In this document: positions 1-55,288 of the stretch, one piece after another
Numbering within the stretch: position 1 is the first letter of the stretch
How the letters are laid out: every line of letters starts with the position of its first letter
Assembly: GCA_945863875.1 (NCBI GenBank)
Contig: CAMBBS010000007.1
Coordinates: 89,259-144,546, forward strand
Direction: 5' to 3'
DNA from: Desulfopila aestuarii DSM 18488
Lineage (GTDB): Bacteria; Desulfobacterota; Desulfobulbia; Desulfobulbales; Desulfocapsaceae
DNA: 55,288 nucleotides
Position numbers and translations under genes: made by a program
The notes under the pieces: model-generated
Database searches by the model: none
What the model saw: only the letters and a program-made list of their open reading frames with translations
What the model was told of the DNA's origin: nothing

Positions 1-71
1 CTTTCAAGATTCTGCAATTCTTCGCGTAATTTCTTATTGCCGGATCTGGACATTGGTATTCTTACAATCAT
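1..71 (-). CDS. greA: Transcription elongation factor GreA, N-terminal fragment cut by window edge
   Basis: Only the first 23 codons are in the window. The peptide begins MIVRIPMSRSGNKKLREELQ, matching the start of GreA (Ile-Pro-Met, then Gly, Lys-Leu-Arg-Glu-Glu-Leu), which forms the first helix of the coiled-coil that enters the RNA polymerase secondary channel. GreA stimulates transcript cleavage to rescue backtracked polymerase. A strong Shine-Dalgarno (GGAGGT, complement of 76-81) lies 4 nt before the ATG. The gene follows the TPR lipoprotein gene in the same direction but is separated from it by a terminator-like hairpin. GreB-like paralogues cannot be excluded from so short a piece. 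Confidence 0.75.
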   Translation of the reverse strand, partial: MIVRIPMSRSGNKKLREELQNLE

Positions 72-83
72 GTAAACCTCCAT

Positions 84-129
84 AAAAAAAATCCTGTGAG
101 ACACTCGATCTCGCGAGTTCTCAACAGGA
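84..129 (-). terminator. Rho-independent terminator after the TPR lipoprotein gene
   Basis: Read on the minus strand, a long hairpin (TCCTGT, GAGA and ACTCG pairing with CGAGT, TCTC and ACAGGA; roughly 15 base pairs around a 6-nt loop) is followed by a run of seven or more T. It lies about 20 nt past the TPR gene stop codon and just before the greA ribosome-binding site, so greA probably has its own promoter or depends on read-through. Confidence 0.7.
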
Positions 130-150
130 GATACAGATAACGTAGATATA

Positions 151-3100
151 TCACCAGCGATAATGCAGAGACATTGACATTCCTGTCTCTGCATAGTCAT
201 CGCTTTTTGATAATGTAAAGTTGCCTTTTAATAGAAAATGCGGACTCATTTCAAGGAAAATATCGATTTTGGTGGTAAATGAGAGATTTTCATTATCTTC
301 CAGACCAACAGCATTGTCGATAGCATAGTAACTCATACTTTTCTTCGACCCGAGTTCATACCCCAGAAAATCGTGCTGAAAATGCAGCCCCACGCGATGC
401 TCGGTGAACGATGAAGGGCTCCAGTAGTGCACTTCGCCGGGAACCGCATGCGCACCATTCTCCGTTGCGGAACCGATCCGGTCTTCATTATCCAGATACT
501 GATAGTCATAGCGCAATGCCAGCTGGACAGATTCACCGAAAATACTATACGACGAAAAGCCGTGAAACCTGTTCTGCGAGTTACTGTCATTGTAGTAACG
601 ATGATGCACATCCCCGCCAAAAGACAATCCCAGGGGGGTTTCGACGGTCAGCCCCGTTTCGATTGCCTGGAAGGTTACCTGCTCATTTATGGCGGCAATG
701 GTATCGTAGACCTGCCGTTTTTCAAAAAGCAGGTAGGCACTGACAAAATCATCGAGCTGCCCCTTCAGCGCAGCTTCATACTGAATTCCGGTGTCGTCCA
801 GGTCGTTGAACTCTTCTATTCCGGCACCGAGTACCAATTCATATGCCTTGGAAAATTCGTAGGTTGCAAGGGCGTAGAGAAAATTACTCCGGGTTGATGC
901 GTCGGTATCCACAGATGCAAACTGATTGTTGGCATAGAGCAACCGAATATCTTTGTCAAGATCGGGTGTTAACCAAAAAGAGGTGCCTAAACTTGTTCTC
1001 GCCATGTCTATATTGCCGTCTCTGCCGGTTTTTTCCTCATATGCCGCGTTAAAAATACTCTGCGGACTGATCTGTAGGCTCGTCCTTTCTATCGATTCCT
1101 CTAGGCCCGGAGCAGTGGTTCCCCGGTCCTGCATGGTTTCATACACCTGTGCTTCTTTACGATACTTGCCGATTTTACCATAAATCTTTGCAAGATCACT
1201 CATTCCCTCCGAGGAGTTTTCTTTTAAAAGCCGCTTATAACTTTGTTCGGCATAATAATAATTACGATCGAAAGTTGCTTTTCGAGCCATATATTCATTG
1301 GTGATGAGTTTCTGCCAACTGTAATCTTCGTAGAATTCAGAGACAATCTTGCCAACCTCCTTGCCTCGGTTTTCCAGCAAAAAGGGTGGCTCCATCAGCT
1401 CGGCAAGAACCTTTGGTTCAGATTGCAGCATGTGCACCATTCTGTTCCAGAAGGTGCTTTCTCGGGTGACATTGGGATAATCTATCTGTTTTTGCCTGAA
1501 GGTATCATTCAACTGCTCCAGAACAGGTTCAGCCAACAGTTGTCTGTATATCTGCAGGGCCTTTTCCTGCTGCTTGTCGCCCCACAAGAGTCTGGCAAGG
1601 GTGAGAAGTTCTGCGGTGTTATCACCGGCTGAGAGTGCCGCGGCCAATTCTTCGACATCCTTCGTCTCGGCTGATCTGTGCATCATCAGGGCGAGGCCCT
1701 GGCCGTACATTCCTCTGCGTACTTCCACCTCAATACGTTTTTGATGAAAATACCCTTCCTCGGGAAATTGTTCAACCAGCTGCGAAAAGGATGCCGCGGC
1801 CATATCCCCTTTCCCGTCGGTCAACATCAGCTCCGCCCAAAGTACCCTGCCGGCAACCGAGGACGGATATTCTTTGAGCAATGTGCGCAGATGCTTTTTG
1901 GCTGCATCATATTCCAAAAACTCGATTTCTTTGCCTGCCAGGGCGAGCAGTCTGCTTACCACCGGGTTTCCGGCAATATTGACCATGCTGTCAGGATCCT
2001 GATCTCCCTTGCATTTTTGCCCTTTTCGATGAAGAATACCCTGGAATGCCAACAATTCAGGATCAAATTTTTCTGTGGCCAACAGCGCTCCGCACTGCGC
2101 ACATGCCTCCGGTAATTTTCCTTCATGGAAACTGAGGCGGCAACGTTGCTTCTCCAAACGATGCAGCAATGGTTGCAATTCTCCAGGGACGGTACTTTTT
2201 TCCAATGCACCCAGGTACCTGTCAAGGAGTTCCTGCGCATTTTCATATTTTCCTTCAACCTTCAATATGTCTGTTTTCAGCAGAAGCATCCGGCCTCCGG
2301 ATGGGTCCAGGGAAAAGTCGGGTCCCACCTGCCTGGTACGCTCCTGCAGTGCCAGATACCAGCTCGCCGCAGCTGCACTGTTTTTATCAATCACTGCATT
2401 TTCAGCCAGCTGAAAGAGTACCTCTTCGGCGAGAACGTCCTGGTTAAGAAGTTGACGGAGCTGTTGTTCCGCTCGCCTTGTTTTCCCTTCTTTTCGCAGG
2501 GCGGATGCCTGGCGTACAGCTAGGCTGGTGAGGATGTCCCGGTTACCGGCAAACTGAAAATTCGCCCAGGCATTGATCTTTCCGTATTCCTGGAACAGAT
2601 AATTGTAGGCCAGCAGATCGAGATAAGCGAAGACAAAATCAACGGGTATTGCCGCATCGCTTTGGTTCAGGCCGCCTTTAAACAGGGCGTTCATCGCCTC
2701 CACGTTACCGATCTTCCCCGCCAGATGAAGAACGCTGGTCCTGAGGTGCATATCGAGCGGATCACGCAACAAGCACTGTTGCAGGGAAGCAAGGGCTGCG
2801 AGTTCCATGCCTGATTGACGTTCCGCCTCGCCTTTCTGCCGATAAAATGCTATTGTTTTATTTTCCTCGCCACGCACTGTTTTCAGATATTTCAGGGTCT
2901 GAGCATATTCGTCTCGCCGGAAATACTGGTCAGCAATTCGTAGGGCTACATCATCTGCCGCAGATGTATTTTCATGGATAATGGTCAGGACCTCGATCAG
3001 TTCCTTCGTTTGCCCATTATTTTCGAGAAGGTCAGCCATTTCAAGATAAATTGCCAAACGATTGGGGGTGATAGCGGCAAGATCTTTCCAGAGTTGTTCC

Positions 3101-4203
3101 GCCCCATCCTTTTCGACAATCGCCAGAAAATCATGCGCCAAGGTCAATTGAAGCGCACGTATTTTCTTCTGAACCCCCAGGTCCCCAGGATGCTCTTGAC
3201 TGTACCTCTCGTAAAAGAACAGCGCCTTGTCCGGTCTCTTCAGGTCCCGCTGACAGATGGTCGCCGCCTGGAGCAGAAAATTCTCATTGTCGACATTGTT
3301 ATCAGCAAGATAAATAAGCTCGGAAAGCGCGGCTTCAAATGCATCACGCTGCAGATAAAATTGTGCTAATTCCTGACGAAACGGCATATAGTCGGGATGA
3401 TGCTGCAGATAGTTCACCAGAAGAGTCTTTCTCTTTTCCTCGAAGCCCGGCACATCAAAAACCTGGGCGGCCTGGAAGAGTATCCGATCGTCTACCGCAC
3501 CGGTTTCCAGCAGTTTTGCGTAGAGTTTCCTGGCCTTTTCATCTTTGCCAAGCTCAACCGCATCCAAGGCCAGGTAATGGACTATTGTATTATTTTCCGG
3601 ATGCCGTAGGCTGAATTGTTCAAGAAGTGCAAAGGAGAGTTCTTTCTTCCCCTGATTCCGCAGACTGGTGGCCAGTCCGAGAAGTGCGGTATCGGAGTTT
3701 TCCCCGAGCGGGTCCTTTTCGAAAACCCGTCCATAATAACCAACGGCGGTTGGGTAATTTCTCGAGTGCGCTGCAATAGCGCCTCCGGCCAGAAGATATT
3801 CGCTCTTGTCAGGATCTTGATCGAGCAACCAGCCGGTGATCTTTGCAGCTGTTGCAAAATCCTCAACCTGCAAAAGAACCTTGCAGTATTCCCAATTGGC
3901 TTCCTCGATGTTCGGTTTTATCCTGAACAAATCTTCATAGGCCTGAACTGCGCCTGCGTAATCTTCGTCCCGGGTAAAATTTCTTGCCCTGTCCCAAAGA
4001 ATCTTCCATTCAGGAGCACCGGCCTCGCTCTGAATCAGGGGGATATTTCTATCCGGAGCGATTCCGTCTCCAGCTGAACACGAGCAGGCAGACAATCCAA
4101 GAAGAAGGATAAAAAAGAAAATCTGGTGGAAAATGACTGTCTTCAACCTAACTAAAGTCATTGGCAGATGAGGTTGTATGCAAAGAGATGGCTCCTTTTT
4201 CAT
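151..4203 (-). CDS. Large TPR-repeat lipoprotein with C-terminal outer-membrane beta-barrel
   Basis: About 1350 residues. An N-terminal hydrophobic segment ends in a lipobox (LGLSAC), so the mature protein should be a lipoprotein. Residues about 50-1050 are helical TPR-like repeats. The last about 270 residues alternate in beta-barrel style and end in an aromatic residue (HYRW), a typical outer-membrane insertion signature. Periplasmic TPR plus barrel is the architecture of polysaccharide export proteins such as PgaA, BcsC and PelB; this is resemblance of layout, not a family match. A DegT sugar aminotransferase lies upstream, which would fit envelope-polysaccharide work. The chosen ATG has GGGGTGG 5 nt upstream. 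The next Met (4161) also leaves a complete signal peptide, and the frame is open further upstream to 4278. A lipobox on a barrel protein is unusual. Confidence 0.7.
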   Translation of the reverse strand: MKKEPSLCIQPHLPMTLVRLKTVIFHQIFFFILLLGLSACSCSAGDGIAPDRNIPLIQSEAGAPEWKILWDRARNFTRDEDYAGAVQAYEDLFRIKPNIEEANWEYCKVLLQVEDFATAAKITGWLLDQDPDKSEYLLAGGAIAAHSRNYPTAVGYYGRVFEKDPLGENSDTALLGLATSLRNQGKKELSFALLEQFSLRHPENNTIVHYLALDAVELGKDEKARKLYAKLLETGAVDDRILFQAAQVFDVPGFEEKRKTLLVNYLQHHPDYMPFRQELAQFYLQRDAFEAALSELIYLADNNVDNENFLLQAATICQRDLKRPDKALFFYERYSQEHPGDLGVQKKIRALQLTLAHDFLAIVEKDGAEQLWKDLAAITPNRLAIYLEMADLLENNGQTKELIEVLTIIHENTSAADDVALRIADQYFRRDEYAQTLKYLKTVRGEENKTIAFYRQKGEAERQSGMELAALASLQQCLLRDPLDMHLRTSVLHLAGKIGNVEAMNALFKGGLNQSDAAIPVDFVFAYLDLLAYNYLFQEYGKINAWANFQFAGNRDILTSLAVRQASALRKEGKTRRAEQQLRQLLNQDVLAEEVLFQLAENAVIDKNSAAAASWYLALQERTRQVGPDFSLDPSGGRMLLLKTDILKVEGKYENAQELLDRYLGALEKSTVPGELQPLLHRLEKQRCRLSFHEGKLPEACAQCGALLATEKFDPELLAFQGILHRKGQKCKGDQDPDSMVNIAGNPVVSRLLALAGKEIEFLEYDAAKKHLRTLLKEYPSSVAGRVLWAELMLTDGKGDMAAASFSQLVEQFPEEGYFHQKRIEVEVRRGMYGQGLALMMHRSAETKDVEELAAALSAGDNTAELLTLARLLWGDKQQEKALQIYRQLLAEPVLEQLNDTFRQKQIDYPNVTRESTFWNRMVHMLQSEPKVLAELMEPPFLLENRGKEVGKIVSEFYEDYSWQKLITNEYMARKATFDRNYYYAEQSYKRLLKENSSEGMSDLAKIYGKIGKYRKEAQVYETMQDRGTTAPGLEESIERTSLQISPQSIFNAAYEEKTGRDGNIDMARTSLGTSFWLTPDLDKDIRLLYANNQFASVDTDASTRSNFLYALATYEFSKAYELVLGAGIEEFNDLDDTGIQYEAALKGQLDDFVSAYLLFEKRQVYDTIAAINEQVTFQAIETGLTVETPLGLSFGGDVHHRYYNDSNSQNRFHGFSSYSIFGESVQLALRYDYQYLDNEDRIGSATENGAHAVPGEVHYWSPSSFTEHRVGLHFQHDFLGYELGSKKSMSYYAIDNAVGLEDNENLSFTTKIDIFLEMSPHFLLKGNFTLSKSDDYAETGMSMSLHYRW

Positions 4204-4348
4204 CAAAACCACCCCGGATTGCCGCAGAGCATTTTTCAAAGGATCATAGCGCGGCTCCCGGCCTGCCAAGCAGTACATGCAATCGTCTTTAGGGCTGGAG
4301 CTGCACAGAAGAAAAATGCGCTAAAAGTTATATCCCCATGCTACCCTG

Positions 4349-5530
4349 TCAGTTATAAAACTGCACGATTTTCTCAACGACAAAGGCCTGCATCGCTTCG
4401 GTCAGTTCCGGATAGATCGGTAAAGCTATTGTTGTATCAGCGGCCTTTTCCGCTTCTGGGCAATGCACCCCGGATACCAGTGCGCCAAGACATTCCTGCT
4501 TATGCAGAGGAACAGGGTAATACACTTCACAGCCGATATCGTTCTTGCCAAGCCACTCTCTCAACTCATTTCTGCGCTCAACACGCAACACATACTGGTT
4601 ATAAATGTGCACCCTGGCGCTTGCATTTTTTGCACCGGAGGCAGCTGCATACACTGCTTTCGGCAAAACAACCCGTCCGGCATCAACAAGCCCTGTTTCC
4701 CTGAGAAAATGATCATATCGGCCGGCATTTTCCGCTCGCTGGCCATGCCATCGCTCCAGGTACGGCAATTTTACGCGCAGAGCCGCTGCCTGAATCGGAT
4801 CGAGACGGAAGTTGCCGCCAACGACTTTGTGATAATATTTCGGGTGGGCGCCATGATTGCGCATCAGGATAAGTTTTTCTGCAAAATCTTTATCCTGGGT
4901 AACAACCATTCCGGCATCGCCGATTCCCCCAAGGTTTTTGCTGGGGAAAAAGGAAAAACAACCGGCTATACCGAGAGATCCAGCCTTGGGGTAGCCGCCG
5001 GCCTCTGCTTTCGCCATGGGGTATTCAGCCCCAATGGCCTGGGCTGCATCTTCTACGACGGGTAGCTCATAACGCTTTGCCAAGGCCAGAATAGCCGACA
5101 TCTCCGCGCATTGACCATACAGGTGCACAGGAATGATTGCCTTTATTTTTCGTTCGGTATCCGCCTGGAGCAGCTCTTCCATCCGGGCAGGATCTATATT
5201 AAAGCTGCTTGGATCGATATCTGCAAAAACAGGTATTGCCCCAAGCCTGAGAATGACACCCATGGTAGCAAAGAAGGAATATGGCGTGGTCAGGACGTGA
5301 TCCCCCGGTCCTATGCCAAGAGCCATCAGTGATATCAACAGGGCATCGGTACCGCTGGTAACGCCGACGCCATAGGCGGTTCCGCTGTATGCGGCTATTT
5401 CTTTTTCAAATTCCTCAACCTCGGGCCCCTGAATATAGCGGGTGGATTTGACGACACGGGTAACAGCAGCGATGAGATCAGCTTCGAGGTACTCCAGTTG
5501 CGCCTGGAGATCAAGCAAAGGTACTTTCAT
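4349..5530 (-). CDS. DegT/DnrJ/EryC1/StrS-family PLP-dependent sugar aminotransferase
   Basis: 393 residues, normal length for the family. It begins MKVPLLDLQAQ, typical of nucleotide-sugar 3- or 4-aminotransferases. The PLP-binding lysine is in FSFFPSKNLGGIGDAG, the GTDAL segment binds cofactor phosphate, and VVEDAAQAIGA carries the Asp that contacts the pyridine ring. It would transfer an amino group, usually from glutamate, to a keto-sugar nucleotide used for surface polysaccharide or glycan. The exact sugar cannot be told from sequence. The frame runs on upstream to 5638, overlapping rpoH, but homologous sequence starts at this ATG. No good ribosome-binding site is visible. It follows rpoH after 73 nt and precedes the TPR/barrel gene. 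Confidence 0.85.
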   Translation of the reverse strand: MKVPLLDLQAQLEYLEADLIAAVTRVVKSTRYIQGPEVEEFEKEIAAYSGTAYGVGVTSGTDALLISLMALGIGPGDHVLTTPYSFFATMGVILRLGAIPVFADIDPSSFNIDPARMEELLQADTERKIKAIIPVHLYGQCAEMSAILALAKRYELPVVEDAAQAIGAEYPMAKAEAGGYPKAGSLGIAGCFSFFPSKNLGGIGDAGMVVTQDKDFAEKLILMRNHGAHPKYYHKVVGGNFRLDPIQAAALRVKLPYLERWHGQRAENAGRYDHFLRETGLVDAGRVVLPKAVYAAASGAKNASARVHIYNQYVLRVERRNELREWLGKNDIGCEVYYPVPLHKQECLGALVSGVHCPEAEKAADTTIALPIYPELTEAMQAFVVEKIVQFYN

Positions 5531-5603
5531 GATATCAGTTATGTTGGGTTTTTTATAAAAAAGAGATGGGATATACACCCCGCGGAGAGGGCGTAGCGAT
5601 CTA

Positions 5604-6656
5604 TCAGGAGGAAGAATTGATAACGATCTTCTCTCCATCGAAATAGTCGACGATATCCGGCATTTCAGCCTCGAGATATTTCTTCATTTTCTTTAAAAGA
5701 TTCACTTCAATCTGGCGCACACGTTCTCTGGAAATATCAAACCGGTCGGCGATATTCTGCAAAGTCAGTGGTTCATCGGTCAACAAGCGCTTTTCAAGGA
5801 TCATTTTTTCCTTGTCGTTGAGCTTGACCTTCAGGGTATCCAGGAGCTCATTGAGCTTGAGCTTGATCTCCTTACCGGCCACCGTCGACTCAATTCCTGG
5901 TCCATTGCTGGGCAGGAAATTTTTCTGTTCATCTTCGGAGTCGGAACGAACCGGGCTCTCCAGGGAGACATCCCAGTTGTCCATGCGCTGGCCCATTTCA
6001 ATGACTTCACGTTCCTTGACATTGAGACGCTCTGCCAGTAATTTCGGTTCAGCCTGAAAGCCCTGTCCTTCGAGGAGTTTTCGTTCCTTATTGAGACTAA
6101 AAAACAGTTTGCGCTGTGCCTGGGTCGTACCTATCTTCACCAGACGCCAGTTATCCATGATGAATTTCAGCACATAGGCCCTGATCCAGTAGGCGGCATA
6201 ATACGAGAACTTGACGCCGCGATAGGGATCAAATTTTTTCGTGGCCTGGACCAGACCGACATTGCCTTCCTGGATAAGGTCCATGAAATTCTGCATCCAG
6301 TACTTCTGGAAATCCATGGCTACCTTGACGACCAGACGAAGATTGGAACTCACCAGGCGGTATGCCGCATCCTGGTCACCTTCCTCGCGAAACCGCACAG
6401 CCAGTTCATCAGTCTCTTCTCTTGTCAACAGTTCATACTGGCTGATTTCCTGCAGATAGCGATGCAGGGCCGGATTACTGAGGGCCGGCAGATGTTCCTC
6501 GTCTGACACCGAAACCAGAGGGTTTTCGTAGGCCTCATCAATGCCCCTGCCCTTTGGGTCAAGGTCAGAGTCAAGGTCAGAATCAAGGTCAGAGTCAAGG
6601 TCGTCATCCATGGCATCTATTGTATTATCGGAGTCTATTCTCGTCTTTTTGTTCAT
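5604..6656 (-). CDS. rpoH: RNA polymerase sigma-32-type factor RpoH
   Basis: 350 residues. Sigma region 1.2 to 2 spans about 62-175, with RLVVKVAMDFQKYW, LIQEGNVGLVQATKKFDPYRGVKFSYYAAYWIRA and the -10 recognition helix. The RpoH-box-like QRKLFFSLNKE is at 181-191, a hallmark separating RpoH from RpoD and RpoS. Region 4 at about 275-335 contains the LQNIADRFDISRERVRQIE helix-turn-helix. It should direct heat-shock and protein-quality-control transcription. Odd feature: an acidic N-terminal extension with DDDLDSDLDSDLDSDLD at residues 17-33, encoded by a 12-bp tandem repeat. The ATG has GGAGAG 8 nt upstream. It is divergent from lepA. The usual RpoH temperature control (translation, chaperone binding) cannot be judged here. 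Confidence 0.9.
   Translation of the reverse strand: MNKKTRIDSDNTIDAMDDDLDSDLDSDLDSDLDPKGRGIDEAYENPLVSVSDEEHLPALSNPALHRYLQEISQYELLTREETDELAVRFREEGDQDAAYRLVSSNLRLVVKVAMDFQKYWMQNFMDLIQEGNVGLVQATKKFDPYRGVKFSYYAAYWIRAYVLKFIMDNWRLVKIGTTQAQRKLFFSLNKERKLLEGQGFQAEPKLLAERLNVKEREVIEMGQRMDNWDVSLESPVRSDSEDEQKNFLPSNGPGIESTVAGKEIKLKLNELLDTLKVKLNDKEKMILEKRLLTDEPLTLQNIADRFDISRERVRQIEVNLLKKMKKYLEAEMPDIVDYFDGEKIVINSSS
6558..6605 (-). repeat. 12-bp tandem repeat within rpoH
   Basis: Four consecutive 12-nt units (plus-strand consensus GTCAAGGTCAGA). The third has one change and the fourth diverges over its last three bases. Being in frame, each unit adds Asp-Leu-Asp-Ser to the sigma-factor N-terminus. Such arrays can gain or lose units by slippage without breaking the frame. 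Confidence 0.9.
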
Positions 6657-6918
6657 TTATTTTTCTCTCCGGAAAGATATACCCAGAAAATTTGGAAAGA
6701 CTATGATATTACTCTACCAGGATTAAAGTGCAATCATATAGTGCCGAACCGCAAGTGAATCCTTTCGACAACTGCCTATCACTTTACCTTAAGTTGAACG
6801 TAACAAGTAGAAAATTCTATTTTATTAGTCAGCGGGATATGCTAAGTAACATATCCCCGGGCACAACGCCCCCGTCACTGGAAGCAATCTTCTTCACGGC
6901 CCACCTCAATACAAAAAC

Positions 6919-8712
6919 ATGGATAACATTAGAAATTTCAGTATAATCGCACACATAGATCACGGCAAATCAACGCTTGCCGACCGTATGATTCAATTTT
7001 GCGGCCTGGTCACCGACAGGGAATTCAAGGATCAGCTCCTCGATAACATGGATATTGAAAGGGAAAGAGGCATCACTATCAAAAGCCAGACGATCTGCCT
7101 GCCCTATACCGCCAAAGACGGCAAGCAGTATTATCTCAATCTCGTCGACACCCCGGGGCATGTCGATTTCAGCTACGAGGTCTCACGCGCGCTCAGCTCC
7201 TGTGAAGGGGCTCTGCTTCTTATTGATGCGGCCCAGGGCGTCGAAGCGCAGACACTGGCGAATCTTTACCTGGCCATGGAAAACGATCTGGAAATTATCC
7301 CGGTTATCAACAAAATTGACCTGCCCTCCGCGGAACCGGAGCGCGTTGCGTTGCAGATAGAAGAGGACCTTGGCCTCGACGTAGACCTGATACAGTTCTG
7401 TTCCGCCAAAAATGGTATCGGCATAGAGGAGATCTTTGAAACTATCGTCACGAAACTGCCGCCACCCAAGGGCGATCCCAAGAGTCCCTTGCAGGCCCTC
7501 ATCTTTGACGCCAACTATGATCCATTTCGCGGTACGCTTATCTCCGTCAGGATTATCAATGGGACAATTAAACCTGGCGATATCATGCGCTTTATGTCCA
7601 CCGGCAAGGAGTATAAGGTGGATGAGGTCGGCCTCTTTAAACTGAGGCGCGAAGCGCAAAAGCAGCTTTCGGCTGGTCAGGTCGGCTATATTCTGGCCGG
7701 CATCAAAACCGTTGAAGATACCAGGCCGGGAGACACCATCACTCTGTGCGACCACCCGGCGACTGGCCCCCTGCCCGGCTTCAGAGAAGTCCAGCAAGTT
7801 GTTTTTTCATCGATCTACCCGATCAGCACCGACGAATACGAAGATCTGGCGGCGGCACTTGAAAAACTGAAACTCAACGACGCTGCGCTCACCTTCGAAA
7901 AAGACTCGTCCGCCGCCCTCGGCTTCGGTTTTAGATGCGGCTTTCTCGGTCTCCTCCATCTTGAAGTGATCCAGGAGCGCCTCGAACGCGAATTCGATAT
8001 ATCCCTTATCCTGACAGTTCCCTCGGTGCAGTATATCTTTCACCTCACGGATGGCACTATCAAACATGTCGACAACCCGGCACATTTCCCAAATCCGGCC
8101 CACATCCAGAAAATCGAAGAACCGTTCATCAAGGCAAGCATTTTAATGCCCGAAAAATATATGGGCACGGTGATGACCCTGTGCATGGAACGACGTGGAG
8201 AAAAGACGACCTTTCATTATCCCACCCCCGGGAGAATCGAATTACAATGTGAACTGCCGCTGGCAGAGGTCATTTATGATTTTTACGACCGGCTGAAATC
8301 CGTGACACAGGGATATGGCTCTTTTGATTATGCCATGCTTGACTACCGGAAAAGCGATCTTGTCAAACTCGATATTCTCGTCAATGGGGAAATTGTCGAT
8401 GCCTTGTCACAGCTGGTACATAAAAGCAGTGCCAGAGCCAGAGGCCTCCACGCCTGCGAAATGCTTAAACTGGAAATTCCCAGACAAATGTTTAAAATTG
8501 CTATACAGGCGGCAATAGGCGGGACGGTTATCGCCAGGACAACCATATCCGCGCTCAGAAAGGATGTCACCGCCAAATGTTACGGCGGCGATATTTCTCG
8601 AAAAAGAAAACTGCTCGAAAAACAAAAGGCAGGTAAGAAGCGAATGAAAACGATTGGTAACGTCGATATCCCACAGACTGCTTTCTTGGCTGTGCTGAAA
8701 TCTGAACAGTAA
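6919..8712 (+). CDS. lepA: Elongation factor 4 (LepA), ribosomal back-translocating GTPase
   Basis: 597 residues, the standard LepA length. G1 is AHIDHGKST, the switch I/G2 region is [11 protein letters not shown]3 is DTPGH and G4 is NKID. The LepA-specific C-terminal domain is present, including [19 protein letters not shown] and the basic tail [25 protein letters not shown]. LepA binds ribosomes and promotes back-translocation or aids 30S assembly, in the cytoplasm and at the membrane. It is transcribed divergently from rpoH across a 262-bp gap. I see no strong Shine-Dalgarno before the ATG. Confidence 0.97.
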
Positions 8713-8749
8713 ACGCCGACAATCTCATTTTCCATTCTCTGGGGGTCCT

Positions 8750-9400
8750 ATGAACACAAAAATCTTCATACTCCCTGCGTTGCTGGTACGTATAGCCCTC
8801 AAGGGGGCACTGAGCAGAATCCAGGCTTGTTTCCCATTTACCGGGGTCAGGCTCTGCTTTATCCTGATGGGACTGCTCCCCCTGTTCATGGCCTGCGCAC
8901 CTGTGCAGGTCAGTCAGGACTTTGACAGGAACTATCCTTTTGCTACGGCAACCACCTTCAACTGGAATGAAGAGCTGCAGCAGCAAAACGATGAGCGCTT
9001 CCATATCGATGCACTGCTGGCGACACGTTTCAAAAGGGCCATCGAAGGGGCCTTTACCCGCCAAGGGTTTCGACAGGGTGCCCAGCCGGATTTTCTGGTG
9101 TCCTATAGCTATGAAGTTTCCAGCCGAATCGAGGTTGATGACCTGCATACGCACTTTGGTTACGGCTACGGTCGATACGGCAGGTATGGCGCAGTAGGCC
9201 TTGATACCGGAAGCTTCATCCAGCAATATGACCTGGGTAAACTGGTGATCAATATCCATTCTACCAAAACCGGACAGCTTTTCTGGAAAGGCATCGGTAC
9301 CCGGCAGGTTTTCACCCATAACAGTCCGGAGCAGCTTACCCGCAGAGTAAACGAAATGGTAGGCGCAATACTCGCACAGTTTCCTCCTTTGAGACAATAA
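8750..9400 (+). CDS. DUF4136-family lipoprotein
   Basis: 216 residues. A long N-terminal region leads into a hydrophobic stretch (LCFILMGLLPLFMAC) ending in a plausible lipobox (LFMAC, mature Cys about residue 47). The rest fits DUF4136: a Phe-Asp start after the Cys, a TFNW strand, an ARF-like helix (ATRFKRAIEGAFTRQGF), a D-F-L-V-S-Y strand, a Gly/Tyr-rich loop (YGYGRYGRYG), and a final strand-helix with LVINIHSTKTGQLFWKG and VGAILAQFPP. The function of the family is unknown; members are envelope lipoproteins. GGGGG lies upstream of the ATG. The unusually long N-terminal segment means a later start is possible. The gene follows lepA by 37 nt. Confidence 0.75.
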   Translation: MNTKIFILPALLVRIALKGALSRIQACFPFTGVRLCFILMGLLPLFMACAPVQVSQDFDRNYPFATATTFNWNEELQQQNDERFHIDALLATRFKRAIEGAFTRQGFRQGAQPDFLVSYSYEVSSRIEVDDLHTHFGYGYGRYGRYGAVGLDTGSFIQQYDLGKLVINIHSTKTGQLFWKGIGTRQVFTHNSPEQLTRRVNEMVGAILAQFPPLRQ

Positions 9401-9425
9401 TCCTCGGCAATAGGCACACCACACC

Positions 9426-10052
9426 ATGCTTCAGTCCCTGTCAATGGCCCTTCTCTCTCTTTTCGGCTGGAATCTTGAAAAAAAGATACCCGAGGACAAT
9501 AAAATTCTCATCATTGGTGCACCGCATACCAGCAACTGGGATTTCCCCTTGACACTGCTGGCCATGTCCGCACTGGGGCTTCGTTTTTCCTGGATCGGCA
9601 AGCACACCTTGTTTCGCGGCCCAATCGGCAGTCTCTACCGCAGAATTGGCGGTATACCGGTAAACAGAAAAGCCAGCAGCGGTTTCATCAATGAAATAGT
9701 ACAGTCCTTTGCGGCCAGAGACGTGCTCAGGCTCGCCATAGCCCCCGAGGGCACACGCTCCAAAGGAGATCACTGGAAGGCCGGTTTTTACCGCATCGCG
9801 GTCCAGGCAGATATCAAAATATGTCTGGGTTTTATCGATTACACGACAAAAACAATCGGTCTTGGCCCCACGCTGATGCCGTCTAAAGACATTGCCGCGG
9901 ATTTCGAGCTGATAAAAGAATTTTATAAGGAAAAAACCGGCAAACATCCGCACAAGAAAAGCACTATCCGTCTCCGGGAAAAAGAAATTTTACTCTTTGA
10001 GAAGGAATACGGCCAGCCCGCCGCGGTTCAGGACGAGGGCGCAGAGACCTGA
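9426..10052 (+). CDS. PlsC-like 1-acylglycerol-3-phosphate acyltransferase family protein
   Basis: 208 residues. The acyltransferase HX4D catalytic motif appears as HTSNWD (His34, Asp39). The substrate-phosphate motif is APEGTRS at about 114-120, and GGIPVNR supplies the middle block. It would transfer acyl groups from acyl-ACP or acyl-CoA to a lysophospholipid-type acceptor at the cytoplasmic membrane. This short, soluble-looking subfamily is often annotated simply as lysophospholipid acyltransferase; the true acceptor is not certain. It lies 25 nt after the DUF4136 lipoprotein gene, so probably the same transcript. No strong ribosome-binding site. Confidence 0.85.
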   Translation: MLQSLSMALLSLFGWNLEKKIPEDNKILIIGAPHTSNWDFPLTLLAMSALGLRFSWIGKHTLFRGPIGSLYRRIGGIPVNRKASSGFINEIVQSFAARDVLRLAIAPEGTRSKGDHWKAGFYRIAVQADIKICLGFIDYTTKTIGLGPTLMPSKDIAADFELIKEFYKEKTGKHPHKKSTIRLREKEILLFEKEYGQPAAVQDEGAET

Positions 10053-10283
10053 ACCGTCGCCTCGTTCAGAAAGACCAGTAGTGGAGATACATTTACCCTT
10101 TTTAAGGCGGCCGACCTCTTCCCGGATCGATGTACATAAAAAATAATTTTATGCCGAGGTATGTCATGTGCTATTGTTAAAGGAAATGTTTACGTTCACC
10201 GGAAAAAAGGCCATGTCACCTTCAAGCTGTCAAAGCTTTCCCGTCAATTCAGTTATTTTCAGATCAAAAAACAGGAAGTCAGT

Positions 10284-12041
10284 ATGGATGAAAAACCTGC
10301 CGAGCAGAACCAGAAAACGAAACTCTTAGAACCTACTTTTCATTACACCTCCCAACTGGTTCAGATTGGCGAAGATGGCACAAGCGATAAAATCTCTGTG
10401 GCAGAACTGGTACGGACAGGACAACTTCTCGCCGATTTTCCGAATTTCCACAGATTTGCCGCTAAAGGCTTTCAAAAGGCGCCCCTTGAGGTCGGTGACC
10501 ATGCCCACTTCTCAGAAGATAGAGGATCGCTCTTTGCCACTGTCTCGGGCTATCCAAAAATAAAGAAAATACGTCGTCCGGATTGTCCGGACTGGATCAC
10601 GGTACTCTCGGTCGAACCGCTCTTCGTTGTTTCACCGGATAAAATGAAGGTAAGCCTCGCCCTGCACCCTCCTCTGGAGGGGCTGCACAGCTTGCAGATG
10701 GAAGATATCGACAAACTGCTCGCCGAGGAAACCCTCGTTTTCGGTATCAATAACGAGGCCCTGGAAAATGTAAAAGAATTCCTCAGCAAAAAGGAAAAAG
10801 AATTCAGAAAATTTATCATCGCCTGCGGGCAGCCTGTCGGAGAAAGTAAGGACGCCTATCTCCGATATGAAATGGAAATCGGGCCCATTGCCGGGACGAT
10901 TCTGGAAAACGGCAGCATTGATTTCCGTGACCGACGAATAATGGTTGGCGTCAGTGCCGGTCAGTGTATAGCCACGAAGATCCCTGCCGTACAAGGTGAA
11001 CCGGGTATCAATGTTTATGGCGAAAAGACTGCGGCCACGGAAGGAAAAGATGTCAAAATCGAAATTCTTAACGATGCACGGTATTCTCCAGCAACACTGC
11101 AGGTAACCGCGACGAAAGACGGGGTGCTTTCCATTGTCAACAACAACACCATAAAAGTTCTCTCGCATAAAACAATAACCAGCGACATTGACTTTGAAAC
11201 CGGCAACGTTGAGAGCATGAATGCCCTGACCATCACTGGTTCGGTACAGCCCGGCTTCTGTGTCACGGCCGGTGGTGATATCAAGATCATGGGAAGTGTC
11301 ATGTCAGCCTCGGTCATCTGCGACGGCAATCTTGTCGTGCGGGGCGGCACGACGGGAAAAAACAGCCGGCTGCAGGCAAAGGGCGACGCCGACATCAACT
11401 TCATTGAGCAGGGTTCATTGCAATGCGGCGGTATTGCCGTCATTCGCAAACAATCGTACTACAGTGACGTTTCTGCCGGTTCGAACATACGCTGTCATGA
11501 TCTCAGCATAGTCATGGGAGGAACTCTCGTCGCTGAGGGGAATATCAGCCTCGGCAGCGTCGGTTCGGTAAACAGCACCCCCTCCCTTATTGCCGCCGGC
11601 ACTATTGCCGATCGTCTGGAACATTTACAACAGCTGAAGGCCAGTGTTCTGGAACAGCAGGACGAAATAATTCAGTGGCTGCAGCAGTACGGCGGCAGTG
11701 CAAAATCGAAAAAGGTCCGGCAGATGGAAAGGCAGCTGGCCGAGACGAAACTCCTCCTCCTGCGGGTCAATATGATCCCGGGTTCCGGCAGGTATTCACG
11801 GGTGGCCGGTCCGGACGGGGCAGACAAGGTCGGAATTGACAATGCGGACTACAACAGCGATGGGGGCATCGCCATAGGCAACATAACCATTGACGTCGTC
11901 GGCACTATCTGCGCCGGGACGATGATACGCATCGGCAACCGCGCCATGAAGTTGGAAAAGACCGTGTCAGGGAGACAGTTCAAGCTGCACGCCAACGGCA
12001 AAGGGATTCTCGCCGGACCGATGAAACGTTCAGCACGGTAA
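10284..12041 (+). CDS. DUF342/FapA-type polymer-forming protein
   Basis: 585 residues from the ATG preferred here, which has AGGAAG about 7 nt upstream; an in-frame ATG at 10161 gives 41 more residues but a poorly placed ribosome site. The N-terminal part is mixed alpha/beta (about 1-220). The centre (about 230-430) is a repetitive right-handed beta-helix with many short G-D/N-I/V turns (AGGDIKIMGSV, CDGNLVVRGG, AEGNISLGSV). A coiled-coil follows at about 435-490, then more turns. This is the layout of DUF342 (FapA family). FapA relatives occur near flagellar and chemotaxis genes and may form surface-associated polymers, but the molecular function is unknown. It ends 40 nt before the convergent Crp gene. 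Confidence 0.8.
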   Translation: MDEKPAEQNQKTKLLEPTFHYTSQLVQIGEDGTSDKISVAELVRTGQLLADFPNFHRFAAKGFQKAPLEVGDHAHFSEDRGSLFATVSGYPKIKKIRRPDCPDWITVLSVEPLFVVSPDKMKVSLALHPPLEGLHSLQMEDIDKLLAEETLVFGINNEALENVKEFLSKKEKEFRKFIIACGQPVGESKDAYLRYEMEIGPIAGTILENGSIDFRDRRIMVGVSAGQCIATKIPAVQGEPGINVYGEKTAATEGKDVKIEILNDARYSPATLQVTATKDGVLSIVNNNTIKVLSHKTITSDIDFETGNVESMNALTITGSVQPGFCVTAGGDIKIMGSVMSASVICDGNLVVRGGTTGKNSRLQAKGDADINFIEQGSLQCGGIAVIRKQSYYSDVSAGSNIRCHDLSIVMGGTLVAEGNISLGSVGSVNSTPSLIAAGTIADRLEHLQQLKASVLEQQDEIIQWLQQYGGSAKSKKVRQMERQLAETKLLLLRVNMIPGSGRYSRVAGPDGADKVGIDNADYNSDGGIAIGNITIDVVGTICAGTMIRIGNRAMKLEKTVSGRQFKLHANGKGILAGPMKRSAR

Positions 12042-12081
12042 TATATACAACCTCTTCGTGGGTGTTGGCGGCAAAGACCGC

Positions 12082-12750
12082 TCACTCCTTGGCCATTATC
12101 AGCCCTTCTCTATCCAGCAAGCTTATTTTTTTGCCGTGTACCTGAATAAGGCCTTCATCACTCATCTTGGCAAAAATCCTCGACAAGGTTTCTGGAATGG
12201 TGCCGAGCAGACTGGCAAGCTGCCCTTTTGAAATATCGAGCTCAACCTCGTCGCTGTCGCCCTGTTCGTGACTGAGATAATCCAGATAACCGGCGAGTCG
12301 CGCCGGCACCTCTTTCAGGGAAAGATTTTCAATCTGCCTGGCGAAAATCCGCAATCGCAGAGATAAAACGGCTAGCATATTTAACGAAATGGATGGGTTC
12401 GCCTCCACCAGCAGGATAAATTTATCGCGCGGGAAAAAAATGGTTTTGGTTTTTTCCAAAGCTTCAGCGGTGGCCGGAAAAGGCTGTCCATGAAAGACAG
12501 GCACCTCACCGAAAGGTTCTCCCTGGCCAAAAATATGCAGTATGTGCTCTTTGCCGGAAAAAGAGACCTTGAAAATCTTCACCCGGCCTTCCCCGACCAT
12601 ATAAAAGCCGACACATTTATCCCCTTCAAAAAAGATATTTTCACCCTTTTGAAAGGTTTTCTCCACTGCGATGCCGGCAAGCTCATCAACTTGTTGCGCA
12701 GGAAGACCCTCAAAAAGTATACTCGAGGCGATAATCTCTTTTTTATTCAT
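12082..12750 (-). CDS. Crp/Fnr-family transcriptional regulator
   Basis: 222 residues. A cyclic-nucleotide-binding-type jelly roll occupies about 10-120 (GENIFFEGDKCVGFYMVGEGRVKIF, GQGEPFGEVPVF), followed by a dimerisation helix (about 125-150) and a winged helix at about 170-215 with recognition helix region LASLLGTIPETLSRIFAKM. The phosphate-binding-cassette Arg and Ser of cAMP-binding CRP are not evident (GEVPVFHGQPFPATAEA). No N-terminal FNR cysteine cluster is present. The effector is therefore unknown; some relatives in sulfate reducers (HcpR, Dnr-like) sense nitric oxide via haem. It is divergent from dinB with a 254-bp gap. No clear ribosome-binding site is visible. Confidence 0.88.
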   Translation of the reverse strand: MNKKEIIASSILFEGLPAQQVDELAGIAVEKTFQKGENIFFEGDKCVGFYMVGEGRVKIFKVSFSGKEHILHIFGQGEPFGEVPVFHGQPFPATAEALEKTKTIFFPRDKFILLVEANPSISLNMLAVLSLRLRIFARQIENLSLKEVPARLAGYLDYLSHEQGDSDEVELDISKGQLASLLGTIPETLSRIFAKMSDEGLIQVHGKKISLLDREGLIMAKE

Positions 12751-12884
12751 GTTATTTGGGGACAGGCCCAGAGTAAATTTTCATGGAGAAATTCGATATG
12801 GTCACGGGCAAAGAGGGCATTGCCCCGCCGGTCCTCACCTTACCAATACTTCTTGATTATGACAATGTTTTCAAATTTTTAAAA

Positions 12885-12903
12885 ATTCGTTTACCATACG
12901 AAT
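12885..12903. promoter_or_regulatory. Inverted repeat between crp-like gene and dinB
   Basis: ATTCGT and ACGAAT form perfect 6-bp arms around a 7-nt spacer, in an AT-rich stretch between the divergent Crp-family gene and dinB. It is the size of an operator. Candidates are autoregulation by the Crp-family protein or SOS control of dinB, but it matches no consensus I can name with certainty. Confidence 0.3.
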
Positions 12904-13004
12904 ACGCCGGGTTAAATTGACGGTAAAGTTCACCCTACAGGCAAGCGGGGGCACATCCCGAAATCGTTTTTTCACCTGCAAGCTGTTTTTTCACCGACAA
13001 TCCC

Positions 13005-14102
13005 ATGTACAGTAAAAGAAAAATTGTCCATATCGACATGGATGCCTTTTTTGCCTCTATTGAGCAAAAAGATACGCCCGCCTTCCGAGGCAAGCCGGTG
13101 ATCGTCGGGGGTAGGCCGCAGAGCAGAGGGGTGGTTGCCGCCTGCTCCTATGAAGCACGGCGCTTTGGCGTGCATTCCGCCATGTCCTGCTCGCAAGCGG
13201 CACGCCTTTGCCCACAGGCTATTTTCACCAAGCCGCGCATGGACCGATACCGCGAAATTTCCGCCCAGGTGATGGCAATTTTTCATCGCTATACCCACCT
13301 TGTCGAACCGTTGTCCCTGGACGAGGCCTTTCTGGATGTAACAACCAACAGCCACAATCATCCCTCAGCGACAATACTTGCTGAAAGGATTCGCGGGCAG
13401 ATCTATCAGGAACTGCAGCTCACTGCCTCTGCCGGGGTATCTTTTAATAAATTTCTCGCCAAGGTGGCCTCGGATTTCAACAAACCGAATGGCCTGACGA
13501 CAATTCCTCCGGCAAAAGCTCTCGATTTTCTCGCATCCCTGCCGATTCGTAAATTTTTCGGTGTTGGCAAAGTCACCGAAAAAAAGATGCTCAGCCTGGG
13601 CATCAGAACCGGTCATGAGCTCCGCCAACAGACTGAAGAACAGCTCATCTTCCATTTTGGCAAAACAGGCTCCTTTCTCTACCATATCGTGCGCGGCATG
13701 GACGATCGACCGGTCGAACCGGCGCGAACGCGTAAATCAATCGGCAGTGAGACAACCCTTTCCCTCGACACCGACGACGACGGGGAAATCAACGATATTT
13801 TACAACACCTGGCAGAACAGATTGAACAGTCGCTTTTTAAAAAACAGACCGGCGGGTACACCCTCACCCTGAAAGTCAGGTACCACGATTTCACCACCAT
13901 CACACGGTCACAGACCGTCCGCACACCAATCTGTGCCGGCAACGATATTCTTTCTCTCCTGCCCGGTCTGCTTGCCTCAACCAGTGCCGGCAGGAAAAAA
14001 GTCCGTCTCCTTGGTCTTTCCATCTCCAGGCTTCTCGGGGATAAAAAGGTTCCCAGACAACTGGTGCTGCCATTTATGCAAGCCGCGGGGAACGGGACAT
14101 AA
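13005..14102 (+). CDS. dinB: DNA polymerase IV (Y-family translesion polymerase)
   Basis: 365 residues. It starts MYSKRKIVHIDMDAFFASIE, with catalytic Asp in HIDMDAFF. The second acidic pair is in LSLDEAFLDV, and the YEAR motif is in CSYEARRFGVHS. Helix-hairpin-helix thumb residues (FGVGKVTEKKMLSLGI) and the little-finger domain (KSIGSETTLS) follow. It copies past DNA lesions with low fidelity in the cytoplasm. The C-terminus lacks an obvious beta-clamp-binding pentapeptide, although QLVLPF near the end is a plausible one. The start is supported by homology rather than by a ribosome site. Confidence 0.95.
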   Translation: MYSKRKIVHIDMDAFFASIEQKDTPAFRGKPVIVGGRPQSRGVVAACSYEARRFGVHSAMSCSQAARLCPQAIFTKPRMDRYREISAQVMAIFHRYTHLVEPLSLDEAFLDVTTNSHNHPSATILAERIRGQIYQELQLTASAGVSFNKFLAKVASDFNKPNGLTTIPPAKALDFLASLPIRKFFGVGKVTEKKMLSLGIRTGHELRQQTEEQLIFHFGKTGSFLYHIVRGMDDRPVEPARTRKSIGSETTLSLDTDDDGEINDILQHLAEQIEQSLFKKQTGGYTLTLKVRYHDFTTITRSQTVRTPICAGNDILSLLPGLLASTSAGRKKVRLLGLSISRLLGDKKVPRQLVLPFMQAAGNGT

Positions 14103-14141
14103 GCCAAGGTAAGTCCCTTCAAACCACGCAACAGATGAAGA

Positions 14142-14160
14142 GTTTTTACGACGCCATCAA
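14142..14160 (+). repeat. Dispersed 19-nt repeat, copy 1
   Basis: GTTTTTACGACGCCATCAA, identical to copies at 24571-24589 and 35810-35828. It lies 39 nt after the dinB stop codon. The flanks share nothing beyond the core and one or two purines before it. Confidence 0.85.
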
Positions 14161-14282
14161 GAAAATAATCTGTAAGGTAAAAGACCATGGATAACCGGTT
14201 GTACTTAGCCGCCGGTATGGTTATTCTTGTCAGAATATTGCTTTCCCCCTTTCCCTCTACCCGACGAAAAATCCCAAACACC

Positions 14283-16133
14283 ATGAAAGATCTCCTTCGC
14301 TCCGTCTGGAACATATTCCTATATACCGGCAGATTTTTTACCTTTATCAGAAATTTCTTTTTCAATCTCTTGCTGTTGCTCGTCTTTATCGCTTTAGTTA
14401 TTTCTCTTGTGCCGGGTGAAGAAGCAAAAATCCCATCCGGCACCGTTCTCCGTCTGGACATCGCCGGGGATATCGTCGAAGAGAAAAAATTGTTGAGTAC
14501 CTTTGAGAAACTCCTGCAGGATTCATTAGCCATTAATGCTCCTGAGCCCGAGACGGCGCTGCAGGATATCCTGGATATTATACGCGGGGCAGCAGGGGAT
14601 AATCGTATCGTCGCATTGGTCCTTAATGTCAAAGATATGCGGAGCGGCGGCATGAATCAACTGCAGACTATCGGGCAAGCGCTCAATGATTTTAAAAAGA
14701 CCGGCAAGAAAGTGGTTGCCGCGGAAGACTACTACACGCAGTCCCAGTATTTTCTGGCATCCTATGCCGACAAGGTCCTTGTCAATCCAATGGGCGGGGT
14801 GGATATGCATGGTATCGGCGTCTATCGGCTCTATTTTAAGGACGCCGTTGAAAAGCTGGAAATCAATTACAACGTCTTTAAAATCGGGTCCTATAAATCA
14901 GCCCTTGAGCCGTTTACCCGCAACTCCATGTCCCCGGCGGATAAACAGCAGAATGAGCTGTGGCTCGCAGCGCTCTGGCAGGTCTATACGGACGAAATAG
15001 CAAAACAGCGCCATATTCCCGTTCACGCCGTGCAGTACTACACGGACAATATCGACAAAGCTCTTGACTCGACAAAAGGAGACGCCGCGCGGCTGGCTCT
15101 TGAGACGGGTCTGGTGGATCAGATTGCCACCAGGCAGGAAACCACCACCTATCTCGCTTCACTCTCACCGACACTGACCGGCGCGCCGGAATTACTCTCA
15201 TCCATGGATTATCTCAACACCATTACCCCCTCCTTCACCCCAGAGACATCTGAAGAATCAAAGGTAGGGCTGATCATTGCCGAAGGAAACATTCTGCCGG
15301 GCAAACAGCCACCCGGCATGATAGGTGGCGATTCGCTGGCAAATCTGATCAAAAAAGCGCGGGAAGATAGCGCGGTGAAGGCACTGGTATTGCGTATTAA
15401 CTCAGGAGGCGGCTCTGCCTTTGCGTCGGAAGTCATCCGCCAGGAAATCCTCGAGCTGAAAAAGAGCGGCAAGCCGATTGTCGTGTCCATGGGCAGTGTC
15501 ACTGCCTCCGGTGGCTACTGGATTGCCGCCGACGCCGACGAAATCTATGCGTCTCCTGCGACGATTACCGGATCGATCGGCATCTTCGGGGCCATTCCCA
15601 CTTTTGAAAAAACCTTGGCCTCGCTCGGGGTGTATCGCGACGGCATTGGCACCACGCCTCTCGCCGCCGGCCTTGATGTCACCCAGCCGCTGCCGGAACA
15701 GCTCAAAAGCGCAATTCAGCAGACAATTGTCTACAATTACGATCAGTTTCTGCAAATTGTCGCAAGCGGAAGAAATCTGGAGATATCGAGGGTTGCCGAA
15801 CTTGCGCAGGGGCGTGTCTATGACGGTCAGACGGCCCAGACGCTCGGTCTGGTTGACAAACTGGGATCCCTTGAGGATGCCATCGGCGGCGCCGCCGAAC
15901 TTGCCGGCCTGAAGGAGTTTACAACGGAATACATACAGCCGCCGGTGTCGATCAAAGACCATTTTTTAAACTTTATCACCACTGGTCTGGCTTTTTTAGC
16001 CAACACATCGGTTTCGCACAATCCAGTGGTCGTCCGCTTCCAGAAGACCTTTCGCCACCAGCTGGAGGAACTGCCGCTGCTCCATGACCCCCGCGGCGTT
16101 TACGCGCAGTGCCTGCTCAACCTGACCTGGTAG
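14283..16133 (+). CDS. sppA: Signal peptide peptidase SppA, 67K (long) type
   Basis: 616 residues from this ATG. One N-terminal membrane anchor (FFFNLLLLLVFIALVISLVP, about 25-45) is followed by tandem ClpP-like domains, as in Escherichia coli SppA. The N-terminal domain carries the general-base Lys (FKIGSYKSALEPF) and the C-terminal domain the nucleophile Ser (MGSVTASGGYWIAA), preceded by LRINSGGGSAFASE. It degrades cleaved signal peptides in the cytoplasmic membrane with its active site facing the periplasm. The frame is open from an ATG at 14187 that has an AAGG upstream, so a 32-residue longer form is possible; homology favours the inner start. It is followed by a two-way terminator. Confidence 0.93.
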   Translation: MKDLLRSVWNIFLYTGRFFTFIRNFFFNLLLLLVFIALVISLVPGEEAKIPSGTVLRLDIAGDIVEEKKLLSTFEKLLQDSLAINAPEPETALQDILDIIRGAAGDNRIVALVLNVKDMRSGGMNQLQTIGQALNDFKKTGKKVVAAEDYYTQSQYFLASYADKVLVNPMGGVDMHGIGVYRLYFKDAVEKLEINYNVFKIGSYKSALEPFTRNSMSPADKQQNELWLAALWQVYTDEIAKQRHIPVHAVQYYTDNIDKALDSTKGDAARLALETGLVDQIATRQETTTYLASLSPTLTGAPELLSSMDYLNTITPSFTPETSEESKVGLIIAEGNILPGKQPPGMIGGDSLANLIKKAREDSAVKALVLRINSGGGSAFASEVIRQEILELKKSGKPIVVSMGSVTASGGYWIAADADEIYASPATITGSIGIFGAIPTFEKTLASLGVYRDGIGTTPLAAGLDVTQPLPEQLKSAIQQTIVYNYDQFLQIVASGRNLEISRVAELAQGRVYDGQTAQTLGLVDKLGSLEDAIGGAAELAGLKEFTTEYIQPPVSIKDHFLNFITTGLAFLANTSVSHNPVVVRFQKTFRHQLEELPLLHDPRGVYAQCLLNLTW

Positions 16134-16139
16134 TCAGAT

Positions 16140-16170
16140 AAAAAAGGGGGGGCATCCCCGCCTCTTTTTA
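16140..16170. terminator. Bidirectional terminator between sppA and the PilZ gene
   Basis: An A-run followed by a G-run pairs with a C-rich stretch followed by a T-run (AAAAAGG with CCTCTTTTT, plus GGG with CCC inside). It can act as a rho-independent terminator in both directions, as expected between these convergent genes. Confidence 0.7.
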
Positions 16171-16178
16171 TTGGATCC

Positions 16179-16547
16179 TCACCTGGCCGGCGGCAGGTTC
16201 ATGGTCAACTCCACCCACTCCCATGGAGCATCAAGGATTTTGAATCCGATCTGTATGGTATTGTTCCCCTTCTTCACTCGCCAACAAGGTTTGACCAGCA
16301 TCTTATAGTGCTTGCCGCCACCGGAGAGAACAGCCGTATAGGCATGCTTGTCGGCGGAAAACGATTCAGGAAGGTTGGTGCATGCAAATCCGCCAGTGGA
16401 AATATCGCCAACGACACCGCCAATAACCTTGTTGTCGTCGGCAAGATTGCCGAGGAAGCCGCCAACCTCAGCCCGTTGATATTTTCGTTTGGCCTGACCA
16501 AACTGTCGCCCATGCCCTGTACTCTTTCGAGTCTCCAGCCAATGCAT
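16179..16547 (-). CDS. PilZ-domain protein (putative c-di-GMP effector)
   Basis: 122 residues, essentially one PilZ domain. The Arg-rich c-di-GMP-binding motif appears as KRKYQR (about 19-24) and the second motif as DISTGG (D/N-x-S-x-x-G, about 47-52). Binding of cyclic di-GMP is expected from the family. The output is unknown as there is no other domain. The start at MHWLETRK is chosen because GAGAGG lies 6 nt upstream. An upstream GTG/ATG in frame (16583) is possible but lacks such a site. Confidence 0.8.
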   Translation of the reverse strand: MHWLETRKSTGHGRQFGQAKRKYQRAEVGGFLGNLADDNKVIGGVVGDISTGGFACTNLPESFSADKHAYTAVLSGGGKHYKMLVKPCWRVKKGNNTIQIGFKILDAPWEWVELTMNLPPAR

Positions 16548-16652
16548 AGCAACCTCTCTCATCAAAAAACATTTATATTGCACTCTTGTTCATGAATTAT
16601 TGTCGGCGAGCTTTTTCGCGTGGAAAATGATACCACATTTTTATTAAGCAGG

Positions 16653-19616
16653 TCACGACGATTTTCCGGGTGGTTTTTTTATTTCCAGCAAGACTTTTTG
16701 TTCTTTCGCCCGGTTTTCCGAAGCAACCCTGGCCACGGCGGCTTTCGCGTTATCCAGGTATACGTTGGCCAGCTCGTTGATTTCAGCTTCACTGATAGTG
16801 GAGTAGTCGCTGATAATTGTCCTCGCCCAGTCCAATTGCTGCGGATATCTTGCCGCAAGCGCGAGCACGGTGTTCAACCAGTACTGATTGTTCCGGGTAT
16901 GTTCCATGAGGGAGGTGACAAGCGGCCCTCGAGCTCGATGCAATTCCTCCGGTCTTATGCCATCCCTCGCCAACTGCTCACTGATTTTGAATATTTCCTT
17001 GATGACCATATCTTCCGCACCCGGTTCAACCACCATTTGTGAAATTATATAGCCAAAGCCCTGATGGACTCTACTGTTAAAACTTGAAACACGCGGAGAA
17101 TAGCTGGCGGCCAGCTTTTCTCTGATGGTCTTCCTCAATCGATCACCGAAGATGCTGGAGAGGAGCTGCAGGCGTCTTGTCTTGTGAATATCCCAGAAAT
17201 CTTCTGTTGGCCAGGCAACTGTTATAAGCGATTTATCGTCGGAGGTGCTCACAGTCACCGCAAGTTTTTCACCGACGGGAAAATGCACTGCCGGCGACAC
17301 CGGGATGGGCGGAGGCGTAAGCTCAATGCCGGAAAAATATTTCGTCAGCACGGCGACCACTTCATCCCGGTTAAAATCGCCGACCACGGATATTTCCAGA
17401 TCTTTTGGTCTGATAAAGGAATTTGACCACCGCGCCAGGGCATCAAAGTTCAGTTTGGCTACATCCTCCCAGGCCGGCAATCCGATATGCGCGTTATAGT
17501 TCGCTAAAAACGGCTGAACCTGCAGCGGTACGGCCCCCTCTACCTGCCGGCTCATTTCCTGGTACATCAGCTCGAGATTTTCGTAGGCCTTGTTAAAAGC
17601 GTTTTCACGAAGCCCAGGATCGGCCAGCAGGGTGTACAAAAGCTGACTGAACAGCTCAAAGTCCTTGGTCAGTGTCGTCCCTGCCCAGGTGAAAGCCGAC
17701 TCCTCTATTCTAAAAGACAGGGTGATCGAGCTCCCGGCAACCAAGGCATTGATCGCCGATTGCGGCAGCGTGCCGCTTCCGGATTCGTTGATGACCTCCT
17801 CGGCCAGCATGGCCATTCCCGGCATATTTTCCTGCTGTTTTCCGGCACCGAAATCGGCGCGGAGCCGTATTGTACTCTCTTCAAATTGTGTTTTTTTCAG
17901 GTTGACGATCAAACCGTTGGCGAAGACCAGTTTTTCAACATCGATATCTTTAAAAGTGTCCTGTTTCAAAAGAGTCTGCGCTGCAGAAGGCGGCTGCAGA
18001 TAGGGAAAGACATGGGTGCCGCCGCTGACCAGTGCTCCCACCGCCACCTGGGTCGAGCTTTGATACCTTGAGGCAATGTCCGCAGCGCCCTTTTCGCCCA
18101 GCTGCACATCTCCTGTGACGGAGACCAAACGACTGTCATGACGCCATCTCTTTCTGAAATCGTCCTGCACACCAGCCAGGGAGACGGCGCTGACGAGAGG
18201 TCCATAGAGGTCCTTTTCCTGTTTTGCCGACTGATAAACGCGATTTCCATTCAGATGATCGATGATCCTGCGGCCAATGGTTCGGGAATCTTCCGAATGC
18301 GCCGTCAGAACTCCGGCCTCGAGTTGGGCAAGAATCTCTTTTTTGGCCCGTTCGACCTCGCTTTCTGTAAAACCATACTCTATCACCTGTCGCAAAATCT
18401 GTTCGAGAGAGGTCAGGGATTGCTGCCAGTTCGGTGCATCCACCTGGGCGGAGAGAGAACTGTAGCCTATGCGCCGGGCAATATCTCCGGAAGAATAGCC
18501 TGCCTGGGCAAATGGCACCTTTGCTTCTTCCTGCAACCGTTGCAGCCTGTAGTTAAAGGCCATGGATCCGATCATTTTATGCAGTTCTCTTTTTTCCAGC
18601 AACAGCGAATCATTTTCAATCGGCAGATCGGAAAAATTCTGAATGGCAATATTGGTTTTGCCGAGCTCCGGCTCATAGTGGTAAAAGGTTTCTACCCCTT
18701 TAAGTTCCAGCTTGCCAAAATCAGGACATGACGGTTGCGGACCTGCGGCGGTGAGCGCGGCAAAATGTTTTTTGATAAGACCGGTTGTCAACTCCAGGTC
18801 GATGTCGCCGACGATGACCAGAATCATATTTTCCGGCCGGTACCACGCATCATAGTAGGATTTGAGCAGTTCGCGGTCGGCACTCTTTAGTGTTTCTTCC
18901 GTGCCGATAACCATCCTCTCAGGATACCTTGTTCCGCGAAAGGCAAAGCTGCTGGTGGCGATCTGAGCCCGATATTCCGCGGAATCCCGCGCCCGTTTTT
19001 CAGCGAGAATCACTCCCCTTTCCTTGTCTATTTCAGGATCAAGGAGTAAGGCGCCCCGGGCATAATCAGCCATGACGAGCAGGGCGGAATCAAGATCTTT
19101 TTCGGTCCCGCTCGGCAAAATAATATTGTAGACCGTCTCGGTATGCGAGGTGCTGGCATTGGTGTCACCGCCAAAACTCATACCAAGAGACTGGAAATAT
19201 TCAACCAGACTGCCCGGCGGAAAATGGGTCGAGCCGTTGAACAGCATATGTTCGAGAAAATGGGCCACCCCCCGCTGATTCTCTTTTTCCTGCAGAGAAC
19301 CGGCCTGCACATCGAGGTAGACGGCGACCCGTTCCGCCGGCTCATTATTTCTCTTCAGGACATAACGGAAGCCATTCTTCAGAATTCCACGATGTAATGA
19401 CGGATCCGGATCAAGATCACTGTGATCGGAAGGCCAACCCGTTGTAAAACAGCGGGCGGCAGAATCCCCGGTGGAAGAACATGCGCCAACGGGAAGGGAG
19501 ACGACAAGAAGAAACAAACAGAGCGGACAAACTCTTTTTTGCAGGTAATTATGCCATGAACGTATTTGCAACACTTTTGCACCGTGGAGTAAAGGAAGAA
19601 CCCGACCAAAAAGCAC
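16653..19616 (-). CDS. M16-family zinc metallopeptidase, exported lipoprotein
   Basis: About 987 residues. The N-terminus has a hydrophobic segment and a lipobox (LPVGAC, about 41-46). The inverted zinc motif HFLEH is at about 119-123 with the distal Glu in ERGVILAEKR, so the N-terminal M16 half should be catalytic. The remainder contains the inactive M16 C-terminal modules (QNFSDLPIEN, AGYSSGDIARR and the late PKDLEISVVGDFNRDEV region). Two-repeat M16 enzymes of this length resemble PqqL and pitrilysin-like periplasmic peptidases that degrade unfolded peptides. The substrate is unknown. The first codon is GTG and the n-region is long, so the true start may be further in (another GTG exists before the signal sequence). 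It is last in the ileS-lspA-fabD run. Confidence 0.9.
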   Translation of the reverse strand: MLFGRVLPLLHGAKVLQIRSWHNYLQKRVCPLCLFLLVVSLPVGACSSTGDSAARCFTTGWPSDHSDLDPDPSLHRGILKNGFRYVLKRNNEPAERVAVYLDVQAGSLQEKENQRGVAHFLEHMLFNGSTHFPPGSLVEYFQSLGMSFGGDTNASTSHTETVYNIILPSGTEKDLDSALLVMADYARGALLLDPEIDKERGVILAEKRARDSAEYRAQIATSSFAFRGTRYPERMVIGTEETLKSADRELLKSYYDAWYRPENMILVIVGDIDLELTTGLIKKHFAALTAAGPQPSCPDFGKLELKGVETFYHYEPELGKTNIAIQNFSDLPIENDSLLLEKRELHKMIGSMAFNYRLQRLQEEAKVPFAQAGYSSGDIARRIGYSSLSAQVDAPNWQQSLTSLEQILRQVIEYGFTESEVERAKKEILAQLEAGVLTAHSEDSRTIGRRIIDHLNGNRVYQSAKQEKDLYGPLVSAVSLAGVQDDFRKRWRHDSRLVSVTGDVQLGEKGAADIASRYQSSTQVAVGALVSGGTHVFPYLQPPSAAQTLLKQDTFKDIDVEKLVFANGLIVNLKKTQFEESTIRLRADFGAGKQQENMPGMAMLAEEVINESGSGTLPQSAINALVAGSSITLSFRIEESAFTWAGTTLTKDFELFSQLLYTLLADPGLRENAFNKAYENLELMYQEMSRQVEGAVPLQVQPFLANYNAHIGLPAWEDVAKLNFDALARWSNSFIRPKDLEISVVGDFNRDEVVAVLTKYFSGIELTPPPIPVSPAVHFPVGEKLAVTVSTSDDKSLITVAWPTEDFWDIHKTRRLQLLSSIFGDRLRKTIREKLAASYSPRVSSFNSRVHQGFGYIISQMVVEPGAEDMVIKEIFKISEQLARDGIRPEELHRARGPLVTSLMEHTRNNQYWLNTVLALAARYPQQLDWARTIISDYSTISEAEINELANVYLDNAKAAVARVASENRAKEQKVLLEIKKPPGKSS

Positions 19617-19624
19617 CAGCCATA

Positions 19625-19834
19625 TCAGGAGGCCGCTTGCGTTGTCTTCGCCTTAATCCAGCCGAGGCGGATGAAATATTGCTGGCCGCAATTTTGCCAC
19701 CGGCCGCAATCGTCGTTCGTTCCTTTCGGCGGATAATTTTTTCCGGTGTCCCTGTCGACACGGCAGACGCCGGAATCGACATTTCCCAGGCGGAAATATT
19801 TACAAGTCAAACAAATTTTCTTCACATCGTTCAT
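19625..19834 (-). CDS. Small cysteine-rich protein of unknown function
   Basis: 69 residues, beginning MNDVKKICLTCKYFRLG. Cysteines are arranged as C-x2-C, then GVC, DDC and NC, suggesting a metal or Fe-S site; Asp, Gly and Lys are frequent. AAGGA lies about 7 nt before the ATG. It sits 14 nt after fabD and 8 nt before the M16 peptidase gene, so it is translated within the same transcript. I do not recognise the family. The C-terminal segment (QQYFIRLGWIKAK) is basic and aromatic. Confidence 0.7.
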   Translation of the reverse strand: MNDVKKICLTCKYFRLGNVDSGVCRVDRDTGKNYPPKGTNDDCGRWQNCGQQYFIRLGWIKAKTTQAAS

Positions 19835-19848
19835 ATATTTTTCCTTAC

Positions 19849-20799
19849 TCAGCCGACCCTGATCTTCTTTGCACATTCTGCCAGAGAGGCCGGGGTGTCA
19901 AACTGCAGCGAGAGCACTTCCGTCCCCTTAGGGGCAATTTTTCGTATCATCCCTTTTAATACGGCTTTCGGTCCGGCTTCAATAAAGGTATCGACCCCTT
20001 CGGCCAGCATACCTTGAATTATCTCGCACCACCGTACCCGCGAGGCTATCTGCCCGGCCATTATTTCTTTTATTTTGCCAGGGTCGGCCTCCCTTGCCGC
20101 CGTAACATTAAAATAGACCGGCACCTGAGGCGGTCTAAATTCAATTTCCGCCATAAAAGCAGCGAAATCCGGAACGGCATTGGCCACCAGCGGACTGTGA
20201 TTGGCCACACTGACATTTAAGGGAATGACTTTGCCACCCAATGCCTCAGCCGCCTGGCCAACCACGTCCAGCGCAGGCAGGGAGCCGGAGATAACAATCT
20301 GCTCGGGCGTATTATGATTGGCAGCGGTGATATCACCTGGCCCGTCGTAGCTGCCGATAAGCTCTTCGATTGCCTTTATATCCAGCCCAAGAACCGCGCG
20401 CATACCGCCGGGATATATCTTTCCCTCCCGCTCCATGAGCGCCCCTCTCTTGCTGACAAGCCGCATGGTGTCTTCCGCACTGATCACTCCGGCGGCACAT
20501 AGAGCCGGATATTCGCCCAGGCTGTGCCCGGCAAAACAGCTCACTTTTACTTCGCCGCCGAGCACATTCTGAAACGCCTGCCAGCAGATAAGATCGGTAA
20601 CGGTGAGCGCCGGCTGCAGGTGGGCAGCTCTGGTCAACTCTTCCATGGGGCCCTCGGCACATAAGGCCCCGAGGTTGAGCTCACAGGCTGCCTCGGCCAT
20701 GGCCATAAGTGAGGCACAAACCGTATCGGTGTTGATAAATTCTTGCCCCATGCCGAGATATTGTGATCCCTGACCGGGAAACAGGACTGCAATTTTCAT
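19849..20799 (-). CDS. fabD: Malonyl-CoA:ACP transacylase FabD
   Basis: 316 residues. LFPGQGSQYLGMG opens the protein, the nucleophile is in GHSLGEYPAL, the conserved Arg follows within SKRGALMEREG, and the catalytic His is in VANHSPLV. It loads malonyl groups onto acyl carrier protein for fatty-acid elongation in the cytoplasm. The ATG overlaps the lspA stop codon by one base (TAATG), which indicates translational coupling. The rest of the fab cluster is not nearby, so this copy sits apart from other type II fatty-acid genes. Confidence 0.96.
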   Translation of the reverse strand: MKIAVLFPGQGSQYLGMGQEFINTDTVCASLMAMAEAACELNLGALCAEGPMEELTRAAHLQPALTVTDLICWQAFQNVLGGEVKVSCFAGHSLGEYPALCAAGVISAEDTMRLVSKRGALMEREGKIYPGGMRAVLGLDIKAIEELIGSYDGPGDITAANHNTPEQIVISGSLPALDVVGQAAEALGGKVIPLNVSVANHSPLVANAVPDFAAFMAEIEFRPPQVPVYFNVTAAREADPGKIKEIMAGQIASRVRWCEIIQGMLAEGVDTFIEAGPKAVLKGMIRKIAPKGTEVLSLQFDTPASLAECAKKIRVG

Positions 20800-21323
20800 T
20801 AACTTTTCCTCAATTCTTTAATTCTTGTCTCAAAGATGTTGATGAGTAAAAACAGGCCGACCCCAACACATATGGCCGAGTCGGCGATATTAAATGCCGG
20901 CCAGTGATAGTTGCCCACATAAAAGTCGAGAAAGTCGATCACGGCACCGAATCGTACCCTGTCTATCAGATTGCCGGCGGCCCCTCCGGCAATCAAGGCC
21001 AGCGACCAGCTGTACAAGCCGGTTATTTTCCGCAGTTTCCAATAAGCGGCAGTCAATCCAACCAGTGCAACCGAGCCGATACCAAGGAAAAAATAGTGCC
21101 GCCAAGGGGAATTCACATCGGCGAGCATGCTAAAGGCTGCACCTTTGTTGGTGACATAGACCAGATTGAAGACGCCGGCAATTATTTCTCTTGATTCATA
21201 GAGATGCAGCGAGCCGACAACCAGCGCCTTGGTTACCTGATCGGCGACAACGACCAGCAGTATTACCGCAAAATAAACCACCTTAGCCGCTTTAAACCTG
21301 TGCGGCCATAGTGGCAAGGACAT
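20799..21323 (-). CDS. lspA: Lipoprotein signal peptidase LspA
   Basis: 174 residues with four membrane helices. The two catalytic aspartates are in [15 protein letters not shown] and FNIADSAI, and the substrate-binding Asn-Lys-Gly-Ala block is [11 protein letters not shown]. It removes signal peptides from lipidated prolipoproteins in the cytoplasmic membrane, fitting the several lipoproteins in this window. The chosen ATG overlaps the end of ileS by 32 nt; the frame is open further inside ileS, but that extension has no relation to LspA. The ileS-lspA pair is conserved in many bacteria. Confidence 0.95.
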
Positions 21324-24114
21324 CAGAACACCTGTCGCAGATCTCCGGATGTTCCTTGTTTTCACCGACTGTTGTTGATCGTAACCAGCATCGCAGACAT
21401 TTTTCCCCAGGGGCCGGCTGTACCTGGATGGCAAAGCCCGGAATCTCTTCGCTGGCAAAGCGCACCCCGACTTCGGCGGTATTGTCCTGCAGGCTGGACA
21501 GCTCGGAGATGATGGAGATTTCCTTGACGGTCTCCCATTCACTCTTCAAGAAATCCGCCAGTTCCCCCTCGGTTTTGATTAATACCTCCGCCTCCAGGGG
21601 ATGGCCGATAACTTTTTCCCGGCGGGCTATTTCCAGGGCTTTGGTTATTTCTGAGCGTACCTTGATAAGCTTTGCCCATTTATCCATCATCTGATTGTCG
21701 GATTCTATTTTTTCTGCCGGTGGAAATTCGGCAAAATAGACGCTGTCTGGACCCAGCTGGTCCTGTTCTGCAATACCGTGCAGTTCATCCCAGGCTTCGG
21801 CCGCCGTGAAACAAAGAATGGGGCTCATCAACCGGAGCATGCCGTCAAGGATTTTATAGAGAACCGTCTGTGCGGACCGCCTGAGCGGGGAATTCGTTCC
21901 TGCGGTGTAGAGACGATCTTTCAGGATATCCAGATAAAAGGAACTCATGGTCGTACCGCAGAAAAAATTCAAACCATGGTAAATGGCATGAAATTCATAT
22001 TTCTCATAGCTCTTTGTCACCTTCGACTTCAATTCCTCGAATTTAACCAAAGCCCAGCGATCAAGCTCCGGAAGGTCGGCTACGGAAACGCTATCCCGCT
22101 GCGGTTGAAAATCATACAGATTGCCAAGAAAATACCGTATGGTGTTGCGGATTTTACGATAGGAATCGGAGATCTGCCGAAGAATTTCATCGGAAACCTT
22201 GATATCATCACGGTAATCTTCACTGGCGACCCAGAGCCGAAGAATTTCCGCGCCATATTTTTCTATGACCTCGGAGGGAACGACAACATTGCCGACCGAT
22301 TTGGACATTTTTTTACCCTGGCCATCAACGACGTAGCCATGGGTCAAGACGCCTTTAAAGGGCGCCCGTCCCCGGGTTCCTACCGAGGTGAGCAGAGAAC
22401 TCTGAAACCAGCCACGATGCTGATCACTCCCCTCAAGATAGAGATCGGCGGGTGAGGTGAGCTCCTCGCGTTGTTCACAGACCGCAGCGTGGCTCACCCC
22501 TGAGTCAAACCAGACATCGAGAATATCCTCCTCTTTGACGAATTCGCCCGAACCGCACTGCCCACAGGTAGTGCCTTTGGCGAGGAAATCATACACATCG
22601 TGACTGAACCAGGCGTCGGCGCCTTCTTTTAGAAAAAGTTCATCAATTCTTGCAACAACTTCTTTGGTTTTAACGATCTCGCCACAGGATATGCAGCTGA
22701 TAACCGTCAGCGGCACGCCCCAGCTGCGCTGACGGGACAGGCACCAGTCCGGACGTCCTTCCACCATTGAATAAATTCGCTGCATGCCCCAGGCGGGAGT
22801 CCAGGTGACGGTCTTAATAGCTTCGAGCGCTTTTTCACGCAGCGCATTATTTTCCATGGAGATGAACCATTGCGGCGTGGCGCGGTACATAACCGGCTTT
22901 TTACAACGCCAGCAGTGTGGATAACTGTGGCCGATTGCCGCTTCATGCACCAGTGCACCGGATTCGGCCATATCTCGATTTATCACCTTGTTCACCGCCG
23001 GCACCTTCTGCCCAACATATGCACCGGCTTCGGCTGTGTACATGCCGTCGCCATCGACCGGAGAGAGAATATCCAGGCCGTATCGCAGGCCGGTTTGGTA
23101 ATCGTCGGCGCCATGGCCGGGAGCAGTGTGGACGCAGCCGGTACCCGCATCAACGGTGACATAATCGGCCAGTACCAGGAGCGAATCGCGATCCATAAAA
23201 GGATGCCTGCAGGTCCGCTTTTCAAAACTTTTCGCGCCAAAGGTTCCCTTGACGGTATAGTCGTCTCTCCCGACCTCCGCCATTACTTTTCCGACCAGCT
23301 CGCGGGCAAGAATCCACGTCTCCTCCCCGACCTCAACCGCGGCATAGACAAATTCGGGATGCAGGGCCACCGCCAGGTTCGCCGGCAGCGTCCAGGGCGT
23401 GGTCGTCCAGATGACAAAATACACCCTCTCGCCGGCCAGGGAGGGATCGATGTCGGCCAGAGCACTGCCTGCCTTGAATTTCACATAGATAGAAGGTGAG
23501 GTGTGGTCATGGTATTCAACTTCGGCCTCGGCCAGGGCGGTAGTACAGGTTGAACACCAATACACCGGCTTCCGATTCCGAATGACCGCACCGGAGAGTA
23601 GAAAGGCATTAAATTCCCTGGCGATGGTCGCCTCATAGGCATAATTGATGGTAAGGTACGGGTTGTCCCAGTCACCAAGCACACCCAGGCGTTTGAATTG
23701 CTCTTTCTGGATTTTAATCCATTTGTCGGCGTATTTCCGGCAGGCGCTTCTCTTGGACAGCTTGGGAATGGTCTTTTTCTTTTCCCCGAGTTCCAGATCG
23801 ACGTTATGTTCAATGGGCAGTCCGTGACAGTCCCAGCCGGGAATATACGGTGCATTGAAACCGGCCATCCTTTTCGAGCGAAGAATGATATCTTTAAGGA
23901 TCTTATTAAAGGCGGTGCCGAGATGAATATTGCCGTTGGCATAAGGCGGACCATCATGGAGAACAAAAAGCGGCTTATCTTTGGCATTTTCCTGAACCCT
24001 GAAGTACAACTGCTCTTTTTCCCATTGTTTGAGAACAAGCGGTTCCTTCTGGGCGAGATTTGCCTTCATCTTGAACCCGGTGGTAGGCAGATTAAGGGTA
24101 TCCCTGTAATCCAT
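21292..24114 (-). CDS. ileS: Isoleucyl-tRNA synthetase
   Basis: 940 residues, class I synthetase. The HIGH motif is [13 protein letters not shown], and KMSKS occurs exactly in [10 protein letters not shown]. The CP1 editing domain is present ([16 protein letters not shown]), and a C-terminal zinc-binding module has CLRCW and CDRC. It charges tRNA-Ile and hydrolyses mischarged Val-tRNA. The start at [10 protein letters not shown] has GAAGGAG 6 nt upstream; a Met five codons earlier overlaps that site and is unlikely. First gene of the ileS-lspA-fabD run. Confidence 0.97.
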
Positions 24115-24609
24115 GTTCGTCTCCTTCATATATTTCTGATGGCCTTGATAATTTGTCCGAGTGGTGCCAAAATATCGACTTTCCGGCGAATATTCAGTCG
24201 ATTTTCAGGCGATTTGTTTGCAATAACGCCCATGACGTTTCCAATAGCGAAACTGACAACAATAACAACTGCAGGTGAAGTTGCAAGAGTAAATTGACTG
24301 TTCCAGGCCGGACCTGACGGATCGAAGACATTCTGCATAGCAATTAAAACCGGGGGAACCTGTCAAAGTGCTTAAAACAGCCTCGTCTCATGAGAGACAT
24401 TGCGTTTATCCAGGGAATACTATATATTTTTAGAGTATTTATCCTTGCTTGACAGCCGGCCGACAGGGAGAAAATTTTTTTACGTGACCGTTTACCGGAA
24501 ATCCAAAAGAATCTCTCTCCCCCGAGCTATAAACATGTTTTTTTTCAATCTGTTGCTCAACTGGTAAAATGTTTTTACGACGCCATCAACCTCGATAATT
24601 GCCTAATAG
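24115..24609. other. 495-bp divergent intergenic region between ileS and ftsE
   Basis: AT-rich and mostly unassigned. It contains copy 2 of the 19-nt repeat near ftsE. A TTGACA on the plus strand at 24449-24454 has only a weak -10 (AAATTT) 17 nt later. A TTGACA on the minus strand near 24361 lacks a convincing -10. A short minus-strand open frame (24126-24338, 70 codons) covers the ileS ribosome-binding site and has none of its own. I see no tRNA, T-box or riboswitch structure. Confidence 0.6.
24571..24589 (+). repeat. Dispersed 19-nt repeat, copy 2
   Basis: GTTTTTACGACGCCATCAA, ending 20 nt before the ftsE ATG. Identical to copies at 14142-14160 and 35810-35828. Confidence 0.85.
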
Positions 24610-25317
24610 ATGAATAAGCCCTTGCATGACAATACCGCAACGATGATCGAAATGATCAAAGTTTCGAAAGGTTATCCTCCTGACGTCGTCGCCTTAAAGG
24701 ATGTCTCCGTTTCCATTGACAGCGGCGAGATGTTTTTTATCATCGGCATGAGCGGGGCCGGTAAGACCACCTTGCTGAAACTCCTCTGCAGTATGGAATT
24801 GCCGAGCACTGGCCTGATCGAGATAGGCGGCCAGGCCATTCATACCCTGAAAGGCTTTAAGTTAGCCAGACTGCGGCAAAAAATCGGGGTTGCGTACCAG
24901 GACTTCAAGCTACTGACCGACAGAACGGCCGCCGAAAATATTGCCATTTCCATGGAGGTCTCCTACAAAAAGCCGCAGATCATTAAAAACAGGGTGCGAA
25001 ATTTGCTGGAACAACTCGACCTTGCCGACAAACATGATACCATCACCGGGGAGCTTTCCCGTGGGGAACAGCAAAGAATAACATTGGCACGGGCCATCGC
25101 CAATTCCCCGACAATGATCCTGGTCGATGAACCCACCGGAAATCTTGACGCGACGACAACTGAAAGAGTGATGCGATTGTTAACAAATTGTAACAAGGCC
25201 GGAGCAACAATTGTTATTGCCACCCATGACCAGTCGATATATCGCCATACCTCCCACCGAGTAATGGAACTCCGGAAAGGTCAACTGCATAGCGTGGCAC
25301 GAGGGACAAGTAGATGA
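24610..25317 (+). CDS. ftsE: Cell-division ATP-binding protein FtsE
   Basis: 235 residues. Walker A is GMSGAGKTT, the Q-loop is AYQDFKLL, the ABC signature is LSRGEQQR, Walker B is MILVDEPTGNLD, and the H-loop His is in ATHDQ. FtsE pairs with FtsX at the inner membrane and uses ATP hydrolysis to switch on periplasmic murein hydrolase activators at the septum. It overlaps ftsX by 4 nt (ATGA), and envC follows, the expected functional set. No clear ribosome-binding site is seen before this ATG; an internal Met at residue 12 is an alternative start. Confidence 0.95.
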   Translation: MNKPLHDNTATMIEMIKVSKGYPPDVVALKDVSVSIDSGEMFFIIGMSGAGKTTLLKLLCSMELPSTGLIEIGGQAIHTLKGFKLARLRQKIGVAYQDFKLLTDRTAAENIAISMEVSYKKPQIIKNRVRNLLEQLDLADKHDTITGELSRGEQQRITLARAIANSPTMILVDEPTGNLDATTTERVMRLLTNCNKAGATIVIATHDQSIYRHTSHRVMELRKGQLHSVARGTSR

Positions 25318-26201
25318 GTTTCTGGTTTACCGTCATTCGGCAGGTCGGCAGAAATTTGCGCATGACCTGGGGTTCACAGCTTATGACCCTGCTGACCGTC
25401 AGTCTTTCCGTACTGATTTTCGCCTTTTTTTATCTTATCTACACCAATATGCTCAACCTCGGCCACAAGCTTGGCGATGACCTGAGCCTGATTGTCTACC
25501 TGGAAGAGGAGCCCGGCCCGGAACTTCAGCAGCAATTGATCAATAAAATAAACACCTTTGACGAGGTGGAAGAAGTACGCTTTGTCTCTCGCGCCGAGGC
25601 CTTTCAGCGGTTTGCCGACCAGCTGGGCAAAAATCAGGATGTTTTAAATGAAATGCCGCGGGATTTTCTGCCGCCCTCCATTGAAGTGCTGCCGATGAAA
25701 AACTTGAGAAGCCTTAATCAGGTAAAACTGTTTTCGGCCTATCTCGCCCGCCTTCCCGGCACAATCAAAGTACAGTATGGCCAGGACTGGGTTGAGAGAT
25801 TTTATTACTTCACCAAACTCCTGTCAATTGTCGTCCTGCTCAGCGGCACACTGCTCATAATGACCACCATTTTCATGGTCGCCTATACCATTCGGCTCAC
25901 CATTCTCGGCAGGCAGGCGGAACTCGAACTGCTCAAGCTGGTTGGAGCCACCAATAATTACATACGCACACCTTTTTTACTGGAAGGTCTGCTCCAGGGT
26001 CTCCTCGGATCCTCTTTGGGTATCGCGCAGCTGTATATATTGTACCAATGGATTAAACTGCGATTTTCCGGTCCGGGATTTCTCAATGTCTTTGAATTGT
26101 CTTTTTTCCCGCCAAGCGTCAGTCTCACCATTATCGGCGTCTCCATACTCCTTTGCACAATGGGGAGTTATTCAACCATGCAGAAATTTTTACGCATTTG
26201 A
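25314..26201 (+). CDS. ftsX: Cell-division permease-like protein FtsX
   Basis: 295 residues. One membrane helix lies near the N-terminus (LMTLLTVSLSVLIFAFFYLIY), followed by an extracytoplasmic domain (about 55-165, DDLSLIVYLEEEPGP) and three more helices (VVLLSGTLLIMTTIFMVAYT and two later). The four-helix FtsX topology is complete. It transmits FtsE ATPase cycles through its periplasmic loop to EnvC-type activators. The ATG overlaps the ftsE stop codon. Confidence 0.95.
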   Translation: MSFWFTVIRQVGRNLRMTWGSQLMTLLTVSLSVLIFAFFYLIYTNMLNLGHKLGDDLSLIVYLEEEPGPELQQQLINKINTFDEVEEVRFVSRAEAFQRFADQLGKNQDVLNEMPRDFLPPSIEVLPMKNLRSLNQVKLFSAYLARLPGTIKVQYGQDWVERFYYFTKLLSIVVLLSGTLLIMTTIFMVAYTIRLTILGRQAELELLKLVGATNNYIRTPFLLEGLLQGLLGSSLGIAQLYILYQWIKLRFSGPGFLNVFELSFFPPSVSLTIIGVSILLCTMGSYSTMQKFLRI

Positions 26202-26233
26202 GCCCCTTGTCTCATTTTTACAGAAGACAGATT

Positions 26234-27457
26234 ATGAGAATAAGTGCAAGCATCTCATCACCCGGAACAAGGCACATCATCTCTCTCCGCGCTCTTTTGT
26301 TCCTGGTCGCTGCCCTGGTGGTCACCTTTAGCACCCCGCTTTTCGGCCAGGATAAGAAGACAACCGACACCCCGGATACAAATCTTACAGAATTCAGGGG
26401 GGCAATCAACCGACTGCAGCAGGGCATTCTCCAGCAGGAAAACAAGATCACCGAAGCGCAGACCACCGAACGTAATATTTTTACCGAACTGGAAATCCTC
26501 GACAAAAAGGTTGTTGCCCAGCAGGAGAAACTGGCAACGCTGGAAAAAAAAAGGCACGAGCAGCAGATGATGATCGATAGTAAGCAAAGCGAGCTCGACA
26601 CGATCCGTCTGGACAAACAGAGGGTAGAAGAGCACCTGAAAAAAAGAATCACCGCATACTATACAATGGGCGACATCGGTCTTCTCAATGTCACTTTTTC
26701 CACCAGAACACTTTCCGAACTGCTTACCTTCCACGATGCTTTTGATGTGCTGATCAAGTACGATCAGGATGTCATCAAAGCCTACCGGGCCACCATAGAA
26801 GACCTGGTCAGGGTAACGACGGCTCTTGGTCTGGAAAAAGCCGTTTTAGCCGACTTTTTCGAGCAGGCGGCACAGGAACAAGAAGCGCTGCAAAAGACAA
26901 AAGCCGACAAGAAAACCCTCCTCAGCCATGTGCGCACCGAGGAAAAACTGCATAAACAGGCGGTAGTCGAAATGCAGGAGGCATCGGAAAATCTTGCCCA
27001 GTCCATCGTCGCGGTAAAAAACAAAAATGTTGTTCGCGAACAGCGATTTCTCATAGATAAGGGCCGTCTGCCTCCGCCGGTGGTCGGCCGGATCATCACC
27101 CTTTTTCAGCAGGAAAAAACCAACAAGCTCGGTATATCACGTCAATCCGCAGGCATTGAGATCCAGGCTCCCAACGGAACAAAAATCGTCTCGGTAAGCG
27201 ACGGAGAGGTAATTTTTTCAGGATATTTGCGCGGCTATGGCAATACAGTCATACTGCATCATGGTTTTCAATATTATACGGTGACGTCGAGAATCGAAAA
27301 AATTTTGGTTGAAAAAGGGCAAGAGGTCAGAACAAAAGAAACCATCGGGATCATGGGTGATACCGCGACTCTTTTTGACGAAGGGCTCTATTTTGAAATT
27401 CGTCACGGGCGTGATTCGCTGGACCCCGTATTATGGTTGAAGCCTGACAATCTGTAA
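26234..27457 (+). CDS. envC: EnvC-like murein hydrolase activator (degenerate LytM/M23 domain)
   Basis: 407 residues. A signal peptide (ALLFLVAALVVTFSTPLFG) is followed by a long coiled-coil (about 50-270, rich in Gln, Glu, Lys) and a C-terminal LytM/M23 fold (about 305-405). The His pair needed for zinc in active M23 enzymes is not intact: where active enzymes have the His-x-His motif this protein reads TVTSRIEKIL, as in EnvC-type activators. It therefore likely activates an N-acetylmuramoyl-L-alanine amidase in the periplasm rather than cutting peptidoglycan itself. It lies 32 nt after ftsX. An upstream in-frame Met at 26153 would overlap ftsX and lack a signal peptide at the N-terminus. 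Confidence 0.9.
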   Translation: MRISASISSPGTRHIISLRALLFLVAALVVTFSTPLFGQDKKTTDTPDTNLTEFRGAINRLQQGILQQENKITEAQTTERNIFTELEILDKKVVAQQEKLATLEKKRHEQQMMIDSKQSELDTIRLDKQRVEEHLKKRITAYYTMGDIGLLNVTFSTRTLSELLTFHDAFDVLIKYDQDVIKAYRATIEDLVRVTTALGLEKAVLADFFEQAAQEQEALQKTKADKKTLLSHVRTEEKLHKQAVVEMQEASENLAQSIVAVKNKNVVREQRFLIDKGRLPPPVVGRIITLFQQEKTNKLGISRQSAGIEIQAPNGTKIVSVSDGEVIFSGYLRGYGNTVILHHGFQYYTVTSRIEKILVEKGQEVRTKETIGIMGDTATLFDEGLYFEIRHGRDSLDPVLWLKPDNL

Positions 27458-27491
27458 CGTACACTAAAATCCCATAGAATTGAGGAATTAT

Positions 27492-28811
27492 ATGTTTTCA
27501 TCTACCTATTGTTTGCGCAGGCTGGTCTATGCCCTGCTTTTCCTCCTTCTTGTTCCCTGTTCTCCGGTTTTTGCCGAAATATCGGAAGAGGAAAGAATTA
27601 TAACCTACAAACAGCTGGAGATTTTTTCCAATGTGTTAAGCATCCTCCAGGAAAACTATGTTGAAGAGATCGATACGAAAGAAGTGTTAAACGGTGCGAT
27701 CCGTGGTCTCCTTTTCTCCCTTGATCCGCACTCTTCCTATATGCCGCCGGAAAGTTTCGAAGATCTGCAGGAAGAAACACGGGGATCATTCTCGGGTATT
27801 GGTATTGAGGTTACCATTAAAAACGACATGCTGACCGTAGTCAGTCCGATAGCCGATACTCCAGCCGATCAGGAAGGACTGAAGGCCAATGATATTATTG
27901 TTGAAATTGATGGTGTGAGTACTAAGAACATGGGCCCGTACGAGGCAATAAAAAAACTGCGTGGCCCCCCAGGCACCGAGGTGACGATATCCATTCACCG
28001 GGAAGGCTGGGAAGAGCTCAAGAAAATAACCTTCAAACGAGAGATGATTCCAATCCAGTCGGTCAAGGCGGAATTCCTTTCGCCCGGCTTTGCCTACGCC
28101 AGAATCACCAATTTCCAAAGCCATACCACCGGCGATTTTAAGGCCAAATTGCGAGAACTGCAAAGTGTCCACCGGCTGAACGGGCTCATTCTCGATTTAC
28201 GCAATAACCCCGGAGGACTCCTCCAGCAGGCCGTGAGCATTGCCGATATTTTCCTCGACAAGGGAACTATCGTTTATACCAAAGGGCGGCGTGAGGACCA
28301 GAATAACGTCTATGTCGCCCGGGCCAATGGCGAAAAAGGCATGTACCCCCTGGTGGTCCTGGTCAATGAAGGTTCGGCCAGTGCAGCAGAGATCGTCGCC
28401 GGGGCCCTGCAGGCCCATAAACGGGCTATCATCGTCGGCACCCGGACTTTCGGTAAAGGCTCGGTGCAGACAATCATCCCTTTGCCGGACGGTGCCGGGC
28501 TGCGCATGACCACGGCCAGATACTACACCCCCGATGATCGTTCTATCCAGGCCCTAGGCATCGCTCCGGATGTAGAAATACCATTCATCACCTGCCTGCC
28601 CCCGGAAGACGCCGAGCCCCAAAGAAGCCTGTTGAAAGAAGTGGATCTTGCCCGCCACCTGCCGGGCATGAAGCCGGACCAGGACAATGGGCAAGACCGG
28701 GAAGCCGATAAACTGGAAGAGCGGATGCAGACCGACAACCAGTTGCGCTCCGCCTACAATATTCTCAAGAGCCTTGATCTTTTTCATGAGTTTAACGAAA
28801 ACGCTCAGTGA
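27492..28811 (+). CDS. C-terminal processing peptidase (S41 family, Ctp/Prc)
   Basis: 439 residues. A signal peptide (LVYALLFLLLVPCSPVFA) is followed by an N-terminal helical region (ILQENYVEEIDTKEVLNGAIRGLL), a PDZ domain (about 90-180, with GIGIEV and GLKANDIIVEIDG), and the S41 core with nucleophile Ser in NEGSASAAEIVAGAL and general-base Lys in FGKGSVQT. It trims protein C-termini in the periplasm, and some homologues control endopeptidases of the cell wall. GAGGA lies 7 nt before the ATG; a TTG four codons earlier covers that site. It follows envC by 34 nt, a common arrangement (envC-ctpA). Confidence 0.95.
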   Translation: MFSSTYCLRRLVYALLFLLLVPCSPVFAEISEEERIITYKQLEIFSNVLSILQENYVEEIDTKEVLNGAIRGLLFSLDPHSSYMPPESFEDLQEETRGSFSGIGIEVTIKNDMLTVVSPIADTPADQEGLKANDIIVEIDGVSTKNMGPYEAIKKLRGPPGTEVTISIHREGWEELKKITFKREMIPIQSVKAEFLSPGFAYARITNFQSHTTGDFKAKLRELQSVHRLNGLILDLRNNPGGLLQQAVSIADIFLDKGTIVYTKGRREDQNNVYVARANGEKGMYPLVVLVNEGSASAAEIVAGALQAHKRAIIVGTRTFGKGSVQTIIPLPDGAGLRMTTARYYTPDDRSIQALGIAPDVEIPFITCLPPEDAEPQRSLLKEVDLARHLPGMKPDQDNGQDREADKLEERMQTDNQLRSAYNILKSLDLFHEFNENAQ

Positions 28812-28855
28812 CCGGCCAGGGTTAAAAAAAAGAACCTGTCAGAAAGACACAAAAA

Positions 28856-29770
28856 TCAGTAGCCGAGTTCCTTGAGAAACCGCTCGTCCTGCGACCAGTT
28901 CTTTTTCACCTTCACCCACAACTTGAGAAGGACCTTCTCGCCGATGAGGGCTTCGATATCCTTTCTGGCCGCGATGCCGATGCTTTTGAGTTTTTTGCCG
29001 CCCTTGCCGATGACGATTCCCTTCTGCGATTGTTTTTCGAGGACAATTGCCGCGTGAATCGTCACCAGTTTCTTGATGTCATCCTCCTTATAGGATTCTA
29101 TCAGCACGGCTGTGGAATAGGGGATTTCCTGGCCGGTAAGAAGAAAGACCTTTTCCCTGACGATCTCTGCACATAAAAACCTCTCCGAGGCATCGGTCGG
29201 GATATCCTCGGGGAAATATCGTGGTCCCATCGGCAGCAGGGTGAGAATTTCCGCAAACAGGCTGTCCAGGCCGTCACCGCCAAGGGCGGATACCGGAATC
29301 ACCGCGTGGAAAGGATAGAGTTTTGCATAGGAATCGATAAAAGGCAGGACCTTTTTCCTGTCAATCAGGTCAATTTTATTCAGCACCATGATCGCCGGGC
29401 ATTTGATCCTCTGCAGATACTCGGCATGCTCCGCCGCTTTTTCCCTCTGTACCTTTTCCGGCAGCGGCAGGGAAACATCGACCAGGAACAGCACGAGATC
29501 AACCTCCGTCAGACTTTCCATTGCCACTTTGACCATCTCCACGTTCATTGGCTCACGGGATTTGTGCAGTCCCGGTGTATCCAGAAAAACGACCTGGTAG
29601 TCTGCATCATTGACTATCCCGACAATGCGATTCCGGGTCGTCTGGGGCTTGGCAGTAACAATTGAAATCTTCTGGCCGAGAAGATGGTTCATCAATGTTG
29701 ATTTTCCAGCATTCGGCGGCCCTACTATTGCCACCATACCGGATTTGACCGGCTTCTCAAAAAGATCCAT
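28856..29770 (-). CDS. era: GTPase Era
   Basis: 304 residues. G1 is GPPNAGKST, switch I/G2 is KPQTTRNRIVG, G3 is DTPGLH and G4 is NKID; the C-terminal KH domain has the GxxG loop in IGKGGKKLKSIG. Era binds the 3' end of 16S rRNA and guides 30S subunit assembly at the cytoplasmic membrane. It is divergent from the RNase II-family gene across a region holding two palindromes. No good Shine-Dalgarno is visible before this ATG. Confidence 0.96.
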   Translation of the reverse strand: MDLFEKPVKSGMVAIVGPPNAGKSTLMNHLLGQKISIVTAKPQTTRNRIVGIVNDADYQVVFLDTPGLHKSREPMNVEMVKVAMESLTEVDLVLFLVDVSLPLPEKVQREKAAEHAEYLQRIKCPAIMVLNKIDLIDRKKVLPFIDSYAKLYPFHAVIPVSALGGDGLDSLFAEILTLLPMGPRYFPEDIPTDASERFLCAEIVREKVFLLTGQEIPYSTAVLIESYKEDDIKKLVTIHAAIVLEKQSQKGIVIGKGGKKLKSIGIAARKDIEALIGEKVLLKLWVKVKKNWSQDERFLKELGY

Positions 29771-29832
29771 AGCGTTTTAAAAATAATAATAATTTCATAA
29801 GGACAATAATAAGTGTAGGCAAAATAACATTC

Positions 29833-29896
29833 CACACTATACTGTGTGACGTTTGTCCATTTGCAATGGACAAACCAACGAATTTGAAATTATAAT
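29833..29896. promoter_or_regulatory. Divergent promoters with two palindromes between era and the RNase II gene
   Basis: Plus strand: TGGACA (29867-29872), 18-nt spacer, TATAAT (29891-29896), facing the RNase II gene. Minus strand: TATAGT (complement of 29836-29841) could be the era -10. A perfect 11-bp inverted repeat with 3-nt loop (GTTTGTCCATT / AATGGACAAAC, 29851-29875) covers the plus-strand -35. A second one (CACAC / GTGTG, 29833-29848) covers the minus-strand -10. Both have operator-like positions. Confidence 0.5.
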
Positions 29897-29989
29897 ACGC
29901 CGTGAATATATTGCTTCCACTATTTTGCTGTGACGCCGGAAAGTCCGGCAATAGAAGAGCAAAACAGATATTGAACAACTTGTGATTAA

Positions 29990-31990
29990 ATGATTGTTAC
30001 GGGAAAACTGATAGAATACCTCGATAACGGCAAGTTCATCTGTGCCCTGGTTGTAGAGAGCCAGCCGAAACGGCTGCGCCTCATCAACCAGAATGGCCGG
30101 GAACTTAACCTGCCGGAATCGCGTGTTATCCACTGTTCGACGGAGAGTCACCCGACAGAACTGAACAGGGATGCCATCACCAGGCATCTGAAAGACACGA
30201 CCGAAAAGCGCAGCGCCCTCATGGCCCTTATTGATCTTGAAGAAATTTGGGAGCTCACCGCCGAAGATGGTGCGACGTCTTTTAGTCCGACCTTTCTCGC
30301 CGAACTCATCTTCGGCTCGGAAGCCACCGACGATACGGTTTCCGCATTTCTCCGATGTGTTTTTGAAGACAAGCTGTTTTTTAAATACAAGGAAGGCAGC
30401 ATCCAGGCCAATAGTCCGGAAAAGGTCGAACAGCTGCAGCGCCAGCTGGCAAAGGAGGCCAAACGGGCCGAACTCGTCCGCGAGGGCGCCCGGGCCGTCG
30501 CCCGGATTCTCGAAGCAAATCCCTCGCCAGGGCAGCTGGATGCCATACAGATGGAACTTTTGCCGATTATCCGTGACTTCTATCTTTACGGCAACGAGGC
30601 CGCTGATGCGGATATCGCCAGAAACATCCTCCAATCCGCCGGCCTGCATAAAATTCATGACCCCTTTCACCTGCTCGTTAAGGCCGGGCTCTGGGGTGCC
30701 AACGAGAATATCCCCCTGCTGCGCAATGAACTGGCGGTCAATTTTTCCCTTGCCGCCAGGCAACAGGCGGAACTCATTCTCCAGCGCGGACAAAGCGAAC
30801 TGTTCAATGACCCGGGGCGACTGGATCTGACCCATCTTTCGCCGATTACCATCGACGGCCCGACCACCCTCGATTTCGACGACGCCCTGACTATAGAGGA
30901 ACAGGACGGCAATTACCTGGTGGGCATCCACATTTCCGACGTCGCGCATTATGTTCGTCCTGGAGATCAGCTGTTTGCCGAAGCCATGCGGCGCGGCACA
31001 TCCATATATTTTCCGGAAGGTCAGGTGCCGATGCTGCCGCGTCATCTTTCCCAGGGGATCTGCAGCCTTATTCAGGATGAGACCAGAGGTGCTTTCAGCT
31101 TTATGATCCTCCTCTCAGCCGAGGCGGAAGTATTGCGGGTGCGCATCAACCCATCGATCATCCGGGTAAAAAGACGACTCACCTACGATGAGGTCGACAA
31201 GATGCTGGCGACGGATCGGGAAATTCGACTTCTGGATATGCTCCGCCAAAAGCTTCGGACAAGGCGTCTGGCCGGCGGCGCCCTTCTCCTTCCCTTTCCG
31301 GATGTCAATATTTTCATCGATCATCACGGCAAAGTCCACGTCAGTCTTGCCAAAAGCGACACCCCGGCAAGGACTATTGTTTCGGAAATGATGATTCTTG
31401 CCAACAGCGAGGCGGCAAAATATGTCGCCGACCGCATGGTTCCCGGTATTTACCGATCCCAGCCGACGCTGCAGAGGAGGATCGTGCACGGCGAAGATGA
31501 CGATCTTTTCCAGAACACCCTGCAACGTAAAAACATGTCAAGGGGCGAGCTGTCGACGACCGCAAAACCCCACAGCGGCTTAGGCGTATCGCATTACTCA
31601 ACGGTCACCTCTCCGATCAGGCGCTTACTTGATCTCGTTATGCAGCATCAGTTGAATAGTATCGTCCGAAGACAAGAACCGTGCTTCACTGAGGAAATGT
31701 GTAAGGATTTCACCTCTGTCCTGATCCGCACGTTGACGACCGCCAACAACGTCCGCCACCAGAGGCAACGGTACTGGCTGCTCAAATTCCTTGCCGATCG
31801 ACAGGGTCAATATCTCGACGCCCTGGTTATTCAGTCCGGGCCGAAGCGGGTCAACCTGCTGCTCACCGACATTCTTATGGATATAGATCTTCCCACGCCG
31901 GGCAACAAAGCCATTACGCCGAACACCATCGTCAAGATTCGCGTGATCAAATCCGAGCCCCTCGACAATCTTGTGCGTTTCGACTGGTAG
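29990..31990 (+). CDS. RNase II/R-family (RNB domain) 3'-5' exoribonuclease
   Basis: 666 residues. The RNB catalytic block DGPTTLDFDDAL (about 286-297) holds the metal-binding aspartates; GIHISDVAHYVRPGD and the late STVTSPIRRLLDL motif complete the domain. The N-terminus is not a clear cold-shock domain but a small beta-rich region (LIEYLDNGKFICALV). The C-terminus carries a short S1-like strand pattern (GPKRVNLLLTDILMDIDLP). This short type differs from Escherichia coli RNase R and is the form often labelled 'ribonuclease catalytic domain-containing protein'. It should degrade RNA from the 3' end. Its stop codon directly abuts that of the convergent small gene. Confidence 0.88.
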   Translation: MIVTGKLIEYLDNGKFICALVVESQPKRLRLINQNGRELNLPESRVIHCSTESHPTELNRDAITRHLKDTTEKRSALMALIDLEEIWELTAEDGATSFSPTFLAELIFGSEATDDTVSAFLRCVFEDKLFFKYKEGSIQANSPEKVEQLQRQLAKEAKRAELVREGARAVARILEANPSPGQLDAIQMELLPIIRDFYLYGNEAADADIARNILQSAGLHKIHDPFHLLVKAGLWGANENIPLLRNELAVNFSLAARQQAELILQRGQSELFNDPGRLDLTHLSPITIDGPTTLDFDDALTIEEQDGNYLVGIHISDVAHYVRPGDQLFAEAMRRGTSIYFPEGQVPMLPRHLSQGICSLIQDETRGAFSFMILLSAEAEVLRVRINPSIIRVKRRLTYDEVDKMLATDREIRLLDMLRQKLRTRRLAGGALLLPFPDVNIFIDHHGKVHVSLAKSDTPARTIVSEMMILANSEAAKYVADRMVPGIYRSQPTLQRRIVHGEDDDLFQNTLQRKNMSRGELSTTAKPHSGLGVSHYSTVTSPIRRLLDLVMQHQLNSIVRRQEPCFTEEMCKDFTSVLIRTLTTANNVRHQRQRYWLLKFLADRQGQYLDALVIQSGPKRVNLLLTDILMDIDLPTPGNKAITPNTIVKIRVIKSEPLDNLVRFDW

Positions 31991-32197
31991 CTATTTATTC
32001 CGGTCCACTTTTTGGGTGTCCGACTTTATCTTTATCTGATTTCCCGTGCTAAACCCCCTGGTCTCTTTCTTACACTCTATTACCATTTGTGTTCCATCTA
32101 CCTTTACGACGGTACATTTGCCGCTTGCCGCCAGCACACCTTCCACGGCAAATCCGGTCACCATCCAGAGACAGAACAGCGCCACGAGTATCTTCAT
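31991..32197 (-). CDS. Small exported protein of unknown function
   Basis: 68 residues. A signal peptide (MKILVALFCLWMVTGFAVEGVLA) is followed by a mature part of about 45 residues with two cysteines (GKCTVVKVDGTQMVIECKK), likely a small beta-strand domain with a disulfide, and a Lys/Asp-rich tail. GGAGG lies 5 nt before the ATG. It looks like the short exported proteins found beside cytochrome or metal-reduction genes in Desulfobacterota, but that link is only an impression. The stop codon touches the stop codon of the convergent RNase II gene (TAG then CTA). Confidence 0.7.
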   Translation of the reverse strand: MKILVALFCLWMVTGFAVEGVLAASGKCTVVKVDGTQMVIECKKETRGFSTGNQIKIKSDTQKVDRNK

Positions 32198-32255
32198 CTT
32201 GCCCTCCACATTTTTTTGAGCGTTTCACTGATTTCTGTCTGTAAAATACATCGTT

Positions 32256-32408
32256 TCAGGGACAAGAACAGCCGACATAGGGGCACGTCGAGCGATGTCT
32301 ACCAACACATGGCGCGTGCTCGGGGCCAACGGCAAGAATTTGTTCTTTGATGGGGCAGAGGAAATTGGTATAACCAGATGAAACAAATCCGTAACTCTCA
32401 ACAATCAT
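32256..32408 (-). CDS. Possible small Cys-rich protein (low confidence)
   Basis: 50 codons, beginning MIVESYGF and ending in a cysteine-rich tail (CPIKEQ... then CVGRHRSTCPYVGCSCP). The pattern of five Cys with Pro and Gly resembles a metal-binding or disulfide-rich miniprotein rather than random sequence. No Shine-Dalgarno is visible. Its start faces that of the HTH-membrane gene across 10 bp. It could also be the decayed end of a longer gene or pure chance. Confidence 0.3.
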   Translation of the reverse strand: MIVESYGFVSSGYTNFLCPIKEQILAVGPEHAPCVGRHRSTCPYVGCSCP

Positions 32409-32418
32409 AAAAAGACAG

Positions 32419-33369
32419 ATGACGGACAATTCATTTATCGGCCCAATGAGCATGGTGAAAATTGATGGGGCAAAAATCAAACTGCTGCGTGAACAGCAAG
32501 GCCTCACCCAATTGTACCTGGCGACAGCGGTCGAGGTAACCACCGACACGATCTCGAGATGGGAAAACCGCCGCTATCCGAGTATCAAGAGAGACAACGG
32601 TTTGAGACTTGCCGAGGCTCTGAATGTTGAGCTCGACGACCTTCTGGAAAAAATCGCCGAAGACGTCGAGGAAGAGGCAGCGGCAAATGAGACGGTCCCT
32701 CCGGAGCACGTACCGTCAGTTGATCTTTCTGCAGCAAAAACACCAGGCTTGCAGAACAAGTGGATTCTGTTCATTCTTGCCGCGACATTCGTCAGTGTTG
32801 CCCTGGTCTTCACCTGGTATTTTCTGCGCGCACCCTCCTTGGCCCCGTTTGCCGCTGAGCGCATCGTGCCGAGCCACTGCATCAGCGGACAACCCTTTCC
32901 GGTGGTCATCAAGGTTACCGGGGCGCCGGATACGGCCAACGCCCTGATCATCAAAGAAAACATTCCCGAAAGCGCAACCATTCAGGCGACCGCGCCGACC
33001 TTGCCTGCCGGCGCCCTGAAAAACAAGCAAATCAAATGGCTCAAAAAAATTAACCAGACAGCAGTCTATTCGTATCTCATCACTGTCTCCGGCAAAGACG
33101 AAGAGGTCATACCTTTCAGCGGCACGGCGGCCATCAGCAGCGAATCCGAATCAGCCATCCAGGGCGACAACACAATTACCCTCGGCCGGCATCATTGGGC
33201 GGATGCCAATAAGGACAATATCATCAGCGATGATGAGATTCTCGCGGTTTACAATCAGTACAGTGACATAACCGGCCTGGACGTCGACATTGATCTCATC
33301 GAAGAAATATGGATGGGATCGGCCTACCAGTGGGACAGCGCCAAGGCCACCTTTAAAATCATCGAGTAG
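32419..33369 (+). CDS. Membrane-tethered XRE-type HTH protein with extracytoplasmic EF-hand loop
   Basis: 316 residues. An XRE/Cro helix-turn-helix spans about 14-75 (IKLLREQQGLTQLYLATAVEV, ISRWENRRYPS), followed by an acidic linker, one membrane helix (about 114-136, ILFILAATFVSVALVFTWYFL) and an extracytoplasmic part. The latter has a beta-rich Ig-like section (about 150-240) and then a canonical 12-residue EF-hand loop (DANKDNIISDDE, 262-273) in a dockerin-like helix-loop-helix. DNA binding inside and possible calcium or ligand binding outside suggests a one-component membrane sensor. The start is uncertain: Met1 and Met12 (32452) both lack a strong ribosome site. Neighbours give no function. 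Confidence 0.75.
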   Translation: MTDNSFIGPMSMVKIDGAKIKLLREQQGLTQLYLATAVEVTTDTISRWENRRYPSIKRDNGLRLAEALNVELDDLLEKIAEDVEEEAAANETVPPEHVPSVDLSAAKTPGLQNKWILFILAATFVSVALVFTWYFLRAPSLAPFAAERIVPSHCISGQPFPVVIKVTGAPDTANALIIKENIPESATIQATAPTLPAGALKNKQIKWLKKINQTAVYSYLITVSGKDEEVIPFSGTAAISSESESAIQGDNTITLGRHHWADANKDNIISDDEILAVYNQYSDITGLDVDIDLIEEIWMGSAYQWDSAKATFKIIE

Positions 33370-33501
33370 GATTATTCCGCTTACCATTGCCCTGTTTTCC
33401 TTCCTCCCCACTGACTACAATTTCCGTAAACCCTCCAGCAGGCACGGGGATGTCGTGTAGCTTTATGCCCGACATCGTCGTCTACATCTGCATATGTCCT
33501 C

Positions 33502-33530
33502 TTGGTAAAGCGAGAGATTGAGCGTACAAA
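33502..33530 (+). promoter_or_regulatory. Candidate sigma-70 promoter of the glycine-zipper gene
   Basis: TTGGTA (33502-33507), 17-nt spacer, TACAAA (33525-33530). A transcript from here would have a leader of about 43 nt before the well-placed GGAGG of the next gene. Moderate match only. Confidence 0.35.
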
Positions 33531-33579
33531 TAAGGTAACAGCAGGAAGATGTACTCATCTCAATCAATGGAGGATAGTT

Positions 33580-34107
33580 ATGAAACCAGTACATATGACC
33601 ATAGCGATGATAGTAGCGGTGACAGCTCTTTTTGCACTCTCACTGACCAATGTTCAGGCCGGTGACAAACAGATCGGCGGCCTTATTCTCGGAGGCGGCA
33701 CCGGCGCAATTGTCGGCCAGGCTCTAGGTCGTAATGCTGAATCGACGCTCGTTGGTGCAACTGTCGGAGGGGTCGTCGGCTTGCTGGTCGGCACTCAGTT
33801 AGAGAGACACCACGGCCCGGTGGCGCAACATTCGCCGGTTGTTGTCCGCTCCGCCCGGGGGTATGACGACTACAGGTATGACGATCACCGGTATGACAGA
33901 CGGGATCGACCAGTATTCAGGGATCCTCCGAGAAAGCATTATGGTCATGACAGAGACAACTGTCGGAAAATTGTTACCATCCAGAAGGGACACTATGGGT
34001 CAACGCGGGTTGTCTCGACCGTCTGTGGCAAATCGCCTCGGCATCATCAGCCTGAGCGCCATCCCTTTAACAATAAGTACAGATCGCATGATCGATTCCA
34101 TCGCTAA
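33580..34107 (+). CDS. Exported glycine-zipper protein with His/Arg/Tyr-rich tail
   Basis: 175 residues. A signal peptide ending in NVQAGD is followed by a glycine-zipper helix pair (GGLILGGGTGAIVGQALGR and VGATVGGVVGLLVGTQ, about 30-75) as in 17-kDa surface antigen and related envelope proteins. The rest is low-complexity, with repeated Tyr-Asp-Asp and Asp-His-Arg-Tyr-Asp units, and a small conserved-looking block with two Cys (CRKIVTIQKGHYGSTRVVSTVC). Likely membrane-associated in the envelope. GGAGG precedes the ATG by 6 nt. The specific role is unknown. Confidence 0.75.
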   Translation: MKPVHMTIAMIVAVTALFALSLTNVQAGDKQIGGLILGGGTGAIVGQALGRNAESTLVGATVGGVVGLLVGTQLERHHGPVAQHSPVVVRSARGYDDYRYDDHRYDRRDRPVFRDPPRKHYGHDRDNCRKIVTIQKGHYGSTRVVSTVCGKSPRHHQPERHPFNNKYRSHDRFHR

Positions 34108-34134
34108 TAAATGTCTTTGCAGGATGCCTTGACC

Positions 34135-34173
34135 TGCCGCCCGGGAAGACGCCGATCGTCTTGCCGGGCGGCA
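34135..34173. repeat. Near-perfect 17-bp inverted repeat (hairpin)
   Basis: Arms TGCCGCCCGGGAAGACG and CGTCTTGCCGGGCGGCA pair with one mismatch around a 5-nt loop (CCGAT). It follows the glycine-zipper gene stop by 27 nt. No T-run follows on either strand, so it is not a textbook rho-independent terminator, but it may protect the mRNA 3' end or act as a structured site. Confidence 0.6.
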
Positions 34174-34316
34174 CCAGTCCTGCTCGACACAATCCCGCCA
34201 CCTGCCATGCTGTACCTGTGTTCACCCTGCAGCATCGGCCACGGACACCCTAAAAATGAGTGAAAAAACTCCAATTATGGTAGAATAGCGCTGCAATGGA
34301 TGACACAAGCCACTGA

Positions 34317-35789
34317 ATGTCCATTCTTTATGAAGACTGGGTGACCATGTTGCAGGGAAATTATTTTGTTAACCGATGCATAAGCGAAACCTTGAGCGGC
34401 CTACGAGATGGTTTGACTTTATTTTCCGGAACCAGCCGCTCGGCCGTCGTTTTTGCCTTACAACAAACAGATGAGCTGTCTATCTGCGATCCGCAGAATC
34501 TGCTGCGCGGTTACGAGCCGAAGCTGAAAACTCTCTATCTCGACAGTGATGCCTGGTGCTCGCCGATCGACAGACAGAGTTCTTATCTTGCATATAATCA
34601 CATTGAACCCCAGGCCGATCTTCTTCTCGATGGACTTATTTCCAACGGCGGCAGTTCCAGTTCGGTCTATTATCAAATGTGGTTTACCGAACACCATCCA
34701 AACATGTGCTCTCTCTGTCCGACGGAATGCTGGCTGGAGCATGCCGTGCTGAGATTATCCCACGATATGGCCAACGACAGCACCCTCTACACAGGCATTT
34801 CCGGCAGCTTTCTGCGCGAATACTCGCTGCACGCCGTCCATGATTGCATCGTCGATATGGCCGGCCTTGTTCTGGGACTTGACGTTCAGGTACATATTTA
34901 CCCGATACTCAATGCCCTCCTGGGCATTTCAAAAACCAATGAAGAGGGCGTACGCCCACACGGTTCCTTAACATTCATTGAACCAAGATTTCTTAAAGAT
35001 ATTGATTTCCTGGCACGATTTCAGAGTTCGGAACAACCTCCGCTGAACAATTTCAAACATGTCCGCAAACTCCTCCAGGCGGTGGAACATTCCCGGCGAA
35101 CGCTTGTCTCTGATGGGACAAATATCCTGGGCATTGCCGAGAAAGATATAACTCCGTTTCATATCACCGCCGATTTTGAAGGTAAATTCGGATTTCTCTT
35201 TGTCAAGGATGAGATTATCTGCAGTTTCCAGGATGGCAGATACAGCTCCGATACCCACCGGGCAAAGCTGTTTGAAGTCGAAGAGGCGCTGCTCGATTAC
35301 GACATCGATCCGTCGGTCAGAACAGGTATGTTTAAAATTATTGCCGCACTTGTCCACAATGCGGAAGATAAGATGTTCGGCTGCACCTTTGTCATTGATC
35401 TGGCAGCTGAACCAACGCCAATTGCCGGACAGGTGCTGACCCCCGCGGTGAACCTGCAGGAGCCAAAGATACTCAGGCTTGCCGCCGGCCTGTCAAAAGT
35501 AGACGGGGCACTGCATATCCGCTCAGACCTGCATCTGCATGGTTTTGCCTGTCTGCTCGACGGTAACAGGGTAGAAAATGAAAATAGAGCGCGCGGGGCA
35601 CGTTATAATTCCGCTCTGCGTTTTACGGCGCAACATCACGAGACTATAGTCGTTGTCGTCTCTTCCGACCGGCCAGTCTCCATATTCCAGCAAGGCCTGG
35701 AGATCGTCAACAAATACTGCACCCCTTTCTCGCCACGATGCGCCATCTTTCCGCTGCCATTGCGCAAATGGCTGGAGGAGACAATATAA
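34317..35789 (+). CDS. Divergent diadenylate cyclase (DAC/DisA_N)-domain protein
   Basis: 490 residues. The C-terminal about 135 residues fit the DAC fold that makes cyclic di-AMP from two ATP: KIIAALVHNAEDKMFGCTFVIDL (about 340-362), the DGA motif in KVDGALHI (396-398), and RGARYNSALRF (426-436) where classical enzymes have GTRHRAA. These are followed by VVVSSDRPVSIFQQG, which matches the last strands. Residues 1-340 are unlike CdaA, CdaS or DisA partners and probably form a sensor region; they include a Cys cluster CSLCPTEC (131-138). No membrane helix is seen. Arg-Tyr-Asn replaces Arg-His-Arg, so activity is uncertain. Diverse N-terminal regions fused to DAC domains have been predicted elsewhere. 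No strong ribosome site. It stands alone, convergent with a small gene. Confidence 0.75.
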   Translation: MSILYEDWVTMLQGNYFVNRCISETLSGLRDGLTLFSGTSRSAVVFALQQTDELSICDPQNLLRGYEPKLKTLYLDSDAWCSPIDRQSSYLAYNHIEPQADLLLDGLISNGGSSSSVYYQMWFTEHHPNMCSLCPTECWLEHAVLRLSHDMANDSTLYTGISGSFLREYSLHAVHDCIVDMAGLVLGLDVQVHIYPILNALLGISKTNEEGVRPHGSLTFIEPRFLKDIDFLARFQSSEQPPLNNFKHVRKLLQAVEHSRRTLVSDGTNILGIAEKDITPFHITADFEGKFGFLFVKDEIICSFQDGRYSSDTHRAKLFEVEEALLDYDIDPSVRTGMFKIIAALVHNAEDKMFGCTFVIDLAAEPTPIAGQVLTPAVNLQEPKILRLAAGLSKVDGALHIRSDLHLHGFACLLDGNRVENENRARGARYNSALRFTAQHHETIVVVVSSDRPVSIFQQGLEIVNKYCTPFSPRCAIFPLPLRKWLEETI

Positions 35790-35809
35790 AACAACAAAGC
35801 AAAGGAAGG

Positions 35810-35828
35810 GTTTTTACGACGCCATCAA
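35810..35828 (+). repeat. Dispersed 19-nt repeat, copy 3
   Basis: GTTTTTACGACGCCATCAA, 20 nt after the DAC gene stop. Its last bases supply the stop codon (TGA on the minus strand) of the convergent 84-residue gene. Identical to copies at 14142-14160 and 24571-24589. Confidence 0.85.
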
Positions 35829-36079
35829 AGTTCGTGGACCCAATCCGGTATGTGGTTCAGGATATAATGCTGCACGGCGGCTTTTCTGTCACCCGCCGCA
35901 ACGTCACCTACCGCAGCCTTCACCTCGGCAAAGTCAAACCAGCACAATTCGCGATCGTCTTTACTGTAGACAGTCAGAATTCTTTTGTCGGTCTGCTCAA
36001 TATCTTCTTCTTCCTGAATCGCCCCGACTAGTTTCGCGGCCTCTGCATAACTAAGAAATGTTACCTTTTCTTCACTCAT
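35825..36079 (-). CDS. Small acidic protein of unknown function
   Basis: 84 residues starting MSEEKVTFLSYAEAAKLVG. It is acidic and soluble, with predicted helix-strand-helix character (AAVGDVAAGDRKAAVQHYILNHIPDW at the end). GGGG lies before the ATG and codon use looks like its neighbours. No motif is recognised. It follows rpmB after a terminator-like hairpin. The stop codon lies inside copy 3 of the 19-nt repeat. Confidence 0.6.
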   Translation of the reverse strand: MSEEKVTFLSYAEAAKLVGAIQEEEDIEQTDKRILTVYSKDDRELCWFDFAEVKAAVGDVAAGDRKAAVQHYILNHIPDWVHEL

Positions 36080-36103
36080 ACCCTACCCCGGAAGCTCAAA
36101 TAG

Positions 36104-36136
36104 GAAAAGGCGAGCAGGATGACATCCTCTCGCCTT
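36104..36136 (-). terminator. Rho-independent terminator after rpmB
   Basis: On the minus strand, AAGGCGAG and AGGAT pair with ATCCT and CTCGCCTT (13 bp with one bulged base and a 3-nt loop), followed by TTTTCC. It lies 23 nt after the rpmB stop codon, separating it from the downstream 84-codon gene. Confidence 0.75.
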
Positions 36137-36159
36137 ACATCACTCATAATGATAAAATT

Positions 36160-36354
36160 TCAGGCAGCTTTTACAACTGCTCCGGACCGAATACAACGGG
36201 TACACACCTTCGTTCTCTTCGTGTTGCCACCGGTAGTGGCCATGCGCACCATTTTCAAGTTCGGCAGCCAGCGCCTTCTTGTCTTGTTATGGGCGTGGGA
36301 GACATTGTTCCCGACCATTGGTCCTTTTCCACATACTTCACATACTTTTGCCAT
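36160..36354 (-). CDS. rpmB: 50S ribosomal protein L28
   Basis: 64 residues: [20 protein letters not shown] opens the protein, followed by a basic centre ([14 protein letters not shown]) and CTRC near the end. Two CxxC pairs make this the zinc-binding (C+) type of L28. It is a late-assembling large-subunit protein. AGGAG lies 7 nt before the ATG. The frame stays open for 79 more codons upstream, but these are unrelated to L28. It is monocistronic, as is common for rpmB. Confidence 0.95.
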
Positions 36355-36786
36355 TTTTTTCTCCTTATATCCCATTCCCCTGCCTTCCGGCCGGTCAAAT
36401 GGAGAAATGCATGAATTGTGTGCTGGTAAGCGATTGTTAAGAATCTGACTTTTTACCCGCTTTTGAAATTTTAGGCAAGGTATTTCCACTGTTTCTCTGT
36501 CCCATCGACAATTTTTCTTGAACTCGTCACATACGAGCCTTACATCCTGCGCAGTTTTTTGATGAGGCACGAAGTGTAATTCTTGCGCCAAAAATTATAG
36601 AGACTATTGTGGTACCTGTCGCAGGTAAAATTATCTGGTTAAATTACACAATGAGGTTTATTGTTGTTGCTGTTTTGACCATCTGCCATGTACTTATCTT
36701 CCCATTTGCTCTCTCATTGCAATTTTGCATGATCTATTGTAAAAAAATCCTTAGTCAACAATAATTCTCATTATAAACTTAATTCA
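36355..36786. other. 432-bp divergent intergenic region between rpmB and resB
   Basis: It contains the upstream region of rpmB on the minus strand and of resB on the plus strand. Short inverted repeats are visible: ACCTG/CAGGT near 36615 and ATAAT/ATTAT just before resB. A minus-strand open frame in phase with rpmB crosses most of it. No RNA gene or confident promoter is recognised. Confidence 0.5.
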
Positions 36787-38109
36787 ATGACACTACTTAC
36801 GCAAATTTGGAATTTCTTCTCTTCCGTGAAACTGGCGATCTTCACCCTGTGCGCCATTGCTCTCACCTCAATCATCGGCACCATCATCCCCCAAGGTGAG
36901 TCCGCCGCCTTTTACATCAAAAATTATGGGGAGAAAACCGCGCAGTTTTTCCAAGTTCTCGACATCCCGGAAATGTACTACTCCTGGTGGTTTGTCGGCC
37001 TGCTCGGAATACTCAGTACCAATCTTATTATCTGCAGCCTGGATCGCTTCCCGTCCGTATGGAAAATAATAACGACAGACAACCTGACCTTCTCTCCCGA
37101 ACGGCTTGAAAAGATGCCGAACTGCCAAAAGTGGGAGTTTGCTACCGATAAACTCGACCACATTCAAATTGCCGGTCTGCTCAAGGAAAACGGCTGGACG
37201 GCAACCTCCAGACAATTCGGCGGCAATGAACTCTTTTTCAGCCAGAAAGGGAAATGGAGCCGTGCCGGTGTCTACATTGTTCATTTTTCTATCCTGCTCA
37301 TTTTTGTCGGCGCCATTATCGGTCACTTTTTTGGTTTCAAGGGAAGTGTCATGATTCCGGAAATGGGTTCCACGCAAAAGGTTTTTGCCTATAAAAACGC
37401 CGGCACGCTGGATCTTGGCTTTGAGGTGCGCAACAACTCCTTTGGCATCGAATTTTACGACAACGGCATGCCGAAGGTGTATCGCAGCAACCTCACTGTA
37501 CTGGAGGACGGACAGGAGATAGTAACCCGAGACATTGAGGTGAACAATCCTCTCACCTACAAAGGAATAACCTTCTATCAATCAAGCTATCAAGGGTATC
37601 AGGATTTCATCGTCAACATTACTGAAAATACCTCCGGCGATGTAAAATCCTTCAACCTCCCCTTTCAAAAGCAGATGGCCTGGAAGGAAAAAGACCTGCA
37701 GTTCGGCATCATCAACGCTGAAGCCGTTGGGCAAAGAGTGGTTCGCGCGAAAATATGGTTCAAATCCGGTGAAAATCCCCCCTCTGCCGAATGGCTCAAA
37801 GACAACGACCAGGCAACGTTCACCAGCGGAACGAAGGAATATACTGTTTCCGCCAAACAGATGTATGCCACCGGATTGCAGGTAGCAAAGGATCCGGGCG
37901 TCTGGGTCGTCTACATCGGCTGTGGCATTATGATACTTGGTCTCTATATGGCCTTTTTCATGTCCCATCAGCGAATATGGCTGTACAAGAAAAATGGTTC
38001 TCCTGTTCCGCAACTCTGGCTGTCCGGCTCGGCCAACAAAAACAAAATGGCCTTTGCGAAGATTTTTGCACAACTGAAAAATCATATTGAACAGCAGGTT
38101 CAGCGATAA
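36787..38109 (+). CDS. resB: Cytochrome c biogenesis protein ResB (System II)
   Basis: 440 residues. Membrane helices lie at about 15-35 (LAIFTLCAIALTSIIGTIIPQG), 65-85 (WWFVGLLGILSTNLIICSLD) and 160-185 (GVYIVHFSILLIFVGAIIGHFFG). A large periplasmic domain (about 190-365) includes NNPLTYKGITFYQSSYQGY, and a last helix follows (VWVVYIGCGIMILGLYMAFF). With CcsB it exports haem and attaches it to CxxCH motifs of periplasmic apocytochromes. It is followed by ccsB and a tetraheme cytochrome, its likely client. No strong ribosome site before the ATG. Confidence 0.95.
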   Translation: MTLLTQIWNFFSSVKLAIFTLCAIALTSIIGTIIPQGESAAFYIKNYGEKTAQFFQVLDIPEMYYSWWFVGLLGILSTNLIICSLDRFPSVWKIITTDNLTFSPERLEKMPNCQKWEFATDKLDHIQIAGLLKENGWTATSRQFGGNELFFSQKGKWSRAGVYIVHFSILLIFVGAIIGHFFGFKGSVMIPEMGSTQKVFAYKNAGTLDLGFEVRNNSFGIEFYDNGMPKVYRSNLTVLEDGQEIVTRDIEVNNPLTYKGITFYQSSYQGYQDFIVNITENTSGDVKSFNLPFQKQMAWKEKDLQFGIINAEAVGQRVVRAKIWFKSGENPPSAEWLKDNDQATFTSGTKEYTVSAKQMYATGLQVAKDPGVWVVYIGCGIMILGLYMAFFMSHQRIWLYKKNGSPVPQLWLSGSANKNKMAFAKIFAQLKNHIEQQVQR

Positions 38110-38177
38110 GATGGCGATTTATGGAATCCACTCTCATTTACAACTCTCAGCTCAGGGAATCAAACGGAGTCTAACGC

Positions 38178-39029
38178 ATGGATAGTTCTCAGCTACTTGG
38201 TATTACTACCTTCACCTATATGTTCTCAACAGTATTGTACGTCGCAATACTGGTCTTTAAAGCGCCAAAACTTGGTGGCGTGGCCACTGTATTTACGGCC
38301 TTGGCCTGGCTTGTGCAAACGGCAGGCCTCGGATTGCGCTGGATCGAGTCCTACCAGATGGGCATTGGCCACGCCCCGCTTACCAACATGTATGAATCCG
38401 TGGTCTTTTTTGCCTGGACCATTGTCCTTCTCTATCTTTTGATAGAGTGGCAATTTAAAACGAAAATCATTGGCGCCTTTGCCGTTCCTTTTGCCTTTTT
38501 GGCCATGGCCTACGCGTCTTTTTCCACGGAAATCAGCAAGTCCATCAGCCCCCTGGTCCCGGCCCTGCAATCCAACTGGCTCATTGCCCATGTTGTTACC
38601 TGTTTTGTCGGCTATGCGGCCTTCGCCGTGGCAGCCGCCCTGGGGATCATGTATTTGCTGAAAAACTTGTCACCTGAACCCGGTGAGACCTCGACATCGT
38701 TCTCCAGTCGCTTCCCTCCCCTGGCGATCATCGATGATATTACGCATCGAGTCATGGTGTTCGGCTTTATCTGGCTGACTGCCGGCATTGTTACCGGGGC
38801 TGTCTGGGCCAACTCCGCCTGGGGCACCTACTGGAGCTGGGATCCAAAGGAAACCTGGTCACTTATCACCTGGTTCTTTTATGCAATCATCCTGCATGCC
38901 CGTTATACCCGAGGCTGGTCCGGAAAAACGATCGCCTTTTTAGCCATATTTGGCTTCGTCTCCGTCCTCTTCACCTATTACGGCGTGAACTTCCTCCTTT
39001 CTGGCCTGCACAGCTATGGTTCCAGCTAA
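38178..39029 (+). CDS. ccsB: Cytochrome c biogenesis protein CcsB/CcsA (ResC)
   Basis: 283 residues, about eight membrane helices. The periplasmic tryptophan-rich haem-handling motif is WGTYWSWDPKETWSLITWFFYA (about 216-237), and candidate axial histidines occur nearby (AHVVTCFVGYAAF, IILHARYTRGW). It forms the haem lyase with ResB. It starts 68 nt after resB, and its promoter is probably shared with it. Confidence 0.95.
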   Translation: MDSSQLLGITTFTYMFSTVLYVAILVFKAPKLGGVATVFTALAWLVQTAGLGLRWIESYQMGIGHAPLTNMYESVVFFAWTIVLLYLLIEWQFKTKIIGAFAVPFAFLAMAYASFSTEISKSISPLVPALQSNWLIAHVVTCFVGYAAFAVAAALGIMYLLKNLSPEPGETSTSFSSRFPPLAIIDDITHRVMVFGFIWLTAGIVTGAVWANSAWGTYWSWDPKETWSLITWFFYAIILHARYTRGWSGKTIAFLAIFGFVSVLFTYYGVNFLLSGLHSYGSS

Positions 39030-39084
39030 TCTTTTTTTCCGCCACAGTGTGGTGTTCCCGTGTCTTTACCGTGCCTTATCGGGT

Positions 39085-39113
39085 TTGACAAGTTTAAGCA
39101 AAAACTGTATATA
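39085..39113 (+). promoter_or_regulatory. Sigma-70 promoter of the tetraheme cytochrome gene
   Basis: TTGACA (39085-39090), exactly 17 nt, TATATA (39108-39113). This near-consensus promoter would start transcription near 39120, giving a leader of about 50 nt and independent, strong expression of the cytochrome relative to resB-ccsB. Confidence 0.75.
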
Positions 39114-39171
39114 TGGAATGACAATGAAGCTGTACGACAACTTATTAAATTTTTATAAAAGGAGACATGTT

Positions 39172-39603
39172 ATGCTGAAAAAAATTCTTGTCTGTAGTGT
39201 CGTGTCAATGTTTGTCCTGTGCGGTTCGGTTATCTCTTCTTTTGCCGCCGCCGATGCGGGTCCCGCCGACATTACCATGGTCGACAGCAAAAGTGCCAAG
39301 CCAAAACCCGCTCAATTCCCACACAAGATGCACCAGGATGCTTTTAAATGTGGCGAATGTCATCATGGCATGGCAGACGGCAAGGCGGTACCGTACACCG
39401 AAGGTATGGAAATCCAGAAATGTGATGCCTGTCACAATGCTGACGTTCTCGGCGGTAAAATGAAAGACAAACTCAAGCTCGACGAACTCAAAGGTGCCGG
39501 ACACGGTAACTGCCTGGAATGTCATAAAGCAATGGCTGCAAAAGATCCCGCATTAAAAGAAAAGAAAATTGACAAGTGTGCGGCCTGTCATCCAAAACAG
39601 TAA
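39172..39603 (+). CDS. Periplasmic tetraheme cytochrome, c3/c7 family
   Basis: 143 residues. A signal peptide (MLKKILVCSVVSMFVLCGSV) ends near SSFAAADA. Four haem sites, CGECH, CDACH, CLECH and CAACH, are all CxxCH; classical Desulfovibrio c3 has two CxxxxCH sites. Extra histidines that can be distal ligands occur in FPHKMHQDAF, CHHGM and GAGHGN. It is lysine-rich, as in electron-shuttling c3. It should carry electrons in the periplasm between hydrogenases or dehydrogenases and membrane complexes. AAAGGAG precedes the ATG. It has a near-consensus promoter and a strong terminator, so is probably highly expressed. The ResB-CcsB pair upstream would attach its haems. Confidence 0.92.
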   Translation: MLKKILVCSVVSMFVLCGSVISSFAAADAGPADITMVDSKSAKPKPAQFPHKMHQDAFKCGECHHGMADGKAVPYTEGMEIQKCDACHNADVLGGKMKDKLKLDELKGAGHGNCLECHKAMAAKDPALKEKKIDKCAACHPKQ

Positions 39604-39625
39604 TTGTCTCGGGCCGTTTCATTAA

Positions 39626-39673
39626 TAAAAAAAGGCGGGGCGTTCATGTAACATGAGCACCCCGCCTTTTTTG
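39626..39673. terminator. Bidirectional terminator between the cytochrome gene and glyS
   Basis: An A-run and GGCGGGG pair with CCCCGCC and a T-run, with an inner CATGT/ACATG stem. Serves both convergent genes. Confidence 0.85.
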
Positions 39674-39697
39674 TTGCCTGCCGCTCTTTGCTTTTTG

Positions 39698-41773
39698 CTA
39701 GTTTTCCTGTAGTTTCGAAATATCACCGATCTGCAGTATAAGATCCCCCAGAGCAGTGAGCATATTGAGTCGGTTCTGCCTGATAGCCGGATCCTCCGCC
39801 ATGACCATCACCTCATCAAAAAAGGTATCGACGGGTCCCTTCATCTGCAGCATTGCTTCGAGGGCCTTTGTGTAGTCACTCAGCGCAATATGTTGCGCCA
39901 TTTCTTTGCTCACGTCCAGGAAAAGTGCATAGAGATTCCCCTCCGCCTTCTGTGCAAATAAATCCAGAGATACGCTGGTTTGCTGATTATCCTTGATGAT
40001 GTTTCTGATGCGTTTGTATGAAGCGGCAAGAATCTTAAAAGCTGGTTCCCGACTGATCTTGACGATGGCCTCTATTCTCTGCAAACACTCATTGACATAA
40101 TCAAAATGCACGGAAACAGCGGCATCAACCGCCTCGGCGGCAAGGCCTCGGCTGATACAGTCGTTGGAAAACCGCCCTTGAATAAACTGCAGGACGGCCT
40201 CGACTGTCTCCTTACCGCCGGCAACTTTACCGCCATACAGGGCAAGCGCCTTGTGGACAATTTCCCGGAGTGAAATTGTATAGTTCTTTTGTTCAATGAT
40301 ATGCAGTATGGCCAGTGAAATCCTCCGGAGTCCAAAAGGGTCTGCCGTCCCCGTCGGCACCTGGCCAATGCCGAAACAGCCGGCCAGCGTATCAAACCGG
40401 TCAGCCAGAGCCACCAAGGCACCCATATCGCTGGAGGGAATTTCACTCTCGGCCCTTTGGGGCATGTAATGCTCTTTGATGGCGGTGGCAACACTTGGTT
40501 TTTCACCATCGTGCAGGGCATAGGCGCCCCCCATTATGCCCTGCAGGGAAGGAAACTCGCCGACCATATCCGACAAGAGATCGGTCTTGCAGAGCAGCGC
40601 CGCCCGACAGCCATCCTCAATAAGCGAAGGATCGACCTTTTCCGCAAGGATGCGCACCAGCTTGACGATCCGCTCATTTTTCTCAAGCATGGTGCCGAGT
40701 TTGGCCTGGAAAATAATGCCCTGCAGCTTGTCGATACGGTTTTCCAGGCGGGTTTGCCGGTCACCGTCAAAAAAGAACAGGGCGTCTTCCAGTCTGGCCC
40801 GCAAAACCCGCTGATGTCCCCTACGGGTTATAGCCGTATCATTGACCCGGGTATTGTTGACGGCGACAAAACCGGGGAGCAGCTCCTCTTGTTCGTTGAC
40901 CACGGGAAAATACTTTTGATTGACCCGCATTGAGGTAATGAGTACCTCGGCGGGGAGCTGCAGGAATTTTGCATCGAAGCTGCCACAGACACCAAAAGGT
41001 GTCTCGACCAGGTTATTCACCGTATCGACCAGCTCTTCATCAATAGCCACCCTGCCGCCGGCCAGCTCGGTAGATTCGCCGACAGCCTGTTTGATGGCGG
41101 CAACAACTGCCGCCCGTCTCTTGGCAGGGTCAACAAGAACAAATTTTTCCGCCAGCTGCGCCTCATAGGTCGCGGCACTTTCTATGGCAAATTGCTCTTT
41201 CGCCAGGAATCGGTGACCGCGGGTCAGGTTTGCCGACACGATACCCTCATGCTGGATGGGCAAGATTTCCGCACCGAACAGGGCGGCAATCCACTGGATA
41301 GGCCGGGCAAAGGTGTGCTGGTTACTGCCCCAGCGCATCGACTTTGGAAAAGAGAGCTCAAGGATGATCGACTGCAAAAGTTCGGGGAGCAGGCGCTGCG
41401 TGTCGTCGCCCTGCACTTCACGCCGCAGCATAAGGTACTCCCCTTTCGGGGTGTCGACGACCGTTAAGGCATCGACCTCGACGCCTTTCGACCTGGCAAA
41501 GCCGACGGCCGCCTTGGTCATTTTACCATCCGCATCAAAAGCGGCCTTTTTCGAAGGACCAAGCAGCTCCTCGCAAATATCCTGCTGCTTTTCGGCGACA
41601 TCCCGGACTATCAGGGCCAGCCTTCTCGGCGTACCCAGAACGCTGACGGCACCGTGATCGATTTTTAGCTCTGCGGCCTTTCGGACAAACCGCGTCTCAA
41701 GCTGGGTAAGTGCCGGTTCAAGAAAACCCGCCGGAATTTCTTCAGTTCCTATTTCAAAGAGTAGATCACGCAT
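39698..41773 (-). CDS. glyS: Glycyl-tRNA synthetase beta subunit
   Basis: 691 residues. It starts MRDLLFEIGTEEIPAGFLEP, the hallmark of GlyS, with RRLALIV, the SMRWG block and the HD-like central domain, and a C-terminal anticodon-binding helical region (about 580-690). It works as alpha2beta2 with GlyQ to charge tRNA-Gly. In most bacteria glyQ lies directly upstream; here the upstream gene is a FolE2-like gene instead and no glyQ is present in the window, so the alpha subunit must be encoded elsewhere. A Met two codons earlier is also possible. Confidence 0.95.
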   Translation of the reverse strand: MRDLLFEIGTEEIPAGFLEPALTQLETRFVRKAAELKIDHGAVSVLGTPRRLALIVRDVAEKQQDICEELLGPSKKAAFDADGKMTKAAVGFARSKGVEVDALTVVDTPKGEYLMLRREVQGDDTQRLLPELLQSIILELSFPKSMRWGSNQHTFARPIQWIAALFGAEILPIQHEGIVSANLTRGHRFLAKEQFAIESAATYEAQLAEKFVLVDPAKRRAAVVAAIKQAVGESTELAGGRVAIDEELVDTVNNLVETPFGVCGSFDAKFLQLPAEVLITSMRVNQKYFPVVNEQEELLPGFVAVNNTRVNDTAITRRGHQRVLRARLEDALFFFDGDRQTRLENRIDKLQGIIFQAKLGTMLEKNERIVKLVRILAEKVDPSLIEDGCRAALLCKTDLLSDMVGEFPSLQGIMGGAYALHDGEKPSVATAIKEHYMPQRAESEIPSSDMGALVALADRFDTLAGCFGIGQVPTGTADPFGLRRISLAILHIIEQKNYTISLREIVHKALALYGGKVAGGKETVEAVLQFIQGRFSNDCISRGLAAEAVDAAVSVHFDYVNECLQRIEAIVKISREPAFKILAASYKRIRNIIKDNQQTSVSLDLFAQKAEGNLYALFLDVSKEMAQHIALSDYTKALEAMLQMKGPVDTFFDEVMVMAEDPAIRQNRLNMLTALGDLILQIGDISKLQEN

Positions 41774-41863
41774 GAGCATAGTGTAGGGTTAAAAAATTAA
41801 TAAGAAGGATACCTGACGGTTTGACTGTCCCCGGCAAGCGGGTTTTTCTTTACGTTATGCCTC

Positions 41864-42604
41864 TTATCCGACAGGCTCTTCGCAGGATTCCAGGGTTGCA
41901 AAGGTCGAACACTCATCACCAAAGTTATGCACGGTGACCGAATACCAGTTTATCGCGTCAATTCCTTCGAGGCACGCCCCTACCCGCCTGGCCAGCGATT
42001 CCACGGAAAGAACTTTACGATCCTTTAATAACAAGTCATTCAGCTCCTCTTCCACCGTTTCTTCGATGAGGAGGATAATATCTTCAATCCAGAAAAACTG
42101 ACGAAAACGGACACTGACGTCCGCCTTGCCCCACCGGCCCATGGAACCGGGTAACCGGTGGATGCTTTTTTCGACAATAGGCAGACTTATCGGCACCTCG
42201 ACACTGAGGGTCAGCTCATCTTCCTTTTCCAGACTGCCGTGCATGGAACACTTATAGTGTCCAAGATTCCTGGACGTGCCGTTCCTGACTTTTTTGAGAA
42301 AATAGGGGAATTCGATTTCCAGGTGTGCCGCTTCCGCCTCCAGCCGATCCTTCATTTTCTGCAGAATGATGCGAAAACTTTTAAGATCGATTGCCCCGTG
42401 GAATTCATTGAGGATTTCAACGAACCTGCTCATATGCGTTCCCTTGAACTTATGGGGCAGATTGACATACATATTCGCAGTAGCGACCGTCTGCTGGCGT
42501 TTTTGAGCCTTGTCACGCACAGTGATGGGATAGGAGACGGTTTTGATGCCGACCTTTTTGATATTTATTCTTCGGCTGTCCTGTTGACTCTGGATATCTT
42601 TCAT
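41864..42604 (-). CDS. FolE2-like protein (GTP cyclohydrolase IB family) with altered active site
   Basis: 246 residues. The N-terminal half fits FolE2 (GTP to 7,8-dihydroneopterin triphosphate) closely: VGIKTVSYPITVRD, TVATANMYVNLPHKFKGTHMSRFVEIL and AHLEIEFPYF. The second half keeps the fold signature FFWIEDIILLIEE. But where FolE2 proteins have the catalytic CPCSK segment and a following AHNQR, this one reads ISLPIVEKSIHR (139-150) and GSMGRWGK, and the late IHNHSAY-like block is VHNFGDECST. So a canonical active site is not visible. It may be a non-catalytic paralogue or use another chemistry. It lies between the response regulator and glyS on the minus strand. No clear ribosome site. Confidence 0.75.
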   Translation of the reverse strand: MKDIQSQQDSRRINIKKVGIKTVSYPITVRDKAQKRQQTVATANMYVNLPHKFKGTHMSRFVEILNEFHGAIDLKSFRIILQKMKDRLEAEAAHLEIEFPYFLKKVRNGTSRNLGHYKCSMHGSLEKEDELTLSVEVPISLPIVEKSIHRLPGSMGRWGKADVSVRFRQFFWIEDIILLIEETVEEELNDLLLKDRKVLSVESLARRVGACLEGIDAINWYSVTVHNFGDECSTFATLESCEEPVG

Positions 42605-42697
42605 AGGGTGAAAATGTCAGATGTTATGCGTCCCCTGCACTTCCGCCGCAGGCGACAAAAGAGACACCGTATTTCTCTGCGTGCCTGAGCGGGTCTG

Positions 42698-43054
42698 CTA
42701 CTCTTCCCCCAGCAGTCGTCGAACTGCTTTTTTCAGCTCATCCAGATTTCCTGATTTCACAATATATTCGTCGGACGCCCAGGTGCCCAGGTCACGCTTG
42801 AACTCCTGATAGGCGCTGCTGAGTATGACAGGAACAGACGCCTTAAGCATTTTCATCTGACGCAGAACTTCTACACCGTTCATGCCCGGCATCTGAATAT
42901 CCAGAATAACCAGGTCCGGTTCCTCTTCCTTAAATTTTTCCAGGGCAGTGAGACCATTCAAGGCAGAAAAAACCTGGTACCCCTCGTCTTCGAATTCTTC
43001 CCGATAGACGATCTGAATAGATTCTTCGTCATCAACCAGCAATATCTTTTTCAT
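42698..43054 (-). CDS. Stand-alone response-regulator receiver domain
   Basis: 118 residues, a single CheY-like receiver. Acidic pocket DDEE is near the start (KKILLVDDEESIQ), the phospho-acceptor Asp is in LVILDIQMPGMNG, the conserved Ser is in VILSSAYQ, and the Lys in YIVKSGN. No output domain. It would be phosphorylated by an unlinked histidine kinase. GAAGGTG precedes the ATG, which lies inside the end of galT (23-nt overlap), so the two are translationally coupled. Confidence 0.9.
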   Translation of the reverse strand: MKKILLVDDEESIQIVYREEFEDEGYQVFSALNGLTALEKFKEEEPDLVILDIQMPGMNGVEVLRQMKMLKASVPVILSSAYQEFKRDLGTWASDEYIVKSGNLDELKKAVRRLLGEE

Positions 43055-44072
43055 CGTTTACACCTTCAGATGGTATATCCAGCGCTTCTCGCAGGTATCC
43101 GGCAGCTTCTTCCGGGGGCAGCGGATTAATATAGAATCCGGTACCCCACTCAAAACCGGCAATGGAGGTCAATTTGGGAACGATTTCAAAATGCCAGTGG
43201 TAATAATCCAAGCCCCCTGAACGTAACGGTTCAGTGTGCAGGACAAAATTATACGGCACATCGGTAATACATTTGCCCAATCTACGCAGAGACTCGGAAA
43301 AAAGTTGTGCCAGTGACAGAATATCCGCCTCACTCTGGGAATCGTAGGCCGAAGAGTGACGTTTGGGTAAAATCCACATCTCAAAAGGAGTGCGGGGGGC
43401 AAAGGGGGTTATGGTGATAAATCGGTCATTCTGACAGACAACCCGTTCTTTCTGCTGTATCTCCTGACGGATGATATCGCAAAAGATACAACGCTCTTTG
43501 TATTTGTAATGCGATTGAGCGCCGGCCAGTTCGGAAACAATCATTCTCGGCAGAATAGGCAAGGCTATCAATTGCGAATGGGAATGTTCAAGGGAGGCGC
43601 CTGCTGCGCGACCATGGTTTTTGAACACCATGACATATTTGAATCTTTTGTCTTTCGCCAGATCGATAGTTCTTTCCTGATACGCCTTGAAAACGAGCGC
43701 CATCTGCTCGGGGGCGAAATCAGCAAAATTTTCATCGTGCCGGGGGGTTTCGACAATAACCTCATGGGCGCCGATCCCGTTCATCCGATCATACAGACCG
43801 ACCCCTTCCTTGGCGAGATCGCCTTCAATGACCAGAGCAGGATACTTGTTGGGGACGACCCTGACCTGCCAATCGGGGGCATTGCTCACCGAGTTCCTGT
43901 ACCTGAAAGCGTACACTTCAGGTGGGGTAAAAGACTCGTTGCCAGGGCAGAGAGGACAGAATCCACCGCTTCCCTGAACCGGCTCGACGAGAAAATCAGT
44001 CGGCCGCTTCCGTCTCTCCTTGGAGATGATTATCCATCGGCCAAGTACAGGATCTCTTCGAAGTTCCGGCAT
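43032..44072 (-). CDS. galT: Galactose-1-phosphate uridylyltransferase family protein
   Basis: 346 residues. It starts MPELRRDPVLGRWIIISKERRKRP, as typical GalT. Zinc-type cysteines are in CPLCPGNE, and the nucleophile His is in the HxHxQ motif SLEHSHSQLIAL. It exchanges UMP between UDP-glucose and galactose-1-phosphate (Leloir pathway); some bacterial members act on other sugar phosphates or as ADP-glucose phosphorylases. No galK or galE is nearby, so the substrate is not assured. It starts 6 nt after the dksA stop codon and overlaps the receiver gene. Confidence 0.88.
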   Translation of the reverse strand: MPELRRDPVLGRWIIISKERRKRPTDFLVEPVQGSGGFCPLCPGNESFTPPEVYAFRYRNSVSNAPDWQVRVVPNKYPALVIEGDLAKEGVGLYDRMNGIGAHEVIVETPRHDENFADFAPEQMALVFKAYQERTIDLAKDKRFKYVMVFKNHGRAAGASLEHSHSQLIALPILPRMIVSELAGAQSHYKYKERCIFCDIIRQEIQQKERVVCQNDRFITITPFAPRTPFEMWILPKRHSSAYDSQSEADILSLAQLFSESLRRLGKCITDVPYNFVLHTEPLRSGGLDYYHWHFEIVPKLTSIAGFEWGTGFYINPLPPEEAAGYLREALDIPSEGVNDEKDIAG

Positions 44073-44078
44073 GCGCCT

Positions 44079-44441
44079 TTACAGTCCTTTTGATTTTTCT
44101 CGAGTTTCCTGAATGGTCTTGCAATCGATGCAGAGCATGGTGACCGGACGGGCTTCCAGCCGTTTCAGCCCGATCTCTTCACCGCAATCCTCGCAGATAC
44201 CGTAACTTCCGTCATCGATTCTGGCTATTGCATCCTCGATTTTCGAGACAAGTTTACGCTCACGATCACGAATTCTCAGCTCAAAACTCCTTCCCGACTC
44301 GATGGTCGCTCTGTCGTTTGGATCCGGTACATTCGAAGTCTGGTCGGTCATTTCCGACAGCGTCTTCCCTGCTTCATTAAGAATTTCTTCTTTTTTCGCC
44401 AGAAGCTGCATTCGAAATATTTCGAGTTTCTCTTTGTCCAT
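44079..44441 (-). CDS. dksA: DksA/TraR-family zinc-finger transcription regulator
   Basis: 120 residues. An N-terminal coiled-coil (about 1-70) carries the acidic tip DPNDRAT, and a C4 zinc finger has CEDCGEEIGLKRLEARPVTMLCIDC (split across about 86-110). DksA-type proteins bind the RNA polymerase secondary channel and, with ppGpp, retune transcription. Length and tip favour DksA over TraR. It lies between moaC and galT in a run of co-directional genes. Confidence 0.9.
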   Translation of the reverse strand: MDKEKLEIFRMQLLAKKEEILNEAGKTLSEMTDQTSNVPDPNDRATIESGRSFELRIRDRERKLVSKIEDAIARIDDGSYGICEDCGEEIGLKRLEARPVTMLCIDCKTIQETREKSKGL

Positions 44442-44488
44442 TCACTCTCTCCTCAATACACGTATCAATCAAAAAAAGCTACCGGGCA

Positions 44489-44983
44489 TCACTGCTTCCG
44501 GATATAGGTTCCACTCTTGCCGCCGGTTTTTTTCAACAGGCGGATGTTACTTATAACCATTGATTTGTCGACGGCTTTGCACATGTCATAGATGGTCAAG
44601 GCGGCGACAGACACGGCAGTCAAGGCTTCCATCTCCACGCCGGTCTTGCCGCTTATACCTACTGTTGCAAAAATATCCACAGAGCTATCGTCGTCTTGCA
44701 AGGAAAAATCGATAGTAACTTTAGTTATCATAAGCGGATGAGCAAGGGGAATAAGTTCATCAACTTTTTTTGCCGCCATGACGCCTGCGACCCGGGCAAT
44801 CCCCAGGACATCGCCTTTGGCCATTGAACCGCTTTTTACCAGTTGATATGCCTCGGCGGACATGCTTATATTCCCGCCTGCATCCGCGACCCGAACGGTT
44901 TCCAGTTTTTCACTGACATCAACCATTCTGGCATGGCCCTGGGCATCAAAGTGTGAAAAAGCGGCTTTGTCTTCTTTTGCCAT
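44489..44983 (-). CDS. moaC: Cyclic pyranopterin monophosphate synthase MoaC
   Basis: 164 residues. FSHFDAQGHARMVDVSEK opens the family domain; GVMAAKKVDELIPLAHPL and the EMEALTAVSVAALTIYDMCKAVDK block contain conserved active-site residues (Lys, His, Glu, Asp, Lys). It converts the MoaA product to cyclic pyranopterin monophosphate in molybdenum/tungsten cofactor synthesis. No other moa gene is linked. It sits 23 nt after dnaJ. Confidence 0.95.
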   Translation of the reverse strand: MAKEDKAAFSHFDAQGHARMVDVSEKLETVRVADAGGNISMSAEAYQLVKSGSMAKGDVLGIARVAGVMAAKKVDELIPLAHPLMITKVTIDFSLQDDDSSVDIFATVGISGKTGVEMEALTAVSVAALTIYDMCKAVDKSMVISNIRLLKKTGGKSGTYIRKQ

Positions 44984-45006
44984 TTTAAAATTCCAGTGTG
45001 TCGGGG

Positions 45007-46134
45007 TTAGTTTTTACCTAACACTTCATTAAATAATTTCTTGAAGAACCCTTCCTCTTCCTCGTGCTGCCCATGCTTCTGGCACAGCGTGTCAAAATCC
45101 CGCAATACTTTCTTCTGTTCTTCACAGAGATTGGTCGGTGTCTGCACCTGCAGTTCCACGATCATATCGCCCCGGCCATGGCCGCGCAGACTTGGTGCAC
45201 CTTCTTTGCGCAGGGTAAAGAGCTCGCCGGATTGACTGCCGGCCGGGATGTCCAGTTTTTTCTTCCCGTGTATGGTGGGAATCTCCACTGTCGTCCCCAG
45301 GGCCGCTTTGGCCATCGATATGGGATAGCGGCAGTAGATGGTGTCGCCGTCGCGCTTGAAAAACTCGTGTTCCTGCACATGGACAACCACGTACAAGTCC
45401 CCGGCCGCACCGCCGCGACGCCCGCCTTCACCCTCACCGCGCAGACGCATCCGGGCGCCGGTGTCGACACCGGCCGGGATCTTCAAGGAGACTTTTTTCG
45501 TTTTCTCGACCAGCCCGGTTCCGTGGCAATCATTGCAGGGGTCGGTGACGATTGTGCCTTCCCCATGGCATTGCGGACAGGTCGAACTCATCTGAAAAAA
45601 ACCCTGCGAGCGGATAACCTGGCCCTGGCCATTACAGGTGGGGCAGGTTTGTTTTTTATGGCCCGGTCGACTGCCGCTCCCTTCACAGGTCCAGCAGGTG
45701 TCCCTTCTGGTCAGCTGTACTTCTTTGGAAACACCGTGTACCGCTTCCATGAAGGAAATTTCCACATCATAGCGGAGGTCATTGCCGGATATAGGGCCAT
45801 CCCTTCGTGCCCGGGCCCGATTACCGCCGCCAAAGCCGAACAGATCACCAAAGATATCGCCGAAACTGGAAAAAATATCCTCGGCATTACCCGGTCCCCG
45901 GTAGCCGCTGTTCTTTAATCCATCGTGACCGTAGGTGTCGTAGATCTGTCTCTTTTTCTCATCACTTAAGACCTCGTAGGCTTCGGTGCAGGATTTGAAC
46001 TTTTCCTCCGCCTCTTTATCGTCCGGATTTCGGTCAGGATGATATTTCATCGCCTGCTTGCGATAGGCTTTTTTTATCTCACCAGGGGTAGCGTTCCTGC
46101 TGACGGATAAGATTTTGTAGTAATCTTCACTCAT
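45007..46134 (-). CDS. dnaJ: Chaperone protein DnaJ
   Basis: 375 residues. The J domain (1-70) has HPD in YHPDRNPDD, and a Gly/Phe-rich linker ([14 protein letters not shown]) follows. Four zinc CxxCxGxG repeats run from CWTCEGSG, through CPTCNGQG and CPQCHGEG, to CNDCHGTG, and the substrate-binding C-terminal domains complete it. It is a type I Hsp40 that stimulates DnaK and delivers unfolded proteins. dnaK and grpE are not adjacent. The window also carries rpoH, its probable transcriptional controller, 40 kb away. Confidence 0.97.
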
Positions 46135-46159
46135 AATCGTTTTTCAAGACTGTGCGTTA

Positions 46160-46429
46160 TCAGGAAAGTACCGTGGAATTCTTGCCGACAGCGCCACCGT
46201 CGCTTCCGGTTTCACCCGAATGGTCCGGCAGGTCCTTGATGTTCTCGAAGGTAACCTTCCCGGCGGCTATTTCTCTCAGGGTCATGACTATTTCTTGGTT
46301 TTTTCCCTGAACGAGAAACGGCTCCCCCTGCCTGTGCTGTTTAATACGGTCTACCGCCAGATGAATAAGATTGAACCGATTATCGTCGCCAACCTTCTCC
46401 AAACAATCTTCACATGTAATTCTAGCCAT
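46160..46429 (-). CDS. rpoZ: RNA polymerase omega subunit
   Basis: 89 residues: MARITCEDCLEKVGDDNRFNL, the omega signature near the N-terminus, then HLAVDRIKQHR and the VMTLREIAAGKV helix. It stabilises beta-prime during polymerase assembly. The Gly/Ser-rich tail (HSGETGSDGGAVGKNS) is variable in the family. GAGAGG precedes the ATG. It follows purA by 74 nt and precedes dnaJ by 25 nt. Confidence 0.95.
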   Translation of the reverse strand: MARITCEDCLEKVGDDNRFNLIHLAVDRIKQHRQGEPFLVQGKNQEIVMTLREIAAGKVTFENIKDLPDHSGETGSDGGAVGKNSTVLS

Positions 46430-46503
46430 TTATTACCAACCTCTCCTAGTATCCAATGCACGGCGGCAGGAGTCTATACTCCGACTGTCCGGCACTTTGG
46501 TTA

Positions 46504-47802
<1,299 letters not shown>

Positions 47803-47963
47803 TTATCATCTCCTCCCAGAGGTTTATATCCTAACCCCGATCCACGGGAATTAAGTCGAGATAAGCACCTTCACAATATTCTCAGGCACTAAAAATTCAT
47901 GCATCGTCAACACCATGTGCGCCACGTGAAAATCATATCACATCCGCACAAGACAAACCGCTG

Positions 47964-47992
47964 AGTATAGCCAAGTGGCAGGCTCTTGTCAA
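47964..47992 (-). promoter_or_regulatory. Sigma-70 promoter of purA
   Basis: On the minus strand: TTGACA (complement of 47987-47992), exactly 17 nt, TATACT (complement of 47964-47969). Near-consensus, with transcription predicted to start near 47957. Confidence 0.8.
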
Positions 47993-48105
47993 TCAATCAA
48001 ATGATCCATCCTCCGGGACGGCAATTAAGTAAATAATGGACGCATAATCAGCATGTTACTCAGAGTATTCGGTTATTCAGCACAGGGGGCGCAGCTCTTC
48101 AGACA

Positions 48106-48134
48106 TTGACACTACCGGCCAAATACCTTACATT
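48106..48134 (+). promoter_or_regulatory. Sigma-70 promoter of the tat genes
   Basis: TTGACA (48106-48111), 17 nt, TACATT (48129-48134). It predicts a start near 48141 and a leader of about 44 nt. Confidence 0.65.
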
Positions 48135-48184
48135 GGCAGCGTATTCGAAGTCGCAGTTACCTTACACTTATAGAGGATACAGTT

Positions 48185-48697
48185 ATGTTTGGCATTGGTT
48201 TGCCTGAAATGATCCTTATTCTGGCCCTCGCTCTCATCGTCGTCGGCCCGGACAAGCTTCCCGACCTGGCCCGCTCCATGGCCAAGGGTCTCATGGAATT
48301 GAAAAAGACCGCCGAAGGCCTCAAAGCATCTTTTGCCGAGGAAGGAAACCCTCTCAACGATATCAGGCCCGATCTGGAAGAGGCGGCAAAATCGCTGAAA
48401 AACAATCTCCTCGAGCTGCCGCAGAATAAACGAGACGAGACCATTGACGCCACCGGCGTATATCCTCCGGCTGAAAACGCCAAGATGGCCTATGAAGAGC
48501 TGCTCAAAAGGACCAGCGGTGCACACGCATCCGCGCCAGATGGAGCCGATACAGCAACCGCGGCAGCCGTGCCCGACGCTGCCGATAACACCGAAGTCTC
48601 CCCGCCGGGGGTGAACGGCGATACTGTACAGAAACCGGTGGACGGCGACAGTGCTGTCGTACCTCCTGAAACTCCTCAAAAACAAGGCGATCAGTAG
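48185..48697 (+). CDS. tatB: Twin-arginine translocase TatB/TatA-type subunit
   Basis: 170 residues. The N-terminal membrane helix is MFGIGLPEMILILALALIVV, followed by the hinge GPDKLPDLARSM, an amphipathic helix and a long Asp/Ala/Pro-rich tail. Glu8 in the helix and GPDKLP resemble TatB more than TatA, but assignment between the two is not firm from sequence. It forms the substrate-docking complex with TatC for folded, often cofactor-bearing, proteins. The ATG is 15 nt upstream of a co-directional tatC. In sulfate reducers it exports hydrogenases and other redox enzymes. Confidence 0.85.
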   Translation: MFGIGLPEMILILALALIVVGPDKLPDLARSMAKGLMELKKTAEGLKASFAEEGNPLNDIRPDLEEAAKSLKNNLLELPQNKRDETIDATGVYPPAENAKMAYEELLKRTSGAHASAPDGADTATAAAVPDAADNTEVSPPGVNGDTVQKPVDGDSAVVPPETPQKQGDQ

Positions 48698-48712
48698 GCG
48701 GTATCGACGACA

Positions 48713-49483
48713 ATGGCAAAACACCAACTGCAAAGCACTATTCCGGTAATAGAGAGGAGTCTCGAATTTTTCAGGCCGCATCATCTGGAACTCCGCAGGC
48801 GGCTGATCACCGTCTTTGTCAGTGTTATCGCCTGTACCGGTGTCGCCTATATTTTTGCCGAACAGATCGCGGCGCTGTTTATCTCGCCGCTCTTTGCCGC
48901 AAGCCCCCTGGTGTACAAACTTGTCTACACCAACCTTCCCGAGGCTTTTCTGGCCTATATTAAACTTGCCTTGCTGATCGGTATTATCGCCAGCATGCCG
49001 GTAACCCTCTACCAGCTGTGGATCTTTGTCGCCCCTGGCCTGCGCAAAGATGAGAAAAAACTCGCCGCCACCATTGTCTTCTGGGGCACCGTGCTGTTTA
49101 GCGGCGGGGCCTGCTTTGCCTTTTTCGTCGTCCTGCCGAAGATGCTGGTCTATTTTATGAGTTACGCCGGTGACGGGCTGGAACCCCTGCCCAAGCTCGG
49201 CCTCTATCTCACCTTTGTCGCCCGGACAATTCTCGCCTTTGGTCTCTCCTTCCAGATCCCCTTTCTCATGGTCATGGCCGCCAAGGCCAATTTCGTCCAA
49301 GCCGCCTATTTCCGCAAGAAACGCGCTTATTTCTATATGGCCATTGTCGTTCTTTCCTTCCTCCTGACCGCCGGCGACTTCATGGCGACCATCCTGATGG
49401 CCTTTCCACTTTTCCTCCTCTATGAGGCCGGAATCTTCCTCAGCGCCCTCTTTAACCGGAAAAACCGTAACACCGCCTCATAA
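48713..49483 (+). CDS. tatC: Twin-arginine translocase subunit TatC
   Basis: 256 residues with six membrane helices. Conserved blocks are RPHHLELRRRLITVF (the cytoplasmic Glu of the His-Leu-Glu-Leu-Arg motif that binds the twin-Arg signal), LYQLWIFVAPGLRKDEKK, and FGLSFQIPFLM with ending ILMAFPLFLLYEAGI. It recognises twin-arginine signal peptides. It follows tatB by 15 nt. The opposite-strand open frame across this locus is a shadow. Confidence 0.95.
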   Translation: MAKHQLQSTIPVIERSLEFFRPHHLELRRRLITVFVSVIACTGVAYIFAEQIAALFISPLFAASPLVYKLVYTNLPEAFLAYIKLALLIGIIASMPVTLYQLWIFVAPGLRKDEKKLAATIVFWGTVLFSGGACFAFFVVLPKMLVYFMSYAGDGLEPLPKLGLYLTFVARTILAFGLSFQIPFLMVMAAKANFVQAAYFRKKRAYFYMAIVVLSFLLTAGDFMATILMAFPLFLLYEAGIFLSALFNRKNRNTAS

Positions 49484-49500
49484 TTGCAGTTCCTACCCCT

Positions 49501-50502
49501 TCAGCCGATCTCCTGCTTCAACAGACAACAGGAAATGCGATACAGCGGCACCCCTTTGTCGTCGTATTCGATGGTATCCGGCTGCAGCAGTTTATTCATG
49601 ACACAGCCCTCGGCGATATTCAGCTTGAAAAAACTATCCTCATCCAGGCCTTCGTTTTTAACGAGACGGTTATTTTCTATCATATAGGCGTTGATCGGAT
49701 GATCTTCACAGAGAGGACATTGGTAGACACGTCCGTTGGGAAAGATAAAATAGTTTTCGGCCACAAGCCCGGCACATTCAAACTTCTCTTCGGCCAAAAG
49801 AAACACCTTGGGATAGGTGACATGGATACCCTTTTCCGCCGCCAGACGGGCAACTTCCGGTACGGTATCGAGCCATTGTTCCCGGCTCACCCGGGAGACC
49901 TCCTCGCTGTCCGCCCGAGCGGATTTCCCCCGCAAGCCGAGCACCTGGATGAAAAACTTTTTCACCTGCAGCTTCTCAAGCAGCGGCACCATCCGATGCA
50001 GTGCATGCAGGTTTTTTCTGCTCACGGTATAGATGACACTGACATGAAACCCGGCGCTGACCGCCCGGGCAATGTTGGCCGTACAGATGTCAAACACCCC
50101 CTCGCCGCGGATGGGATCGTTGGTTTGACTATCCGGCCCATCGAGACTAAAGCTCAAAAAATCGAGCAATCCCGGCGTCGTTTTGTGCAGCAGCTCATGA
50201 AACAGATAGCCGTTGGAGTCAACGGTGACGAAATACCCGAGCTCTTTGGCCTTTTCAATGGCAAAGGGCAGATCAGGATGCAGTGTCGGCTCGCCGCCAA
50301 GAAATATCATATTGGATTTCTTGTCCGCATCGGCAAAAAGTGTCATCCACTTGACAATCTGTTCTTTGCTTAACTGCTCGGTCCCATGCTGTTTTTTGTT
50401 GATATAACAATGGCGGCACGAGAGATTGCAGGCCGTTAATATATGGAAAAATATGTTCCGCTCCCCCGGCTTGAAACCGACGGTTCTGGCTATGTTTTTC
50501 AT
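49501..50502 (-). CDS. Radical SAM protein with C-terminal Cys cluster
   Basis: 333 residues. The radical SAM 4Fe-4S site CNLSCRHC is at about 29-36 (CxxxCxxC), the SAM-binding GGEP is in FLGGEPTLHPDL, and further strands carry DSNGYL and SFSLDGPDSQTNDP. A C-terminal Cys-rich section (FECAGLVAENYFIFPNGRVYQCPLC and later CVMN, SCCLL) resembles a partial SPASM-like region. Probable roles are peptide or cofactor modification; the substrate is unknown. GAGGT precedes the ATG. It follows a deaminase gene after 38 nt. Confidence 0.85.
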   Translation of the reverse strand: MKNIARTVGFKPGERNIFFHILTACNLSCRHCYINKKQHGTEQLSKEQIVKWMTLFADADKKSNMIFLGGEPTLHPDLPFAIEKAKELGYFVTVDSNGYLFHELLHKTTPGLLDFLSFSLDGPDSQTNDPIRGEGVFDICTANIARAVSAGFHVSVIYTVSRKNLHALHRMVPLLEKLQVKKFFIQVLGLRGKSARADSEEVSRVSREQWLDTVPEVARLAAEKGIHVTYPKVFLLAEEKFECAGLVAENYFIFPNGRVYQCPLCEDHPINAYMIENNRLVKNEGLDEDSFFKLNIAEGCVMNKLLQPDTIEYDDKGVPLYRISCCLLKQEIG

Positions 50503-50540
50503 GTGTTACCTCGTAGAAACGGCATTTTCAGACAGGCTCC

Positions 50541-51047
50541 TTACTGGTTCAGGGTATAAGTTGCCAGCAGAGTGTCGTGCAGGTAGTCGTTGTCCGGATT
50601 GCTAAAAAATTCCTTGAAGAGATCGAGACCCTTCTGCCGCAAGACCCCGCCGGTGATTTCCACCTCAAGATCGCGATACAGTGGCGACAGGAGGTGCAGC
50701 GGCAGGTTTGTCCCACCCCCCATGGCATCTTCATAACTATAAACAATCTTTCGCACCCCGTTGACCAGCAGGCTGGCAAAACACATCAAGCAGGGCTCCA
50801 TGGTCGAATAGAGGGTAACCTGGCCCAGATCTCTTTGTTGTTCGCTGTCGAGCAAGGCGCGCAACCCAACCATCTCCGCGTGATCCATCTCATTGACCTT
50901 ACCATGGCTGTTATAGCGTCTGCCGGTGGCGACAATTTCATCCTGACAGACGAAGACACAGCCGACCGGAAAATCTCCGGCGACCAGCGCGATACGGGCC
51001 TGCTGCAAGGCCACTTCCATATATTTCTCATGCTGCGACATAGACAT
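50541..51047 (-). CDS. Nucleoside/CMP deaminase-family zinc enzyme
   Basis: 168 residues. The zinc site is HAE in DHAEMVG (about 56-58) and PCxxC in TMEPCLMC (about 84-91), with DFPVGCVFV before it. This is the cytidine/guanine/tRNA-adenosine deaminase superfamily; it could deaminate guanine, cytosine or a wobble adenosine. TadA normally has a different tail. The second Met (51041) has a better-placed AGAG and may be the true start. It lies between the zinc-ribbon gene and the radical SAM gene, all on the minus strand. Confidence 0.82.
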   Translation of the reverse strand: MSMSQHEKYMEVALQQARIALVAGDFPVGCVFVCQDEIVATGRRYNSHGKVNEMDHAEMVGLRALLDSEQQRDLGQVTLYSTMEPCLMCFASLLVNGVRKIVYSYEDAMGGGTNLPLHLLSPLYRDLEVEITGGVLRQKGLDLFKEFFSNPDNDYLHDTLLATYTLNQ

Positions 51048-51076
51048 CTCTTTGTTGTGGATTGAAAAAGAACCGG

Positions 51077-52309
51077 CTATAACACCCTGCCATAACGGAG
51101 TGCCGCCGTCTGCAGCGCGGCCCGGGTGTGTTCCTGCACCAGATCATGGGTCTGACCAACAAAGGGGAGATAGGTCAATGCAGCGCGGCAGTTTTCTAAC
51201 GAAAGCTTCGGCAGCAAGGGAAATCTCTTTTCCTTACTGAGCGTTGTATAGGCCAGAACGGTTACAAGGGCCTGCACCGCCTCGGCCTGCTCCAGCGTCA
51301 CCGGATAGCCGTTGCTCACCGGCCTGTTTTGTCCCTCAGGAATGCGCCCCTGGGCGACGGTGAGCTGGCCGGCCAGCTGCAGAAAGGCTTTCGGATTAAT
51401 TTTAAACGCCGGGATCCAGAAGGCGAGCGGTTGCCGGTCGTATTTTTCCAGGGCGGCCAGCGGCTGGTTGGTGAAGCGCAGATAGTCGCCAAAACTTTGC
51501 AAGCCGCTGCCCGGCGCGGAAAAGCTTATGCGCCAGAACGGCAGATACCGGGCCCGGCGATCTTCCGAAGCCATCACCTGCCACGGCACCGGAACAAATT
51601 TCTGCTGCTGCTCCTGCCACAGCGATTGGCAATTGGTGCACTGCAGAACCATGCTGTCCCGTTCGCCGTCAAGCAGTCCACCGCATCCGGGACAAAGCGT
51701 GGTGATAAACCGAGGTTCCCAGGCTACCTTGCTCGAGCATGTTTTCAGCGCGGTGTCCAGACGTGCACCATGCCCGACCATTCGCCTGGTCACCGCATCG
51801 TGCAGCTGCTCATCCTGCATATAACACGGTTGATAGATGCGGCTGAGCGTCTCACCGATAAAGGCCTGATGGTAGGTGTGCCTGTCGCCTCGCTCCTGAA
51901 AAAGATCAATGACCATGGCGGCCTGGGCAAAAACGGTATTACTGGGAATCGATTGCAGAAAAAAACGCCCCGGCGTGGCGGAGACGACAGGTCGGATCCG
52001 CATCGCCTGGGGCCGCAGGCCGAGAGAGGCGGGAAAGAGCGTGCTCTCCAGCCCAAGGCGGGTGGTATCGACGATTTTATGCTGCACCTCTTTATCGCGG
52101 ACATAAAAAATCGACCCTTTGAAGCGCAGATACGGCACATAGATGAGCTGCTTTCCCTCATCCTCGGCAGGCAGCATATAGCGACTGCCCGCCCCGGCAA
52201 TACGGTAATTATGCACCCCGCAGAAGGCACACGCTATCAGCCGGTCATCCTCGCTGAGAACGATTGACGCACCGCAGGAAGGACAGCTCTGTTCTATCGT
52301 CACATCCAT
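51077..52309 (-). CDS. Two-zinc-ribbon protein of unknown function, partner of the SPFH gene
   Basis: 410 residues. An N-terminal zinc ribbon CPSCGASIVLSEDDRLIACAFCG is followed by a long mixed region, a second ribbon at about 212-235 (CPGCGG, CTNCQ), and a helical C-terminal part with alternating hydrophobics (FWIPAFKINPKAFLQLAGQL). Similar proteins are often misnamed primosomal protein N-prime. The SPFH-domain zinc-ribbon gene sits directly upstream (15 nt gap), an arrangement reminiscent of the Bacillus ydjGHI membrane-stress genes, so a membrane-associated role is an inference. The ATG is preceded by GGTGG. Confidence 0.65.
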   Translation of the reverse strand: MDVTIEQSCPSCGASIVLSEDDRLIACAFCGVHNYRIAGAGSRYMLPAEDEGKQLIYVPYLRFKGSIFYVRDKEVQHKIVDTTRLGLESTLFPASLGLRPQAMRIRPVVSATPGRFFLQSIPSNTVFAQAAMVIDLFQERGDRHTYHQAFIGETLSRIYQPCYMQDEQLHDAVTRRMVGHGARLDTALKTCSSKVAWEPRFITTLCPGCGGLLDGERDSMVLQCTNCQSLWQEQQQKFVPVPWQVMASEDRRARYLPFWRISFSAPGSGLQSFGDYLRFTNQPLAALEKYDRQPLAFWIPAFKINPKAFLQLAGQLTVAQGRIPEGQNRPVSNGYPVTLEQAEAVQALVTVLAYTTLSKEKRFPLLPKLSLENCRAALTYLPFVGQTHDLVQEHTRAALQTAALRYGRVL

Positions 52310-52324
52310 CAAAGGCCACCAGAG

Positions 52325-53476
52325 CTACTTCAAGCCAGACGCCGACAGTCGCGCACCGCATTCGTTGCAGTACATGGAATCGGGCAGATTTTCCGCGTTG
52401 CAGCCGGGGCATCTTGTCGGTTGCGGCTTGCGGTCGGCGGCCTCCCCGCACTGGGAACAGAATCTGGCCTTTGGGGTGAGATTTTTACCGCAGGTATTGC
52501 ACCTGGCCAGCAGCAGCAGCTGATGTCCGCACACGGGACAAAAACGCGCATCAGCAGAAATATCGCTGGCGCAGTCCGGACATTTTACCATGGGAACGGC
52601 CACCGGTTGCCCGCCGGCCTGGGCCGCCGGCATCCTGCCCCCGGCAAACAAACCCGGCAGCATCAGCCCCATGCCCATGCCGAGCCCGGCCCCGGCCTCG
52701 CCCTGCGTAGTGGCGGCCTTTTCCATGGCCATGGCCGCTTTCAGCTGGAGAAATTTGTCCATGTCTTGAATGAGGCCCATGCGGCTCTTATCATCAATGG
52801 CGCTCTGCACTTCGTCCGGCGGGGTGATGGAGGTGATATACAGGTGACTGAGCCGAAGCCCAAAATGGGAAAAATCGTCGGCCAGGCGTGTCTGCAGCTC
52901 GTCGGACAGTGTATCAAATGTGCCGGGCAGGTCGAAAATGGAATCAAGGGTCTGGCCGAGGTAGTCATTAAACCGGGAGACGATGACCATTTTCAGGTAG
53001 TCGGCAATGCCGTCGGTGTCCATTTTGCCCATGGTGCCGACGAGGGAATTGATAAATAACACCGGCTGCACCACCTGGAAATTATACATGCCATGGGCAC
53101 GCAGGCGGATGAGGCCGAGTTCATTATCCCTGAAGGCCACAGGATTCTGCGTGCCCCATTTCAGGTTGGGAAAATATTTCAGGTTCACCATATACATTTC
53201 CGCCCGGAGCGGACTGTCGCCCCGCCAGGGAATGGAAAGAATTTTGGTGAGCAGGGGGAGGTTGCCGGTCCTTAAGGTATACCGCCCCGGACCAAAACAG
53301 TCACAGGCCTTGCCCTTATAAAAAAGCACGGCTGCCTGGCTTTCCCGAACGGTCAACTGGGCGCCGAATTTGATCTCGCCCGAGCCCTGTTCCGGCAGAC
53401 GATGAACAAGCTCCTTGCCGGATTCATCAAACCATTCAATATTCTCCAGAAACAGCCCGCCATCGAAGCGGTTCAT
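52325..53476 (-). CDS. SPFH-domain (virion core protein/YdjI-like) zinc-ribbon protein
   Basis: 383 residues. An SPFH-like domain occupies about 20-235 (beta-rich start KFGAQLTVRESQAAVLFYKG, then GDSPLRAEMYMVNLKYF and the YLGQTLDSIFDLPGTF helix). A flexible Gly/Met/Ala-rich linker follows (about 265-300), then three C-terminal zinc ribbons (CPDC...CPVCG, CNTCG...CSQCG, CPGC...CNECG). Such proteins are tied to membrane or stress functions in Bacillus. There is no membrane helix, so membrane association would be through the SPFH part. The ATG has GGAGAG upstream, and the gene is divergent from a 115-codon gene. Confidence 0.8.
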   Translation of the reverse strand: MNRFDGGLFLENIEWFDESGKELVHRLPEQGSGEIKFGAQLTVRESQAAVLFYKGKACDCFGPGRYTLRTGNLPLLTKILSIPWRGDSPLRAEMYMVNLKYFPNLKWGTQNPVAFRDNELGLIRLRAHGMYNFQVVQPVLFINSLVGTMGKMDTDGIADYLKMVIVSRFNDYLGQTLDSIFDLPGTFDTLSDELQTRLADDFSHFGLRLSHLYITSITPPDEVQSAIDDKSRMGLIQDMDKFLQLKAAMAMEKAATTQGEAGAGLGMGMGLMLPGLFAGGRMPAAQAGGQPVAVPMVKCPDCASDISADARFCPVCGHQLLLLARCNTCGKNLTPKARFCSQCGEAADRKPQPTRCPGCNAENLPDSMYCNECGARLSASGLK

Positions 53477-53581
53477 GGCTCTCTCCTTGTATTATGCTTT
53501 CTTTCGTGAAAGCGTTATTGTAGAATTAGTGGAGACATATCATAGCATAAACGGCAGTTATTATTGCAGGAGAAAATAGAC

Positions 53582-53929
53582 ATGCAAGCAAAAGATCTCT
53601 GGGACCTGGAAAGTGCCATGAAGGTGCTGACCCACGACAGTGTCGACAGTAAATTATGGGCGGAGGCGGTGGAGTGGCTGATATTCCATGGGCCGCCGGA
53701 AATTCGTCAGTTGCTGCTCGACGCCTCGACCACCGCGACAACCGCATCCTTTCCGCAGCTCAAGCCAACCCACTATACCCCGGACGGACAGGCCTGTTAT
53801 GACATCGGCGAGCTGGCGCAATCGCTGGGCATTGCCGAGGATGAAGCCAGGAAAATCCTCAAACAAAAGAACGAAGAACATAAACTCCTTGATCTCTTTG
53901 AGGAAGACGGTACCGGCACGGTACACTGA
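53582..53929 (+). CDS. Conserved-looking hypothetical protein (115 residues)
   Basis: Begins MQAKDLWDLESAMKVLTHDSVDSKLWAEAVEWLIFHGPPE, an acidic, helical protein. The C-terminal half (YDIGELAQSLGIAEDEARKILKQKNEEHKLLDLF) looks like a helix-turn-helix-type or hinged pair of helices. AGGAG is 9 nt before the ATG. It ends 12 nt before the convergent fmdB-like gene. Family not recognised. Confidence 0.65.
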   Translation: MQAKDLWDLESAMKVLTHDSVDSKLWAEAVEWLIFHGPPEIRQLLLDASTTATTASFPQLKPTHYTPDGQACYDIGELAQSLGIAEDEARKILKQKNEEHKLLDLFEEDGTGTVH

Positions 53930-53941
53930 CAACGAGCTCAC

Positions 53942-54433
53942 CTAGAGATCATAGAGTTTTTCATCGTGTGTCGGTTGACTGCGCTGGCGCAAAACACCCT
54001 TCTTCATCGATTCGAGACTGAAATCCTCTTCGTTCAGCACCTCACCCATGTCTTTTTCGACCTGCTCCGGATCTTCGCCGGCTTCCATCCTCGAGATCGC
54101 CTCCTCCATCGAATCGCCGAGATGAATGCCGGTCTGGGAGGTGAACTTTCTCATCAGGGAAGCCATTTGCTTCGGATCATCTTCATTGATACGTTCGGCT
54201 TCACGCATGAGTGAGGCAAAAGCATGCTCCATTTTCGATTCATCGAGCCCACCAAGCTGATCGTCGCCGCCCTCGTCCTTGCTCTTGCCGATTGTGGCAA
54301 AGGTCGAGATCTGCCTGGCCAGTTCTTCTTTGCCGCATCTGGGGCAGGATGGAATCTTCGTGGTGTTTACCCTGGACGAGTAAAAATTAAAAATGACATT
54401 GCACTGGTCGCAGTAATATTCGTAGATTGGCAT
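53942..54433 (-). CDS. FmdB-type zinc-ribbon protein
   Basis: 163 residues. MPIYEYYCDQCNVIFNFY opens the family (CxxC, about 8-11), with a second pair CPRCG at about 30-34. This N-terminal zinc ribbon is the FmdB regulatory-protein signature. The rest is a long acidic, helical region (DDQLGGLDESKMEHAFASLM, MEEAISRMEAGEDPEQVEK), longer than a plain FmdB. The function is unknown; family members have been linked to formamidase regulation in one species. It follows aroB by 30 nt, same strand. Confidence 0.8.
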   Translation of the reverse strand: MPIYEYYCDQCNVIFNFYSSRVNTTKIPSCPRCGKEELARQISTFATIGKSKDEGGDDQLGGLDESKMEHAFASLMREAERINEDDPKQMASLMRKFTSQTGIHLGDSMEEAISRMEAGEDPEQVEKDMGEVLNEEDFSLESMKKGVLRQRSQPTHDEKLYDL

Positions 54434-54463
54434 AGTTCACTGAATAATTGAGTAAAATTGTTT

Positions 54464-55288
54464 TTAATCCAAAACCTCATCAACCTGCAGCTCAGTCACC
54501 TTGTCGGTGATAACCGTCTTGCCGATTTCCGTAGGCAGCACATAAAAAACCTTCCCGCCGACAGTTTTTTTATCAGTGAGAAGATAGCGCTTGATCCTCG
54601 GCCGATCAAGATTTTCCGGCACCTCAACCGGCAGGTTATACAACTGCAGGATGCTGATAATCGCCCGGCAATCCTCTTCGGCAAGAAGCCCATTCAGTAC
54701 CGCCAGCCGAGCTGCGGCAACCATTCCGATGGACACGGCAAGACCGTGGATAATGCTATAATCCGAAGCACCCTCCACCGCATGGCCGATGGTATGGCCG
54801 AAGTTGAGAATCCTTCTGTTCCCCCCTTCCCGCTCATCCGCGGAAACCACCTCCGCCTTGATCCTGCAGCAGGTGTGAATGGTTTTCTTGATCAGGTCCG
54901 CATCAAGATCGAGTATTCCCTGGTGGTTGTCCCGCAGAAATTGAAAAAAAGCATGATCGCAAATAACACCATACTTGATAACCTCGGCCAGGCCGCCCAG
55001 CAATTCTTCCCGCGGCAATGTGCCGAGCACGGAGATATCGATATAGACCGCTTTCGGCTGATAGAACGCCCCGACAAGGTTTTTCCCCTCGGGAATATCC
55101 ACCCCGGTCTTGCCGCCGACGGAACTGTCGACCTGGGCGAGCAGTGTCGTCGGAATCTGCACAAAAGGAATCCCCCGCATGTACGCGGAGGCGAGAAAGC
55201 CGGTGATGTCGCCGGTGACCCCACCGCCAAGACCAATCAGGGCGTCGGTACGATCAAAACCGAGCCGGGCGAGTCTTCCGGCAAGATC
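54464..55288 (-). CDS. aroB: 3-dehydroquinate synthase, cut by window edge
   Basis: The C-terminal part is present, about 274 codons, running off the right end. Conserved blocks are GLGGGVTGDITGFLASAYMRGIPF, PTTLLAQVDSSVGGKTGVD, GLAEVIKYGV (zinc Glu) and LNFGHTIGHAVE (zinc His). It converts DAHP to 3-dehydroquinate in aromatic amino-acid synthesis, using NAD and a divalent metal. The first Met in the window (55180) is internal; the true start lies beyond the window. Confidence 0.96.
   Translation of the reverse strand, partial: DLAGRLARLGFDRTDALIGLGGGVTGDITGFLASAYMRGIPFVQIPTTLLAQVDSSVGGKTGVDIPEGKNLVGAFYQPKAVYIDISVLGTLPREELLGGLAEVIKYGVICDHAFFQFLRDNHQGILDLDADLIKKTIHTCCRIKAEVVSADEREGGNRRILNFGHTIGHAVEGASDYSIIHGLAVSIGMVAAARLAVLNGLLAEEDCRAIISILQLYNLPVEVPENLDRPRIKRYLLTDKKTVGGKVFYVLPTEIGKTVITDKVTELQVDEVLD

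Follow-up and report, generated by a model that had tools for sequence, protein, structure and literature searches.

We identified a gene (34317-35789, plus strand) in a window of 55,288 nucleotides, the whole stretch of DNA from the sulfate-reducing bacterium Desulfopila aestuarii DSM 18488 that was analysed, whose product P0001 (490 amino acids, ATG start) is an ordinary member of the already catalogued DACND-DACNH-DAC architecture of diadenylate cyclase (DAC) domain proteins. The useful twist is that its odd active-site motif is, in the sequences compared, a class signature common to DACs that pass the model for the DS-2 phage-defence DAC. On balance we lean towards P0001 being a sensor- or signal-controlled dinucleotide cyclase, probably cytosolic, whose product is probably c-di-AMP and which accompanies two canonical enzymes of the CdaA type. 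Galperin's All DACs in a row (J Bacteriol 2023) reportedly defined new N-terminal domains for DAC proteins, and it may well discuss the modified motif. The names DACND, DACNV, DACNG and DACNK were absent from the open-licence literature searched, in which DACNH occurred only in one paper, on ABCG2 inhibitors, and none of the matches listed from that literature dealt with the enzymology of proteins with DACND or DACNH or of R-x-N DACs.

P0001 Combines a DAC Domain With Two Probable Sensor Domains

Three Pfam families matched P0001 above their cut-offs of 27 bits and in the order of the Pfam DACND-DACNH-DAC architecture. The DACND domain covers residues 17-187 (34365-34877, plus strand; PF21749, 245.5 bits, E = 2.9e-73), the DACNH domain residues 195-300 (34899-35216, plus strand; PF21750, 109.1 bits, E = 1.3e-31) and the DAC (DisA_N) domain residues 346-460 (35352-35696, plus strand; PF02457, 49.5 bits, E = 3.9e-13). 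An earlier note, made from the sequence alone, had read the last part of this open reading frame (ORF) as a DAC domain, which the PF02457 match confirms, and the motifs quoted there (KVDGALHI, RGARYNSALRF and VVVSSDRPVSIFQQG) are all found in the translation. Its view that the N-terminus holds no familiar domain was rejected, since DACND and DACNH are both in Pfam, where they are described as probable sensor domains. Compared with other proteins of this architecture (PF21749, PF21750, PF02457), P0001 has the same domains in the same order and shares 42-82% identity with its aligned relatives, and no essential difference was seen.

The structure of P0001 was predicted from an input of 88 aligned rows (pLDDT 87.6, pTM 0.81). 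A Foldseek search of solved structures with this model gave 71 PDB matches at E <= 0.001; the 50 listed include Mycoplasma CdaM (8ofj, E = 2.8e-6), CdaA structures such as 8ogk, M. tuberculosis DisA (9y4s) and 3c1y, which is titled a bacterial DNA damage sensor and which we take to be T. maritima DisA. Because the model matches solved DAC domains and PF02457 scores above its cut-off, the assignment is right: the C-terminus is a DAC domain with, in the predicted model, a DAC fold. No fold relative of DACND was present among the 50 PDB matches listed for the whole model, a viral structure library gave nothing at E <= 0.001, and a sequence search of the PDB with the single protein gave no match at E <= 1. 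Profile searches of the PDB returned weak non-DAC matches only (profile A3, best E = 0.11) or a weak match to 2fb5 (profile A4, E = 0.053). P0001 shares the DAC fold, the DGA motif and the first Arg of the RHR motif with CdaA, CdaM and DisA, and differs from them in having neither a Pfam membrane or DNA-binding domain nor a clear membrane helix (highest 19-residue Kyte-Doolittle mean 1.54).

The gene is real. Between P0001 and its relative L032, dN/dS was 0.064 over the full length and 0.032 in the DAC domain, and against a second relative, L033, it was 0.100 and 0.058. In both pairs the DAC domain is the most constrained part, and the C-terminal tail is loose (0.44 and 0.36, respectively); in a third pair (L034) dS was saturated. 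Such strong purifying selection argues against decay of P0001.

The CSLCPTEC cluster, for which a metal-binding or redox role had been considered, is present at residues 131-138 (34707-34730, plus strand) and is not conserved as a cluster. Cys occupies position 131 in 81, position 134 in 3 and position 138 in 34 of the 88 aligned rows, and the metal or redox site was rejected because all three occur jointly in only 3 of the 88. Two other cysteines, C302 (Cys in 88/88 rows) and C412 (86/88), may have a redox or structural role.

The Altered RHR Motif Is Fixed Throughout the Subfamily

The active-site motifs were compared over 88 rows, consisting of P0001 and 87 of 92 near-full-length ORFs, with 85 distinct sequences among them; the remaining five ORFs (L036, L038, L074, L086, and L094) were omitted without a measured criterion. 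Asp and Gly of the DGA motif (residues 396-398; 35502-35510, plus strand) are found in all 88 rows and Ala in 86. In the LDG motif, whose Asp-Gly stands at residues 415-416 (35559-35564, plus strand), D415 is present in 83 of 88 rows; in most of the canonical DACs compared, LPL stands in place of LDG. The canonical xGTRHRAAxG is replaced by RGARYNSALR (residues 426-435; 35592-35621, plus strand), in which eight positions (R426, G427, A428, R429, N431, S432, A433, and R435) are fixed in 88/88 rows, query included, and position 430 is Tyr in 65 rows, Phe in 22 and His in one. Relative to L001 and L002, the two further DACs encoded in this genome, which each carry GTRHRAA, T-R-H-R has become A-R-Y-N at residues 428-431. 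The motif had been found in 116 of 121 family ORFs in an earlier count from redundant sources; the five exceptions, open stretches of 301-386 residues, do not reach the length of the full protein.

The earlier description of P0001 as a divergent DAC-domain protein with an altered RHR motif agrees with these data, in which DGA is kept and R-Y-N occupies residues 429-431. The notion that R-Y-N is a peculiarity of one protein has to be given up: with R429 and N431 in 88/88 rows it is the signature of the whole subfamily and no private defect. Random decay of the motif was rejected on the grounds of the low dN/dS and its fixation in all 88 rows.

Whether the change from RHR to RYN affects activity, as had been asked, is a fair question. 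In a report on S. aureus DacA, Asp and Gly of DGA contact the ribose and the Thr preceding RHR contacts the phosphates (PMC6368335). In a study of M. tuberculosis DacA, replacing RHR by AAA abolished ATP binding and activity, and a change of the Gly in DGA was tolerated (PMC3328451). P0001 has the DGA motif and lacks the canonical Thr in front of RHR. The inactivation of M. tuberculosis DacA, together with Ala or Ser at the place of the phosphate-contacting Thr, counts against a cyclase. Retention of DGA and of the first Arg, with Thr, His and the last Arg swapped for an equally fixed set, would suggest a re-tooled, working site. The replacement of the Thr and of two of the three RHR residues would also suit a degenerate cyclase turned receptor, in which the DAC domain binds ATP or CdaA-made c-di-AMP and signals to the N-terminal domains or to a partner; conservation of the pocket fits binding without catalysis as well. 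We consider such a receptor unlikely, and further evidence on it is given with the DS-2 proteins and the distribution of DACND.

R-x-N DACs Outside the Desulfobacterota and the Link With DS-2

A tblastn search with P0001 identified relatives on three plasmid records and a second query added four, from Bacillota (three), Pseudomonadota (two), Bacteroidota (one) and Planctomycetota (one), so that R-x-N DACs were found in these phyla and in Desulfobacterota. A scan of viral contigs added three further loci (L170-L172), and the phage records searched gave no match. All 10 plasmid and viral-contig relatives examined have RG[AS]R-x-N; in nine of them it reads RG[AS]R[YF]N, and the Phycisphaera DAC has RGARLN.

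A tree of DAC domains was built with 45 tips, comprising 19 DACND-type proteins (of 21 named, two having failed the pattern), the 10 plasmid and viral proteins, and 16 taken as CdaA- or DacZ-like, the label DacZ being our own reading. DisA is missing from it, as none of the 297 phylum genomes exceeded the DisA cut-off. In this tree without DisA, the R-x-N class lies on one side of a branch with a support of 100/98, and with 99/97 after removal of the ten motif columns; the join carries some doubt, given the shortness of the DAC domain and the program's warning of long branches that meet. Several columns separate the 29 R-x-N rows from the 16 others. The Asp of LDG is found in 28 of 29 (vs. Asp in one and Pro in 14 of 16), N431 in 29 of 29 (vs. 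Arg in 14 and His in two), R435 in 29 of 29 (vs. Gly in 14 of 16 and Arg in none) and R426 before the Gly in 29 of 29 (vs. none of the 15 others shown), and the Thr position ahead of RHR is Ala in 27 and Ser in two of the 29. With respect to the DisA cut-off (NF010009), which 0/297 Desulfobacterota genomes including this one reached, weaker matches occur in 278 of the 297, and those listed mostly concern the DAC end of the profile.

This coherent set of residues (the acid of LDG, the Arg before the motif, and Asn and Arg inside it) would be expected if P0001 were an active cyclase whose rebuilt pocket yields something other than c-di-AMP, such as a dinucleotide of mixed composition or with a different linkage, and SMODS-like genes adjoin three of the plasmid members. 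We judge another product to be rather improbable. It is conceivable, though on the doubtful side, that the RG[AS]R-x-N and LDG DACs form a separate, biochemically undescribed class of dinucleotide cyclases that have a rebuilt pocket and differ from canonical c-di-AMP synthases in their preferred product or substrate. The DS-2 DAC and the sensor-linked P0001 would be two uses of this class. The R-x-N motif is fixed across the subclass, and its chemistry would bear on DS-2 and on the role of the third DAC in these Desulfobacterota.

The NCBIfam model for the DS-2 anti-phage DAC (NF053872) matched residues 199-457 of P0001 (E = 2.8e-18), and the score of 65.6 bits fails its cut-off of 630. Two of the seven plasmid relatives pass it, L131 from Citrobacter (803.8 bits) and L132 from Gluconobacter (712.2 bits), which indicates that the model works; the other five score 435.4, 395.3, 240.8, 223.2, and 192.8 bits. 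L131 (5596-7341) and L132 (4941-6713) are DACNG-DACNH proteins with the motifs RGSRYNSG and RGARYNSA, respectively, and with DGT in place of DGA. PF02457 matched L132 with 33.2 bits and gave no match to L131 at E <= 0.01; because of this and the DGT of L131, DS-2 DACs may have diverged further, which counts against the cyclase reading of P0001. Each of the two genes adjoins a patatin-like phospholipase and a nucleotidyltransferase gene (Pfam Patatin and SMODS; SMODS 28.9 and 26.4 bits vs. a cut-off of 26.5).

The gene set beside L131 and L132 is the same as that described for DS-2 in the DefensePredictor paper, in which defence was lost when two DAC residues predicted to be catalytic were mutated and which cites Galperin's DAC survey for the association of CBASS and DACs (PMC13092281). 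Judging from the members that pass NF053872, the DS-2 DAC tested there probably carries R-x-N. Since L131 and L132 carry the motif and DS-2, according to that paper, needs predicted catalytic DAC residues for defence, the comparison supports a cyclase and speaks against a receptor. P0001 and the DS-2 DACs (NF053872; DACNG-DACNH-DAC) have homologous DACNH and DAC domains and RG[AS]R-x-N in common; they differ in the N-terminus, which is DACNG in DS-2 DACs and DACND in P0001, in the CBASS genes, none of which was found beside P0001, and in the P0001 score far below the NF053872 cut-off.

Other R-x-N DACs were seen on Priestia plasmids, in one case divergent from a gene that SMODS matched strongly, with 134 bits (L134, 3001-5990), in another near restriction and methyltransferase genes (L128, 5296-9574) and in a third after a plasmid stabilization gene (L130, 4173-6405). 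A short DAC protein from a genome of the same genus as D. aestuarii (L174, 1306-2238, minus strand) has GARHHSA at the place of RHR, an intermediate-looking motif.

P0001 Is Additional to Canonical DACs

DAC genes are by no means rare in the near group, as PF02457 exceeded its cut-off in 57 of 57 genomes, including that of D. aestuarii. The latter has three such genes, encoding a CdaA-type protein of 261 amino acids, a CdaA-type protein of 484 amino acids with a C-terminal extension, and P0001; both canonical proteins carry GTRHRAA, and CdaA types compared with P0001 differ in T-R-H-R instead of A-R-Y-N and LPL instead of LDG. DACND was detected in at least 27 of the 57 genomes (D. aestuarii included), a lower bound because a further genome (G021) holds a DACND-type DAC with RGARYNSA that is cut by a contig end (L175). 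Among 297 sampled genomes of the phylum, DACND was found in 19 (D. aestuarii included), and the 18 with an NF053872 match all fall within these 19. The genome collection searched has 273 stretches encoding P0001 relatives, the best 80 of which are titled Desulfo-, delta/Proteobacteria or uncultured bacterium.

A DAC scoring more than 100 bits accompanies DACND in 26 of 27 carriers, so c-di-AMP synthesis in these needs no P0001-type protein; this counts against a cyclase and in favour of a receptor. A point against the receptor is one genome, 94% complete (G025), in which the DACND-type protein is the sole DAC match, although a missing contig could explain this.

A cyclase is supported by D396, G397, R429, N431, and R435, each present in 88/88 rows. 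Under the cyclase reading that we prefer, DACND and DACNH would detect a cue inside the cell and either hold pairs of DAC domains or let them go, and two ATP would be joined into c-di-AMP where two DAC domains face each other; for canonical DACs, a head-to-head meeting of two DAC domains is required (PMC8573169). ATP binding, catalysis, the c-di-AMP product, N-terminal control and the cytosolic location are all properties that we infer. As the genome also encodes two canonical CdaA-type enzymes, the output of P0001 would probably be a conditional and not a housekeeping signal. Searches of the D. aestuarii genome gave no match to the c-di-AMP riboswitch RF00379 or to the 7TM part of PgpH. Six matches to DHHA1 (four over the cut-off) and 17 to TrkA_C were obtained, both families being so broad that neither a phosphodiesterase nor a c-di-AMP receptor can be named from them.

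Gene Neighbourhood of P0001

The homology to NF053872 over DACNH and DAC, and the position of P0001 on the same side of the tree as DS-2-type DACs, could point to an anti-phage component like the DS-2 DAC. The surroundings of the gene make this very unlikely. Of eight neighbouring ORFs scanned with Pfam, seven matched, to S41 peptidase, an RNase II-type RNB domain, HTH, glycine zipper (below cut-off), ResB, cytochrome c assembly and class III cytochrome families, and none of the eight is a phospholipase or nucleotidyltransferase. The gene order is common to near relatives and represents ordinary synteny. A SMODS search of the genome gave no match, a weak test, as divergent members could escape it in view of the low scores of the nucleotidyltransferases beside L131 and L132. 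The DACND N-terminus and the low NF053872 score given above also speak against a DS-2-like role. Searches against PADLOC and PHROGs gave no match at E <= 1. A defence island around P0001 was rejected, as there was no sign of it in the scanned neighbours, the synteny or the SMODS search of the genome.

Of 79 loci, 28 have an upstream ORF and 17 a downstream ORF that lies within 100 bases and on the same strand. An operon partner was rejected as well, since no same-strand partner is widespread and the commonest upstream family occurs at 8 of 79 loci. The commonest neighbour of the DACND gene is a small convergent ORF (19 of 79 loci). In the window this ORF (35827-36079, minus strand) has no Pfam match at E <= 0.001, and similar ORFs occur at 20 of 81 loci. 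An HTH_3 protein is encoded at 32419-33369 (plus strand), with similar ORFs at 17 of the 81 loci compared; read by eye, it seems to have a membrane helix and a C-terminus that looks Ca-binding or dockerin-like.
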